Shown piece after piece: positions 1-64,000 of a DNA stretch of 64,000 nt (its first letter is position 1; every line of letters begins with the position of its first letter). The position numbers and the translations under genes were made by a program. The stretch comes from Neckera pumila (taxonomy: Eukaryota > Streptophyta > Bryopsida > Hypnales > Neckeraceae). The notes below the pieces were generated by a model. The model searched no databases and was not told the origin of the DNA. It worked only from the letters and a program-made list of their open reading frames with translations. The DNA lies in assembly GCA_963969595.1 (NCBI GenBank), contig OZ018416.1, positions 20,724,065 through 20,788,064 on the forward strand. Reading direction: 5' to 3'.

Positions 1-130
1 TGTTAATTTATAAATATATTATGTTATATAATATATGTATATTAATTATATGTTATAATAATTATGTTATCATATTATTATTGTATAGTTATAATGTTCA
101 AAGCTTTTCACATACAAATAAATCTAATAA
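1..130. repeat. AT-rich low-complexity block
   Basis: Almost pure A/T with TATA and TAATTA runs. No coding signal is seen. It resembles the larger AT block near 12 kb. Confidence 0.7.
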
Positions 131-2183
131 ACCATTTTCAAATTTTTGTTTTTGAAAAAAAAGATTTTTTTTATCTACTTGGACTACCCATTTACAAAAA
201 AAAAGGAACATATTAGGCTATAACTTTTGACTCACATTTCCAAATGTCATGAAATTTTGTGCATATGAAAGATATTCTTTGTCCCACCTTCTACCAAAAT
301 TTCAGCCTAAAATATGGAAATCTAATCACACGTACCTACCCAAAATTTCTATACAACCAAAATACACATACTGGTTCATTAAGGGTTCAAAACCCAAAAT
401 GGTATCATATGCGATCTACTCTGAAGCCCTTACAATGTATCCCGAATTCCAAGTTGTTATTCTATAGACCACTACAAGGGGAAGGGGTGCTTTCAGTGCA
501 ATATTAAGTGAAGAAATGCATATTGATGAGTCATGTATTTTCAGTAAAATTTCTTTAAAAACTGCTCTCTAGGACTTGCATTATTATACATGACTGAACA
601 GGTGGAAGTCGTCTTTTTAGCATAACTGTACATGACCTTTAAGGGAAATATTAGGATGCTCCTCAGTGAAGGCTTTCTGTCATTTTTTATCAATTACTGC
701 CGCTTTGATTTTGTGCTTTTTCACTGTTGCTATGCTCTTGACACATGGCGAACTTTGTTTTGCCGTCATTGATGCTGCTTTTTTTTACTTTTGCCATGTT
801 TTTGACACATGGCAAACTCTCTTTGGCCGTGAGGCTGTGTCATTGCTACTTTGCAAAAAATTGCTTGTAAGCTAGCCAAAATCCACCATTGAAACCAAAC
901 TGCATCTTCATGTACTTTGGACCAGTAATGCATGAATCAAAATCAATTTGTGCTTCCACTTCATTTATTGTATATGTTTTTTTTTCTCTCCTCAAAAAAG
1001 TGTTTACTACACTTACTTCTATGAGAAGAAACTCTACTGCACACGCCATACATCCAAGTGACGGTGCACCAACACAAATCCAAAAACATATGTCTGCATA
1101 AATCAATAGCTCATCCCTGTATATTGTATTGGTTAGTTAGTTGGGTTGGTTCCGCCCTTGGTGAATCTCTGGGTGGCGTCGGTCGTGTTCTCCTTTTTCG
1201 CCTGTGAAATAAATTATATCATTGTGTGCAACAACAACAACGAAAAACGGCTTTTGCTTCGACGTGTTTCGTTAGTTGAGTACGAGTTATCTCGTCCTGG
1301 AAGGATAAGGTTGTACTGAGACATCCCTTCCACTTTCCGCCACTGGTAGCCTGGCAAGCCTCCTGAAGACCTGAACCCATTCCGTGCAGTGATGGCCAAA
1401 TACGGTACTCACCATCGACCTAGTTGAAGGACACAATAATTTTCAGTGAACCTCAATTGTCCTACGTCCTCAATTGTCCTACGTCCTCAATTGTCCTACG
1501 TCATCACATTCACTGAACCAGTCGGTTTCGCTGGTAGTGGAGCCTTGGAGATCACGAACTACGCTAACTTACAGGGGGCAAGGAAATCAATTAAGTGCAT
1601 GAGTGCTGCTGCTTTAGAAACTTGTCATCACACAGGGACGGGATTAGAATCAAGCAGAGCAATCATTTTCCTGCATGATAAGAGGCATCTCTACTAGGTT
1701 GCAGCAAGAGCCTGGGAAATGCATACGGTAGTGAGAAACGTCAGGTTTGTTGGCCCCAATTACAGAATTTAAACATATCCTTAAAACTGTCCACGAAGTA
1801 CCCCAAATGCAACTTACTTGCACTGCAAGCCCATTGCCTCACCGCTCAAAACCGCAGGCATACAACCAACATGTCGACCAACTATTGTAAGTTGAGATAC
1901 ACAAGTGAAGAATGGTCTATACCAGCAGGTGTGCAAGATCGAGTGCATTTACTGTAGATTCAATCAAATCCAAGGCCAACCAACTTTCATAAATTGTCTT
2001 CCTAGTGCTAGATGACTGGCTCTGTTAGCAGAGGCAGTACCAAGGCGGAACCCTAGCGAGAATCCTGAAAATTGACCACCCCTGTGAGTATGTGCCTGCT
2101 GATTTGTGGAACAATCTAGGTTTCTGACAATATGCATGGATCTTGTGGACTTTTATATGGATGGCAAGGGCTACACTTGTAAG
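131..2183. other. Intergenic, no supported gene; two small repeats
   Basis: No recognisable protein or RNA gene. Positions about 725-825 hold an imperfect direct duplication around TTGACACATGGC. Positions 1447-1505 hold three tandem copies of an 18-19 bp unit (CCTCAATTGTCCTACGTC). The 1.1-1.7 kb part is less AT-rich and could be an old coding remnant, but neither strand gives a protein I recognise. Confidence 0.5.
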
Positions 2184-2186
2184 TTA

Positions 2187-2873
2187 GAGCATCTCCACTG
2201 GGGAGCAAAATACTGACTCAGTGAATGGTTTGGTGGAGTTGGGCTCAGAGAGAGTCCCACCAAGGACGCAGTTTAAGGTTTTTGGCATCACACTTCGCTC
2301 GCCACACTCGAAGCTATTGGGCCCCTCACGTTTGACCTGCACCCACTTCCACAAGAGCCAGCTCAAAGTTCAAGGAAAAGCTTCAAACAGAGCTCACAAT
2401 TTTGGAGCCCCACCACTTTTGTGGGAGAGCAAACAATCTGTAATTATACTACCAAAAATTTGAACCATACACAGGGCCGCGAGGTTTCATTTTCGTCACC
2501 CTGTGGTGCAAATACAGAAAACTTTAAAAAACTTTAAAAACTAGTAGTGCCACATCGAATTCCTAATTGATTTATTTTCCTATAATTGCACGGTTGCCAT
2601 GAAAACTTGCGGCCTTTTTGAGGCCTGAAAATTTTCCTAATGTCTCTTCAGGCTTGCTCCGTGCAATGTCATCTACCTAACCCCCAAGTCTAACTACTTT
2701 AAATTTATGCATTGGAATTTAGATTCTCTGAGAGATTCTCTTACTTCTTATTTCAATATTTGATGTCTCCTGGGGGGACTTGGTTAAGAGGCAAGGCCTT
2801 GTAGACAACATGGACATGCCAAATTCTCTTTATTGCATTCAATTCATTTCCCTGTCTGCCAATGGAGATGCTC
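2187..2873. mobile_element. Harbinger-like MITE, 687 bp, TTA duplication
   Basis: The left end GAGCATCTCCACTGG and the inverted right end GAGCATCTCCATTGG form terminal inverted repeats. Both are flanked by TTA (2184-2186 and 2874-2876). A 3-bp TTA duplication is typical of PIF/Harbinger elements. The interior has no transposase, so it is non-autonomous. A relative with the same GAGCATC ends lies at 30822-31166. Confidence 0.75.
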
Positions 2874-3337
2874 TTAAATTAGATTGATATTGCATTTTAA
2901 ATGTTCCTATTGCATTACAAAAGAAAAAACCCAATTCAAGTAGTTTTACCATCTCTTGAGACCATTGACGCTTTGGTTTGGAGGCAGCTACAAGGAATGG
3001 GCTAAATAATTGTAAAAGAATTGGACTGGAGGCTTAAAAACATTATCACGTATAATGTCAGTGCATTATAAATAAACCTACCAAACAGTAATCTTCTTTT
3101 AAAACCAACCTCTATACACTTTTGCCTAAAATGTACAACTTCTACTAATGAGAGCGGTTGTTCAATATATGCCATTCTTCAATAGGCTTTGAAAACTCAT
3201 GGTTCATTGAAATGGTATTAAAAAAATGCATCTTAAGAGAATCAAGAAGAAAATTTGAAATATTTGTTATTTTAAAAAAAAAGACACAATAAAAACTTAC
3301 ATTGTTTAATAAATAAAAATATCTCAAGTGTACTTAA

Positions 3338-4257
3338 CCCCTAAAGGACCATTGTCGGTTCGGCGGACATTTGGGATTTCGGGTAGGTACCTACGGGCTG
3401 AATTTTTGTCCTGATTTCTTGAAATGTTTTTTGAAGATAGAAGAACTGATGAGCTTCATGGGAATATAATTTTTTTTTCAATCAGTGCCCAAGAACAAAA
3501 GTTATGCCCAAATAAGCTCAAAACAAGGGAGAGGAGGCGGCAAAAAAAAAATTTGCAATTTTTTTTTATTAATTTATTAAATTTTTTTCCCATAGACTAT
3601 ATTTTTGTCTATTTGGAAAGCTTTGATTCATTCCATTTGGATTTATTATGAGAAAGTTATGGACAATCTAATTTTTTGGGCACTTAGAGCATCTTCCTGA
3701 AAAAAATAACTTGTAGGATTCATTTCTGAATGCAATTTTTATAATTTTTCAAAAAAAAGTTCCACATGATTTAGTTTTTTTGTTAGAACAATCTCACCAT
3801 TGGGATTAGTGCATTTTAATTTGATATAAAAGATATTAATATTTTAGATTTTCCCTCTATCTTGTACCTACTTCTACTTAACAATTCTCTTAGTAATGAA
3901 AATTAAGTTTTTTTGATTTGATTTTTTTTTGCTAGACTCTCAACTCAAATTATACACTATAAAGATTTAAAGCTCAAAACTCTGTAGTGCAAAAAGTTCA
4001 AGTTAAAAATGTTCAAAGTCAAAAAATCCAGTCCCATAATGTGCTGAAAAACTTGTTTTTTTCACTTTAAACACAGATTTCTTGCAATCTATGCAGTCAA
4101 AAATTCTGAAATTTTTTCCACACATTGCCATACTAGTTAAATATAAGATCCTACGGTTAGACGTGGAAAAAAAAATTTCAATAATTTTTACTCTTCACTA
4201 TAAAAATGGCAGTTTTGAGTGCTTTTTGGCGAAAAAATGGCCTTGGAACTTTAGGGG
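3338..4257. mobile_element. TTAA-flanked (piggyBac-like) MITE, full length, 920 bp
   Basis: Starts CCCCTAAAGGACC and ends with an inverted TTTAGGGG. TTAA flanks it at 3334-3337 and 4258-4261. The interior is AT-rich with no coding capacity. The 922-bp copy at 58566-59487 is the same element in opposite orientation, so this is the family's full length. TTAA targets and CCC-starting ends are the established signature of piggyBac elements. Assignment is inference, because no transposase is present. Confidence 0.75.
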
Positions 4258-4631
4258 TTAACATCTCTCCATTGACAATCTGTATGTGGAGCTTTGTTTT
4301 ACATCATTCCAATAAATATTGCAAAAGTTATAAAGATCTTTTCATTTCAATGTCACAGCGAGTGACTATATATATAATTTGCACTCAAAAACATTTGAAT
4401 CATTAAATTCCAAATAATAAGATGAAAGCATTACAAAAATACTCCGCAGCCCTTTGAGGGCCCCAAAGTTTTGTTCTTTTTCGGCTTGAAGAATTTTTTT
4501 TTCCCTATATCTACTCAGCTTCTAACAGTTTATCAAATACCTATTACTAGCTTGAAATCCAAATACAAGTGTTGAATAATTAGGGTTAAGGTACTTTAAT
4601 TCAGCCCAATCTTTGATTTCAAATAACTTAA

Positions 4632-5000
4632 CTTCTAAAGGACCATTGTCCCTTCAAAGGACAAATGGAAATTTTGGGCAAGTACTTACTAACTGAAATT
4701 TTGTTTTGAGATTTTGAAATTTTTTTTGATGATAGAAAAGTTGATTAGCTTTGTGGGAATATAATTTCCTTTTCAATTAGTGCCCGGGAACAAAAATCAT
4801 GCTCCAAATAATACGGAATTTAGAAGGGGGGGCAGAGGGGGCAATTAGAGCATCTTCTTGAAAAAATAACTTGTAGGATTTATTTTTGAATGCAATTTTT
4901 ATAATCTTTCAAAAAATTAAATTCTACATGTTTTAGTATGCTTGATAGAATAATCTCACCATTGGAATTAATGCATTTTAATTCCAGTTTAGAGATATGA
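4632..5000. mobile_element. Truncated copy of the TTAA-flanked 920-bp family
   Basis: Starts after TTAA (4628-4631) with CTTCTAAAGGACCATTGTCC and follows the same order of interior motifs as the copy at 3338. It contains an internal deletion and loses similarity near 5 kb. No right terminus was found. The right edge is approximate. Confidence 0.6.
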
Positions 5001-5209
5001 ATGATTTAGATTTTCATTTGAGTTTTTGAGGTTCCAACTAAAAGTTATGAACTAAATTCAAAGAAGGTGTTTGAAAACGTCAAAAAAATGTTCCATCCAA
5101 CCCCTCTCGGAATTTGTCTTTAACTTTTAGTTGGAGTCTCAAAACCTTCTCGGGGGGGGCACTCTTCGTAAAAATAATTGATTAAATAATATATAAATAT
5201 TATTTAATA
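5001..5209. repeat. Short fold-back sequence
   Basis: Two inverted arms, about 5027-5060 (GAGGTTCCAACTAAAAGTTA) and about 5112-5147 (TAACTTTTAGTTGGAGTCTC), can form a hairpin. No coding signal. Probably the end of the truncated element to the left or a separate fold-back repeat. Confidence 0.45.
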
Positions 5210-5760
5210 TCATCAGATGATAGTAAATTCTCCTCGGCTTCTCCAGATGCAGGATTGGAATCAGAAACTCAAGAAGGCGGCGGTGACGGGCGTTCTCGCA
5301 ATCCACCACAGCGAATCCGTCCTTTGAGTCGTTCCGTATCAGGAACTTGTCTCGGGCGAAGTCATCCTTTGAACCCACGTTCCCGGCTCCTCCTGTCCGG
5401 AAACCGTATACTACCCTCCACAGCTCTGCATTTCAGCGGCCAGGGCTGGCGCGGATGGAGTTGTCAAACTCGTTTGACAAATTCCCCTTAAGCTCTCTCA
5501 TCATCCACTCCTCCTTGAAACCCCAAGGTTTCCGAGCAAGCCCCAAACAGCCCATGAGGGTGAGATCCTCCATCAGTTCGGTCAGTCCGGTTCCTTCACC
5601 GGTATGACCGGAATCACTTTCCGGAGCTTGATCTCGGGCGTGGGCGGTGGAGTAGATGCCTTAGGCCTTGTTCTCCTAAGTTCTGGCATCGACGCCAACA
5701 GCTCACTCAAGAAACTCTCCGTTCCTACCTCACTTCCTCTCCTAGCCGCACGTCCCGTTC
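5210..5760 (-). pseudogene. Degraded retroelement-like coding segment
   Basis: This GC-richer stretch reads on the minus strand as conserved-looking protein pieces in more than one frame. One contains GFKEEWMMRELKGN and another KDGFAVVDCENARHRRLLEF. A stop after SIRASPGR and at least one frameshift break it. It follows a TATA-containing segment (5961-5967) in the same direction, consistent with a retroelement leader followed by a first ORF. I do not recognise the family with certainty; the retroelement reading rests on arrangement and on a purine tract at 6174-6185. It could also be a decayed host gene. Confidence 0.4.
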
Positions 5761-6185
5761 CTCACAATCTCTCTCCCTGACCGGAAGACGCAACCTGCAA
5801 ACCACAAGCACGCACTCTGTCGCGAACTCTTGCTCTCGTGTACCCGGACTTACTGCGCAGCTCGGACAGTAGAGGGAAGAAACAACACAAGACTTGAACG
5901 CGCTCAGAGAACAACTTTAGAAATCGGAAAGGTGAAAGGCGGCTCAACTAGCAGCCCCTTTATACTTTCAGACCTGTCAAATGAGTCATCATGATCTTTT
6001 CCGGTCCGAGTGTGTGGGATCCGGTTCCATCATGATCCGGTCACGACTCTATTCCGAGCTGGGTTCCGTTCCTATCTGGTCCCGATTAGGACATGATCGG
6101 ATCCGGTTCCACTAATCCGTCTTCTCAGGGTTATTGAAGTGCTATTCCGTCCTTTACAGGAATCCGATTACAATCTCCCTCCGGT
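5761..6185 (-). other. Possible LTR with TATA box and upstream purine tract
   Basis: On the minus strand a polypurine tract (GGAGGGAGATTG, about 6174-6185) is followed by sequence starting TGTAATCGG, then about 210 bp later GTATAAAG (around 5961-5968). The order purine tract, TG-start, TATA box, leader fits a long terminal repeat. I did not find a second LTR or primer-binding site, so this may be a solo or partial LTR. Confidence 0.35.
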
Positions 6186-7239
6186 TACCACTAATTCCGT
6201 GCAAAGTAAGGAAACTTCAAAATCCTGGTCGCGACACCCTCCGTGTGAGCTTCTTCTTCCATCACATGAAGATGGGTTGAACCTTGCAGTCTGGCAAATT
6301 GTTCTAGGCAAAAATCGAAGACTTGTAGAAGAACTGCCAATAGCAACGCCAGGATCAAAATCTCCACAATCAAACATCCAATTATTAATTGCGTCTTTGA
6401 ATCTTGAAAACTTGATACAAGTTTTTAAAATACTCACCATATTCATGTTTGCGATCTGTGCTTGATACTGGATCTATCTCTCACCTGCACCGAAGGCATT
6501 GAACTGTCAAAGATACCGCCTTTTAATTCTGTTATCTCCGTGAAGGGGGTATTAACGAATATGAGTACAAGTAATATTACTTACATCCATTCATTACACA
6601 TTCATCCATATTCGTAGTACCTATATATTTAGTTCTTTCACTGATCGTCTGATTTTTTCTTTTGAATTTATTTGTGTATGTGTGTATTGACTTGCTTGCT
6701 CCATTGTAATGTCGTTCTCTTTTGATGTTGTAAGTTTGTCCAGTTCTGTGATTTGGTTTAACATATATGTATTTCTTGAAATGCTTAAAATTTGACGCTT
6801 GCCATTAGTAGTACAGCGACTTCTTTAAAAATCAAGCATTGAACTCAGAAGTTTCCTTTTTGATTTTATCAATCCATTTGATAGAATGGAGAGAACGCAT
6901 CAAAAACAACAGATGATTCAGTGATAAACGGAAAAAAATACTTTGAAAAAACTTCTAACGGACATGAGCATCCAGATCAAGAGCTTCAACGATAAACACA
7001 GCAAATGGACAAGAATAACAAAGTGTATATGTGTACAACAAGTATGAAGTAGTACAAAATGTACAAACTTTATAACAAAATATCCCTTAGTTCTTACAAA
7101 AAGAACAGAACTTCTGCAAAGTTTCCAGAATGTGCACAACAAAATTTAGTGCAGTAGTCGCCTACAAAGTACTATCTATTATCCTTATGCTCCGTGGCTT
7201 CTATGCTAGGTTCGAAGGCTAGTAGATGGTTCCCCAAAT
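6186..7239. other. No supported gene
   Basis: 6186-6450 reads on the minus strand as a possible decayed upstream part of the retroelement-like segment. The rest is AT-rich with no recognisable domain, RNA gene or repeat structure on either strand. Confidence 0.4.
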
Positions 7240-7480
7240 TCAACATTTGCATTGCTTTCATGATGACCCACTGGAAACGGAACTCTTATGCTTGGTGCCT
7301 TTGAAACAGTAACTTGAAGATGGGCCACCTCTAAGCGCATAAATGTGACCCGGTCGCCTATAGCAAGTTCATGGTACTCACAATACTACTTCCACCTTTT
7401 TGTAAAGATGACTCGTGTTCGTCCCTTCTTGGTGGACGATATGTTGACGTTGACGATCATACTATAAATTGACCCTATAT
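7240..7480 (-). pseudogene. B3-like DNA-binding domain remnant, with in-frame stop
   Basis: The minus strand encodes KKGRTRVIFTKRWK, a TAG stop at 7386-7388, then YCEYHELAIGDRVTFMRLE and LQVTVSK. The order of a strand ending in F/LTK.W, a short helix, then L..GD.V.F..L and a final strand is the C-terminal half of the plant B3 fold. The family match comes from memory of the pattern, not from a search. The stop replaces one residue between WK and YCEYH. No upstream N-terminal half or flanking exons were found, so I call it an exon relic. Confidence 0.5.
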
Positions 7481-7670
7481 ACCGGAGTTTAAAGTATGTT
7501 TGATAGAACTCATCCTCAAATTCTTCTTGAAACTTCTAAAAGAACCATTGGAGCACCCTCTGAGAACAAGTTTAGAAGAATGAGAGATGAGCCTCTTTCA
7601 AAAGAATGAAAACAAACCCAAATACTCAATAGTTCCACTTACATTGACACCTAAACGCATTTGAAACATA

Positions 7671-7976
7671 TTAGAATAAACTTGGAAATGTAATTACTAA
7701 ATGTAAGAGGGACGCCTTTGTCAAAGTTTTCTGAAAGACGTCCTTTTTACAATGGGCGTATTCACCAAACACAGGGACCATCTGCTCCATCTGGCTCGCC
7801 ACTGCTCCATCGGGTTGTGCCACTGCTCCAGCGGGCTGTGACTCTGCTCCATCGGGCTGCAACTCTGCTTCATCGGGCTGCGCTACTAAATACAGCATTA
7901 AATTATGAGTTTGCATATAAGTATACTGCTTGTAATAATAGAGGAGCTTTCCTTGGTTGATGAGCAAACCCTGCAT
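7671..7976 (-). CDS. Hypothetical small ORF with AQPDGAVA-type repeats
   Basis: This 101-codon minus-strand frame contains four to five imperfect eight-residue repeats of the type AQPDGAVA. They are encoded by a 24-bp tandem repeat at about 7778-7890. The sides show no recognisable domain, signal peptide or convincing membrane segment. The repeat stays in frame because its unit is a multiple of three, so openness is weak evidence for coding. Most likely a minisatellite that happens to be open, or a fragment of a repeat-containing protein exon. Confidence 0.25.
   Translation of the reverse strand: MQGLLINQGKLLYYYKQYTYMQTHNLMLYLVAQPDEAELQPDGAESQPAGAVAQPDGAVASQMEQMVPVFGEYAHCKKDVFQKTLTKASLLHLVITFPSLF
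7778..7890. repeat. 24-bp tandem repeat, about five units
   Basis: Units of the form CTGCTCCATCGGGCTGTGA are repeated with single-base changes and are much more GC-rich than their surroundings. The period keeps reading frame on both strands. Confidence 0.75.
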
Positions 7977-8703
7977 TAACTAGGTTCAATAATTTGTAAT
8001 CATTGTTTTTCATGAGAGAATGTAGTACAACTTTGTGCAACTTAAATTGACTATCATGCATTTCAAGTATGCCGATGTAAGTTTTGGATCTAGGAATCAT
8101 GAATAAAAAATAATTGAATGCACATGGCAAATCGAAAATGGCAAATGAACATCTATTAACACTAACTGTACAAAGAAGCTATATCTAGTGTACAAAGAGG
8201 TGTACAAAACATACCCAAGACTAATAACCAGAATAGCATCGAGCAACCATCTGAGGTGCCCGAGTTCACGGGTCCATTGCCTGAGTTGACGGTGCTTTAT
8301 CAGAGTACCAGGATAATCGGCGTAATACAAGGGGTACCAATTTTTGTACAATTTGTACTTTCTGTAGTTGTTTGTACCTCGAGCCAGGGGGGCGACCGTA
8401 GTGTGCAATCACCCCAAGATAGAACTATACTATAGCAAGAAGAAGTCCTCTTCTACTGTGAGACATTGCAAGGGGTTGGCCTCCCAAAACATTGTCCTAA
8501 AACGGAAGATGGATTACAACTGAAAGGTTTAGAGAAACATGAATTTAATGACTGATGGAAGGAAAACTAATCATTGTCCTTATGGCTAAAGTAGGGTATA
8601 ATAGAATAGGATTTGTAGCTAACGCCAAATAGGCTTAGTGAGCTATAGTGTTCTTATGTCAATAATGTTTTTATCACTATTTCATCCATCCTACAACAGT
8701 ACA
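7977..8703. other. No supported gene
   Basis: An open frame of about 100 codons on the minus strand (8097-8408) has no recognisable domain, no start context and unconvincing composition. No RNA gene or mobile-element ends were seen. Confidence 0.4.
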
Positions 8704-9990
8704 TTGTGAGCGCTTATTTACCCACCCATGGTAAACTCGCATTGCACAACCAGGTTCTTAGTATCGTGCTGTAAGTTTTATCCTAAGGGTGCCTAGCGTC
8801 AATCCATTGTGCCTTCCAAGCAATGGATCTTTTCTAACTCCTACGTGTGAAGATTAAACAAAACAACAAGAGATTCTAAATAACTATAAGTCTCACCCGG
8901 CTTTCTCTTAACTAACTAAGCCACTGTGGTTTTTTATCCAAAATGAATTCAGTCTTGATTTATCATTTTTAAGTGATAGAACATGTTATGCCATTTCTAA
9001 AAATATAAAACTCGACCTCGTCCGAGCTTTCTAACAATAATTATGGAGGAATGAAGTTTGACCGCTAATCGGTTCATCAAACTTCATCCATTGATTTCTA
9101 CTAATCTACCTCATAATTTTACTTGAGACTTGACTTTTGGGCTCTGAACTCTATTTAATATTTGACTTTCTAATATGGTTGACTTTGGATGATTTATCTA
9201 ACTTTCATCCATTTTGACCCCTAAACTTCATCCTTCTATATCTTGGTCGTTTTAACTCGGTTTTCTAAGTGTTATATGTTTTTGGAATCCTCTAGACCTA
9301 ATCTACAAGTATCAAATGATAAACTTTGACTAAAACCTACTCTAGACCCTATGAATCATGGTTGAAGTTCGGTTTAATGGTATAAATGCTAAACTTTGGA
9401 CATCAAAAAGAAATAGGAGAAGTTGAGTTCATACCTCGATAGAGACGTCATCCGGTAGGTTGTCCATCACTCCATTGAACTCTCCGTCATTTTCCATTAG
9501 TTAAAGTCGTTTGATAATTTTGCCCACGGCTTAAAGTAGGGCTAAAAATACAAAAGATAAGGCTTGTTCTATTTCTTTTCTTTTATTATCACTTCTTTCC
9601 CTTCTACACTATTCTCCCTCCATTATTGTATTCCAATGGTTGACTTGGCATACAAACAATAATTGATTGTCTATCAACTCTTCAAGTCAATTATTATTTT
9701 ATCTAAAGTCTATTGATTCAAAATGACTCCCACGGATTTCCACCTAATCCGACTTCTAATTTTCTCTTCAAATTCTAATTGGACTCTTCCCCTTCTTCAT
9801 TTGCATTCCATTCTATTGAGTTTTGAAGAGAGTTGAGGAGTCTATGAGAGGTCCTAAGTTCTACCCTATTCTTTTCTTATGTTTGCATTTGTAAAGTGAA
9901 GAGTTGCAAATGATACTACTTCTAATTTCTCTCTTCTAATTCTATTTCTAATTTCTATCCTCCCATCTACTCTACTTCACCTCTCTCTCT
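8704..9990. repeat. Dispersed LTR-like repeat, copy A
   Basis: Diverged but collinear with 55796-57950. Shared blocks include TGTGAGCGCTTATTTACCCA at the left edge (TGTAAGCACTTATTTATCCA in copy B), an AAGTGATAGA block, and a GATGAAGTTTGAC...CTTCATCC block. The sharp TG boundary suggests an LTR, but no primer-binding site or paired copy was located. It contains no coding sequence. The right edge is approximate. Confidence 0.5.
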
Positions 9991-10569
9991 CTATATATTT
10001 TTTAAAAGCCCCTTCCTACATATAAAATTTAGCTTGTCCTTTGATCTATTTTTCTCTTTTGTTTGAGTTTCCTCTCAATGAAAAATCTGATTTTTTGACC
10101 AAAGGCCACGGCAGTCCAGCAGTCCAGTGCACAGACAGAGAGATACCGAAACATAGACCGGGAGCCAGAATACACGACCAGGCAGGACACACGACCAGGC
10201 GGAAGTCACCACAGTACACAATCGGGAGTTCAGTGCGCCACGTGTCGTCCTCGGGTTGCTTGGACCGTCCCAGTCAGCGATGACGTGACAGATGAGGTGG
10301 CACCGCCACGTGGCAGCCCAAGACAAGCTGGACCCTTTGTGAGCCGGTTCTCAACAGTTTAATTTCTTCTCTGGACAGTTCGGCTCACGGGTGTTGGAGG
10401 GTTTTTTGGACTCTTTTTTCTACTGAAATTTTGGTACTACTTCTTGGTGACTATTTTAAAAATGGAACACTAATTTTTGGAGGCTAACACAATACTTATG
10501 GTGCTAATTTTGGATACTAAACTTGGGATTCCCAAATTGCATTTTTAAAGCTAAACTTGGTGAGAATTT
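9991..10569. other. Noncoding, possible retroelement leader
   Basis: Begins with a CT-rich tract and CTCTATATATTT (a TATA-like site near 9995). A GC-rich stretch with CCACGTGTCG and CCACGTGGCA (G-box-like ACGT cores) follows at about 10240-10310. It lies directly after the LTR-like repeat, so transcription from that repeat is possible. No protein frame is convincing. Confidence 0.35.
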
Positions 10570-10840
10570 CTTGCAAAGCTTTGCCGTATTTCTAAAGCAC
10601 TCTAAAATTCTAACAACTCTAATTCTTTCAAAGTCAAAGCTTTGCCGTTTCTTGGGAAATCACTAAAAACTCTATAACTTTCTTCTAATCAAAGTCAAAG
10701 CTTCGCCGTCTCTCGGAAAATCACAAAAAATTCTATAACTTCCTTCTAATCAAAGTCAAAGCTTCGCCGTGGTTTTACAGAATCACTAAAAAACTCCCGA
10801 CTTTTAGACACACGAAGTCAAAGCTTTGCCGTATTTTTAA
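10570..10840. repeat. Tandem array, about 60-bp period, five units
   Basis: Five units start near 10574, 10631, 10690, 10750 and 10815. Each carries a conserved core of the form AAAGTCAAAGCTTYGCCGT. Between cores the spacer varies around TCACTAAAAACTCTATAACT. No open frame runs through it. Confidence 0.75.
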
Positions 10841-11764
10841 ATACGGAGGAAATTCTAACCAAATTCTTCAAGAGTGTTGTTGCCTAGGGACAATTAGAGG
10901 TCAAATAACACACAAAAATCCACTAAGACAACAAGTGAGTGTTAATGGTACGTAACACTACTACAATTAGTACAAGTTAACCCCAAAGTGACATTCAATT
11001 TCTGAGGTTCAAAAACATCATTGCTTTTGAAGCTTTATGGATCTATATGTCTTCAAGTTATACAAATCTCAATCGTACAATCTTGTAGTGTATATGTTGT
11101 AAATGACATGTACAAAATTTGAAGTCATTTGGCCACATAGATTGCAAGATCATAATGTTTTAGTGTTGAAAATGGATGCTGAAATTTTCCCAAAAACACA
11201 TTTGGAGGTGAAATTTGAATTCTAAACCTACTCAAATGAAAAAACTTTACACTACAAAATTATTCAAAACTAGTATAAAAACACATTGGTGAAAAAAAAA
11301 TTCATCCAATTGACTCATTATGTCTACAAAACAGCTTTGAAATGTCAAAAATTAGCAAGAAAAAATGCAAAAAACACATCTAAAGCTGAACCTCCTTCTA
11401 CTAGAATGCTTCTCAGTCTCTCATTAATTCTTGGATTAACATGAAACTTTAGCCACACAAACTAGACTAAAGTGCGCAACTTTTACAAAAAGAATTATTG
11501 AAAATGAACTCTGTATGAAGAAGAAACAAGTCGCCGAAGTTCACTATACTACAAAAATGGCAGGATTTTGAACTTTGAATTGCTCCCAAACATTCAAAAC
11601 AACTTGGATTGACATGAAAACTTTAGCACAATAACTATACTTCAAGGGGAACAAAACCCAACAAATTTTATTGAAAATGAACAATATATGAAGGAGATAC
11701 AAGGCCCCGAAGTTGCAGCCCTAAAATGCAGTTTGGTGAACTCAAATTGAAGCATTCAATTTAC
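10841..11764. other. Noncoding, no supported gene
   Basis: AT-rich sequence with loose internal similarity (repeated phrases such as GAAAATGAAC and CCGAAGTT) but no coding domains. Possibly the internal spacer of the retroelement-like region to the left. Confidence 0.35.
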
Positions 11765-12317
11765 ACATAACATATAAATATAATATATTATATAATATAA
11801 TATAATATAATATATAGTGAGGGCTATATATGTGATATATATTAATATATAACATAATATATATCACATATTTAATATATAATATTATATATATATATAT
11901 ATATATAAATATAAATACATATAAATATACATATTTTAAATATAAAATATACTATTATATGTATTAATTACATTTAATTAATGTTACGTTAATTAATGTA
12001 ATTATAACGTTAATTATTTGATATAATATATTATATATATTATATCATATTAATTACATAAATTATATATAACATATATTAATGTAATGTATAATATATA
12101 ATTATTAATGTACGTATATATTTAATAATAATGTACATTAAATATATTATATATTTAATATATATATATATATATTAAATATATATTAATATACATTGAT
12201 ATTATATATATATCAATGTATATGTAAAATAATATGTATAATATGTTTATACATATATAATATAACATATATTATAATACATCAATAATGTATATAATCA
12301 TATAATATAATAATGTT

Positions 12318-12349
<32 letters not shown>

Positions 12350-12664
12350 TGATATATTGATATATTGATATAATATAAATATTAAATATTCTGATATATA
12401 AATATAAATATATGATATATATATATATATATTGATATATTGATATATATTATATAATGTTTAGACCGCGCGGTCTGATGTTATATTATGTTATATATAA
12501 TATAACATATATTATAATACATGAATTGATATGTTTATACATGTATGTTTACATGGATATGTAATTAATACATAATTATTATTTAATTATGTTATAATAT
12601 ATATGTATTAATTACATTTAATTAATGTTACGTTAATTAATGTAATTAAAACGTTAATTATTTG
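11765..12664. repeat. Extremely AT-rich block with 70-bp direct repeat and GC palindrome
   Basis: About 900 bp of TA-rich microsatellite-like sequence. A roughly 65-bp segment built from TTAATTAATG and ACGTTAATTA recurs almost unchanged at about 11956-12018 and 12600-12664. In the middle sits one GC-rich perfect palindrome, AGACCGCGCGGTCT (12463-12476). The block ends exactly where similarity to the AP2-like gene family begins (12665), so it truncates that copy's 5' side. Confidence 0.75.
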
Positions 12665-14150
12665 AGATATTTATGTAGCAATAGTCCTGTTCCTAGGTGC
12701 CTATGTGTGGATTGAGTTCAGAGAGGTAGCCTTCCGAGGAGTTTACTCCAGAAAAATAGTGGACAAGCATGGCCGAATCACAAAAGTGGTGTATGAGCCG
12801 CGATTCAAGCCTCCCCAAGAGAACGGCACAATTTTCCAATGGATCTATCTTGGACAGTACGCCACCCTGAAGGAGGCAGCGATTTTGTATCAAATTGCTG
12901 CCTTCTACTAAAATGAGTCTCAAGGTGGTTCGCTGGACCTTGAAGATGGCTGCTGGTTCTCAATCCCACCCATGAGCAAGGGAGAGCGAAGCCTCACTGG
13001 CGCAAAGAAGAGGGCGTGGATGAAAGTTCAAGCGATGAAGGTTTACGAAGATTTCAGAAAGGGGAAGGCGGATGCAGTTTTGCTGCAGGAATTGTGGGAA
13101 GTTTTGGAAGATCAGGCAATGCCAAGACAGGGTGTGGATCCTTTTGAAGCAAGCTTGGTGCACTCAGTCAAGCACTAACTACCTCTTCTTGTGAGTCAAG
13201 CGGAGAACTCAGGAATGGCTACTGCCATGCTTGACAATCAAGGTTTGGAATGCGCATCACAATCCTTCGGTGGAATGCATGAGGTAAACAATCCATTCCT
13301 TTGGCTTTCAACTGGTTTGAGTGTTTTTTCACTACTACAATAACCTATTAAGGTCTTGCCCCCATTCTTAAGCGGAAACTAATTAAGCATTATTTAAAAC
13401 ATTTACTATCTGGATACTACATGAATTAGTGGATGAGTTTGTTAAAGTTTAAAGTAACAGTGTCTTTCAGTCGCAAGCTAAGACTTGTCTTGAACCCTAA
13501 AATAATCAGTGCATCTACAATGTACCTTCAATTTAGAAAGCATCTTTGATTGTGATAGAACCTAACTATAACATTTTCATTTTGAAGTGGTCGTATGGTC
13601 ACGTGTTTGCATCGTAAATGGGTGATTTTTGAAGCCATAGGCCAGGAACTCAACGCAATTGGGTTACATTGCTGCCTTATCTCAAATTATGTACTAACCT
13701 TGCTATTTGTACGTCTCTAAAATTTTTGGTGGATTCATGATGTTCAGGGTTTTTTGACTTCCACTGGTCGCAGCCTGGGTTTTCAGGAAGAATCTGCAAT
13801 ACCAATTTCACAGCTCACACCAGACATACAGAACGGAATGGGCATCAACAACAGCAAACAATTGAACTTACTTCAAGTTGTGCGTTACCAGCAAGAGCTG
13901 ATAACTTATTTGCAACAGCAACTCAAAGAATTCCGTACCCAAATTTCGGTGTTGCAAAATCAGCAATGTATTCAGCAGCAACAACTACAAGAATCCAGGA
14001 TTCATATTTCTCAGCTTGAATCTCAGCATTGTCTTCAGCAGCAGCTGCAAGACATCAATCAAGGAATTCCAAGCTCTGAGGTGGAGATGGAGATGGAGAT
14101 GCCGCAACAAAATCACTTCTGCAGGCCTCATGCCGGGTTCTGCCTTCTGG
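12665..14150 (+). pseudogene. AP2-like gene copy 1, truncated, two stops
   Basis: The AP2-like exon (12665-13290) keeps RGVYSRK, VVYEPRF and LGQYATLKEAAILYQIAAFY, matching the shape of an AP2/ERF domain (RGV start, LG.F.T..EAA.AY..AA core). A TAA at 12909-12911 ends the domain where the paralogues have YYN. A second TAA follows SVKH at 13176-13178, where the 32.8-kb paralogue has CAA. The exon ends at a normal donor, GAG|GTAAAC (13290/13291). After an intron of about 457 bp comes a glutamine-rich exon (about 13748-14180) with QQQLKEF and LESQH repeats. The 5' part of the family gene is missing, replaced by the AT block. Not functional as it stands. Confidence 0.75.
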
Positions 14151-14184
14151 TGAAGCGGGATTTCAAAAATTTAAGTTTAAAATA

Positions 14185-14863
14185 AATTTTTTTGTCCTCA
14201 TAGATTATATTTTTGTCTATATGGAAAGCTTTGATTCATCTTATTTGGATAAGTGATATGAAAGTTATGGACAATCTTGTATTTGGGCAATTTAAGCATC
14301 TTCTTGAAAAAATAATTTGTAGGATTCATTTCTAAATGCAATTTTTACAAATTAAAAAAAAAATCCACATGGTTTAGTTTGCTTGCTAGAAGAATCTCAC
14401 CACTGGGACTACTGCATTTTAATTCCATCTTAGAATTATTAATAATTAAGATTTTCCTTCTATTTTGTACCTACTTCTACTTAACAATTTTTTAAAAAAT
14501 GAACATTAAGCTTTTTTGAAATATTTTTTTTTCCCTAGATTCTCAATTCAATTTCCCAGTATAAAGATTTAAACCACAAAACTTTATAGTGCAAAAATTT
14601 TAAGTTAAAAGGGTTCAAAGTCAAATATTTTAGTCCTGCAATGTGCAAAACAAATTCTTTCTTTACTTTCAAACACAGATATCTTGCAATCTATCCACTC
14701 AAAATTTCTAAAATTTATTAAGCACATTTTTATACTAGTTAGGTGCAATATGCTATGGTAAAATGTGCAAAAAAAACAATTTTCAAAATTTTCACTCTTT
14801 TGAAACAAAAATGACAATTTCAAGTGTTTTTTTGGCAGAAAAAAGGCCTTGGTCCTATAGGGG
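14185..14863. mobile_element. Right part of a TTAA-flanked 920-bp family element
   Basis: Ends CTATAGGGG followed by TTAA (14864-14867), with the family's interior motifs (GATTATATTTTTGTCTAT, AAGCTTTGATTCAT). The left end is missing; similarity begins just after the glutamine-rich exon of AP2-like copy 1. Confidence 0.65.
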
Positions 14864-14879
14864 TTAAGAAATAATTCAC

Positions 14880-15005
14880 TTTTCAAGTGATTAATCCATG
14901 TGCTACATTGGATTAAGATGAAGCTTTGCACTCTTCTTTTAAAGTAATTAATCCATGTGCTACATTGGATTAAGATGAAGCTTTGCACTCTTCTTTTAAA
15001 GTGAT
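14880..15005. repeat. 60-bp direct duplication
   Basis: Two near-identical units beginning TTAATCCATGTGCTACATTG and ending CTTTGCACTCTTCTTTTAAA. A single diverged unit of the same sequence occurs at about 26535-26605, so the duplication happened at this locus. Confidence 0.8.
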
Positions 15006-15008
15006 TAA

Positions 15009-15148
15009 TCCTTGAAGGATGCGGTTCCATTACCAAAGTAATCCCTAACCTGCTTTGATTATGGGACAAATAAGGTACATTCTTTGTTTCTACAATTTAC
15101 AGTGAAGTCATCCATCAACCACTTTTCGGCCTCGACATCCATCAAGGG
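15009..15148. mobile_element. Short TTAA-flanked MITE, 140 bp
   Basis: Begins TCCTTGAAGGATG and ends CATCAAGGG with TTAA at 15005-15008 and 15149-15152. The 140-bp relative at 26610-26749 shares ends and interior (ACATTCTTT, GTGAAGTCAT). No coding capacity. Confidence 0.65.
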
Positions 15149-16123
15149 TTAAGGTAATCATACCTTGCATTCCTTAAGGTAGGAGGCTCGAACTCAGATT
15201 GGGCATTTTGAATGCAACATGACACAGAGGTACATTTTGCTTTCTTCAATTAACCAAAATGTACAAATGGTGTACATTCTAGGAGGTCGTCGCTTTTCAC
15301 TATAAGAAAACCAAGTTTTTCTGGACATCAAGATTTTGACATCGGCATGTCACATCTAACATTTTCCTACATCAACGTAGACGTCTAAAAAATTACGCTT
15401 AGTGAGACGTGCCAAAAACATCAAAAATCTAGGCTAACATCACATGTTTTCTACCAGACATCACAAAAAACATGAATCAAAGAGGTTCTCAAAAGTTGCC
15501 ATGTAGCTGCCACCTCGTCTCCACTCTCCACGTAAGCACGAAAAGCCAGCTTGGCAAATTTTTCATCCATTACACGTTGATGATGTGTCCTTTGACATGG
15601 CAATGACGTGGAGGCTGAAATAGGGTGACGTGGCACCAAAGCTGCCAACGTGGCATTTTCAGAAGCGGTCTTTGGCGTCATCAAAGAATTTCAATGATAT
15701 TATATACAACATCAGCATAGACATCTGAACGTCTTAAAAGATGTCAAGGAAGACACATCATTCTTTTCATGATGCTCACCTCCGTGGATGTGGCGTTCAC
15801 TTAGACGTGCATTTAATAACATACATCGTCATTAGAGATGTCTACCTCGACGTGACAAATATCAATATAGATGTACTAGACTTCTAAGTTGCAGCCAAAG
15901 ATGTTTTTAAAGACGTCTAGATGTTTTCTGAGATGTATTTTGAGATGTCTTCTTAGATGTCTAGCTATTTTTTAAGATGTCAACTTCAATGTCTATATGT
16001 CTTGCGACATTAATGTAGATGTCTGCATTTATCATAAATACCTCTTGCAACCTTTAGTATGATGTTAGTACGGACAGTCACACGTGTCCAATATAATGCG
16101 CATGTGCGTTTTGTAATGTCCAA

Positions 16124-16290
16124 TACAACATGCCATACACCGTACACAGTACACCATACATAATACACTATACACAATATGCCATACACAGTACACCATA
16201 CATAATACACTATACACAATATGCCATACATAATATACCATACACCATACATAATACACTATACACAATATGCCATACATATACGCCATA
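16124..16290. repeat. Minisatellite inside the CACTA element
   Basis: Tandem, slightly irregular units combining CATACATAATACACTATACA and CAATATGCCATACACAGTAC, about 45-50 bp each, three to four units. Confidence 0.7.
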
Positions 16291-17097
16291 CAAAATATAA
16301 CACATTTGACAATTATGTCACATGGCTTGAAAAGCCACTTGATGTGATAATATAGAGAAGTGAAGACCAACTCTTCATACAAATGGGGTGGTAGGAAGGA
16401 AGACAAACCATATGGAATTATTAAAACTCAAAAATCCCTTTCAGTGAGGCAGCACGTAGATGTCTTGCAGGATGTCAGGAAGATAGAGTAGGTTGTCTAC
16501 CACTATGTTTCCTTGAAGAGTACCGATGTCTTCTAGACATTCATTAGGGGATAAAGGTAGTGGTCCTTGATGCTGAGCTTAATATCACTGCCATATTTAG
16601 GATTGCTTATGTAAAATGCATGCACGTTTTTTTGAATTGCCTATTGAGTTGCCATGTCTAGAGCTTTCTTATTAGTATTTAAAAGACAAATTATTGTATT
16701 GTTTATTTCTAGAGAATGCAGTAACTACCTTGTTTGAACCTTTTTTCTATTGCTTTGTTCATTTGTCATTCCACATCCATGTCTATTCTCCAAAATCCAT
16801 AGGGAGACGTCATCTGCTCAGATTGAAAAAGAGAATGGTAGTGGCTATGTACATCTATAGTATTTGTCATCATGTATGACGTAACACAAAAGTTGTAAGT
16901 GGTGGACATTGATGTCCTTGTAAATATGGCATGAAGTCATATCCTAGGTTGCTAGACATGTAAGAATACGTCTTGCATTAAGCACTAAATATCTTAACTT
17001 CTAGTGAATGTAAGGAAACACACGTCAAAGTGCATAAAATATAAGTTTGCATTTGAATGGAAATGAAGACAATTTCACTCCATGTCATATTTCTTAA

Positions 17098-19162
17098 CCC
17101 CTAAAGGACCATTGTCCCTTTAGGAGACAAATGGGATTTGGGGCAGGTACCTACGGGCTAAATTTTTGTCATGATTTTTTGAAACTTTTTTTGGAGATAG
17201 AAAAATTGATAAGCTTTGTGGGAATATAATTTTTTTTCAATTAGAGCCGGGAACAAAAATTATGCCCAAATAAGCTCAAAATAGGGGCTTGGGGAGGTCA
17301 CTCTACGTATATTTTGTGCACCACGTGCGGCAGCGGTGTATTTTGTAGGGGGCTATTTACCTCCTAGGTGGAAATAAAAGGGTCTCTATAATTACATAAT
17401 TTAGAAAAACAGCCTATATTATAGCCTATATCATTATTTATAATTTTTATGCCAATGCAAATTTTATTAGGGTGTATTATTTATAAGGAAAAAAAAATTC
17501 AAAAGCAAAGTAAAAGCAAAATTATAAGGATAAAAATATATCTAAAAAAAGTATGTGTTGTGGGTTTAGGAATAATGCATGGTCATGACAGAATTTTTTC
17601 CTGCTTTCCTCAATTAGAATGCTAGACCATTAATAGGATCTCCAAATACATACACTTCCAAATATAAACTTCAAGTTCACCATCAAACTTCCCCAGAGGT
17701 CCTTAAAATGTGAAACAACCTGTGTTTAGGGTGGAATCTAGTTTCCTTATTTTTCAAATGAAGTTCACATAGTTTTCCTAAACTCCAAAGAATCAGCTCT
17801 GAAATAGTTAATAACTCTCAGAAAAAGATAGTAAAAGTGGTTCAATAGAGTACCTTATCCATAGAAATGAAAACAACTTGTCATTCAATCATGCAATTTC
17901 ATTGAAGTTTAAACGTCACAAACATGGCATACAAGAAATGCAATTGCATTGAAATTCAAATAAACATTCAGTCATCATTGTTCCACAAAAATTTCAAACC
18001 TCCAATTGTGTTTACAAACACCAGTTGCTGTTCATGGATAGGGCAGAATTTGTTGTCATTTACTGCGTACAAGCAGTACTAACATTGCTGCTAATTAGTC
18101 CAATACCAAAACTGTAAATGCTTAGGATTCAACTGAAGTGAAGGTTCATCTGTTTAATTGAAAGGAAGGTTCATCCACGTAAACCTCCAAAAGATGGAGT
18201 ATTTCTCATCCAATCCCTTTAATACAAAATTAATCCTACTAATGATAGTATAGAGGACCCAATTATGCAGCCCTATAATTACTTATACAAATTTTGAATG
18301 GCCCATATTTTTAGGCTGCCTATATTATTTATATTAGATATCCTCCTTTCTATGCTTCCTAATTTATTTATAAGCCTTTTATAAATTTTATTTCAAAAGA
18401 ATAAATTTCTCCCTATATTATGCCGCACGTGGTTCTTAAAATGCGCTAAGTGACCTCCCCGGGAACAGGGAAGAGGGGGTAGCACAAAATTTTTGCAAAA
18501 AGTTCAATTTTTTTTAAAAATCTTTTTCTTGTAGATAATATATTTGCCTAATTGAGAAGCTTTGATTCATTTCATTTGGATTTTTTATGAGAAAGCTATG
18601 GACAATCTTATTTTTTGGGCAATTAGAGCATCTTCTTGAAAAAAATAACTTATAGGATTCATTTTGGAATGCGATTTTCACAATTTTTCAAAAAAAGAAG
18701 TTCCACATGGTTTAGTTTTCTTTCGAGAACAATCTCACCATTGGAATTAGTGCATTTTAATTCCATCTAAAAGATATTAATAGTTTAGATTTTCCTTCTA
18801 TCTTGTACTATCTTCTACTTAACAGTGTTTTTAAGAATCAAATTAAGTTTTTTTGAATTTCCTTTTTTTTCCTAGACTCTCAATTTAATTCTCCGCTATA
18901 AAGGCTTAAAGCTCAAAACTTTGTAGTGCAAAAAATTTAAATTAAAAATGTTCAAAGTCAAAAAATCTAGTCCCGCAATGTGTTGAAAATTGGGTTTTTT
19001 TCACTTCAAACATAGATATCTTGCCACACATTTTCATACTAGTTAGGTATATGATCCTATGATTAGATGTGCAAAAAAAATTTCAATTTTTTTTACTCTT
19101 TGCTCTAGAAATGGTAGTTTTTAGAGTTTTTTGGCAAAAAAAAGGCCTTGGTCCTTTAGGAG
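17098..19162. mobile_element. TTAA-flanked 920-bp family element, carrying a nested insertion
   Basis: Starts CCCCTAAAGGACCATTGTCC and ends GGTCCTTTAGGAG, with TTAA at 17094-17097 and 19163-19166. Total length is 2,065 bp because a 1,170-bp element (17291-18460) interrupts it. Without the insert it has about the length of the copies at 3338 and 58566. It sits inside the CACTA element, so it arrived after that element. Confidence 0.75.
17291..18460. mobile_element. Nested element with GGGGAGGTCACT ends, 1,170 bp
   Basis: The left end GGGGAGGTCACTCTACG and the inverted right end GGGGAGGTCACTTAGCG are terminal inverted repeats, and CCACGTGCGGCA recurs inside both ends. The target duplication is unclear. 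The interior is noncoding. It splits a sequence that is continuous in related elements, which fixes its boundaries approximately. Superfamily not assigned. Confidence 0.65.
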
Positions 19163-21129
19163 TTAAAACATCTTGAAGTCTCCATAGATGTATCCACAAA
19201 TGTCCTAACGTCTCATACTACATCTCTAAACATGTCATAAAATCTCAGACCATGTCTTAGGCTACATCTTATATGCATGCGATGCTAACATTGAATCTAG
19301 CACTTTGCTGTTCTACAACTATCACATTCTGATGCAACAAGTAAGTCATATAATACAATGATTGTTATAGGTGTAGAAAAGTTATGATAGAAGGGGAAGA
19401 GGTAATAGATGTTAGCATTTGAGTTATCTTTTTAGACATGATAGATGCATGACAATGTCATGAAGGACATGACTTTGTTTCAATAGAATGCAGCATAGCG
19501 TGCCCTATTGGAGACTCTGCTATTCTTTGTGACATTGATGAGCTTGCATTTCCTCCTTCAAATTATGCATAGCAATGCTGCAGGTGACACATAGAATCAT
19601 CGGCTTTAAAAATCTTCTGTGCGTGTTTCAAATAATTGTCTCATAAGTATTCTCATAAGCTAGGATGTTCTAGTCGTAGGGAGCTTCTGACAATGCTACT
19701 GAAAGTAATGTCTACAAGATCATCTATATGTCTCAAATGATGTCTACAAGAACGTCCATGAATGTGATGCAGGCGGATCCCCTATGCTGACGTGCCATGC
19801 CACATCAGCTTTTTGGTGTCCTTGTCACTAAATTTCCATGTCAAGTGCTACGTAAGCTTTTTTGATGTCCATGCCACTGAATTTCCACGTCACTTGAGAC
19901 ATCAGGTGCTACATCAACCTTTTTTTTTCTACCCACCTGCCTTTTCTCTTTTTTTTCACCTAAAGCAACCAGTTTATTCTAGACCGTAGTAACTTCCAAT
20001 GACTTATCCGGAGTTAAATTGACTAGGGATGCTGATGTGGCTATGACTATTTTTCCGGATGATTTTTAAAATATATTTATGTTTGCAATAATGTCTTCAA
20101 AAACATAGTTGTTTTTGGTAGCATCTACCTGTTGTGACGTATTTTTCTTCTGTTTTCCACAACATCCACACAAATTTATAATTTTGCGGCTTCTATCCAT
20201 TAGACATCTCAATGTTCTCTTGGACATATCATTTCCAACTTAAACATGCTACATCTTTGGTCAGACAAAAAAAAAAAAACAGTTTTCTTATAGGCCGCTC
20301 TGATGACGTCTCTATAGACATTATACCGACTATAATGATATTTCTTAAAACATCTACAAGTCTACAAAAACGTCCACCAAAACATCTCAACGTTTTATAA
20401 GATGTCTCTAGTGACATTTCTACGTCTATTTAGACATCTCCAGTATAAGTGTAGAAAACGCCAAGAGACAGCCCCGCTATGCAGACGTGGCATGCCACAT
20501 CAACATAATTTTCTGCCACGTCAATTGTTTTACACGTGTCATGTCATGTCATAAACCACGTCATCTTATTTTCTCCCCAAGCTGCCCAGTGGCTGCCTGA
20601 TCCCTTTAATTTTAACCTCAGTCAGACTTTTATCCCCCAAAAAATAATTTCCACGAATTTATCCTCCGTGAATTTTTTTTCCAAAGTTGACGTAGCAGTC
20701 TATGTTTTTGCAAACAGATGGCCAGACATCAATGAGTCCTCAAAAATGTCATCATAAATCCCAATGTTGATGGTAACGCCAACTTGTTTTCATTCAAATC
20801 TGTCGCAATCATCTGGAACATCCTCAGAAATCTCTTGAAATTGCAATTCCTCTCTTCAACATCTTGATGTCTCCGCGGACATAGTATGTTCGGCCTTAAA
20901 CATCACATGTTTTTGCTTCAACATCAGAAAAAACAAGGGTTTCTTATAGTATTTTGAGCCATATGGCATTTTAACTTCAAATTTTCATAACTAATTCCGC
21001 AAAGCTCCCAAAAATATGAAACAACTTGAGCCACATGCCATTCCGTCTTGTCTTTCAAGGAAAATTTATTGAAAAATATTTCAAGATGTTTTACCTCCCC
21101 AAAATTCAGTTTCAGCACTTAGATGATCG

Positions 21130-21500
21130 CTTCAGGGACCTCCTACTTCACTTATAAATCTTGTCCAAATGATGATAGTGAAGAGAGCGACGCCGTCGAG
21201 CTTAACCCTTGAAGGACAGACTGGTAGCTGTGGAAATCATGTATTGTGATTCCGTGTGACATCATCTACTTTGAAAAAGCCTAATATATTCATTGGAATT
21301 GTTGTAGATCTTTCCTTCCCACTCCTAATACCGAGGATGAAAAGTTGCACTTCTGTCCTGTAGGGAAAGATTCTTTGTCATTCAAAGGACGCAAAACGTC
21401 CTCGTCGGCGTTCAAGGGTTAAAGTCGGCCATTGCCGTGCGTGTAATTCTTCGCGTTTCCAGACACTGCTGAGACTGCCACCTGCCTTCTCCCCCCCTCT
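21130..21500. repeat. Duplicated 5' flank of the AP2-like gene family
   Basis: The sequence around AAATCTTGTCCAA...GAGCTT...GTCGGCCATTGCCG recurs at about 26800-26920 and 29840-29945. These blocks mark the upstream flank shared by the gene copies and show that the duplicated unit extends at least 900 bp upstream of the coding region. Confidence 0.65.
21207..21418. mobile_element. Short TTAA-flanked MITE, 212 bp, with paralogous empty site
   Basis: Begins CCCTTGAAGGAC and ends GTTCAAGGG, with TTAA at 21203-21206 and 21419-21422. The copy at about 29900-29925 reads GTCGAGCTTGGAGTCGG without the insert. The occupied site here reads GTCGAGC, TTAA, element, TTAA, AGTCGG. One tetramer in the empty site has become two. 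Confidence 0.7.
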
Positions 21501-21603
21501 GACACTTTCCGTTCAAGGTCTTCTTCCCCTCTTGGTTCCCCCCCTTCGATTCCCCCTCGTCGTGTACCCCCCTCTGAATCCCGCAGTCCCCACCAACTGT
21601 CTG

Positions 21604-21610
21604 TATAAAG
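21604..21610 (+). promoter_or_regulatory. TATA box of AP2-like copy 2
   Basis: CTGTCTGTATAAAGCC about 480 bp upstream of the first ATG. The homologous positions in the other duplicated flanks read GTCTGTATAGTCC (about 28630) and GTCTGTACTCTG (about 30087), where the TATA box is lost. This is the only copy with an intact core promoter element. Confidence 0.5.
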
Positions 21611-22083
21611 CCACCCACAGCTCTTGCGCAATTGCACTCTCTGCGCAATGAGCTCACCAGGACTCACCCAAGCTCGTGACTCAGTTTCTTCTTCTGGAGC
21701 TTTTGCTGACGCTTAGATGTTCCACTTTCGGCTCCTTTCGGCCTGGAGCTTCGCCCACTTTTCTGTTGTCAGTTGTGCGGAACGTAACGCGTGTGCATTT
21801 CACGAGCACGTACAGTCGGTAGGCAAATCGAGGTTGGGGAATTGTAAGGGGTTCTGATCGAGTGTGGCCGTAGGTGGGCGTCGGTAATATTGTTTCAGCT
21901 TGAGCAAGCAAGGACGTTTCTGATCGACGTACTCAAGTTGCATCGATATCGAGTTCATTCTCGCCCTTAACTAATTGTTGTGTGTGTGCATGCAGCTTGT
22001 CGCCCAGCACTCGAGTTTGCATTTGGTAGTCTCTGAGACGACGCCAGTGGGGTTTGGGATATTGTGCACTAGAGGCCATAGAA

Positions 22084-23145
22084 ATGGATGTTGGTAAAGA
22101 TTGGTTTTATTTGAGTTTGTCTGGACTGCGTGATGGAGGCTTGGCTGATGTTAAAGCATCTGATAGGACACTGTCATATAGGGGTTTGCAGATCCATTCG
22201 AGGGCACTCGTAGGCAGTTCAAAGGTTGGTTTCGTTGTGGACCTCTACGGTGGATGTTATTTCTTGCCACTATTGAATTCCGAGCTACGATGGGTGAATA
22301 TAATCCAAGCATCACTGTACTCCATGTGGAAATCATGTGACGAGGAAGACAGGTGGTATGGTGCAACTGAAGAGCCCTCTGCGGCCTCAAACCCGTCTTA
22401 CGCCGTTGTTGTGTCAGCAGTGGTTCTGCTGGCTTTGGTATACCAATACCTCACGGGAAATGTGGACATAGGGAGCTCCAAAGCATACTCGCGTAGTTCT
22501 TTAGACTTTCGAGATATCTACGTAGCAATAGTCCTGTTCCTAGGCGCCTATGTGTGGATTAAGTTCAGAGAGGTAGCCCCGCTTAGAGGAGTGCACAAGA
22601 GAAAACGAGTGGACAAGCAAGGTCGCACCAAGGTGGTGTATGATGCACGATTGACACCTCCTCTGTGGAATGGACAAACAGTGCCAAAGCTCGATCTTGG
22701 GCAGTTTGCCACCCCACAAGAGGCACACAATAAGTTTCTTGTTGCTGCCTTCTACTACAACCGAGATGCAGGTTTGCTGGATGGTTGGTTTCAGGTCCCA
22801 CCCATGAGTGAGGAAGAGCGAAGCCTCACTGGCCTGGAGCTTCGGGCGTGGGTGGTAGGTCAAGCAAAAAAGGTTTATGAGGATTTCAAAAAGAAGGCGG
22901 AAGCCTTGCTGCTGCAGGAATTGTTTGAAGCTTTTGAAAATGAGGAGACGCCAGAGCAAGATGAGGTAAATGTGGACTTTTCTGTCGTGAGCTTGTTGAA
23001 CCCAGATGAACATCAACAGCCAGCCCTTGAGAGTCAGGTGGAGAACTTGGTAATGGATATGGCCATGCCTGAAAATCAAGTTTTGGAATGCGCATCACAA
23101 TCATTAAGGAACTTAGTGCTTCTGCTTTTGAGTGGTTTTCACTAG
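22084..23145 (+). CDS. AP2-like gene copy 2, first exon, lost splice donor
   Basis: The frame runs 353 codons from ATG at 22084. The AP2-like domain (about residues 175-240) shows RGVHKRK, VVYDARLTPP and KLDLGQFATPQEAHNKFLV, the shape of an AP2/ERF DNA-binding domain but divergent, lacking the usual Y before RGV. Two hydrophobic stretches precede it (SYAVVVSAVVLLALVYQYL and IYVAIVLFLGAYVW). They may be membrane segments, or the N-terminal part may really be intron or leader, since the 30.4-30.8 kb paralogue has many indels there. Paralogues end this exon with GATGGAATGCATGAG|GT. Here 18 bp covering that donor are deleted after CAATCATT (about 23105), so the frame reads through to TAG at 23145. 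A transcription-factor role is inferred from the domain only. Confidence 0.6.
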   Translation: MDVGKDWFYLSLSGLRDGGLADVKASDRTLSYRGLQIHSRALVGSSKVGFVVDLYGGCYFLPLLNSELRWVNIIQASLYSMWKSCDEEDRWYGATEEPSAASNPSYAVVVSAVVLLALVYQYLTGNVDIGSSKAYSRSSLDFRDIYVAIVLFLGAYVWIKFREVAPLRGVHKRKRVDKQGRTKVVYDARLTPPLWNGQTVPKLDLGQFATPQEAHNKFLVAAFYYNRDAGLLDGWFQVPPMSEEERSLTGLELRAWVVGQAKKVYEDFKKKAEALLLQELFEAFENEETPEQDEVNVDFSVVSLLNPDEHQQPALESQVENLVMDMAMPENQVLECASQSLRNLVLLLLSGFH

Positions 23146-23321
23146 TAGAATGGAATCTGTTTTTAGGTCTTGTTCCCGTTCATGAGAGAATTTTAATTCA
23201 TTGAAGCATTAAAATATTTACTGTGTGGATATATACTACATGAATAAGCGATGAATTATTGGTGTTTAAACTAGTAACTACTAGGGTCCCAGTCACATTT
23301 TAACCTTGAGATGATGCATTT

Positions 23322-23652
23322 AAGGCAAATTTCGTTAAAATGGCGGTATTCCCAGTGCCATATTTTCCTTGTGCCATATTCCCCCTGCCATTTTTTCAGA
23401 CCGCCCGTTCTGAACATCTAGAACAGGTATAGATTCCAGACATCTAAGACTGTTGTAGATTTCAAACATCTAGGAACCGTATAGATTTCAGACTGACCGT
23501 TCTAAAAAATCTAGGACTCATATAGATGTTAGATATCTAGAACAAGCGTAGATTTTTAGAATGTACTACGAATGTAGATTTCAGAACAGCCGTCCTGAAC
23601 TGAATAACGTGCCATTGTAATGGAATACCGCCATTTTAACGAAATTTGCCAT
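23322..23652. mobile_element. MITE with 4-bp duplication (ATTT), 331 bp
   Basis: Terminal inverted repeats AAGGCAAATTTCGTTAAAAT and (inverted) ATGGCAAATTTCGTTAAAAT continue into GGCGGTATTCC. ATTT flanks both ends (23318-23321 and 23653-23656). The empty site is preserved in the paralogue near 32425, which reads GATGCATTTGCAGTG. The interior is built of short degenerate repeats such as TAGATTTCAGACATCTA. The same family interrupts copy 3 at 31400-31743. Confidence 0.85.
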
Positions 23653-23846
23653 ATTTGCAGTGTATTTTCAACAAGCATCTTTGTTGGATGCGATAGAACA
23701 AAGAAGTATTTCATATCCATGGCCATGTGTTGTTTTTATAAAGCCACGGGAAAGAAAGCGCAGGCATTAGTGGGTTTCTGCCTTATCACAAATGCAGTAC
23801 CCTTGCTGGTTTAGGTTTTTGACACCATTTGACGGATGATGTTCAG

Positions 23847-24191
23847 GGTCTTGCGTTTCCAAATAGCCACAGCCTTGGTTTTCAAGAAGGATCTGCTCTT
23901 CCAGTTCCACGACTGTCACCAAACACAGAGAGTGAAATGAGTCTGAACGGCAGGGACCACTGGGACTTACTTCAAACACGCGTGAGCGCTCAGCATCAAC
24001 AAATTTCTGATCAACAACAACAGATTTCTCTTCAGCAACAACAGATTTATCTTCAGCAACAACAGATTTATCTTCAGCATCAGCAAATTTATCTTCAGCA
24101 TCGGCAAATCCAAGAACTCGGTGCCCAAATGTTGCAGTTTCAAATTCAGCAGCAGCAACTCCAAGAGTCCAGGATTCAAAACCCTCAGTGA
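23847..24191 (+). pseudogene. Glutamine-rich last exon of AP2-like copy 2, premature stop
   Basis: Follows the acceptor GATGTTCAG (ending 23846) and opens with GLAFPNSHSLGFQEGSALPV, collinear with the other copies. Its second half is a 21-bp tandem repeat (23994-24115) encoding QQQIYLQ-type heptads, likely a coiled coil or polar glutamine-rich segment. TGA at 24189-24191 comes after QNPQ, where paralogues continue with LESQH and about 50 more residues. Homology continues past the stop (ATTATACCTTTAGGAGCAGC), so the stop is a lesion. With the upstream donor deleted, this exon has no obvious partner. Confidence 0.6.
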
Positions 24192-25027
24192 TCATATCAA
24201 TTATACCTTTAGGAGCAGCAGCTGCAAGACGTCAACCAAGGAGTTTTAGGCTTTGAGATGGAGATGGAGCAGAGCATGCTTCAACGTGGTTACTCAGTCC
24301 TCATGGCTCCGCCACCTGATGGAGGGATATGCCCAAGAAGCCTTCCTCTGAGTTGGAGAGAAGTTGGATACTCTTATAGATGTCGTGTAATTTGACTGTC
24401 GCAGTAAGTCTGTAGAGGTAGCATATAAGTTTTATACAGAATAGAGTGCTCTCTTCATGCATTAGTGGGAAAGATTGCATTGAGAAATATCAAGTCTTAC
24501 GTTTGTATTCATATGAATGGAAGTATATTTTTTCTGAGCTATGGCGTGGCAATATTGTCGCAGTGATAATTCAGAATCAAACAGAACAAATACAAAACCG
24601 TCAATTGTTTTGCACCCTAGCCCTTGAACCCTGAATCTTGAGCCATTCCTCTGCAACAATATTTTCGTTGCATGTGAGAATGGCACTAGGAAACAGTGCA
24701 TATAATTAATGCAGTAGATTATTCACAACAGATTTTCCAAGCGTCTAGCATCAAAACCACAAGTTGCTCAGCATCGACCAAACCGTGAATTGAAAGTCTT
24801 GACTAGGTTTCCTTTCTTACGGTGAGAAATACATTGAGAGCAATTGGACACAGAAATGATTGCCTAAGTTTTGGAGCAATGAATTTCAGATTGCAGATAG
24901 ATCGAGGTTAGAGGGAAATCCTTGATCTATTATGGTGAAGAAAAGTTGTCGACTAGACCGCACATCATTTGGTCAGCATGATCACCAAGCACATTAAAAA
25001 AGAAAAATGAATCGATACAACAAATAT
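24192..25027. other. 3' flank of AP2-like copy 2, no further gene
   Basis: 24200-24370 keeps weak similarity to the paralogous 3' end (GAGATGGAGCAGAGC, GAAGCCTTCCTCTGA). Beyond that no domain, RNA gene or repeat is seen. Confidence 0.5.
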
Positions 25028-25141
25028 TTCGTTAAAATGTGCTTTAATCCACAAGCTTGGCACTTTTACGTTTAGACAGAGCGGTAGGAAATCTATACCA
25101 GTCCTAGAAAATGGCGTATGGTATAGGCCATTTCAACAAAA
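25028..25141. mobile_element. Possible internally deleted copy of the 4-bp-duplication MITE
   Basis: Starts ATTTCGTTAAAATG and ends CCATTTCAACAAAATG, with ATCTATACCAGTCCTAGA inside, similar to the interior of the copy at 23322. Only 114 bp. Ends have diverged and the target duplication is unclear. Confidence 0.4.
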
Positions 25142-25529
25142 TGTCTATTATACACAAATTTTGCTTTTGAGAAATTGCATATGAATTCTATTGCTCTCTG
25201 CTTCATCAAGGTTTGAGGTGCACAACTGGAAGAAAGGCACGTTGGGATAATTCTCTGCTTCACTGATTGCTTATTAAACATCATGGATAACGTGTGCACT
25301 CAAAACTGTCTCTCCATTGTCTATGTTCAATAGGATGAAATGCCTTCAGTGTCTTTTAGAAGTCTTGGCATACAAAGACACAAAGAAAAACCACAGCAGA
25401 GCAACAGAGCGGATCCAAAGCTTGACTCCTGAGAGCTGATGGGATTACTACCACAAGAGCAAGTTTCTCTGCTATCTGAACATGGTGCCCCTGTTGTCTG
25501 ATTTTGAATTTCTACTTATTTATGTTAAC
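25142..25529. other. No supported gene
   Basis: No recognisable coding, RNA or mobile-element signal on either strand. Confidence 0.4.
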
Positions 25530-26124
25530 TAGTTGAGTTGAGAATCTACAGAAAATATTTAGGAAAAAAAACAATTGATTTTCACTCATTAAAAAATTGT
25601 TAAGTAGAGGTGGATTCAAGATTGAAGAAAAAACTAAATTGTTAATAGCTTTTAGATGGAATTGAATCACAAGAATCCCAATAGTGAGATTGTTCTAGCA
25701 AGAAAGTCTAACCTTGTTCAACAATTGTTTTTGTAAAATTCTAAAAATTGCATTCAAAAATGAAGAAGATGCTTAGATTGCCCAAAAAATTAAGGTTGTC
25801 CATGACTTTCTCACTCTTAGTTCAAATTGAATGAAACAAAGCTTCACAAGTAAACAAAAATATAATCTTTGAGAATAAAACTGAAAAAAAAATATTTTGA
25901 CTTTCTATGGGGGGGGTTTTGCTGCCCCCTGAACTCCATTTTTGCTTATTGTGCCATAACTTTTGCTCCTAGGCATCAATTAAAATAAAAAATTATATAG
26001 TCACAAAGCTCTCACAAAAATACACAACCTCAAAAAATCCCAAAAAATATCACTGAAAATTGAAACAGTAGGAACTTGCCCGGACCCAAATTGTCCCCCA
26101 AGGGGACAAATGGTCTTTTAGGGG
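25530..26124. mobile_element. TTAA-flanked 920-bp family element, reversed and truncated
   Basis: The right side ends CTTTTAGGGG next to TTAA (26125-26128) and is preceded by a GGACAAATGG subterminal motif. Interior motifs match the reverse complement of the copy at 3338 and the forward copy at 58566. The left terminus is missing. The left edge is approximate. Confidence 0.65.
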
Positions 26125-26128
26125 TTAA

Positions 26129-26529
26129 TTCACTATGGCTTTCCACTTTATAATTTTTTAAAGGAAGTATAACAAAGAATTTTTTTATTAAATTCATTTT
26201 CATGTGATCTCAAACTGTTTTTTTACATAGTATCTAAATTACACAAGTTATAGGCCATACGTGGTTTTTCTTTAAAATGTTAATAGATAAAAAAAAATTG
26301 TTAAAAAAGGCTAAGAAAAACTACTTTTGGAAGTTTAGACACATGAACATGCAATTGGAGGCAATTTTCACTCTAAAATTTTAGAAGGATGTACTTAAAC
26401 AAGTTAACAAAAGGATCTTATATAGTTGGACTTATTAGATGATAAATAAAGATGAAGACTTTAGCCTTATATTGGATACAAATATTTTGGAGCAGTTTTG
26501 GGCCTCAAAACACTGCAATATGTTAGGGG
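26129..26529. other. AT-rich segment between two TTAA sites
   Basis: Bounded on the left by TTAA at 26125 and on the right by TTAGGGG|TTAA (26530-26533). The right side looks like another CCCC/GGGG-ended terminus, but no matching left end is clear. No coding signal. Confidence 0.35.
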
Positions 26530-26609
26530 TTAAGAAATAATTTGCTTTCTATGTCATGTGCTACTTTGGATTAAGATGAAGCTTAGCACCCTTGTTTTAA
26601 ACAAGTTTA

Positions 26610-26749
26610 CCCTTAAAGGATGTGGCCCCCATGACCAAGGTAGTCACCAAAATGCTCCTATTATTAAACCAATAGGTGCATTCTTTATCTCTATAGTGAA
26701 CAATGAAGTCATTCATTGGACGCTTTTGGTCCTCAACGTCTTTCAAGGG
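26610..26749. mobile_element. Short TTAA-flanked MITE, 140 bp
   Basis: Begins CCCTTAAAGGATG and ends CTTTCAAGGG before TTAA (26750-26753). The left flank is TTTA, one mismatch from TTAA. It is the same length and family as 15009-15148. Confidence 0.6.
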
Positions 26750-26753
26750 TTAA

Positions 26754-27268
26754 AGTAATCATACCCACTACAATCATTCTCCTAATTGTGTCCCAAATTA
26801 CTAGCATATGTCCAAATTTGAGTCCACAAATCTTGTCCAAGTGTTGGTAGTGGACGAGTTTGAGGAGAGAGATGTAGTTAAGCTTGAAGTTGGTCAATGT
26901 TGTGTATGTAAGGTAACTATACCTAAATTTGACCGCTTTTTAAAAGTGCACAATCTATATTCTTGTTTAAAATGTACTTTCACTATTCATGAGAATCTAG
27001 AGTTGGTTACATTCAATCCTATTTTTAGTACTTTAATTTAAAAAAAGAAATTATTCATGTAATGTCCAAAATTTGTATTTTTAGAGAATTTGGAATCTCC
27101 TTAGATTAGTTTGCCAACAAGATCTTACCAAAAAAAATCCAGTATAATAACAAGAACCATATTGCATTGCTTATTTGTGCAATTTTAGGTGTACTTACCT
27201 TAATTCTTCACATTTCTAGACTCTGAGACTACTACTTGCCTTCTCTCCCTCTCTTAGACACTTTCCAT
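26754..27268. repeat. Another duplicated AP2-family 5' flank, decayed
   Basis: 26755-26915 aligns with 29784-29945 (CAATCATTCTCCTAATTG, ATCTTGTCCAAGTGTTG). 27215-27268 aligns with about 21465-21514 (CTCTTAGACACTTTCC). Between these is unmatched AT-rich sequence. No coding frame is likely. Confidence 0.6.
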
Positions 27269-27272
27269 TTAA

Positions 27273-28544
27273 CCCCTAAAAGCCCAAAGAGTTTTCACAA
27301 AATACAAATGCGTTATAGGGTCATTGCAAGAAACACCGGTACTGTTGAATTGTCACAAGGAGTTCGTGGAAGCTTCCTTTTGCAATAACTTTTGAAGCAT
27401 AATTTTCATGACGTTGAATTTTTTATTGGAGATGTCTAACTTGAGGTTAATTATGTCTCATATTTTCAGAAATTTTTAAAAATCATTTTATATTTAAACT
27501 TCAATTTAGCTAATTTGTCACGTTTTGCGATTTAGGGGTTTTGAGTAAAAAGGAGTACCCAAATTTAATGATTTAGAGCTGAAATTTCTAGGGTCTATTT
27601 GCATAGTAGGAACTCATGTTTCTACCAAGGGGCATATAAAAATATTTTATTTTGTGTTGTCTACATCTATGCAAAGAGGGCTCTCTTGCGCACGCAGTTC
27701 TAAACATTTTATATGACTTCAAGATCAATTTTTTAGTCAAATCTCTTCAGCATAAAGTCTTCCCAAATGGTCTATTTTTACTTTCTTTGAAAATTATTTT
27801 TTCTATTTTTTACAAATTAAAATGTCAAAGTATGTATTTTCTTCAAAATTTCAGCTCGCTCTTTTTTGTGAATAACTTTTTACCTAGATTTTTTTTAGAT
27901 CTGAAATTTTGGGGATATGCTATTTTTAGTCTTGTACTAATTTTCCTTATTTTATATATTTTTTAAAAATTCATATGCAAAAGCTCATGAGTACTGGAGT
28001 ACTGGCCGAAAACAAGCCAAAATGGACCAAAAGTGGACGCCATTTCTTGCAACGACCCTATAAAATATAAGTTCTACAAATTTCTTGAAGTTTGCATCAA
28101 AGAAGATAATGTGAAGCTTGAAAAGTAGAAAGCATCCGTACGGTCAAAATTGTAAAATTATTCTTAGATTTTTTTTAAATGGATTTTGAAGATATAACTT
28201 CAAAAATTCACCAAATATACAATTTTTATTTTTAACATTTGAATTTTTTTTCGATTGGTCAAAATTGCAATTTCTATTGATTTGTGAAAAAATGAATGAG
28301 GTCTAGTAATGAGAATACCAATACTTTCTCCAAATAGTAAGTTTTTCAACACTAGGCAAATCTAGGCACTTTATGCTATTTCTCTTATATTTTTTATTTG
28401 ACCGTAGCAATCTGAGTTTTGAGTACAAATATTGATAGACAACCCAATCTTTTGCAAAAAAAAAATTATTTTTTATTTTTTTGCTCAAAAATTTTGCCCA
28501 AAGTTGGGCAGTGAACAAAAAATGGTCGCTTGAGTGCTTAGGGG
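27273..28544. mobile_element. TTAA-flanked element, 1,272 bp, with paralogous empty site
   Basis: Starts CCCCTAAAAGCCC and ends GCTTAGGGG, with TTAA at 27269-27272 and 28545-28548. The paralogous flank near 21511 reads GACACTTTCCGTTCAAGGTC without the element. Here GACACTTTCCAT, TTAA, insert, TTAA, GGTC is found, so one TCAA/TTAA tetramer was duplicated. The interior is AT-rich and noncoding and differs from the 920-bp family. Confidence 0.7.
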
Positions 28545-28548
28545 TTAA

Positions 28549-29540
28549 GGTCTTCTTCCCCTCTTTGCACACCCCTTCAATTCCCCCTCGTTGTGTACCC
28601 CCTTTGAATCGTGCAGTCCCCTCCAACTGTCTGTATAGTCCGATACAACAACCTTACGATTTTTGCAGCCTGTGGAGATTTGGTGAACTTTGGGAGGCCG
28701 GTGTATGCTCAAAAATGAATAGAATTCTGAATCATAAATTGCGTTGGAAGCACATTCAAGTCTGCTTTATCATCATTACAAATACACATATGTAATTGAA
28801 AATCATACAAAAAGTTTGATGTTTTCTATACACTATCTACCATCTAATGTTGCCTTCATTTGTGAAAATTAAAACTAGTATTTAATGGTCCATATTAGAA
28901 ATGAGCCTTCACAATTGCTTTAGAGATATTTGATCTCATACCACTTGAATTGCTTGTATGATTACTTTCTTCTTCTTCACCTAAATGCAAAAAAACTATG
29001 ACTATCTTCCAAAGAATCTCTATGAAATGATAAATAGTGTATAGAAGGAATCCAAATTGTTGATTGTATGGTTTTCAATTATTCATTTTTTCACTTGTTA
29101 AGAAGTTGAAGTGCACTTCATTGCGATTCCAATGCAATTTGCGATTTCAAAATTGGATCATTTTTTAGCATGCTAGAGCTTCTAAAAGTTGATGGAGAAC
29201 TACAGATTTAAAAAACTTAGGAGCAATTTAGATTTCAAACCGTATGATCTGAAAAATCTAAGATTTTTGTAGATTTTAGATATCTAGATTTAGTATAGAT
29301 TTCAGAAATCTAGGACTGTTATAGTGATTTTAAACCATTTCAAACTGCAGAGTCTGAACTGTTAAAAGTGCCAAACTAATGGAATGCTGCCATTTTAACA
29401 AAATTGACCATTGCATGCAGTTTGTCTCCCCAACTCTTGGGTTTGCATTTGTTAGTCTCTGAGACGACGCCAGTGGGGTGCAGGATTTTAATTGTGCACT
29501 AGAGGCCATGGGAAGGTTTTCTGGCATAGATTGATTTTAA
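28549..29540. repeat. Decayed AP2-family 5' region with a MITE remnant
   Basis: 28549-28635 matches the promoter-proximal flank of copy 2 (TCTTCTTCCCCTC, CAACTGTCTGTATAG). 29414-29540 matches its leader (GACGACGCCAGTGGGG, GTGCACTAGAGGCCAT). About 29210-29413 is the right part of the 4-bp-duplication MITE, ending GCCATTTTAACAAAATTGACCAT. The rest is unassigned AT-rich sequence. No coding frame survives. Confidence 0.55.
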
Positions 29541-29559
29541 GACATAAATTGGTTTCTAA

Positions 29560-29783
29560 GATTAAGTATTAGATAATTGACGAGCCATGGTAACGGCAAG
29601 TAGGTTATTGGACATAACCGGTTGTTCACTTTTCAATCACAACCTTTGATTTTCATGATCCAAGGGTGTAGGAAGCGAGTTGAAAGGAGAGAAGGTTATG
29701 AGTTATAACTTGTAATGGCAATGGTGATGGGTTCCCAATGGGACGGTACCACGTGTGTTGAAAACTCAACAACCGGTTATGGT
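29560..29783. repeat. ATAACCGG-ended interspersed repeat, copy 1
   Basis: Starts TAGATAATTGACGAGCC and ends CTCAACAACCGGTTATG. An internal ACATAACCGGTTGTTCAC is inverted relative to the end, giving short ATAACCGG inverted repeats. Related copies lie at 31170-31290 (deleted) and 37085-37301. Noncoding. Class uncertain (MITE or similar). Confidence 0.6.
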
Positions 29784-30821
29784 AATCGTACCCATTACAA
29801 TCATTCTCCTAATTGCGTCCCAAATTACTTACATATGTCCAACATTTGCGACCACAAATCTTGTCCAAGTGTTGATAGAGTGGACGAGTTTGAAGAGAGG
29901 GACGCAGTCGAGCTTGGAGTCGGTCATTGCCGTGTATGAAATTCTTCTCCCCCCCCGCCTCTTTGACACTTTCCGTTCTTCCCCCTGTGTTACAGTACCC
30001 CCTTCAATTCTCCCTAGTCGTGTAACCCCTTTGACTAATGGCTGCAGCCCCCCCCGTCCCCCCCGTCCCCCCCCCCCCTAAACTGTCTGTACTCTGTACA
30101 GGACAAAGTCCACTCAAGCTCTTGCGCAGTTGCGCTTTGTAGTGAGCTCAGAAGGACTCACCCAAGCTCGTGGAGCTTTTGCAAACGCTTGCATGTTCCA
30201 CTTCCTCTAATGGAGAGCTAGGTTGGGGAAACTGAACGGGTTCTGATCGAGTATATATGGCCCTGGGTGGGCGTCGGTTTTGGTTCAGGAGCAAGCAACG
30301 GCGTTTCTGATCGACTCAAGTTGCATCGAGTTCATCGATCGCCTTTTATGTAATTGTTGTGTTTGTGCGTGCAATTCGTCTTCGTCGCCCTAGCACTCGA
30401 GTTTACATTTGGTAGTCTTTGAGACGACGACGCAGGCAGTGCAAAGCTAGGTTTGGTTGTTTGTGGATCTCTGTCGTGAATATTATTTAATTCCAAGTTT
30501 TTCGCAATTTTTGGATTCCGAGCTACGAGGGATGAATGGAATCCAAGCATCATGCTATATGATTGGTTGGAAGGCGGGCGTCGAAGGCTTGCCGTGTGTA
30601 CTCCATTTAGAAATCATGTAACGATGACGGGTGGCAGCGTCCTCCTGAAGAGCTCTCCGAGGCCTCAATCCCGTCTTACGCCGTTGTTGTGTCAGTAGTG
30701 GTTCTGCTGTCTTTTACGGGGAATGTGGAAATAGGAAGCTCCAAAGCATACTCGCGTAGTTCTTTTAGATTTTCTAGATATCTACGTAGCAGCAGTCCTG
30801 TTCCTAGGCGCCTATGTATTA
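29784..30821 (+). pseudogene. AP2-like copy 3, duplicated 5' flank and decayed N-terminal region
   Basis: Collinear with 21150-22540: flank, CT-rich promoter, leader (GGTAGTCTTTGAGACGACG), then pieces matching the first part of the copy 2 frame (ATTCCGAGCTACGAGGGATG, GTTGTTGTGTCAGTAGTGGT, ATATCTACGTAGCAGCAGTC). Many small insertions and deletions destroy the reading frame, and the TATA box is gone. Either this copy is dead here or the region is not coding in any copy. Confidence 0.55.
30046..30079. repeat. Poly-C tract in copy 3 promoter region
   Basis: Three C runs of about 8, 7 and 13 bases separated by GT. The minus strand is correspondingly G-rich and could form a G-quadruplex. The homologous region of copy 2 (about 21490-21560) has only short C runs. 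Confidence 0.7.
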
Positions 30822-31166
30822 GAGCATCCCCACCCGTCTTGCATATTGGATGACTTGTTAAGAGAGGCTTGCAAAATTGTCCCACTCGTCTTGCATAATG
30901 GATGAACTTGTTAAGAGGCCAAGCCAAAAGCCGCCGGTGGCTTGCAAAACCGGGCTCTTTTGCAAGCCAAAGGGTGACTTGCAAACCGGCTTGCAAACCA
31001 CATGAGACAAACACTTTTCCACTTTCCCAAAAAGCAAGGACATGATCCGTGAATGTGGACTTAGCTCATTGGATGGCGATGGCCTCTTAAGAGGCCACGG
31101 GTGGGGCAGCCCTTCTTCCCCGGCTTGCAACCTGGCTTGCATTTTGCAAGCCGGGTGGTGATGCTC
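30822..31166. mobile_element. Harbinger-like MITE, 345 bp, TTA duplication
   Basis: The left end GAGCATCCCCACCCG and the inverted right end GAGCATCACCACCCG lie between TTA at 30819-30821 and 31167-31169. It contains internal repeats of the type GGCTTGCAAA. It interrupts AP2-like copy 3 within CCTAGGCGCCTATG, which is continuous in copies 1 and 2. Confidence 0.75.
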
Positions 31167-31169
31167 TTA

Positions 31170-31290
31170 GATAACCAATGAGCCGCGCTAGCCACAAATA
31201 GGTTATGAGTTGCAACTTGTAATGGCAATGATGACGGGTTCCCAACGGGATGGTGCCACGATAGCGTTGAAAAGTCAACAACCGGCTATT
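31170..31290. repeat. ATAACCGG-ended interspersed repeat, copy 2 (deleted)
   Basis: Matches the start and the last 110 bp of the repeat at 29560 (GATAACCAATGAGCC, then GGTTATGAGTTGCAACTTGT, ending CAACAACCGGCTAT). It sits beside the Harbinger-like MITE and separates it from the rest of the AP2-like exon. Confidence 0.55.
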
Positions 31291-33735
31291 TGTGGATTAA
31301 ATTCAGCGAACTAGGTTGCGGCGCTAAGAGGAATCCACCAAAGAACCCGAGTGGACAAGCAAGGTCGCACCAAGGTGGTGTATGATGCACGCTTGACACA
31401 TGGCTAATTTCGTTAAAATGGCGGTATTCCTAGTGCCATATTTTCCTTGTGCCATATTCCTTACGCCATATTCCTTACGCCATTTTTTCAGACCGTCCTC
31501 TTTAACATCTAGAATTGGTATAGACTCTAAACATCTAAGATTGTTGTAGATTTCAAACATCTAAGAATTGTGTAGATTTTAGACCGACCGTTCTAAAAAT
31601 TTAGGACTGATATAGATTTTAGATATCTAGGAAAGGCGTATATTTTCAGAATATACCCCTGTTGTAGATTTCAGAACGGCCGTTCTGAACTGACATAACG
31701 TGCCATTGTAATGGAATGCCGCCATTTTAACGAAATTCACCATACACCTCCCATGTGGAACGGTGAAACAGTGCCAAAGCTTGATCTTGGGCAGTTCGCC
31801 ACCCCACAAGAGGCACACAATAAGTTTCTTATTGCTGCCTTCTACTACAACAGAGATGCAGGTTTGCTGGATGGCTGGTTTCAGGTCCCACCCATGAGTG
31901 AGGAAGAGGGAAGCCTCACTGGCCTGAGGTTTAGGGCGTGGGTGATAGGTCAAGCAAAGAAGGTTTATGAAGGTTTCAAAAAGAAGAAGGCGGAGGCAGC
32001 CTTGTTGCTGCAGGAATTGTTTGAAGCTTGGGAAGATGAAGAGACGCCAGAGCAAGATGAGGTATATGTGGATTTTTCTATTGCGAGCTTGTTGAGCTCA
32101 GATGAACATCAACAGACAGCCCTTGAGAGTCAGGTGGAGAACTTGGGAATGGATTTGGTCATGCTTGACAATCATGATATGGAATGCGTATCTCATTCAT
32201 TCGATGGAATGCATGAGGTAAGGAACTTAGTCCTTTTGCTTTTGAGTGGTTTTCACTAGAATGGAATTTGTTTTTAGGTCTTGTTCCCGTTCATGAGAGC
32301 ATTCTAATTCATCGAAGCATTAAAACATATACTATGTGGATACTAGTCTACAAGAATAAGCGATGAATTATTGGTGTTTAAAGTAGTACCTAGGGTCCCA
32401 GTCACATTTTAACCTTGAGATGATGCATTTGCAGTGTATCTTCAACAAGCATCTTTGGATGCGATAGAACCAAGAAGTATTTCATATGACCATGTGCTGG
32501 CTTTATAAATGGATGATTTCTAAAGCCACGGGATTGGAAGCGCAGGCTTTAGTGGGTTTCTGCCTTATCTCAAATGCATTATCCTTGTTGGATTAGGTTT
32601 GTGACACCATTTGACGGATGATGTTCAGGGTCCTGCGCTTTCAAATGACTACAGCCTTGATTTTGAAGAAGGATCTGCTCTACTACTTTCACAACTTCCA
32701 CCAAACACAGAGAGTGGAATGATTCTGAACAGTAGTGACCAATGGAACTTACTTCAAACACTCACTTCTGAGGCAAGCTTGTTGAACTCAGCCGAGCATC
32801 AACTACCTCTTCTTGTGAGTCCGGCGGAGAACTCAGGAATGGCTACTGCCACGCTTGACGATCAAGGTTTGGAATGCGCATCACAGTCATTTGGTGGAAT
32901 GCATGAGGTAAACTACCCATTCCTTTGGCTTTCAACTGCTTTGAGTGTTTTTTCACTACTACAGTTGGGCAAACCATTTAAGGTCTTGTCCCCCATTCTT
33001 GAGCCGAATTAATTAAGCATTAAAACATGTCTTATTTGGATACTATATGAATTCGTGGATGAGTTTGTTAATGCCTGAAGTAGCAGTGTCTCTCAATTGC
33101 AAGTCTAGACTTGTCTTGAACCCTGAAATCATGCATCTACAAGGTTAGTATCTTCCATTTGGGAAGCATCTTTGATTGTGATAGAACCTAACTATGAGTA
33201 ATTTCATTTTAAAGTGGTCGCGTGGTCATGTGTTTGCATCGTGAACGGGTGATTTTTCAAGCCACCGGACAGGAATCTTCACGCAATTGGGTTGCATTGT
33301 TGCCTTATCACCAATTAGCTATTGCACGTCTTTGACATCTTTTGGTGGATCCCTGATGTTCAGGGTTTTGTGACTTCCAATGGCCACAGCCTTGGTTTTC
33401 AGGAAGACTCTGCAATACCGATTTCACAGCTCGCACCAGATACACAGAGTGGCATGGGTATCAACAACAGCAACCAATTGAACTTACTTCAAATTGTGCA
33501 TAACCAGCAAGAGCTGATAACTTATTTGTGTCAGCAACTCGAAGAATCCAGGATTCACATTTCTCAGCTCGAATCTCAGCATTTTGTTCAGCAGCAGCTG
33601 CAAGTCATCAATCAAGGAGTTCCAAGCTTTGCGGTGGAGATGGAGCAGAGCGCGCCTCAACAAAATCACCCCTGCACAGGCCTACTGCAGCCTCGGCCTT
33701 CTGGTGAAGGGGAACCCCAAGAAGCCTTCATCTGA
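31291..33735 (+). pseudogene. AP2-like gene copy 3, three exons, MITE in the AP2 domain
   Basis: The exon continues from GGATTAAATTC (31291) into VDKQGRTKVVYDARLTPP. It is split by a 344-bp MITE at 31400-31743 and resumes as KLDLGQFATPQEAHNKFLI. It ends at GAG|GTAAGG (32217/32218). A second exon (about 32630-32910) opens like the glutamine-rich exon of copy 2 (NDYSLDFEEGSALLL) but finishes with EASLLNSAEHQLPLL and GGMHE, the end of the AP2 exon in copy 1. A third exon (33364-33735) is a glutamine-rich exon ending EPQEAFI. The order suggests unequal recombination between two gene units. The exons downstream of the MITE have no stops, but the DNA-binding domain is interrupted. Confidence 0.65.
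31400..31743. mobile_element. MITE with 4-bp duplication (ACAC), 344 bp, inside AP2 exon
   Basis: Ends ATGGCTAATTTCGTTAAAAT and (inverted) ATGGTGAATTTCGTTAAAAT, flanked by ACAC at 31396-31399 and 31744-31747. Copy 2 preserves the empty site GATTGACACCTCC. Together with 23322-23652 this fixes the family's target duplication at 4 bp. No coding capacity. Confidence 0.9.
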
Positions 33736-35148
33736 ATTGTATAATAGCTGGGTAATAGTTGGATACAAGCGCACTTTGGCTATGCTTAGCAGTAATATAT
33801 GTAATGGTATTAGTTGTATGAGTTTAGTGCAGACAGTCTTCATGTATTCGTGGTGAAGGTTAGGGACATTGTGAAATTTCACGGTATTCACATCAGTGGA
33901 ATTACAGTAATTATGTTTTTCTTTTTCACGTGTGAATTGGCAAGCCTGTCGCCAGAGGTGTGCCTGTTGGAATTTCCCCGAGGGGGTGATGTTGAAGAAC
34001 AAATTTAAGACCGTCAGTTGTGGAGTTTCCGAAGTAGCCTTCATCCTGGACCACTGAAGTATCCGATTTGTAGGATATGCATTTTAGGATAGGAGTAGGA
34101 GTCAGTGATATTTGGAGGTGGATAGAGCTGCGGAGAGGCCCTGTTGAGATCAAGTATTTACTAGTTTTCTACATATTCATTTCTTATGCATTCAATCAAA
34201 TGGACAAAGTATTGACAAACACATATGATACAAACAGAATGAAGGCATACAACATATTGTCAAAATTTTGTTATCACTTTGTTGCTGTCATATCATATTC
34301 AATCACCTACAATCCAAACATATCTACTATATACCACCCTTGTAAACTATTATCTCGAATTCAAAAAAGATTGTGATGAAAATTATTGTTTGGGTTGTTG
34401 AATACAAATTAAAATGATTTGTAGTAATTGTGTAGTAGGACAAATATCTTCAAATCTATTCAAATTAGATGCAACAATAGTTCAAATTGCAACCTGTAGG
34501 TCATCTACAACAGTAAATGAAATCTCAAGTCTTTGATTCATAAAGAATCATCAAATTCCATTCAAATTAATATTATCTACATTTTTCTCTATGTAAAATT
34601 TTTTTGAAGCACATGTATGTGAAATTTTTGAAATATTAATGGGGGTGGTCTAAAATGATGTCCCCTATAAATATTACAAAAATGCAATAAAATATTCAAG
34701 TCACTGTGGCTCAAAAAAGAAACATACTTTAGACATTTTTTGGAGTGATTATGAAACTTGATCTTATGGAGTGATTGTCAACAACTAAGAGTCTATGGGG
34801 TGGTTAACTTTGAAACTCATTTACTTCCAAACTATAATTGCTATCTGCTTCAAAGTCTAGATGATGGAAACGTCTCGAAGAAATGTAATATTTCAAAATA
34901 AGAACTTGAGGACACACCCACCCGACTATAAGGCATTTCTCAAGAGATAAGAACCAAACAAGAGAATTTGGTCTAACTCAGAGCGAGTTTTAGGGAAGTT
35001 TAATATTTCTAGAAGCATAAATCTGGTACTAGGAATGCAGGACTAAGAGTACCATATGTGTTGTGAAGATTAAGTACCTGTCGTCCACTGTTGGCACTCC
35101 TACAAATTTTGGCATGCCTGTTCTCTGCATATTCTAGCAAGAGTTTTA
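33736..35148. other. No supported gene
   Basis: 33736-34150 is the 3' flank of AP2-like copy 3, with a moderate GC patch around 33930-34000. After that, AT-rich sequence without domains or RNA genes on either strand. Confidence 0.4.
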
Positions 35149-35317
35149 GGGACACTTTACACCAAGAGGTCGGGCCAATTTCCTATGTCAGAGACTCGAA
35201 ATCCTCACTTCTGATTGGACAAAGGGTTGAAATCTTCACTTGTGATTGGACAAAAGGCTGAAATTTGTGCAATCGGCCTCAAGGGGAATGGCCCAGCCTC
35301 TTGGTGTAAAGCGTCCC
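35149..35317. mobile_element. Tourist-like MITE, 169 bp, TTA duplication
   Basis: The left end GGGACACTTTACACCAAGAG and the inverted right end GGGACGCTTTACACCAAGAG lie between TTA at 35146-35148 and 35318-35320. The length and TTA duplication fit PIF/Harbinger (Tourist) MITEs. It contains a short duplicated phrase, TGATTGGACAAA. Confidence 0.8.
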
Positions 35318-35464
35318 TTAGGCAAGCGTTGCTCTGTCTGCGCTTACACTACAGACTTGATGAAGCAGAATTCTCAGTCACCTTGTCCATTTTCTTAATT
35401 GCTTTTGCACCACGTAGCTCCATATTGCACTTGGGGTAGACTGCTGAACCGACGACCTCAGCGA

Positions 35465-35912
35465 TGGCGTCCGAAGAATCGCTGGGCGCCCCCCACGCAC
35501 AAGATGAATTTCATCGGGGTAACAAACACAGCAATAGATGAATTTCCTAAACCCTACGGAGCGGAGCACAGCTATGCGCCTAGCTACAGTCCTCCGTAGG
35601 GTTTGCTCAAGGCGAATAGAGGTTGATTGGCCGAGTTCTTTGGGTTTTATTTTATTTTTTTGAATTGTAACAGAAGAGGAAGAGAAACGAGAATCCAGCG
35701 CTGTTCATCCGTTGCGACAGAGAGGGGGGGCGGGATGAGAAAACCCGCAGTTCCCTTCGGCGATGGCGAGCGAGGTCGTCGGTTCAGCAGGTGTCCCTCG
35801 CACTTGTCACGTATCTCTTTCCTCTCCTTGTGGCAGTCAACAAGCTCTGTTCACCACGGCACACTCATTACAGAAGAGGCAACATATTGAACCACAGTAT
35901 CAATGAATAAAA
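35465..35912 (+). other. Possible first exon(s), transit-peptide-like start
   Basis: This is a GC-rich island with two good start contexts. At 35465 an ATG in GCGATGGCG opens MASEESLGAPHAQDEFH and runs into a possible donor (GGG|GTAACA). At 35763 a second ATG opens MASEVVGSAGVPRTC and continues rich in Ser, Thr, Ala and basic residues with almost no acidic ones, as in chloroplast transit peptides. It ends after about 49 codons at TGA or is cut by splicing. Recognisable ribosome recycling factor exons begin about 2 kb downstream on the same strand, so this could be the start of that gene. The link is inference only. Confidence 0.3.
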
Positions 35913-36570
35913 TATGACTTCGAAAGCATCTCTTCATTCGAGAAATTCAAAGACAGGAGCTCACCAGACAACAACTTGATGGTGGCGATGATGAGAGCAA
36001 TGAAAGTATGGGGAGCATCCTTGCTTCCTCGAGGTAGTCTCAACTCTAAAAAATGTCTCTGTACTAACCGAAATCAATTCAGATTGATAAGCATCCAATA
36101 CAGACCAGATTGACATATCAACCACTTAAAATCCATGCCGCACTGCAATTCATCACCTCGACTAAACTAACAAAAAGCAAGTATTTTCTCGTTCTTCAAG
36201 GCTCACCTGATTCTACCCACAGAAGCGGTACAAACGTTGTCTGGAGGAAAAAGGGGCCTCTTGCAGTTTCAGTTAGCACTTTGTTTTCTTGTTCTCTCTT
36301 CTCTTCTTTTCATTGGTTCGGTTTCTCTTTGCTGCCAGCTTCGGCTTGGCTCCTTTGTTTTCTGGTTTGCCTTCTAATACATTGGTACTTTCCATTTGTT
36401 TAAAAAAAAAAGAAGCTCACCTGATTCTGCTCGCTGAGAAAAGTCACATTTTCCATGACAAGAATTGAAGGCACCTCAATAGCATACCCACTCCTCCGTT
36501 TTTCTCACATTTTTCGAGAGCCGTAAAGTACCTGCTCTTACTCCCCCCTTCGGCCTCTTCAGCTTCCAAC
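35913..36570. other. No supported gene
   Basis: Two CT-rich stretches around 36270-36400 and no recognisable coding or RNA signal. Confidence 0.35.
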
Positions 36571-36834
36571 CAGGGCTTTTTTTTTGGCTTTCTGGTGCCA
36601 GATTGCACCAAAAAAAAAATCTGGCTAAAAAAGGTTATAAAAAATGCCAAAAAAATTGGATGAAATTGCCAGACAACTTTGAAATTAAAAAAAATATTAG
36701 ATGAAATCGCCTAATTGTGGATGAAAACCATACTATACATCCAATAAGTGGATGAATGTTGCAATTTGGAGCACCACTGTAACATTTTATATCGCCACTA
36801 TGGCACTTCTTCAAAAATGAAAAAAAAGCCCCTG
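36571..36834. mobile_element. hAT MITE, 264 bp, 8-bp duplication
   Basis: Starts CAGGGCTTTTTTTTT and ends AAAAAAAGCCCCTG. The 8-bp flanks CTTCCAAC (36563-36570) and CCTCCAAC (36835-36842) differ at one base. CAGGG-type ends with 8-bp duplications define hAT elements. The inverted copy at 42219-42483 is nearly identical. No coding capacity. Confidence 0.9.
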
Positions 36835-36842
36835 CCTCCAAC

Positions 36843-37084
36843 GCTTCCTGCAATGGCCATGGACTTAGAGAAAGAGTTCCAAAATCCTCGAAGTATTCCG
36901 AGACACAATCATAATCTTCCCCAAAGAATAGATCAATGGGAGATTGTGAGGAATCATTATCATCTAAAGAATCTGATGCCCTTCAAAATGGGTGTTAATT
37001 ATATGACAAGACAGTGTTTGAAATAGGAATGCTGAGTACGGAAAACAAATGGAACAGCCAAGCCCCAAGAGAAAGAGGTTACGT
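36843..37084 (+). other. Short open frame, unrecognised
   Basis: A frame containing MAMDLEKEFQNPRSIPRH and IDQWEIVRNHYH ends at 37024. Composition is protein-like, but I recognise no family and see no clear splice sites. Possibly an exon relic of a transposon. Confidence 0.25.
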
Positions 37085-37301
37085 ATTAGATAACGGACGA
37101 GCCGCGGTAGGAGCGAGTAGGTTATCGGACATAACCGGTTGTTCACTTTTCAATCACAACCTTTGATCTCCGTGATCCAAGGGTGGAGGAAGCAAGTTGA
37201 GAGGAGAGAAGGTTATGAGTTGTAACTTGTAATGGCAATGGTGATGGGTTGCCAATGGGATGGTTCCACGTGAGTGTTGAAAACTCAACAACTGGTTATG
37301 A
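37085..37301. repeat. ATAACCGG-ended interspersed repeat, copy 3
   Basis: Starts TAGATAACGGACGAGCCGCG and ends CTCAACAACTGGTTATG, collinear with the copy at 29560 over its whole length (CTTTTCAATCACAACCTTTG, TTGTAACTTGTAATGGCAAT). Confidence 0.65.
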
Positions 37302-37980
37302 AACACACAATGAATCGCATTCAAGGGAAGCTATAATTCTGAAGTTTCAACAACCACCTCCACTATTTAAATGTGCCGGCACACGACCCATTAGCAGGTA
37401 CAAACTCAGTTATAGCATTGTGGACTAATTGCAGCATATCAAGAGCAAATATTGTTGCAAAGTTAGTAAACTAAAATTTAAGGCACCATCAATTTTCAGA
37501 TGTTCAACCTCTCCGTTCAACTGGACCACATGAGGAGATAAGAAGTCATGATCATTGAATATGTATCCATATGTCCCGCAGGCAACCTAGACTTGGGTAA
37601 GCAACTGGTATCATAATAAAATTTATTTATAAAAACTTCAAATGCATAACAAGCTACTTTCAGTGTTTATTATTATTAAAATAACAGCTTTGATGTGAAA
37701 GTGCTTTTAAAGACAAATTCAATGATATAGCAATTTTACAAATGTAAAAATATATTATATAAGTTACAACAAATAACAAGTCAAATCATAAATATAGGTA
37801 TACTTGTCCCAAAAGCTAGGTCATAATTTTAAAATATAAATAAATAAATTTTATTATTTGGATGAATGTAGATAATATAGTGTTTTATGTGAGATTGTAG
37901 ATTCTAAGAAACAATCCAATAAACAACCACGTGAACTCCATGAAGTTGTTAGCCGGTTCAAATTTTGAGTTCCCTAGTTT
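37302..37980. other. AT-rich, no supported gene
   Basis: No domain, RNA gene or repeat structure was seen. It may be intron of the decayed ribosome recycling factor gene that follows. Confidence 0.35.
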
Positions 37981-37984
37981 TGTA

Positions 37985-38568
37985 GACGTTTCAAATTTGT
38001 AGAGAACAGGCTCGGAGCATGGCGCAAATGAACTCCAAGCTTTGAGGCCATAGATACAATAAAGCGGCAGTTGTATAAAAAGAAATTTCAGGTGATATTT
38101 TGCTTGTTTTTGCTCATTGGTGCTCTGGCAATTCTTTTTGCTTGGATTATAGCAAGCTGAGTCTTGTAGGCATTCACTTGATACAGTTTAACTTTGATAG
38201 AAAAAACTCTCATCAAGTTGGATGTTTGTATTACACCAAACAATGATGGCAATGTGATTCAGCTTACTATCCCTCAACTTACAGAGGATAAAAGGAAGGT
38301 ACTCAACAAATCATTGATTTATGAACTTTTCCACGTGGATGCATTGTTCATCTATTGTATTTTTTTATTGCTTTCTTCTCAAGGGCCATGATTTATTTTT
38401 TGTAGTTCTGTGAGACAAATGTGATGGTTTTATCTATTATATTTTGAACAATTTTTGAAATGTGCAACTTTGATTTGAGTAATGTACTGGTACATGAAGT
38501 GATATCCAATGTTGTTTTACATGCTAGGAACTTCTGAAGTTGGTTTCCAAGCTCACGGAAGACTAAAG
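37985..38568 (+). pseudogene. Ribosome recycling factor gene, decayed exons
   Basis: Ribosome recycling factor helps split the ribosome after termination; plant copies act in organelles. The exon at 38187-38298 encodes IEKTLIKLDVCITPNNDG and NVIQLTIPQLTEDKRK, the highly conserved middle of the protein. It is flanked by a good acceptor (ATACAG) and donor (AAG|GTACTC). The next exon (38528-38568) gives ELLKLVSKLTED, then TAA at 38564-38566 where the family has Gly. It ends at AAG|GTATTG, and the phases agree (0/0). Weak similarity at about 37985-38040 (SNL, stop, RTG) fits the earlier helix. The C-terminal exons were not found downstream. Retained introns show this is not a processed copy. Confidence 0.8.
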
Positions 38569-41307
38569 GTATTGAACTTAATTAATTATGTCCATCCTCT
38601 TTCTTATCTTTTAGTATATAATCTATCTAGAACATATAGGTTGCACATAACATTAACTTATGTTTATGGAATCTTGATTGGAAATCTAAAATTGTAGAAT
38701 CGACTATATAAAATTTATATTTCTTTGTACGATTAGAATTCTTAGATAATTTAAGATCATGGGCCAAAAAGATATCTCTTCAAATGACACCTCGACATAC
38801 TAATTTTGTGCAAATGACTTTTTTGTGTTCATGGCATGCTATGACATTATGCCCAAAGGTTCAAGTTGATTAAACAAATAGTGCTCTTTGTCACAAAAAA
38901 TGGAAGTGAGTCGCTTTTGTTCTTTCTTTTTCCTTACACTTTGCAAATGACTTGATATATGAAATAGTTGTTTCATAGTCCGAGATGTATATTAAGTGAT
39001 GATTGTATTGTTCATGATGACTAAGTATTGGGTGCATTTGAATTTTGCAGGGAATGGTATCAAATTAAAAATGATTGTTTGAAGGACTGCTATATTTCAT
39101 TAAATTTAGACAATTCAAAGTTCAAAAATAATAATAAGAAAAATAATTTGGGAATATAAACAAAACATGAAGAGATCTCACAATGTTTTGCATGTATTGT
39201 TTATATCGCATGCAAATCATTGGAAGATCTATGTCCTTTAGTATTGGGAGATTTCATGATGTTTTGCACAAATATAGTCCAAAATTGCATCCATTGTATA
39301 AATTTTGTTAAACTATGACAATAGATTAACAAAAGTATAAGAATATTACATTAGAGTCTACAAGCATCCATAGTCTAGATTCATAACTCACATTTTGTTT
39401 GCTTTTTATGCAAACATTAATCATTTCAATCAGTTATAAAGTAACTACGCCTAAAATTGATTGAATAGCCATTTGAATTTGGTTCATTCGGAATTAAGTT
39501 GTCTTATATGGATTATCTTCTAGGGCCCTTTGGTAACTACTTGTGAAAAGGTGCAAATGGATATTGTAGAGTCTTTTGGATCAATCTCATCTTCCAAGCC
39601 ATGGAGCTTTCTTGGACAAAGTATGCGCGCATGGATGGAGGCATTACTTGTGATTAACAAGTGTTTGACCCCTCTGAATCTACTCCAATGTTTTGTAATT
39701 GCTGTGAATGCCATCATCATTTCTAAGTGCCTATTAGAACATTGCTATATGGATGTGGTTGTTGCAGAAGTAGTATTTTGGCTTTTTGTCAATGTTTTTT
39801 ACTTTCTATAGAAAATACACAAAAATATAGTTGTTGTGGCAAATTCTCATGAAAAAAATGGAGAACAAGATTCCAACAGAGAACATTGGAGAAGAAAGTG
39901 AAGTAGTTGGTGAAAGAAGATCATTTCCCCCTACTAACAGTGAGGATCAAATTTAAAATTTATCTCCTAAGAGAATCAAATTTGATGGAGGGAGATTCAA
40001 ATCTGATCTTTTGGGTCAAAATCTTTGGATTCAATGAGTAATAGATTGTCTGCTAATTCTTTTGTCGATAAGAATGTAGCATTTTTTGTGAGGTGCTAGA
40101 AAAATGGGAGAAATTGCGAGTTTTATGTCCATTTGATCAATTTGGAGAGTGCTATCCAAAATGAGGGAAAAAGGGAAAAAAAAAAAAAAGGATTTGTGGG
40201 TTGTTAACTGTATTCCTTGTGATAAGAAAAATTTTCTTCGAGCATATGATAATCTTCAAATTTCTCAAATCATTTAAAATCCAACAATAAAAAAGTGTGC
40301 ATTGCTCTTCTTTCAAAAGTTAAAGCCCAAAGAGTTGTTGAAGAATAAGCCTCCAAGGATGCTTTGGTAATTGAGAAGGAGAAGATATAAATATAAAAAC
40401 ACAGCAAATAAGGTATGCTCTTTGATTTCTATCATGTTAAGTAGGAAAATGATTTATTTATTCATCCAAGTTCTTTATTCAACAATTGATTTTTGAATTG
40501 GTGAAAATATATACTTATCTCTAAATTTGCTTATATTCCATACTTAAAGTCACTAAATCATTTTATGCTTCATGAGTCAAGATGTTGGAAAATCTTTTGC
40601 GGAGATTCAAATTAGTAATTATGAAGGAAAATTTGTGGTTGTAGATACCATTAGACAACATATTAATGGAAGACAACATTCCCAAGCCAAGAGAGCAAGC
40701 ACTTCAACTGATCAAGTCAATCTAATATACAAGTTTGGATGGCAAAGGATGTTGTAGCCAATAAGGTTCAATATCTCAAATCTTATGTGCCTTGTATTTT
40801 TGATGTTCTTAGATCAGACATGGTTGCTTTCTATAAAAAAATTATGTGTCATGGATTTTATGAGAATTACCTAAAAATTGGGAAAAATATTATGATATTT
40901 CATCATTAAAATATGATATGCACAATGTTAAGGATTGGTATATTGATTCAAATTAAATTTAACTCTTTTATGAATGAAAACAAGAAAAGAGCTGAAATAA
41001 AGAACCTTTTTGTCATGTAAATTAACCCTTTTTTCTTGGGACAAGTCTTCTTTAATTCCTACTATTCTAGATTTTTGGAAACAAGTGATGAGGTTGAAAT
41101 CATCAACACAAAATTCTGGAAAGAAGAGTTGCACTCAAGTGAATTTTAAATATTTGCAAAGAAGTGAATTAAAAAACTTGTGTAGAGAATAGAAAAATAT
41201 TTATGAATTACAATGTGATCAAGTTTTCTTTTCAAAAATTGCACTTACTAGAGCACTCATGGGTAGAAATCACTTGTCTATAAAATTGAGCTCTGGTGCT
41301 GTTAAAG
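38569..41307. other. AT-rich, no supported gene
   Basis: Short open frames at 39530-39811 and 40572-40757 have protein-like stretches but no recognised domain. The expected C-terminal ribosome recycling factor exons are not visible. May be remnants of unclassified transposons. Confidence 0.35.
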
Positions 41308-42210
41308 CGTTGACGCTAGCATGTGAGCGTATGAGCGAGAGCCTAAGAGCAGTGAGCGGAAATTGTGTGAGCTTAGAGGCTAGAAATTTAAAACGTGATG
41401 TAATTTCTAAAAATTTTGGGCTAAAAAGTTAAAAGAGTGTTTGTTTTTCAACAAAATTAATTATATTTAGAAAATTATGACCTATTACCACAGGATCCAT
41501 GATCATAGATTTTAGATTTAAAAACCTAGGATTTGGGGAAGTTGGTGCTATTGCATGTTTTGAAATTTATATCACATTTTGAAGGGCTGCCCTAGGGTGG
41601 GCTAATGAAGTGAGCGCACAAATAATTAATTTGAAGGCAGTTCCAAGGATGAGAGGAAGACGAATGCAATAAAATCATCATAGGATGTGGAACATTGTGA
41701 ACATAATAAAATACTCTTTTATTGCAGGAAGGAATACATATTGGAATATGAATATAATATTTAGCTACTTGAATTTGAAGATTTTGAAGATAATATATTG
41801 GTACTGCATATCTACTTCATATCATGCTAAGATCTATCAATTAACTTGCTTCCTTGCACGTCTTGATGATTCCGGCAACAACAAACACTTGCTTCACTTC
41901 ATCCAAGCTGAGGATAGGAGCTTGGATGAATGTGTCTATCTTATAATCCAATTTGCAAAATTAACGAAAGATGTAATAAAGGTGTTTGTAGTTTATGTAC
42001 ATGCCACGCCTTCCAATAGAGGTCCCATTTATACTTCCATAGTGAGGATAAGTACAAGATGAAAAATTGCAAAGTGTAATGTTATAAATCTTTTGGTTAG
42101 ATTCAACCCCGGACAAAAGTATAATAATAGCACCGAGTCCAGGGTAAGGAAGGAAGTTTTCCCTATGAATATTTGCGGTTACATTCCTTCTCAATGAAAT
42201 ATCTAATTTA
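41308..42210 (-). pseudogene. Older fragment of a related Mutator-like element (right end)
   Basis: On the minus strand, FLPYPGLGAIIILLSG and then CTYPHYG...INYKHLYY match the C-terminus of the transposase at 54.0 kb. Two SWIM cysteines are changed to Tyr (CTC to CTY, CKH to YKH). The far end (41308-41400) carries GACGCTAGCATGTGAGCG and GTGAGC repeats like the 54.7-kb terminus. Only about 170 codons survive, so this is the decayed right end of a related copy in reverse orientation. Confidence 0.75.
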
Positions 42211-42218
42211 GAGTGCAC

Positions 42219-42483
42219 CAGGGCTTTTTTTTTCATTTTTGAAGAAGTGCCATAGTGGCGATATAAAATGTTACAGTGGTGCTCCAAATTACAACATTCA
42301 TCCATTTATTGAATGTATAGTATGGTTTTCATCCACAATTAAGCGATTTCATCTAATATTTTTTTTAATTTCAAAATTGTCTGGCGATTTCATCCAATTT
42401 TTTGGGCATTTTTTATAACCTTTTTTAGCCAGATTTTTTTTTCTGGTGCAATCTGGCACCAGAAAGCCAAAAAAAAAGCCCTG
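42219..42483. mobile_element. hAT MITE, 265 bp, perfect 8-bp duplication
   Basis: Starts CAGGGCTTTTTTTTTC and ends AAAAAAAAAGCCCTG, flanked by GAGTGCAC at 42211-42218 and 42484-42491. Same family as 36571-36834 but inverted. Its right duplication shares one base with the 9-bp duplication of the large element that starts at 42500. Confidence 0.95.
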
Positions 42484-42499
42484 GAGTGCACACTATGAT

Positions 42500-42700
42500 C
42501 GGGGATGCTAGTATGTGAGTCTATGAGCATGAGCCTGTGAGCGTGTGAGCCTATGAGCCTGTGAGCCTTCAATTTTTTTTTGGAAATTTAGGGTTTGTAA
42601 ATTTGTTAAAGACCTATGACTGTGGAATTATATGAAAGGATCTACAATCCAAATGAACAACAAATGAATATGCCACTATGTGATTTTGTACCAAAAATTG
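42500..42700. repeat. Left terminal region of the 12.2-kb element
   Basis: GATGCTAGTATGTGAG followed by repeated GTGAGC/ATGAGC hexamers to about 42570, then GACCTATGACTGTGG. Subterminal hexamer clusters of this kind are plausible transposase-binding sites. Confidence 0.65.
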
Positions 42701-43199
42701 ATCTATAGGCCTTCATGTAAATTTAAAGAATGAAAATGGTCCACCTATTTTATTTTATTTTTATAACTATGCTTTTAAATTTTAAAAATATCTTGAACAT
42801 GTAATACATAAAATAAACATAGTAGTCATATTTTATATACCAAATGAATGTGTAAATCCCAAATGACCTAAACCACTATTTTTCTAGTTGATGTCCTTTT
42901 GGGGGGACCTATTTTTAATTGATTACATAATTAATCTAATGGTAGTAGTTTCATTGAATTCCAAGTTAAATTCAACTTCCTAAAATTTCATATAATTTAG
43001 TGGTGGAGTATAAATCAAGGCTCATAAGGTATTGGCAATTTAGGCACAAGGTGAAGTTTTAGGGCAGCAAATGGGATTCGAATTGCTACACTGCTACATC
43101 ATTGCTATGTTCAAATTGCAAATTGCTACATCATGTATAGGCAAATTCAATTTGAAAAACAAGACAATAGGAATAAAATATCAAATTATGAAAATAAAC
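42701..43199. other. 3' flank of the minus-strand gene, noncoding
   Basis: AT-rich, no frames. It lies between the element's left end and the stop codon of the minus-strand gene and would contain its 3' UTR. Confidence 0.5.
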
Positions 43200-46100
43200 T
43201 TAGATTTCGTCTGACTCAGATGCACTGAGTTCAAAATAAGAACATACTCTAGGATCATAAGATCTACGAGGAGATTGAGAAATTGAAGATGAATCAGATG
43301 AATCATTAGCATAAGCTAATGCTAAAGCTTCAACATAAACAGGGAGGCCACGAGGACTAAGAGAGGGACTTCTAAAAAATCCAGGGTGCTGATAAAAAGG
43401 CAAGGTTTGCCTTGGCAATGGAGTCATCCAACTGCAAACAATAAACCATATATCAAAAATGGAGTAACAAATTAAAATACAAGGTATAGGATTTATAATT
43501 GAAGTTGTTGAAAAGGAATAATATAAGTAGAATAATATAAGAACTTACTTACATAAGTCAAGTAGTGCAACGTCTTCAATTGGAGAGTCATCATCAATGT
43601 CCATACCATCACGTGTGGTAGTAGAATCTAGATTTTTGGAGATGGTTATAGGTGTTTTTAGAGGCTTCAGTACCTCATCAAAGAGTTTGGCATCACTTTC
43701 TAGTGCAAGGATATGGCGATTAGAAGAATGTGCCGCTTTAATAGAAGAACCTGAGTGAAACACAATATATGAATTATGAAACATCAAAATTGAAGAATAG
43801 AATTAAAAATCAAACAAAAAATAGAAAAAGAAGTAAGTCAATATTGTAGATTACAATACCTGTAGAGGCAGTCATGTCTGCTACAATGCCACCTACAGGA
43901 CTCAAACCATGAACAAGAAGCTTCATTAGAACCTCAGACTTTTCTTTTGCACCCCTCCATGGCTTGCCATCTTCCTTTCTACATAATTGACTTGCTATAG
44001 TAACAGAATTGAAGAGGATGTCGTTTGTGGCTAAATCAACTTCAGGAATTGAAGGATCATTAGTAATCACAAACTCCCGAGGCTGCCTTGTAATGGGAGA
44101 AGCAAATGATCGAACCAACAATAAAGCCTTGAACTTCATAGTCTGGAATGAAAATCAGATGAAATTAGAAAGTGCGCATAAAATCAAAGGAAATACAATA
44201 AAAAATGAATCAATGACGAAAATGAAAGTTTGAAATTGTAACTTACTTTTTTAGTTGGATTCATAGGATTAGCCAAGTGCAAACAGTTGATGATAGTCCA
44301 TTCATCCTTGACCTTCAACTTGTAGTTTTTGAAGAATCCTGCCACTTCTCTCTTTACCGTCAAACTATCAGGATAAAATAGAAGGAATGCTCCATCATCA
44401 TGAAGATAGGTGAGACAAAATGCCATCATTATTTGAAGAAAACTTGGAATGTTGGCATTCCAGTGGGGAATTTGAGATGGTGGATTTGAAACCCCTGGAA
44501 CTGGAAAACCATCCGGATAATCCGCAATGATGAGATCCACTGCAGGTTTCTTTTGAACTTTGCCATCAAAAAAGAACTCCCTGCCTTCACCAACCTACAA
44601 AGACAAATTTATATAATGTTAATTCATAATTGAAGATGTTAAAGGCACAAAACATTATGAATTCGAAGAGATGGATTTTGTAGAACATGTAAGATTTCAT
44701 AACAATGAAACATGAAATAGCAAAGAAAATCAATAAAAAGAATGAACTCACCTTTGATAGAAAAGATACAATGTCGTCATATGGCGCGCCAAATGTACCA
44801 GTCTTCTTTTTCTCCTCGATAATTCTAACAAAAGAATCATTTAAAATCAACTCCAAGGATGTATGAGGGGACGACAAAGGAGCCAAAGTACCCATCATAC
44901 CTTTAAATTGGGGAGGAAGTTCAAAGATAGGAGAAGAAGTTGGCACCAAAACCACAGGAGTAGAAATAGTCTTTTGTCGCTTTAAAGGGGGGAGGGTAGC
45001 CTCAACATTTGAAGAAGAAGGTCCAGTAACAAGAAGATCCTTGAGACTATCTTCAACTGGCACATCTTCATTGGAATCATCAAGATGAACTATTTCTTTC
45101 TTTGGCTTAGCTTTTGTCTTTCTTGTCTTCTTCGTTGCATCCTTATCCATCGTTGTAACTATGATTGTACCTTTGAGTGCAGGTTCAATGGAATCTCGAA
45201 GGGCAATGTCAAAAGTGGGAGGTCTTTTGAGAGGACAATCCAAATACCACCCACACCTTTCCCAATGCAAGGGATCCCAAGAACTCATGATCCCCTCTGT
45301 GAACATGCAATCTTCACTTTCTTTGTCCAAGTAATTTGCAAAGAAAGCAGGAGATTTGGAAATGGCTTTAGCAGGAAAAAGAATATACTTGAAGTATCTG
45401 TAAAGCACCCTTTGCATAGCTGGTTTGAAGTTCAGCTGTTTATCAATCTTATGGTTCTTGTGGATCCCCTTATCCACATCAAATTCACGGAAAAATGCAG
45501 CATCCCACAACAATATGCGCATTGACTCCACATAATCAAAGATTGTGGGCAAAGGATCCATACCATCTGGAAGATAGTTAATAGACACTCCCAGATCAGC
45601 TACTGTGGCATCAAATAGCTTTTCTGTTTCAACAGCCAACTGTGACATACAAAATTTAGATTAGAAGAATGTTATGATTGAACAAAAAGGTTCAAAGGAA
45701 GAATATGAAAAAAAAATAAGATTAGTACTCACCTGAGCCCACCATGTAGCTTTATGAAGCCACTCAGGGAAGTCAATATCATTGAATTTTGACTTAGGAA
45801 ATTTGAGTGCTTCGCGAAGAGAAGGAGACTTATTCCACCTCTCTAACCACTTGATCTTCATAGAAGTGTCCATTGCTGAAGTTGCTAGCATCCAAAGTTT
45901 CTCTTGAGTCATCTCTGGACTTTCATCGTGAGTTTCATAGTGAAACTTCACTTGCTCTAAGAAGGCAGTCGTGTGTTTTGGATCTGCAATAGGAAGTTGT
46001 TTCCTCAATTCAGAATGAGAAGCTATCTTGACCTTGTCAACAGTTTTAGAGACCCATTCATGAACTGCAGATGGAGTCCAATCTGCTGGATTGGGATATT

Positions 46101-48950
46101 TCTCATAAAATTTCCTTTGAGTAGTTGCAGCAGACTCTCCCAACTCTTGCTGCATAAGATAATTGATGTATGAGAATAAGAAAAATGACACACGATGACA
46201 AATGATGTATACAATGATTCATAGTATATTAATTCAAATTAACAATAAGAACAAAAAGAAGAGATAAAAATTGAAAACAAAATATGAAGTGGCCAATAAA
46301 AGTTTAAAACTTTACCTGGTATAAGACTCCGTTTAGAGCCTCAAGAGTGAGAGTGAACCATGTTCTTTGTTTTGACTTCTGCTTTGCTTCAGCTGCAACA
46401 AGATCATTGTTGGAGACAAGTTTTTCAAAATATGAGAGTGGTTGGCCAGCAATACTCTGAATGCGATAAAGTTTGTGAACAAGATTTATAGAAACATGGG
46501 ATTTTTGGTTTCTCTTGGACAAACAAGATGTATTGTGTTAAAATTTATGAAGTGAACATGAAAGAAAAAAAATATAGAATAGCAACAATTCCAATGTTTC
46601 AAACCAAACAACCTTTAGTGACTAAGAAGTGAAATGAACCAAACTTTGATAAATAAAGAAAAGAGATTACCAATTCACTTCATGTAATGCTGCCAACATA
46701 GTTGCAATATCTCCCTTAACCTCCAAAATAATACTTTCAACCGCATAATGCCAGATGAAGTCATCTGCATGATCGCGGTTGATTATAGGTAGCCATGCTT
46801 GCAGACGATGGTTGCCATCCCATACCATAAACATCTTGCCTGCAAAAACTTTGAGATCTTCATCATTCTCCAATTCTTTCTCAAATGCAGCATTGGCCTT
46901 CACCCAATTGGCACTCCAGGATTTAACAATATCATTCGTGACATCTACTGTCTTTCCTTCATTGTCTTCCAAGGCCACATAAAAAACTCCATTTCCTTCC
47001 ATGTAACCGCAAGTAATAAAATGTGCAGCAAGGTTCATAACGTCATTCTTCAAAAAGGGCCTCACAACTGGCAAAGAAATCATACGACACAAAGGAATGT
47101 TGATTTTTGATTTTGCCTTTGGTTGATACCTCAACCGCTCAAGAAGAGAAGATGTGTTGACAGTCTCTTTCTTCAAAAAGCCATGGAACTGTAACTCCAA
47201 TTGATCCTCAGAAAGAGGTTGGTGTAAGACATCTAATCCCGGTGCATCTGGATCTCTTTGTGTCATGATCTTTGTGATGACATCAAAAAAGAGATTAATA
47301 TGTAATTTGACATAACAATTGTTAACTGTTGCAGCTTAGAAAGGCTCCAAAAATTTAGCATTGAAGGAAACCGTAATATATATAGCAAGCAAATTTATGT
47401 TCTAGAAGAGGCTGCCGTTAACAGCTGAGGTGTAGGATGCTAAAACATTTAAGCAATGAATCTGAAATTTGAACTGCGGTGGAAGAATTTCTACGTCCCG
47501 AAAAGGGCTGCCGTTAACGGCTGGGGTGTAGGATGCTAAAAAATTTCAGCAATGAATCTGAAATCTGAACCGGAGGGAAAAAAATTCTACATCCCGAAAA
47601 AGGGCTGCCGTTAACGGCTGGGATGTAAGATGCTAAAAAATTTCAGCAATGAATCTGAAATCTGAACCGAAGGGAAAAAAAAATTCTACATCCCGAAAAG
47701 GGCTGCCGTTAACGGCTGGGGTGTAGGATGCTAAAAAATTTCAGCAATGAATTTGAAATCTGAACCGGAGGGAAAAAAAATTCTACATCCTGAAAAGGAC
47801 TGCCGTTAACGGCTGGGGTGTAGGATGCCACAAAATTTCAGCAATGAATCTGAACCGGAGTGAAAAAAAATTGTACGTCCCGAAAAGGGCTGCCGTTAAC
47901 GGCTGGGGTGTAGGATGCCACAAAATTTCAGCAATGAATCTGAAATCTGAACCGGAGGGAAAAAAATTCTACGTCTCGAAAAAGGCTGCCGTTAACGGCT
48001 GGGGTGGAGGATGCCACAAAATTTCAGCAATGAATCTGAAATCTGAACCGGTCTCCAAAAAAATTCTATGTCCCGAAAAAGGCTGCCGTTAACGGCTGGG
48101 GTGTGAGAAGGTGAAAAATTACTATGTGCGACCTAATTTCTAATGCGCAGAATAGGAAAGTTTGACTCCCGAAAATGGCTGCCGTTAACGGCTGGGGTGT
48201 GAGAAGGTGAAAAATTACTATGTGCGACCTAATTTCTAATGCGCAGAATAGGAAAGTTTGACTCCCGAAAACGGCTGCCGTTAACGGCTGGGGTGTGAGA
48301 AGGTGAAAAATTACTATGTGCGACCTAATTTCTAATGCGCAAAATAGGAAAGTTTGACTCCCGAAAATGGCTGCCGTTAACGGCTGGGGTGTGAGAAGGT
48401 GAAAAATTACTATGTGCGACCTAATTTCTAATGCGCAGAATAGGAAAGTTTGACTCCCGAAAATGGCTGCCGTTAACGGCTGGGGTGTGAGAAGGTGAAA
48501 AATTACTATGTGCGACCTAATTTCTAATGCGCAAAATAGGAAAGTTTGACTCCCGAAAACGGCTGCCGTTAACGGCTGGGGTGTGAGAAGGTGAAAAATT
48601 ACTATGTGCGACCTAATTTCTAATGCGCAGAATAGGAAAGTTTGACTCCCGAAAACGGCTGCCGTTAACGGCTGGGGTGTGAGAAAGTGAAAAATTACTA
48701 TATGCGACCTAATTTCTAATGCGCAGAATAGGAAAGTTTGACTCCCGAAAATGGCTGCCGTTAACGGCTAGGGTGTGAGAAGGTGAAAGAAACTGTGCCA
48801 TTGGACGGAATCCTAGCATATACTATTCTAAATCGGAACCCAAAAAAGCGCAGCCGTTAACGGCTGGGGTTTTGAAAGGCCAAGAAAAAAGCCGCATACC
48901 TGGATTTCCTTCAATGCTTGCACTTGTCTCGTGATTTCTTCCTTGTCCAT
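43200..48950 (-). CDS. ParB-like / beta-class DNA methyltransferase-like fusion gene
   Basis: Nine exons (minus strand): 48950-48900, 47269-46671, 46454-46316, 46149-45733, 45639-44752, 44594-44247, 44142-43860, 43750-43549, 43431-43200. All junctions are GT-AG and phases agree. The product is about 1,051 residues with no disabling change. Residues about 160-200 hold MVWDGNHRLQAW, the DG.HR signature of the ParB/sulfiredoxin fold. A basic stretch KKTRKTKAKPKK (about 570) may be a nuclear signal. Then come AVDLIIADYPDG (about 720, methyltransferase motif IV position), HDDGAFLLFYP, EKSEVLMKLLVHGLSPVGG and IVADMTASTGSSI (about 905, motif I, SAM site). This IV-to-I order is the beta class of N6-adenine/N4-cytosine methyltransferases. 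Motif IV reads DYPD instead of DPPY, so activity is doubtful. The start is the least certain part. Confidence 0.8.
47405..48870. repeat. 96-bp tandem array with GTTAAC-centred palindrome, 16 units
   Basis: GCCGTTAACGGC occurs perfectly 15 times (47510, 47607, 47705, 47802, 47892, 47988, 48085, 48181, 48277, 48373, 48469, 48565, 48661, 48757, 48853) and once with a mismatch (47414). Spacing is 96-98 bp with one 90-bp step. Two unit types with different spacers (47.4-48.1 kb and 48.1-48.8 kb) keep the same period and the same core. The last unit has a 16-bp perfect palindrome, CAGCCGTTAACGGCTG. The array fills the intron between the first short exon and the ParB-like exon. Confidence 0.95.
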
Positions 48951-49541
48951 CTTGCCGCACAGATTCCGTTGTAGCCTCTACCGCAACCTCCGCCTCTTCC
49001 ATGGTGATCGCTTCTTGTCCCTCCCTTGTTGGTTGTTGCCTCGGCGCCTTCAAAGACGACGTTCAAAGACAACACAAGAGTTAGGGTGAAACTAGTCTCC
49101 AAAAAAAAACAAAAAAAAACAAGGAAGAGATTGGTAGATATAGCTCAAGGGAATCTTCTAAATAACTTCTTCAATTTTTAAGATTTCAAGCCAAAAAATT
49201 TTATACCCATAGATTATACACGTCAAATTTACTCCAATTTTTTTCAGAATTTTAGGACACTTGAGCGAATTTACAAAAATCAGCAAAAATTGCTAAAAAT
49301 AAAAGTGCTGGATTTTGCCTAAAAATCATCAGAAACTGAACATTTCAGGGAAGATTCTAAGATGCTGAATTAGTTTTTAGGGCATAAAATACTCAATATT
49401 GGTCCGTTTTTTACATGCTATATACCGTTGGAATCGGGCTTTCGGCGCGCATGAAATGATGCAAAGTTGCAAAATCTGCCTCTAAGAAAAAATTTCACAT
49501 ATATTCAAACTCAATATCACTTGGGATAATTATTTCCTTAC
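48951..49541. other. Intron or intergenic, with second candidate exon
   Basis: Contains the acceptor TTTGAAG (about 49030) and the acidic frame MEEAEVAVEATTESV running to the 48900 donor. The rest (49060-49520) is AT-rich and noncoding. Confidence 0.4.
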
Positions 49542-49925
49542 CATTGTGTTTGTGCTTCCTACCTCCTGCTCCAATTCTATTGTTCGGGCTATTTGTTGTT
49601 GCTGTTCTTCCTCCTCTTCTCCGTTAATATCTTGATCCCAATCACTACAACTTGAGGCAATATCTGCTTGAGCTTTGCAAGAGACGGGTTCAACTTCCAC
49701 GTTATCTTCTCCAATTGCTTCACATGAAACAATACCTTCATACGTCAAATTCCTCGTTGTGCCAGACAGATCAACCGCACTAATTAGAGGCACCCGTCTA
49801 GTCATTCTAGCCCTTAACAATTGCCTTCTACTTGAATAACGAAAACTACTTTTCTTCCTCCTCTTCTTCCTACCTTGAACTGGAGTTTCCAACGCTAACA
49901 ATGGAGAAAACAAATATCCTTGCAT
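49542..49925 (-). CDS. Upstream exon, basic-then-acidic, probably same minus-strand gene
   Basis: An open frame starts MQGYLFSPLLALETP, has a strongly basic stretch (GRKKRRKKSSFRYSSRR) like a nuclear localisation signal, then turns acidic with EEEEEQQQQ. It ends at a donor, AACACAATG|GTAAGG (49542/49541), phase 0. The next candidate exon (about 49030-48900) can be read in two frames. One is an acidic frame (MEEAEVAVEATTESV) that could join the ParB exon through an alternative acceptor. The other is the MDKEEITRQ frame used in the main model. So this may be the true first exon of the fusion gene, or a separate small gene. Confidence 0.5.
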
Positions 49926-50603
49926 CTGAAAAAATAAACTAGTAGGGCCTTACAATATCAGCATCTTCCAATCCTCCATACTACATCACCCACTTCTTGC
50001 AACATGCGTTTTTACATACTGCTTCATTCCACTCTGCAACCTTTTATATTCTAAGGAACTTCAACAGCTATTCTCCACAAAATTGGAACTCAATTTTATA
50101 AGTAAGTGACGGCTTCATATGTCTGTTATTCATATTATCATCAATGAAAAAAACCTTTACCTATCTCAAGATATGCAATTATCATTGCAAGTATGTCAGG
50201 TATCATGCAATCTAAGGCATTTTGATCTATCGTCTCCTATCAGTGCTAGCTCTAATTCTACTAATATTGTCTGACAGAAAATGATACATTGTCAGTATTA
50301 TAGTTCATTTATTATTTCTGATTTACTAATTGATACTATGCAGTACGCCGCCTTACCCAACTTCATTTCAAATGTTGTTGATATATCTTCTTCTAGAGCA
50401 AATCTTGATATGATACGCAATAACAAGCATTGAAATCATCAATCAAATTTCAAATTATACGGCATCCCTGATATATGTCCGTTCATTTCAAACAACCATA
50501 GAAGCTTTCATTCTTCTTTATATTCGCACCCCTTGCATTTGTAAACATCATTGCTTGCTTCCTAATGCTGCAACTTCCCTGCAACTTTATGTGACACTTC
50601 AGT
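49926..50603. promoter_or_regulatory. Divergent intergenic region between accessory gene and transposase
   Basis: 678 bp between the outermost minus-strand start (49925) and the transposase ATG (50604). Genes point away from each other, so both promoters should be here. TATA-like sequences exist (TTTATATTC near 50043 and 50518), but none is decisive. No open frame. Confidence 0.45.
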
Positions 50604-53600
50604 ATGGCTACTATTGTTGCAAGAGGTCATGAGGTCCCATTTGTTTTACCATTAGGTAGTCAAGGTTTTGTACATGTGCCCACCCATCTCCTTCATGTCC
50701 GCTTTGGGTTCTCCCCTTCTTCTATTGTCATAGAGGAAGAAGTCCAAGATGACTATGGCATTCTTAAGGAATCAATCTTGCAATCAAAATGTAGTGATCA
50801 AGAAGGGTTCTACTGGCTTCTTTTTGCAGGGCGCTTCAGAGTTTATGGTCTCTCGCTTGAGCTTTTGCCAACTTCAACTGAAATACTGACATCCCTTCCT
50901 GATAATTTCAATGCTGAACTCCCACTTGTACGTCCAGTCAAAGTGGAATCTCTAGCTAGTGGATGGTCTGAGAATACAGTTATGTTCAATGTCAATGATG
51001 TCAAACGCGAGTCTCTAGAACCAGTCATACAGTTATCCAGTGATTCTGAAGGCGAGACACCAATTCAAGTCTGTCAACCTTCTTCTTCAAATCTTGCTTT
51101 GCCACCTACTGTGGAGTCATTTGTTCCTACTACCTTTAGTTCTTCTTTTAGTAGTTCCGCATCGTCCGGATTTTCTCGTCCTCCTCTTCCTCCCAATCAT
51201 CGTGATTCCCTAACTGTATTATAGTGTCTACGCAAATTGTCTTCTATGCCCGGATCACGGAATGAACTTGCCCAAATTGATTTTGATGCCATTAAATATC
51301 AGAACGTCCAATTCCTCCCAGCTAGATTTGATGGCGATGTTCTTTTTGAGCTACCGCCGTGTCGTGGATCCACATGTGGGTCTAGGGGCATGGAGGGCAT
51401 GGATAAACGGTATGATGGTCATGCATGGAGTCGTACTATGACCTCTAACATCCATAACGACCTCGGTTTAAAGTTCAGAAAGTCGCATTGTGTTGGACAT
51501 TTGATTTGTGAGAATCCGAGATGTGACTATCGCACACGAGCTTCAAAAAGTAACGAAACTGAGTGGATTGGGACCACCAAGCATCCTTTCAACATAGGCC
51601 AGATTCCTCCACTAGAGTCTACTGTGCTTTGTAAAGTTTGTAGACAACCTCCTACTTGTCTCAGTCTATGTAACTCGCGGATTTATTATGTATAGAGAAC
51701 TGCAAATTTGTCACGTGCAGCGATCCACTTGGGTGTTCATTCACATCCAGTTGCTGATGGCCAGTGTAGAGAGTCTCTCGAAGCAATCACCGGATTGATT
51801 GCTCACGAAGTGGCAAGGACTCCAACTGCTAAAACTTCTGCCATTACCATAGCGGCAAGCAAGGAGTTCCTTGATACATTTCTGATTCACAATGGACCCA
51901 GACCAAAGGAGATGCTTCATGGCGATGCATTAGAGAATGTCATGGATAAGTTCCAACTCCTTAGCTCGCCGAATGTGCGGAATATGATATCTTCTTTTAG
52001 GAACAACAACAAAGGAGGTGGTGAGATTGATCGGATTCTTGACATGAAGGGACGTGCCAAAATGGAGTATATCCATGATAGTGTATTTCCAGGACAAGGA
52101 CAAGAGAAGGTTTATTTGTTCAAGATGCTTGTGGATGGACCTGGGAGCGGTGTTGATCTTGTACGACAGATGCAACCAAATGGCGACCTTGGAAATTGCT
52201 TCATCATATTTGACCATGTAAAGAGGGTGAAATTATGGACAACTATTGCTTGTCACGTCTATGACTCTACTTACTGCAAAGTCATGACCATTGCCGTCTG
52301 TGATATGCAGATTGAAGGCACCGAAGGTCAGATCATTTTTTGGCGTTGTCTGAATAAGGTCATGGCACAAAATGGGATGTCAAATCCAACCTTCAAGGGA
52401 TTCATGTGCGATAGTGCTTAAGCCAACTTCAATGCAGTTCGCATTGTATATGGGTCGGGAGATCCATCCCTTCCAATGGTGGATTGTGAAAGGACTTGCT
52501 TGTTCCACTGGGCAACAAGCATGCACAAGCATACAGAGAAGCTAATTGCAAAAGAGTTCCAAAACCAGTATATCCGACTGTGCAGGCAATATAAGGATGC
52601 AACATCAATGTCCAAGGCGGACAAGATGTATCTAGAAATTAGAGCGTGGTGGTATTCCTCTGGAGCTGCATCAGAATCGGCAATTCGGATGAACTCGAGG
52701 ATTGGCTGGCCTTTTGGCACTTTTGATATCGGCAGTGGGGTGGATTCATGGAAACGGTATGATCTTCACTCTCATTCTTTTTTTCATATCTTTTTCTACA
52801 TTTCAAACCAATCCAATAATGACTTCATCATCATCTTTGCAGAAACTGACAACTGAAGAACTAGCAGACATCCCAACGTGCAACCTTGCAGAAACAGTGC
52901 ATAATAAATGGATGCAAGCTTCTGGCAAACGCGGGTCTGATTTGTTTGTAGCCACTTGCGATGATTGGGTTCGAGCTTTTATGCAAATGACGAATTATAG
53001 GGCTTATCTTTGCGGAGGCCCTTATGGGAAGGGACCCTCTAAAGAAGATTTGAAACTGAAGAGAGCTATGGCATCTGGAGATGGGAAGAAAATTGCAGAC
53101 GCTCTAAGTCAGATGCTTGGAGCGGAAGACATCTGCACCCGAATTCTGCATTTGGAGGGAGAAGAGGTATTTGGGTCCGGCAAAAGAAAATTGGATCTTC
53201 CAATCGGTTCTGAAGGTGATTCTCATCGCCCTGACAAGGTGAACTTTTCCCATCCTCGAGTTCAAATTAGATCAGCCGCTGCTACTGTACAAATCAGGGC
53301 TGAAAGTGAGGAATTTAATACAGTCATGCCTCATACCCAATCTGTGGTGGAAACAGATTGTAATACATCGGAGTGGCACATAGCAAGAATTTCACACAAG
53401 TCAAGGAAGCAGTGTCATGCCATTCAGAAGTACACACAAGCCAAATGCAAGCTACTAATTGTTAGACATGGTAAACCTACTGCTGCTCCTACTTACAAAG
53501 GACAAAAGCGTGAATATAAGGGCACAGCTGTTCAGACCGAGGATTTCTGGTTTTGTGCAGATCAAATTGCACGATGTGTCATGGGACCTAAACGTTCTCA

Positions 53601-54225
53601 TGTTCTTACACGACCCGAGATTCCTAACGTCTGGCCTGTTCTTACTGGTACCAATCTTACTCGTACTGAAATCATAGAGTTGGAAGAAGCTGGATTTCAC
53701 CTGCAATCTAGTGTGCCAATGTCACCTCGACGTCTATTCACCTCATCTAGGGTATTTGAGCCTATGCTCTGGACTCATCCTCGACCAGCACATGCTGAAA
53801 GAATCCCTTCCATTCGAAATGGCAAGCAAGTTCGACGGAGTAGTAAGGCGCCCACTGAAAATCATCGTAATCAGTGGGAAAGTGCAAGGAATGTTACTGC
53901 AAGTATTACTGGTGTAAATTTCCTTCCTTATCCTGGACTTGGTGCTATTATTACGCTTTCTTCTGGGATTGAACCTAATCAGAAGGTTTACAGCATTACT
54001 CTCTGCAATTTCCCATCTTGTACTTGTCCCCATTATGGAAGTATGAATGGGATGTCCATTGGAAAGCGTGGCATGTATGTTAACTGCAAACATCTTTATT
54101 ATGTCTTTCGCTATTTGTGCAAATTGGATTATAAGATACATCCATTCATCCACGCTCCTACCCTCAGCTTGGACGAAGTTAAACAAGTGCTTATTACGGC
54201 CGGAATCATCAAGACATACGAGTGA
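50604..54225 (+). pseudogene. Mutator-like transposase, WRKY/GCM1 and SWIM fingers, three stops
   Basis: The element's cut-and-paste transposase, about 1,170 codons. After a low-complexity N-terminal part comes a zinc finger (51480-51750): HCVGHLICENPRCDYRTR, VLCKVCRQPPTC, then HLGVHSH, the WRKY/GCM1 type. The DDE core has a first Asp in IIFDHVK (52212-52214), a second in FMCDSA (52410-52412), and the CLFHW motif (52497-52511) of the C2H helix. An intron of about 85-105 bp follows (acceptor 52842; donor GGG|GTGGAT at 52740 keeps frame, GTATGA at 52757 does not). The C-terminal SWIM finger is CTCPHYG...NCKHLYYVF (54018-54092). In-frame stops TAG 51222-51224, TAG 51693-51695 and TAA 52419-52421 all fit Gln codons changed by C to T. 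It cannot be made full length as it stands. Confidence 0.8.
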
Positions 54226-54744
54226 CCAAGTTAATTGACAGATATTAGCATGATATAAAGTAGATATGTAGTACCGATATATTATCTTCAAAATCTCCAA
54301 ATTTGAGTAGCAAAATATTATATTTTTATTCCAATATGTATTCCTTGCTGCAATGAAAGAATATTTTATTATGTACACAGTGTTCCACATCCTATGATAT
54401 TTTCATTGCATTTATCTTCTTCTCATCTTTGAAATTGCCTCTAAATTATATATACTCTCACTTAATTAGTCCACCTTTGGACGGCCTCTCTAAATGTAAT
54501 ATAAATTCCAAAACATGCAATAACGCCAACTTCCCAGGCTTTTAGATATAAAACCCACGGTCATAGGTCTAGTGGTAATAGGGCATCTTTTCTAAATATA
54601 ATAAACAAAATCAATCTTTTTACATTTTAACCAAATAAATTTACAAATTACATCAAGTTTTTTATTTTCAGGCTCTAGGCTCACACAATCCCCGCTCACC
54701 GCTCTCAAGCTCACGCTCACATGCTCACATGCTAGCGTCGTTGA
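54226..54744. repeat. Right arm and terminus of the 12.2-kb element
   Basis: 3' flank of the transposase, then GACCTATGACCGTGG (inverted, near 54560), GAGC-rich hexamers (54670-54730) and the terminal GACGCTAGCATGTGAG on the minus strand. The order mirrors the left arm. Confidence 0.65.
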
Positions 54745-54753
54745 CACTATGAT

Positions 54754-55434
54754 ATGACAAACAATATTTTCAAAATTTCTCATCTAGAACATGCAGAGAC
54801 TTTTATATGCATAATGATTTAAAAAAAGGAGAGTCACCTAAGATTGATGAATTATTCCTTCTTTTATTACATGTAGGTACTTTTTAAGAGAAAAAAACTT
54901 TATATCATTTTCCAATTGATATGGCCAATAATTATTTGAATATTCACAAAGGTAATTGAAGGAGAAATAGAAAGCGATACCAGTCACCCTAATACTCTTC
55001 AAATGTATTAAATTGTAGTTAATATTGGGAGCTCTTTAATTCTCTCTTTCATGAATAAAATCTATGTGGATCAATTTTAAATACTACAACTATTGATTTC
55101 AAAAAGGATGGTTTTATTTATATTATAGTCAAGAGAATTTTTTTAAATACATAGCTTCCATTTTTGAAACTTACAAAAAAGAATGAAATGTGGTTGGTCT
55201 AATACCAATAGAATGTGATGAAGATGAAACTAAGACAATCCAATTGACCACATAGAATCATAGATTAAATCATATAGATGGATTTTGTGATCTAAAATGT
55301 ACCTCTACAAATTTGAAACATGTTTGTGAATTTTGATCCTAAACCATCAACTGCTACATTTGATTCAATAAAAATAGTTTTGGAAAATTACAAAACTGAG
55401 ACGACTAAATTACAAAAATGGTGTCTTGTATTCA
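54754..55434. other. AT-rich, no supported gene
   Basis: No coding, RNA or transposon-end signal found. Confidence 0.4.
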
Positions 55435-55795
55435 TTTTGCAATCCACTTTTAAAAGCCATGCCTGAATTAGCTTATAGTATCTTAACAATATGTAATAAA
55501 TTTGATTTTTAGACTATAGAAATATAATGGAATACGGCTAAAAATCTTCACAAAAAATACATTAAGTGTGATTGGTCCATTGATTGGACAAAGGGTTAAT
55601 GAGGATAGTAGACAACAAAAATTTGGATGTCAGAGAGTGTGTAAAGGGAAACTTATGGAATTTAGTCTCCTATCTTTCTTATGAAATTTGAAATGATTGG
55701 CAACCAACCTATAATCATGATTCAAGATCCACCTCATGTGGGGAAAAAAATGAGAAATCTTCTTTTACCAAGTACAAGGATTCTTTTTTGGGATA
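55435..55795 (+). repeat. Dispersed repeat, inverted partner at 62822-63180
   Basis: About 360 bp matching the reverse complement of 62822-63180. Shared blocks include TTTTAAAAGCCATGCCTGAA, GACTATAGAAATATAATGGA, GGTCCATTGATTGGACA and ACCAAGTACAAGGATTCTTT. Boundaries are sharp. It may be part of a longer transposon but has no obvious terminal motif. Confidence 0.7.
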
Positions 55796-55970
55796 TTGTA
55801 AGCACTTATTTATCCACCCTTGGCAATTAAACAAACACAACCAAGTTCTAGTTTGTGTGTGATTCGTACTATGTGGATGTCTAGACGTTTTTTATTGTGC
55901 CTACTAAGCAATAGAGCTTTTATAAGTACCTAAATGTCACAAATTTGCAAAGAAATCAATCAAAACTTAA

Positions 55971-55990
55971 CCCCTGAGCACCCCACCTCC
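55971..55990. repeat. Solo transposon end next to TTAA
   Basis: TTAA followed by CCCCTGAGCACCCCACCTCC, identical to the first 20 bp of the element at 56253, but the following sequence is unrelated. A remnant of a second insertion or an abortive rearrangement. Confidence 0.6.
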
Positions 55991-56252
55991 ATTTTAACTT
56001 TTGATCATGATTTTTAATCAAAAATCTGAACTAACTATGGTCGCTATGTTTTTTAGGCCAAAGTGGTTACAATCTACATTCAACAATTCCAAGTGATAGA
56101 GAAATCTTATTAAAATTTTGAAAACATAAAATTCAAAATAATCCGACCTCCCTAACAAAGATATGGCTTGATGAAATTTAGCCTTTAGGAAGGCTATAAA
56201 CTTCATCCATCTTTTATCCTAGCTTCTAATTCCAATTCAATTTGCAATTTAA

Positions 56253-57040
56253 CCCCTGAGCACCCCACCTCCCCAAATGTTGCCTCTTCAGCTTTAAAAT
56301 TCAAGAACTTTGAGTTTGATTTTGGTTATACTTACCCGGTGGATGGTACAAGGGATACGTAGGGTTTGTTTCCGATAATGTAGGGTGGGGAGTAACAAGT
56401 GGATGCATTCATGGACGAGATGGGGGCCATTGCTAAACAGGCAAATACAATGAAACTTAGCTTTGGAGCATTCTGGGCTGTTTGTAGCAACCGGAAGCAC
56501 CTGCTAAAGCCGGTTGCAGACCGTTGGGTTGAGCCAAGTCGGACAGGATTTCCACTATAGTAGGCAATTACTCAGTGTACCGTGGGGCAACAAGTCGACG
56601 TGTAAGTCGCCCCTATACATTGTTCTTGGTCAGGTGCTGGCGGTGCTCCGAGGTACTTTTGCATTCATAGCTATAGTGTTCGGGGACTTTGAGCCCCTCA
56701 ATGCTGGAAATTTTGTCCACATGTTTGGTACTTGATTCCCCTACCCTTGTCCAAAAATGGGACCACAAGGACACTTCCTCCGCCTGCACGAGCATCTCAA
56801 AGTGCAAAAAGTCCCCTCAAAGGCTGCATTTTTCAATTTTTTTTGATATTTGACCATTACAATCTTTTGTTGTATATGGTGGAATCTTTCGAGATTTTTA
56901 GCACTAGTGCAGGCCCAGGTCCTCTGCCATTTGGAACGGTGAAATCTGTTGGATTTTGATTTCCAAAATCTGTATCCATTCCCGAGCAAAAGGGTCCATT
57001 TGGTCCGAAATTACTACGACTTGGTGGGGGCATTTGGGGG
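56253..57040. mobile_element. TTAA-flanked element with CCCCTGAGCACCCC end, 788 bp
   Basis: Starts CCCCTGAGCACCCCACC and ends (inverted) CCCCCAAATGCCCCCACC, with TTAA at 56249-56252 and 57041-57044. The interior is less AT-rich than its surroundings and has short open frames without recognisable domains. Distinct from the 920-bp family but with the same kind of ends and target. Confidence 0.65.
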
Positions 57041-57950
57041 TTAAGTTACCTATCTATGTTAGAAATTACTTCCCAAGTTACAAGTTTGGACTTGGAAGGA
57101 TAATTACTCACGACATTCATCTAACTTCTCAACCAACTTTCATCCTTCTATAACTACTAGAATTTTGAGTCTTTTCTAAAATTTGAACTATAGTTGGACT
57201 CCTCTAGATTTCTTCTAAGAGCTTTAAATTCTAATTTATTTCTTTTGATTAGCTTCTCAAGCCCTTAGCTTAGTTCTTCTTGATTCTATATCTTGCTGTT
57301 TTTTCTAGTAATTTATATTTTTAAACTTTAATATCTTTTACTAGTAGGAGCAAACCCAACCTATCTAAAATGATAAGGCATTTACAATTTGGATTTTTCT
57401 ATTGGAAATTATGCATGGATGAAGTTTGACTACAAATTTGTTCTTCAAATTTCATCCATGTTTCTTTACTAACTTATAAATTGAAAGTATTTTTTAACTT
57501 TACTTTTGACTTCTAATTTTTTAATACTTCCTAATTTCCTATTTTTGTTCCATACTTCATCAAAATTTCCATACTTCCTACTTCATCTTTTCTTTTCTTT
57601 TTCACTTCTTCCTTTATTTTGAACACTATTTTACTTCAATAATTTATATTCTAGTAGTTGACTTTTGATGGAACAGAATAATACAAAATCCAAGAAAATA
57701 TTAGACTACTCAAAGATATTATTCCCCTATTCCCTTCAATTCTTTTCTAATTGACTTGCTAATGGACACTTGAGAATACTCCTAAAGTTCTTCCTTATCT
57801 AAGATTCTCCATCACTTCCAACTAATACCTCCACTCCTTCTAACTCCTCCACCACTATTTCCTTGAGAGTTGGCTATAGAGTTTTTTGGCAATTTGGATT
57901 TCTCTTATACTTCCTAGACTGATTGAGGGATTTTGGCAATCTTGGAATTA

Positions 57951-58561
57951 CTTCCTCACTCTATCTCTCAACCTCTTTTAATTCTACTTTGATCTTATGC
58001 TAGTTCTATACTAGATTATGAGGTCTTAAACTAAGGTAGAGCCACCCATAATTGACTGAATAAGGAATTCTAATATGATCTAGAGTATTGAAGGCAAAAC
58101 AAATATTTTTCAAAGGTACATCAATAGAAATGACAAGGATTACAAAAAAATTGGTAATTTAATCTCTTGAACTAAAATTACTAGGAATTTTGGGAGGAAA
58201 AATGTACTCCGGACCCATGGCCAACATCTAGACTCTTCCAATTCCGATCATTCAATAACTTTTTTCCTAATCATTATTTCCTATTTTCTTTCTCACAACT
58301 TGGGACATGTATCATGTATTTATTAGTTCCAACCTTGAAAAGGAAAAAAAAAAAATTCTAAGCTTGGTCAAAAATACTTGCACCTATAGGTCGGGAATGG
58401 GTCATTGGTCAGAATGGATGGCTCTATCTTACAAAGATTTCCATACAATTTTTTTCATTTCTTGGATGGTCCAGTTTGAGACCAGAGCAGAGCCAATAGG
58501 TGGAACCAGAGCAAGTGCCAATAGTCAAACCTCACAAGCCGGCTTGTTAACACCTGCCCCC
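57951..58561. other. No supported gene
   Basis: AT-rich, CT-biased on the plus strand. No domain, RNA gene or transposon end. Confidence 0.4.
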
Positions 58562-58565
58562 TTAA

Positions 58566-59487
58566 CCCCTAAAGGACCAAGGCCTTTTTTCTGCCAAAAA
58601 ACACTCAAAATTGCCATTTCTATAGCAAAGAGTAAAAAAATTGAAAATTGTTTTTTTTCTACATCTAACCATAGGATCTTATACCTAACTTAAATGGCAA
58701 TGTGTGGAAAAAATTTCAAATTTTTTTTTCGCATGGATTGCAAGATATATGCATTTAAAGTGCAAAAAACAAGTTTTTCAGCACATTGTGGGACTAGATT
58801 TTTTGAATTTGAACATTTTTAACTTTAAATTTTTGCGCTACAGAGTTCTGAGCTTTAAATCTTTATAGTGGAGAATTTAGATGAGAGTCTAGCAAAAAAA
58901 ATCAAATCAAAAAAACTTAATTTTCATTATTTAAAAAACTGTTATGTAGAAGTATGTACAAGATAGAAGGAAAATCTAAAATATTAATATCTTTTGTATG
59001 GCATTAAAATGCACTAATCCCAATGGTGAGATTGTTCTAGCAAAAAAACTAAACCACATGGAACTTTTTTTTTTGAAAAATTATAGAAATTGCATTCAGA
59101 AATGAATCCTACAAGTTATTTTTTTCAAGAAGATGCTCTAAGTGCCCAAAAAATAAGATTGTCCGTAACTTTCTCATAACAAATCCAAATGAAATGAATC
59201 AAAGCTTTCCAGATAGACAAAAATATAATCTATGGGAAAAAATTCAAAAAAAGAAAATTATTTTTTGCAAATTTTTTTTTGCTGCCCGCTCTCTCTTATT
59301 TTGAGCTTATTTGGGCATAACCTTTTTTCTCAGGCATTGATTGAAAAAAAAAATTATACTCCCATGAAGCTTATCAGTTTTTCTATCTTCCAAAAAAGTT
59401 TCAAAAAATCAGGACAAAAATTCAGCCCATAGGTACCTGCCCGAAATCCCACTTGTCTGTTGAATGGACACTTGGGCCTTTAGGGGT
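58566..59487. mobile_element. TTAA-flanked (piggyBac-like) MITE, full length, 922 bp
   Basis: Starts CCCCTAAAGGACCAAGGCC and ends CACTTGGGCCTTTAGGGG, with TTAA at 58562-58565 and 59488-59491. It is the reverse-orientation counterpart of 3338-4257 with nearly the same length. No coding capacity. Confidence 0.8.
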
Positions 59488-59684
59488 TAACTCGCTGCCA
59501 CATGTTGCCTCAATATTGGTCGGCCCTATCCACCACCTCAGTAGTCTCCCAATTGACTAGAGCTTGATAACAAGGTAGGCTCTAACTGGCCGACATCCCA
59601 AGCCCAAATTCAACCCAATATGCCAAATTTCATCCCCAATAGGCCAAAAATCCAGTCGGGACTTCACCCAAGATTTCTTCATTG

Positions 59685-59850
59685 TATCCATATGTTCATT
59701 CTTCATGACATCACATTGTATCCATATGTTCACCCAAGACCTCACATTATATTCATATGTTCATTCTTCATGACATCACACTGTATCCAATTGTTCATTC
59801 TTCATAATATCATATGGTATGTCGGTATCCATATGTTCAATGTGATACAA
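59685..59850. repeat. Tandem repeat, about 30-40 bp units
   Basis: Four to five imperfect units of TTCATTCTTCATGACATCAC and TGTATCCATATG. Confidence 0.75.
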
Positions 59851-59968
59851 TGAAGAAATAGTTGTGATGCGATGCAATAAAGAAACGGGTCAACGTGGTT
59901 TGTGACAGAACCAAAGCCTTCAAAGACTTGAGCACCAGCTATGAGAGTAAGTATAAATCACTTTAGCG

Positions 59969-60660
59969 CTAGCCAAGGCTTGTGAGGCTGCCTACTTTGA
60001 TACGGCTAAAGCCCCAAATGACGTTAGCTAGTGGACGTGTATTGGTCCATATCACAATTGATATGCAACAATTGCAATCATTTATGGGAAAAACAATATA
60101 GTTCCTATAGTCATGCTTGTCCAAACCATCCAATTTGCTAGCCCATTTGGAATGTTTGATGACCCTAACCTCTCCAATATTCTGGCAAAAAAGAAATTGG
60201 ATCAACCTCCAATTGAGAGGGACAAAAACCAACACCGCCTGCAAAAGCTAGAGACGATCCATCAACGTCTAGCATAAGAAAATCTTCTCTGAGGTCCTGT
60301 TGAAGAGGACTATGTCCATCATTTCGGGTGGGACCTGCTCTGAAAACCTCTGGCTGCAAATCTTCTCTGAACATAAGTTGAAGAGGACCCAATCCATTCA
60401 ACTGGGATGCATGAAAAAGATAATCACGTCCTCCCAACTCAAGTTCTTTAATTTGCAGATGCACACATACTCAAGTCATTGGCTATGACATAAGAAGCCA
60501 ACACAGAAATTGTTTAAAAGTATATATGTGTGCACATGCTGAAACTTAAAAAAAAGTCTACACCACTAGCAAAATTCAAGGGCTACCTCATCGGCACGGC
60601 GCAACACCTTGGGAGTCCACAGAAATGGCTCCAAGTCAATTCCCTGGAACAAAAGTTGAT
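59969..60660 (-). pseudogene. Decayed minus-strand coding fragments, possible Ulp1-like remnant
   Basis: Three pieces read on the minus strand. About 60655-60585 follows an acceptor (TTCCAG) and gives IDLEPFLWTPKVLRRADE before a donor (GAG|GTAGCC). 60464-60170 gives ELGGRDYLFHASQLNGLG and LREDFLMLDVDGSS and ends near GAG|GTTAGG. 60160-59969 gives HDYRNYIVFPINDCN and WGFSRIKVGSLTSLG. The phrase IVFPIND followed by a strand resembles the region of Ulp1/SENP cysteine proteases just before the catalytic His. Here that His-Trp position reads Cys-Cys, so it would be inactive. Ulp1-like genes often travel with plant transposons. Family assignment is weak. Confidence 0.3.
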
Positions 60661-60859
60661 AATGTAGTAGCTTTAGCATCAGCTTCATTGCTAGCAACTT
60701 GTCAAAGTAGAAACCACAATACAAGATTACTACAACAATATGTATGATGCATGTAATGTGTGCTCTTCACGACCAAGGACAACATAAAATTTGAAGTTCA
60801 TCAGACTCGGCTTCTCACTAAGTGATACAAATTGCATTGGAGGTTCTTTAAACTCGTAG

Positions 60860-61060
60860 GCTTCTTGTAATGCCGGTGGGACACGGTGAATAACGCCTCA
60901 TTGAGGCACATCTCGTGTTTAATGGACTCCCAACTATTTTAAGGTGGTGACATTGTCCGTCTAATCCGTCATAACTGTCCAATATGTCTGTCCATCCCGG
61001 ATGTTTGATGATCCTTATTGAATCAATGTGACGACAATATTTCAAACCACCTACATCATA
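60860..61060 (-). pseudogene. Second related fragment
   Basis: The minus strand reads RIIKHPGWTDILDSYDGLDG, similar to VIKHSKWASKLDGLDKHDY in the fragment at 60.1 kb, and then loses frame. A duplicated piece of the same decayed gene. Confidence 0.3.
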
Positions 61061-61099
61061 TGATTAGTATAAATTTGCTACCAAGTTTGTAGATAAATT

Positions 61100-62880
61100 T
61101 GCAAACCACTATGAATCTATGTGCGCAAAATTATCATGATTGTACAAATTGAAATTTCTTTGCAAGCTGCCGTAATCTAGTCTTTGTTGCCATTCTATCA
61201 CCTCCATTCTTTTGATTTTTGTTGCCATCCTATTAGCTCCATTCAAATTTATTGTTATCACCATTGTATCAGCAATGACTTCATTCTTCTTTGATGAACC
61301 AATACCTACAATTTTCTTCTTCAAACTATTAGTGCATTTCTTAACAAAACTATCAAATATTCTCGTATTTTCTTTTGACAAGGTATGGAGTATAATACCT
61401 TCATCAAATGCTAGAGAAACTAAACATATTATATGTTTGTAGTACCTAGGCAAGACACTAATATTTGGTTCATCAAAAGGAATAGCACGGACTTAATCAA
61501 ATTTTTTTTCCTTTACCTTTGATTAATTTTTGAACTCTAGTCAATACCATGTAGTATTGTTTTCACCATCTACCTTTCTGATTGCAGATTCATCAAACAA
61601 TCCAACATTAGCATTATTACTTTTAGATCCTAAAAAAAATTATTCTTAACATGAATATGTTGGATACGCCTTAATCTATCAAGGAAAGGTTTATTGGGTC
61701 TATGAATATAAATTTTTGAAATGATTGGCTCCAATTTTGTATACTAATCTACTATTTGGGACATCTATAAATGAATTGACTTTGTTCATATTAGCATCAC
61801 ATGCATCACTTATAAACTCTTGTTCCACATCAAGCATTGTAGACCTAACGTTATTTGCAACTTCATTTATCAAAGACACATTATCCAACACAACATTTTC
61901 TAGTGATTCATGATTTTCTTCATCTTCTATTTCCTCATCAACCAATGAAGCATATCTTGAACAAAAGTTTTAAAAAAGAAGCTCATGGATCATCCCACCT
62001 ACCACTAGATTGTAATACCTCTTCCATTTCAACATACTTTGCCTTGTCCTTTGTCATTAAAAAATCCGCTCTTCATGCCTCCTAAAGGTTATCATTTATC
62101 ACATAACTATAATCTAAAAAATCAACATTTGAATCAAGAGCACATAAATTCCAAGAAAATTTGATGTCTTAGATTAGCAAATAAGGGGCCGTTCTTCTCA
62201 TGTTTAATCTTCTCCACCCTAGCAATGTGTGAAGTACATTCAGCAGCTTCACCAATACAGAACTTGTATTTGTTACAAACTTGTTGACCTAAAGGTGAAA
62301 AATAATCTTTACAGCAGTCAGATCCAATCCTATTAAATTCAACTGGGAGATGTGAAAAAAAAATCCTTCGTCATCATGATGTATCACACACTTGTATAAT
62401 ATGCTATAATAAAATTTGTCATACACTCTTTACTCATCCATCTATCTCTCAAGTAGTGCCCAAATCCATTGTAATAAATATATGCAGTACCTAAATATAA
62501 TATATGAACACCAAATGATGCCTATTTAACCTTTTTGAGCAAAGCTTGCTTACTATAGAAAATTTCAAGAAAGGACCAAATGACTTCCAAGTGAAGAATA
62601 GTACCTTTAATATGATCTTCCACATACTTCCCAGAATACATTACCCCTTTCATTGTAAAGGTGTTCCAAACATGCCCTCACTTTATAAAAGGCCAAGTGT
62701 TGCACAACAAAGAAATTTTGTTTGTCTTTTACATTGATGTCATCTTCCACTAGGCCATGTTCTTCTTTAGAAAAAACTTCAAATACTAGCAATAAATGAT
62801 TTTCTTGAGCTAAGTAATTATTGTAAAAAAGAATCCTTGTACTAGAAAAAAGAAAATTTTTCAATTTTTTTTCCCACATG
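61100..62880 (-). pseudogene. Decayed transposon-like coding fragments, family unknown
   Basis: Several minus-strand frames interrupted by stops and frameshifts: 61453-61109 (RIFDSFVKKCTNSLKKK), 61945-61700 (acidic), about 62350-62150 (CNKYKFCIGEAAECTSH) and 62879-62607 (FVVQHLAFYKVRACLEHLY). They share strand and spacing, so they probably come from one element. The first piece loosely recalls the C-terminal part of FAR1-type Mutator transposases, but no SWIM finger or DDE motif is visible. Confidence 0.3.
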
Positions 62881-63180
62881 AGGATCTTGAATCATGATCA
62901 TGGATTGGTTGTTAATCATTTCAGATTTTATGAAAAGATAAAAGAGACTAAATTCCATAAGTTCCCCTTGACACACTATTTGACATCAATTTTTATTGTC
63001 TATTGTCCTCATTAGCCCCATGTCCAATCAATGGACTAATCTTAGGCTCAATGTATTTTTTGTGAAGATTTCTACTCGTATTCTATTATATTTCTATAGT
63101 CTAAGAATCAAAGTTATTTTATGTTGTTAAGATATTCTAAGCTAATTGAGGCATGCCTTTTAAAAGTGGGTTACATATGT
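62822..63180 (-). repeat. Inverted partner of the 55435-55795 repeat
   Basis: Reverse complement of 55435-55795 with about 15-20 percent differences by eye. Lies at the upstream side of the minus-strand coding fragments. Confidence 0.7.
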
Positions 63181-64000
63181 TAATTTACTTAGTAATTATA
63201 TTAATCAAACCCAAATTTGTAGTATAAGTTTGTTTGGAGAGGCTTTATTTAATAACATTTGCTTCTTAATGAAATTCTACTAAGCCATTGCAACCTAAGA
63301 TATAGAAAGTAATTTTACCCTTTAACCACATGCAATTTGTGAACCTCACAAGATCAATCTAATTACAAAAAATTTCACTCCATTCTTGTGAGCCACAAAG
63401 GTAAAGGAAATTTCCCAATTTATTATTCTATTGTTTCTTTTTCTTCTAGTGCTTAAAACTCTCCTCCTTCTCCAATTAAAACCAGCCTCTTGGACCAACA
63501 TTAGGACTTTTGAACTTATAACTTGCATAGGGTCACTTCTTAACTTGCATCATGTGAGCTTGCTTCGAAATCAACAAATCTTTATTCACGGACTTGTTGT
63601 GTTTATCTTTTTCTACATAATCTAATTTCACATAATTCTCACACTTGCAAAATTTACACTCCTTCTTCACCAGTCTAAAACTACTCTTATTACTCTCAGT
63701 ACTTTCCATCAATTGCTCAATTAACAACAACACACATCAACACCCACTTAAAAATTATAATCACATCAACATCAACATCAACTGAGTCTACAGCTATATT
63801 TCACATATACTCCAATTTGGTGAAAAAATCAACATAATTTACAATTTTTAAAAGTTCTCCTCATCAGTTCCCTCTATCCATCATCCTTCACACAGATGAC
63901 ATTTAAGTTTTCATAGCTTCACATCAGCACTCACGCACTCATTTGTCAATTTGTTTGTAACTCTAAACACACACCGGACTTCTTCAACAGAGTGGGTGCC
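63181..64000. other. No supported gene
   Basis: A short minus-strand frame at 63733-63533 with ECKFCKCENYVKLDY has no recognised family. Otherwise AT- and CT-rich sequence. Confidence 0.35.

Follow-up and report, generated by a model that had tools for sequence, protein, structure and literature searches.

The window analysed here, a stretch of 64,000 nucleotides, harbors a DNA transposon of 12.2 kb that spans positions 42500-54743, its right end being set by comparison with other copies. Both ends recur in 8 of the 10 close copies that were fetched. The word CACTATGAT was found twice in the window (42491-42499 and 54745-54753), at the two ends where 9-bp duplications had originally been predicted, but comparison of copies revealed a true extent of 10 bp, ACACTATGAT, at 42490..42499 on the left and 54744..54753 on the right. 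At least two occurrences of CACTATGAT were also obtained in 13 of 100 shuffles, and the word alone is therefore weak evidence; its position at both ends is not. The ends had been described as related and rich in GTGAGC. Indeed, they are terminal inverted repeats: the left one (42504..42568, plus strand), with GTGAGC-rich tandem 8-bp repeats, is 75% identical over 65 bp to the right one (54677..54739, minus strand).

The transposase is encoded on the plus strand. Exon 1 (50604..52756) contains a DDE domain and a putative GCM-like domain, as judged by sequence comparison and fold, and the translation of exon 2 (52843..54225) contains a CxC...CxH pattern, which we take to be the SWIM pattern; no Pfam match to it was found when the window frames were scanned. 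Fold comparison shows that the transposase is Mutator/IS256-like, in agreement with the Mutator-type transposase proposed for one strand, although four in-frame stops and a frameshift disrupt the gene in this copy. Mutator-like elements (MULEs) are characterized by target-site duplications of 8-11 bp, mostly 9 bp, by terminal inverted repeats, by a DDE transposase of the IS256/Mutator fold, and by a DNA-binding domain of the WRKY-GCM type. Here, the duplication measures 10 bp in the window and 9-10 bp in all eight complete copies (seven of them exact), and the inverted repeats and the transposase fold likewise correspond to this group. No Pfam MULE model matched at E 1 among the 21 members scanned or in the window frames. 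Based on fold, ends, and duplications, and given the missing Pfam MULE match, the element is a Mutator-like DNA transposon, albeit a divergent one.

The ParB-methyltransferase-like gene

A second gene lies on the minus strand, divergent from the transposase and separated from its coding frame by the region 49926..50603. It comprises 10 coding exons and encodes a predicted protein of 1231 aa with no internal stop, and all inner borders are AG/GT. Apart from the number of exons, which had been put at nine, this is the gene of the original prediction. In the gene model, exon 1 (49542..49925) encodes a basic N-terminus and is followed by exon 2 (48900..49047). Exon 3 (46671..47325) carries the ParB/sulfiredoxin-fold domain with DGNHR (GxxR), based on 122 homologous proteins and on structure. 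Exons 4 (46316..46454), 5 (45733..46149), and 6 (44752..45639) encode linkers, and exon 5 is recognisable in two divergent families. Exon 7 (44247..44594) encodes that half of the methyltransferase-like domain in which motif IV (DYPD) lies, as also judged by family comparison. According to profile matches, motif X (PWRGAKEK) and the start of motif I are found in exon 8 (43860..44142), and the remainder of the SAM-binding motif I, together with an acidic residue, in exon 9 (43549..43750). Exon 10 (43200..43431) encodes the C-terminus and the stop.

When the whole predicted protein was compared with 5.8 billion proteins, no match was obtained at E <= 0.001, probably as single exons of a split gene fall outside the length filter. 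Exon 3 alone, used as protein query, yielded the 122 homologous proteins (120 of them listed). For the ParB part, Pfam, PHROG, and NCBIfam gave no useful match, and a sequence search of the PDB returned one chance row (E 0.33). The ParB identity is visible only by fold comparison, where a family missing from the search listing is no evidence against that family. The predicted structure places DGNHR in a ParB/sulfiredoxin fold, as had been proposed, and fold comparison agrees. GNHR corresponds to the GxxR P-motif, with G151, N152, and R154 nearly invariant across 26 sequences.

In the second domain, profile matches revealed the motif order IV-X-I with motif X and a SAM loop, which is the order of the beta-class DNA amino-methyltransferase originally suggested. 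Motif IV, however, does not read DPPY. DPPY is missing from all 11 copies of the window family, which have mostly DYPD, otherwise DYPN or DYLD, and two divergent families have GDLKDG and ANVPEN at this position. The aromatic residue of motif IV holds the flipped base; it is absent from the window family and from both divergent families. Since motif IV does not conform to (D/N/S)PP(Y/F/W), the gene was not filed as an active methyltransferase, and this degeneracy makes DNA methylation doubtful.

In phages, 15 records matched the methyltransferase part by tblastn (best E 0.05), and every annotated one is a methylase. A working self-methylase, as first suggested and as also proposed for the algal elements, is conceivable: the ParB domain would direct the protein to the element, where the methyltransferase would deposit 6mA or 4mC as a mark that serves the transposase or counters silencing. 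This would fit the matches to the DNA methyltransferase family PHROG 3008 (E 4e-5) and to PF01555 (E 0.0017, below the curated cutoff; reported for 5/5 members at E up to 1), as well as the hhalign value of 93.7% against three phage methyltransferases over 62 columns of motifs X-I. The domain profile returned seven PDB rows, of which six are DNA methyltransferases of the beta class (two DpnA rows, E 0.0065 and 0.0071; CcrM, 0.23; 2zie, 0.84; two RsrI rows at 1), but an unrelated ciliary protein (E 0.054) outscores CcrM. Activity is also predicted for a comparable algal protein in the accessible part of PMC12477816. Considering that DPPY and the base-holding residue are lost throughout, we regard a self-methylase as somewhat unlikely. 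Since the SAM-loop region is kept but the catalytic motif is lost, a non-catalytic reading is preferred: judged from the motifs of this domain, a module that binds SAM and serves regulation or DNA contact is more likely than a functional N6A/N4C methylase.

Copies, families, and palindrome arrays

The element is multicopy in this genome. In eight of the ten fetched close copies, the two genes lie between the shared ends, and each of these copies has a 9-10 bp duplication of its own; one of the remaining two has the left end only, the other the right end only. The original prediction would have been refuted if the two genes had never occurred together within the same ends and duplications; this was examined and does not apply, as 8/10 copies share both. 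Genome-wide, a transposase was found in the same divergent arrangement for 63 of 149 ParB exons among the matches listed, down to 32% identity, which argues for an old two-gene partnership and not for one captured gene. This count took 149 of 150 ParB rows, omitting the row at C3:7278743, which is the second part of an exon split in two. On the transposase side, 150 of 151 matches were used, the remaining one not being listed; approximate lengths were used for contigs C10-C12 in the random control. To count the pairing of ParB and methyltransferase parts, these 149 ParB rows were set against 149 of 150 methyltransferase rows, omitting the second exon piece at C3:45110724, and the 27 transposase rows picked by eye in this count were not taken as evidence. 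The longest contigs of one transposase match and one ParB match were both 4187, which was judged to be at chance level and left unused.

These comparisons show that the transposase and the ParB-methyltransferase-like gene move as one unit, and that their partnership is old and diversified. A captured Pack-MULE passenger is confined to one family; this gene pair is common to several. Of the prokaryote-type modification gene that the element was thought to have acquired, the ParB-fold/beta-methyltransferase-like gene is indeed included in the transposed unit, but a recent acquisition by one element does not agree with an old, diversified family, and modification is in doubt given the degenerate motif IV.

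Intron 2 of the gene contains an array of ~96-bp units (47412..48866), as seen in tandem-repeat and motif counts, each with the palindrome core GCCGTTAACGGC. This core occurs 15 times exactly and 16 times near-exactly in the array, and nowhere else in the window. Other tandem repeats are also present in the window. Each of the three families examined has its own repeated dyad-symmetric motif directly 5' of the ParB exon, with lengths of 16, 21, and 18 bp, and these motifs are unrelated in sequence. The dyads lie on the 5' side of the gene in 30/30 loci. The window motif is a loop-less palindrome; in the L057 family, the dyads are dispersed, and TRF found no tandem array. Twenty-one dyad sites were compared with ParB rows, 28 of the 150 being selected by eye; the two unmatched sites had no nearby ParB row on visual inspection. 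Covariation in the 21-bp dyads was not used, since 9 distinct sites yielded only about one covarying pair. Dyads that differ by family would be expected if a dimeric ParB-like protein co-evolves with the sites that it binds, and, going by their sequence, the palindromes look like docking sites of the element's own protein.

A putative self-recognition system and its counterparts

The explanation that we favour, with evenly balanced confidence, is that this Mutator-like transposon encodes its own sequence-specific recognition protein, a self-recognition system that would be parS-like in design and possibly VANC-like, i.e., anti-silencing, in effect. parS itself is palindromic. The ParB-fold protein would bind the palindromes in dimeric form and might load there like bacterial ParB at parS, namely as a nucleotide-gated clamp; it would thereby coat its own element only. 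With less certainty, the coating could protect the element against silencing by the host, an effect that VANC proteins have on the VANDAL transposons of Arabidopsis, or alternatively aid the transposase. In short, the protein may recognise, then mark or protect, its own DNA. A more complete version is possible, but tentative: a parS-like addressing system in which a ParB-type clamp loads on palindrome arrays that lie within its own gene and are specific to the element, the partner sites co-evolve and diverge between families, and the methyltransferase domain has turned into a SAM-sensing non-catalytic module, all jointly defending the element from host silencing.

The dyads could instead be RNA hairpins, splicing or regulatory signals, or could be bound by the transposase or by a host factor, with the ParB protein acting elsewhere. 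Intronic dyads would fold in the RNA of the gene too, and their constant 5' position fits such a role, but the dispersed dyads of the L057 family and the poor RNA hairpin that a loop-less palindrome makes render it improbable. A role resembling replication or segregation, or as a transposase helper, in which a ParB-array complex pairs ends or sister copies during transposition, seems rather improbable. The array and the protein have both been retained alongside the transposase, and bacterial ParB loads at parS and spreads, according to the accessible part of PMC12704722, but the array is internal rather than at the ends, and inspection of the reading frames between the ends revealed no ParA-like frame. 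Decaying cargo captured in Pack-MULE fashion, next to an unrelated intronic satellite, is very improbable: copies do decay (the methyltransferase frame is unbroken in 2/11, the transposase in 0/10 assessable) and further tandem repeats exist, but linkage, shared architecture, and dyads persist across families of 32-56% identity, and purifying selection acts on the ParB exon when subfamilies are compared.

Self-recognition by a ParB-type protein has several counterparts. Bacterial ParB-parS, KorB, and Noc share the ParB fold with GxxR and dyad-symmetric sites adjoining the gene; in contrast to them, the system described here resides in a eukaryotic transposon and has a fused methyltransferase-like domain, and HTH and ParA are not among the features identified. 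Phage fusions of ParB with an N6_N4 methyltransferase, as described in the available portion of PMC12704722, combine the same two domain types in one protein, but at the thresholds applied, neither IMG/VR nor GTDB contigs yielded a confirmed relative of the ParB part.

According to the original prediction, no plant element of this make-up was known to have been described. However, the accessible part of PMC12477816 reports Sola1-1_Ec32 of the brown alga Ectocarpus, in which a gene for a 1104-aa protein with ParB and N4/N6 methyltransferase parts lies opposite the transposase, and cites green and red algal transposons with ParB-methyltransferase genes. The likeness concerns domain make-up and layout; Sola1-1_Ec32 is a Sola and not a Mutator-like element. 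Self-binding and methylase activity were proposed for it, and self-recognition is what we propose here as well; its description, as far as accessible, mentions neither a palindrome array nor a loss of motif IV. In the titles, abstracts, and passages covered by our literature search, which bounds any novelty, a ParB-methyltransferase gene in a transposon was reported only in PMC12477816, with none in the part of PMC12695648 that was covered. We did not find an earlier description of the Mutator vehicle, the palindrome arrays, or the degenerate motif IV.

The layout is also like that of VANDAL21 of Arabidopsis, a transposase with an accessory protein, VANC21. Its target motifs form tandem repeats within the introns of the gene for this protein and change fast between related elements, according to the accessible part of PMC5735166; here, the array likewise lies in an intron of the accessory gene, its role as target being putative. 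VANC proteins contain DUF1985/DUF287 and recognise a short motif, and anti-silencing was tested for VANC21, as the same part of this source indicates. Pfam scans of the separate exon frames and domains of the window gene reported neither DUF. If the ParB domain binds the arrays, a prokaryotic addressing mechanism would operate inside eukaryotic transposons, giving them a second route, beside VANC, to tell their own DNA apart from host chromatin. Such binding would, moreover, illustrate the fate of a DNA methyltransferase that loses its catalytic motif but keeps the SAM region, and would offer several protein-site pairs within one genome for testing specificity.

The element family and the linkage of its two genes

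The window element, at 42500-54743, has a 10-bp duplication, ACACTATGAT, just outside each end, and its terminal inverted repeats are 75% alike across 65 bp. According to predicted splicing, the ParB-methyltransferase gene on the minus strand has ten coding exons, which form an open frame of 1231 aa with AG/GT at the inner exon borders throughout. The divergent transposase frame on the plus strand, with one predicted intron, is disrupted by one frameshift and four in-frame stops.

When exon 3, which encodes the ParB/sulfiredoxin fold (the ParB exon), was searched against a protein collection, 122 homologous proteins were found (E ≤ 0.001); for the transposase core, 59 were found elsewhere. In the same genome (18 contigs, 339.5 Mb), the ParB exon matched at least 150 places (150 scored of 478 candidates), and the transposase core gave at least 151 matches (150 of 585 candidates scored). 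For 63 of 149 listed ParB exons, a listed transposase match lay within 12 kb on the 5' side and in the opposite strand, compared to a mean of 0.49 and a maximum of 5 in a random-position control. Other geometries accounted for only three pairs among the matches listed. Sorted by ParB exon identity, again among the matches listed, pairing was observed in 24/28 (at least 90%), 6/13 (80-90%), 1/15 (60-80%), 0/19 (50-60%), 5/10 (40-50%) and 27/64 (30-40%); the classes with few pairs may reflect fragments, unlisted matches or true losses. In 65 pairs, exon 7, the motif IV half of the methyltransferase-like domain, was found on the same strand as the ParB exon and within 9 kb downstream of it; five pairs had another geometry. 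By identity, 29/29 (at least 90%), 9/13 (70-90%) and 27/107 (below) were paired, all among the matches listed. Members of two divergent families, L051 (56% identity; decayed) and L052 (40%), have the ParB, linker and methyltransferase parts in unchanged order. The transposase and the ParB-methyltransferase gene are an old partnership. On G000:C6, two pairs of ParB exons from different families show an equal spacing of about 59 kb (8575941/8634898 and 8585015/8643958), which suggests a segmental duplication bearing both.

Mobility, decay and selection

The two genes move together as a whole unit. Ten close copies were compared, picked via their ParB exon match and hence not a random sample; eight contain both genes and both ends, while L003 has the left end only and L014 the right end only. 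Each complete copy, like the window element, has its own 9-10 bp duplication, exact in seven of the eight and with a mismatch in L002. At L003, a 96%-alike transposase match lies about 24 kb away from the ParB exon (G000:C3, near 16989319 and 17013499), as though a later insertion had separated the two parts.

An intact ParB-methyltransferase frame is present in 2/11 copies (the window element and L005), and an intact transposase frame in none of ten assessable copies; these counts come from match-chosen copies, and no selection claim is based on them. In close copies L002-L014, C-to-T type changes could account for the kinds of stop codon observed, as would be expected if methylated cytosines decay. 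For the ParB exon, dN/dS was 0.14-0.19 against the copies L027, L028 and L030 (dS 0.34-0.44). Four closer copies gave 0.28-0.41, and the comparisons with L051 and L052 were saturated at synonymous sites. All-pairs ratios for whole frames of close copies, 0.62 for the ParB-methyltransferase and 0.69 for the transposase, are a mixture with decay.

Palindromes in the ParB-methyltransferase gene

Intron 2 of the window gene contains an array of units of about 96 bp, each with the core GCCGTTAACGGC (15 exact and 16 near-exact occurrences), and none was found elsewhere in the 64-kb window. A perfect 16-bp palindrome, CAGCCGTTAACGGCTG, lies at 48851-48866, and most other array sites are one base away from it. 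When two unit types were compared, 27/28 columns were identical around the palindrome and 36/69 outside. At least one exact core was present upstream of the ParB exon at 30/30 loci, including the window, and downstream at 0/30; ten close copies carry 4 to 9 near-exact cores each.

At the equivalent place, the 56% family has 13 near copies of GCACTCCCTNNNAGGGAGTGC, and the 40% family four near copies of CCCCGCGGNNCCGCGGGG without a tandem array. None of the three motifs occurred, at up to three mismatches, in the examined sequence of the other two families. Genome-wide, CCCCGCGGNNCCGCGGGG was found 21 times, its centre always AA or TT (control 0), and 19 of these sites, all located 5' of a ParB exon at a distance of 1186-1249 bp, are homologous positions within one family. 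Dyads with arms of 8 numbered 18, 12 and 7 in three target stretches versus shuffle means of 1.5, 1.8 and 2.0, exceeding all 100 shuffles in 3/3 target and also 2/8 control stretches; when the arms were lengthened to 10, the window array was no higher than its own shuffles. The telling feature is the recurring family-specific motif at an equivalent place rather than dyad number.

In bacteria, a ParB dimer binds the palindromic parS site. ParB clamps are CTP-gated, load at parS and spread, according to PMC12704722. The repeated dyads in the gene differ from one protein family to another, and the simplest reading is that the ParB-fold protein would bind the dyads in its own gene; we infer this binding and every later step. 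PMC5735166 describes motif repeats within VANC gene introns of Arabidopsis VANDAL elements, fast-changing among related elements, and reports that VANC causes the element to lose DNA methylation; this layout, with motif repeats in an accessory gene's introns, is the same as here. By analogy, window-type elements may achieve a comparable self-recognition. Judged from sequence, the loss of motif IV makes a methylation-writing role less likely.

PMC12477816 describes a ParB-methyltransferase gene opposite the transposase in Ectocarpus Sola1-1_Ec32, mentions cases in green and red algae, and suggests that the algal proteins bind and modify their own transposon. Therefore, this protein type was already known in transposons. 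The literature searched, in its available parts, contained no description of a Mutator-like carrier, of family-specific palindrome arrays beside such a gene, of a degenerate motif IV in such proteins or of a family of this size.

Neighbouring sequences in the window

Immediately left of the window element, a related-element remnant (41312-42189; 84% over 568 nt) has an end resembling that of the window element. The two are separated by an inverted-repeat element of about 266 bp (42218-42484) with what looks like an AGTGCAC duplication of its own; a second copy lies at 36570-36834, in opposite orientation to 42219-42484 (96% over 224 nt). Positions 22030-23142 and 31699-33732 are two diverged copies of one gene, whose product we take to resemble plant acyl-CoA-binding proteins, with a membrane stretch at the N-terminus.
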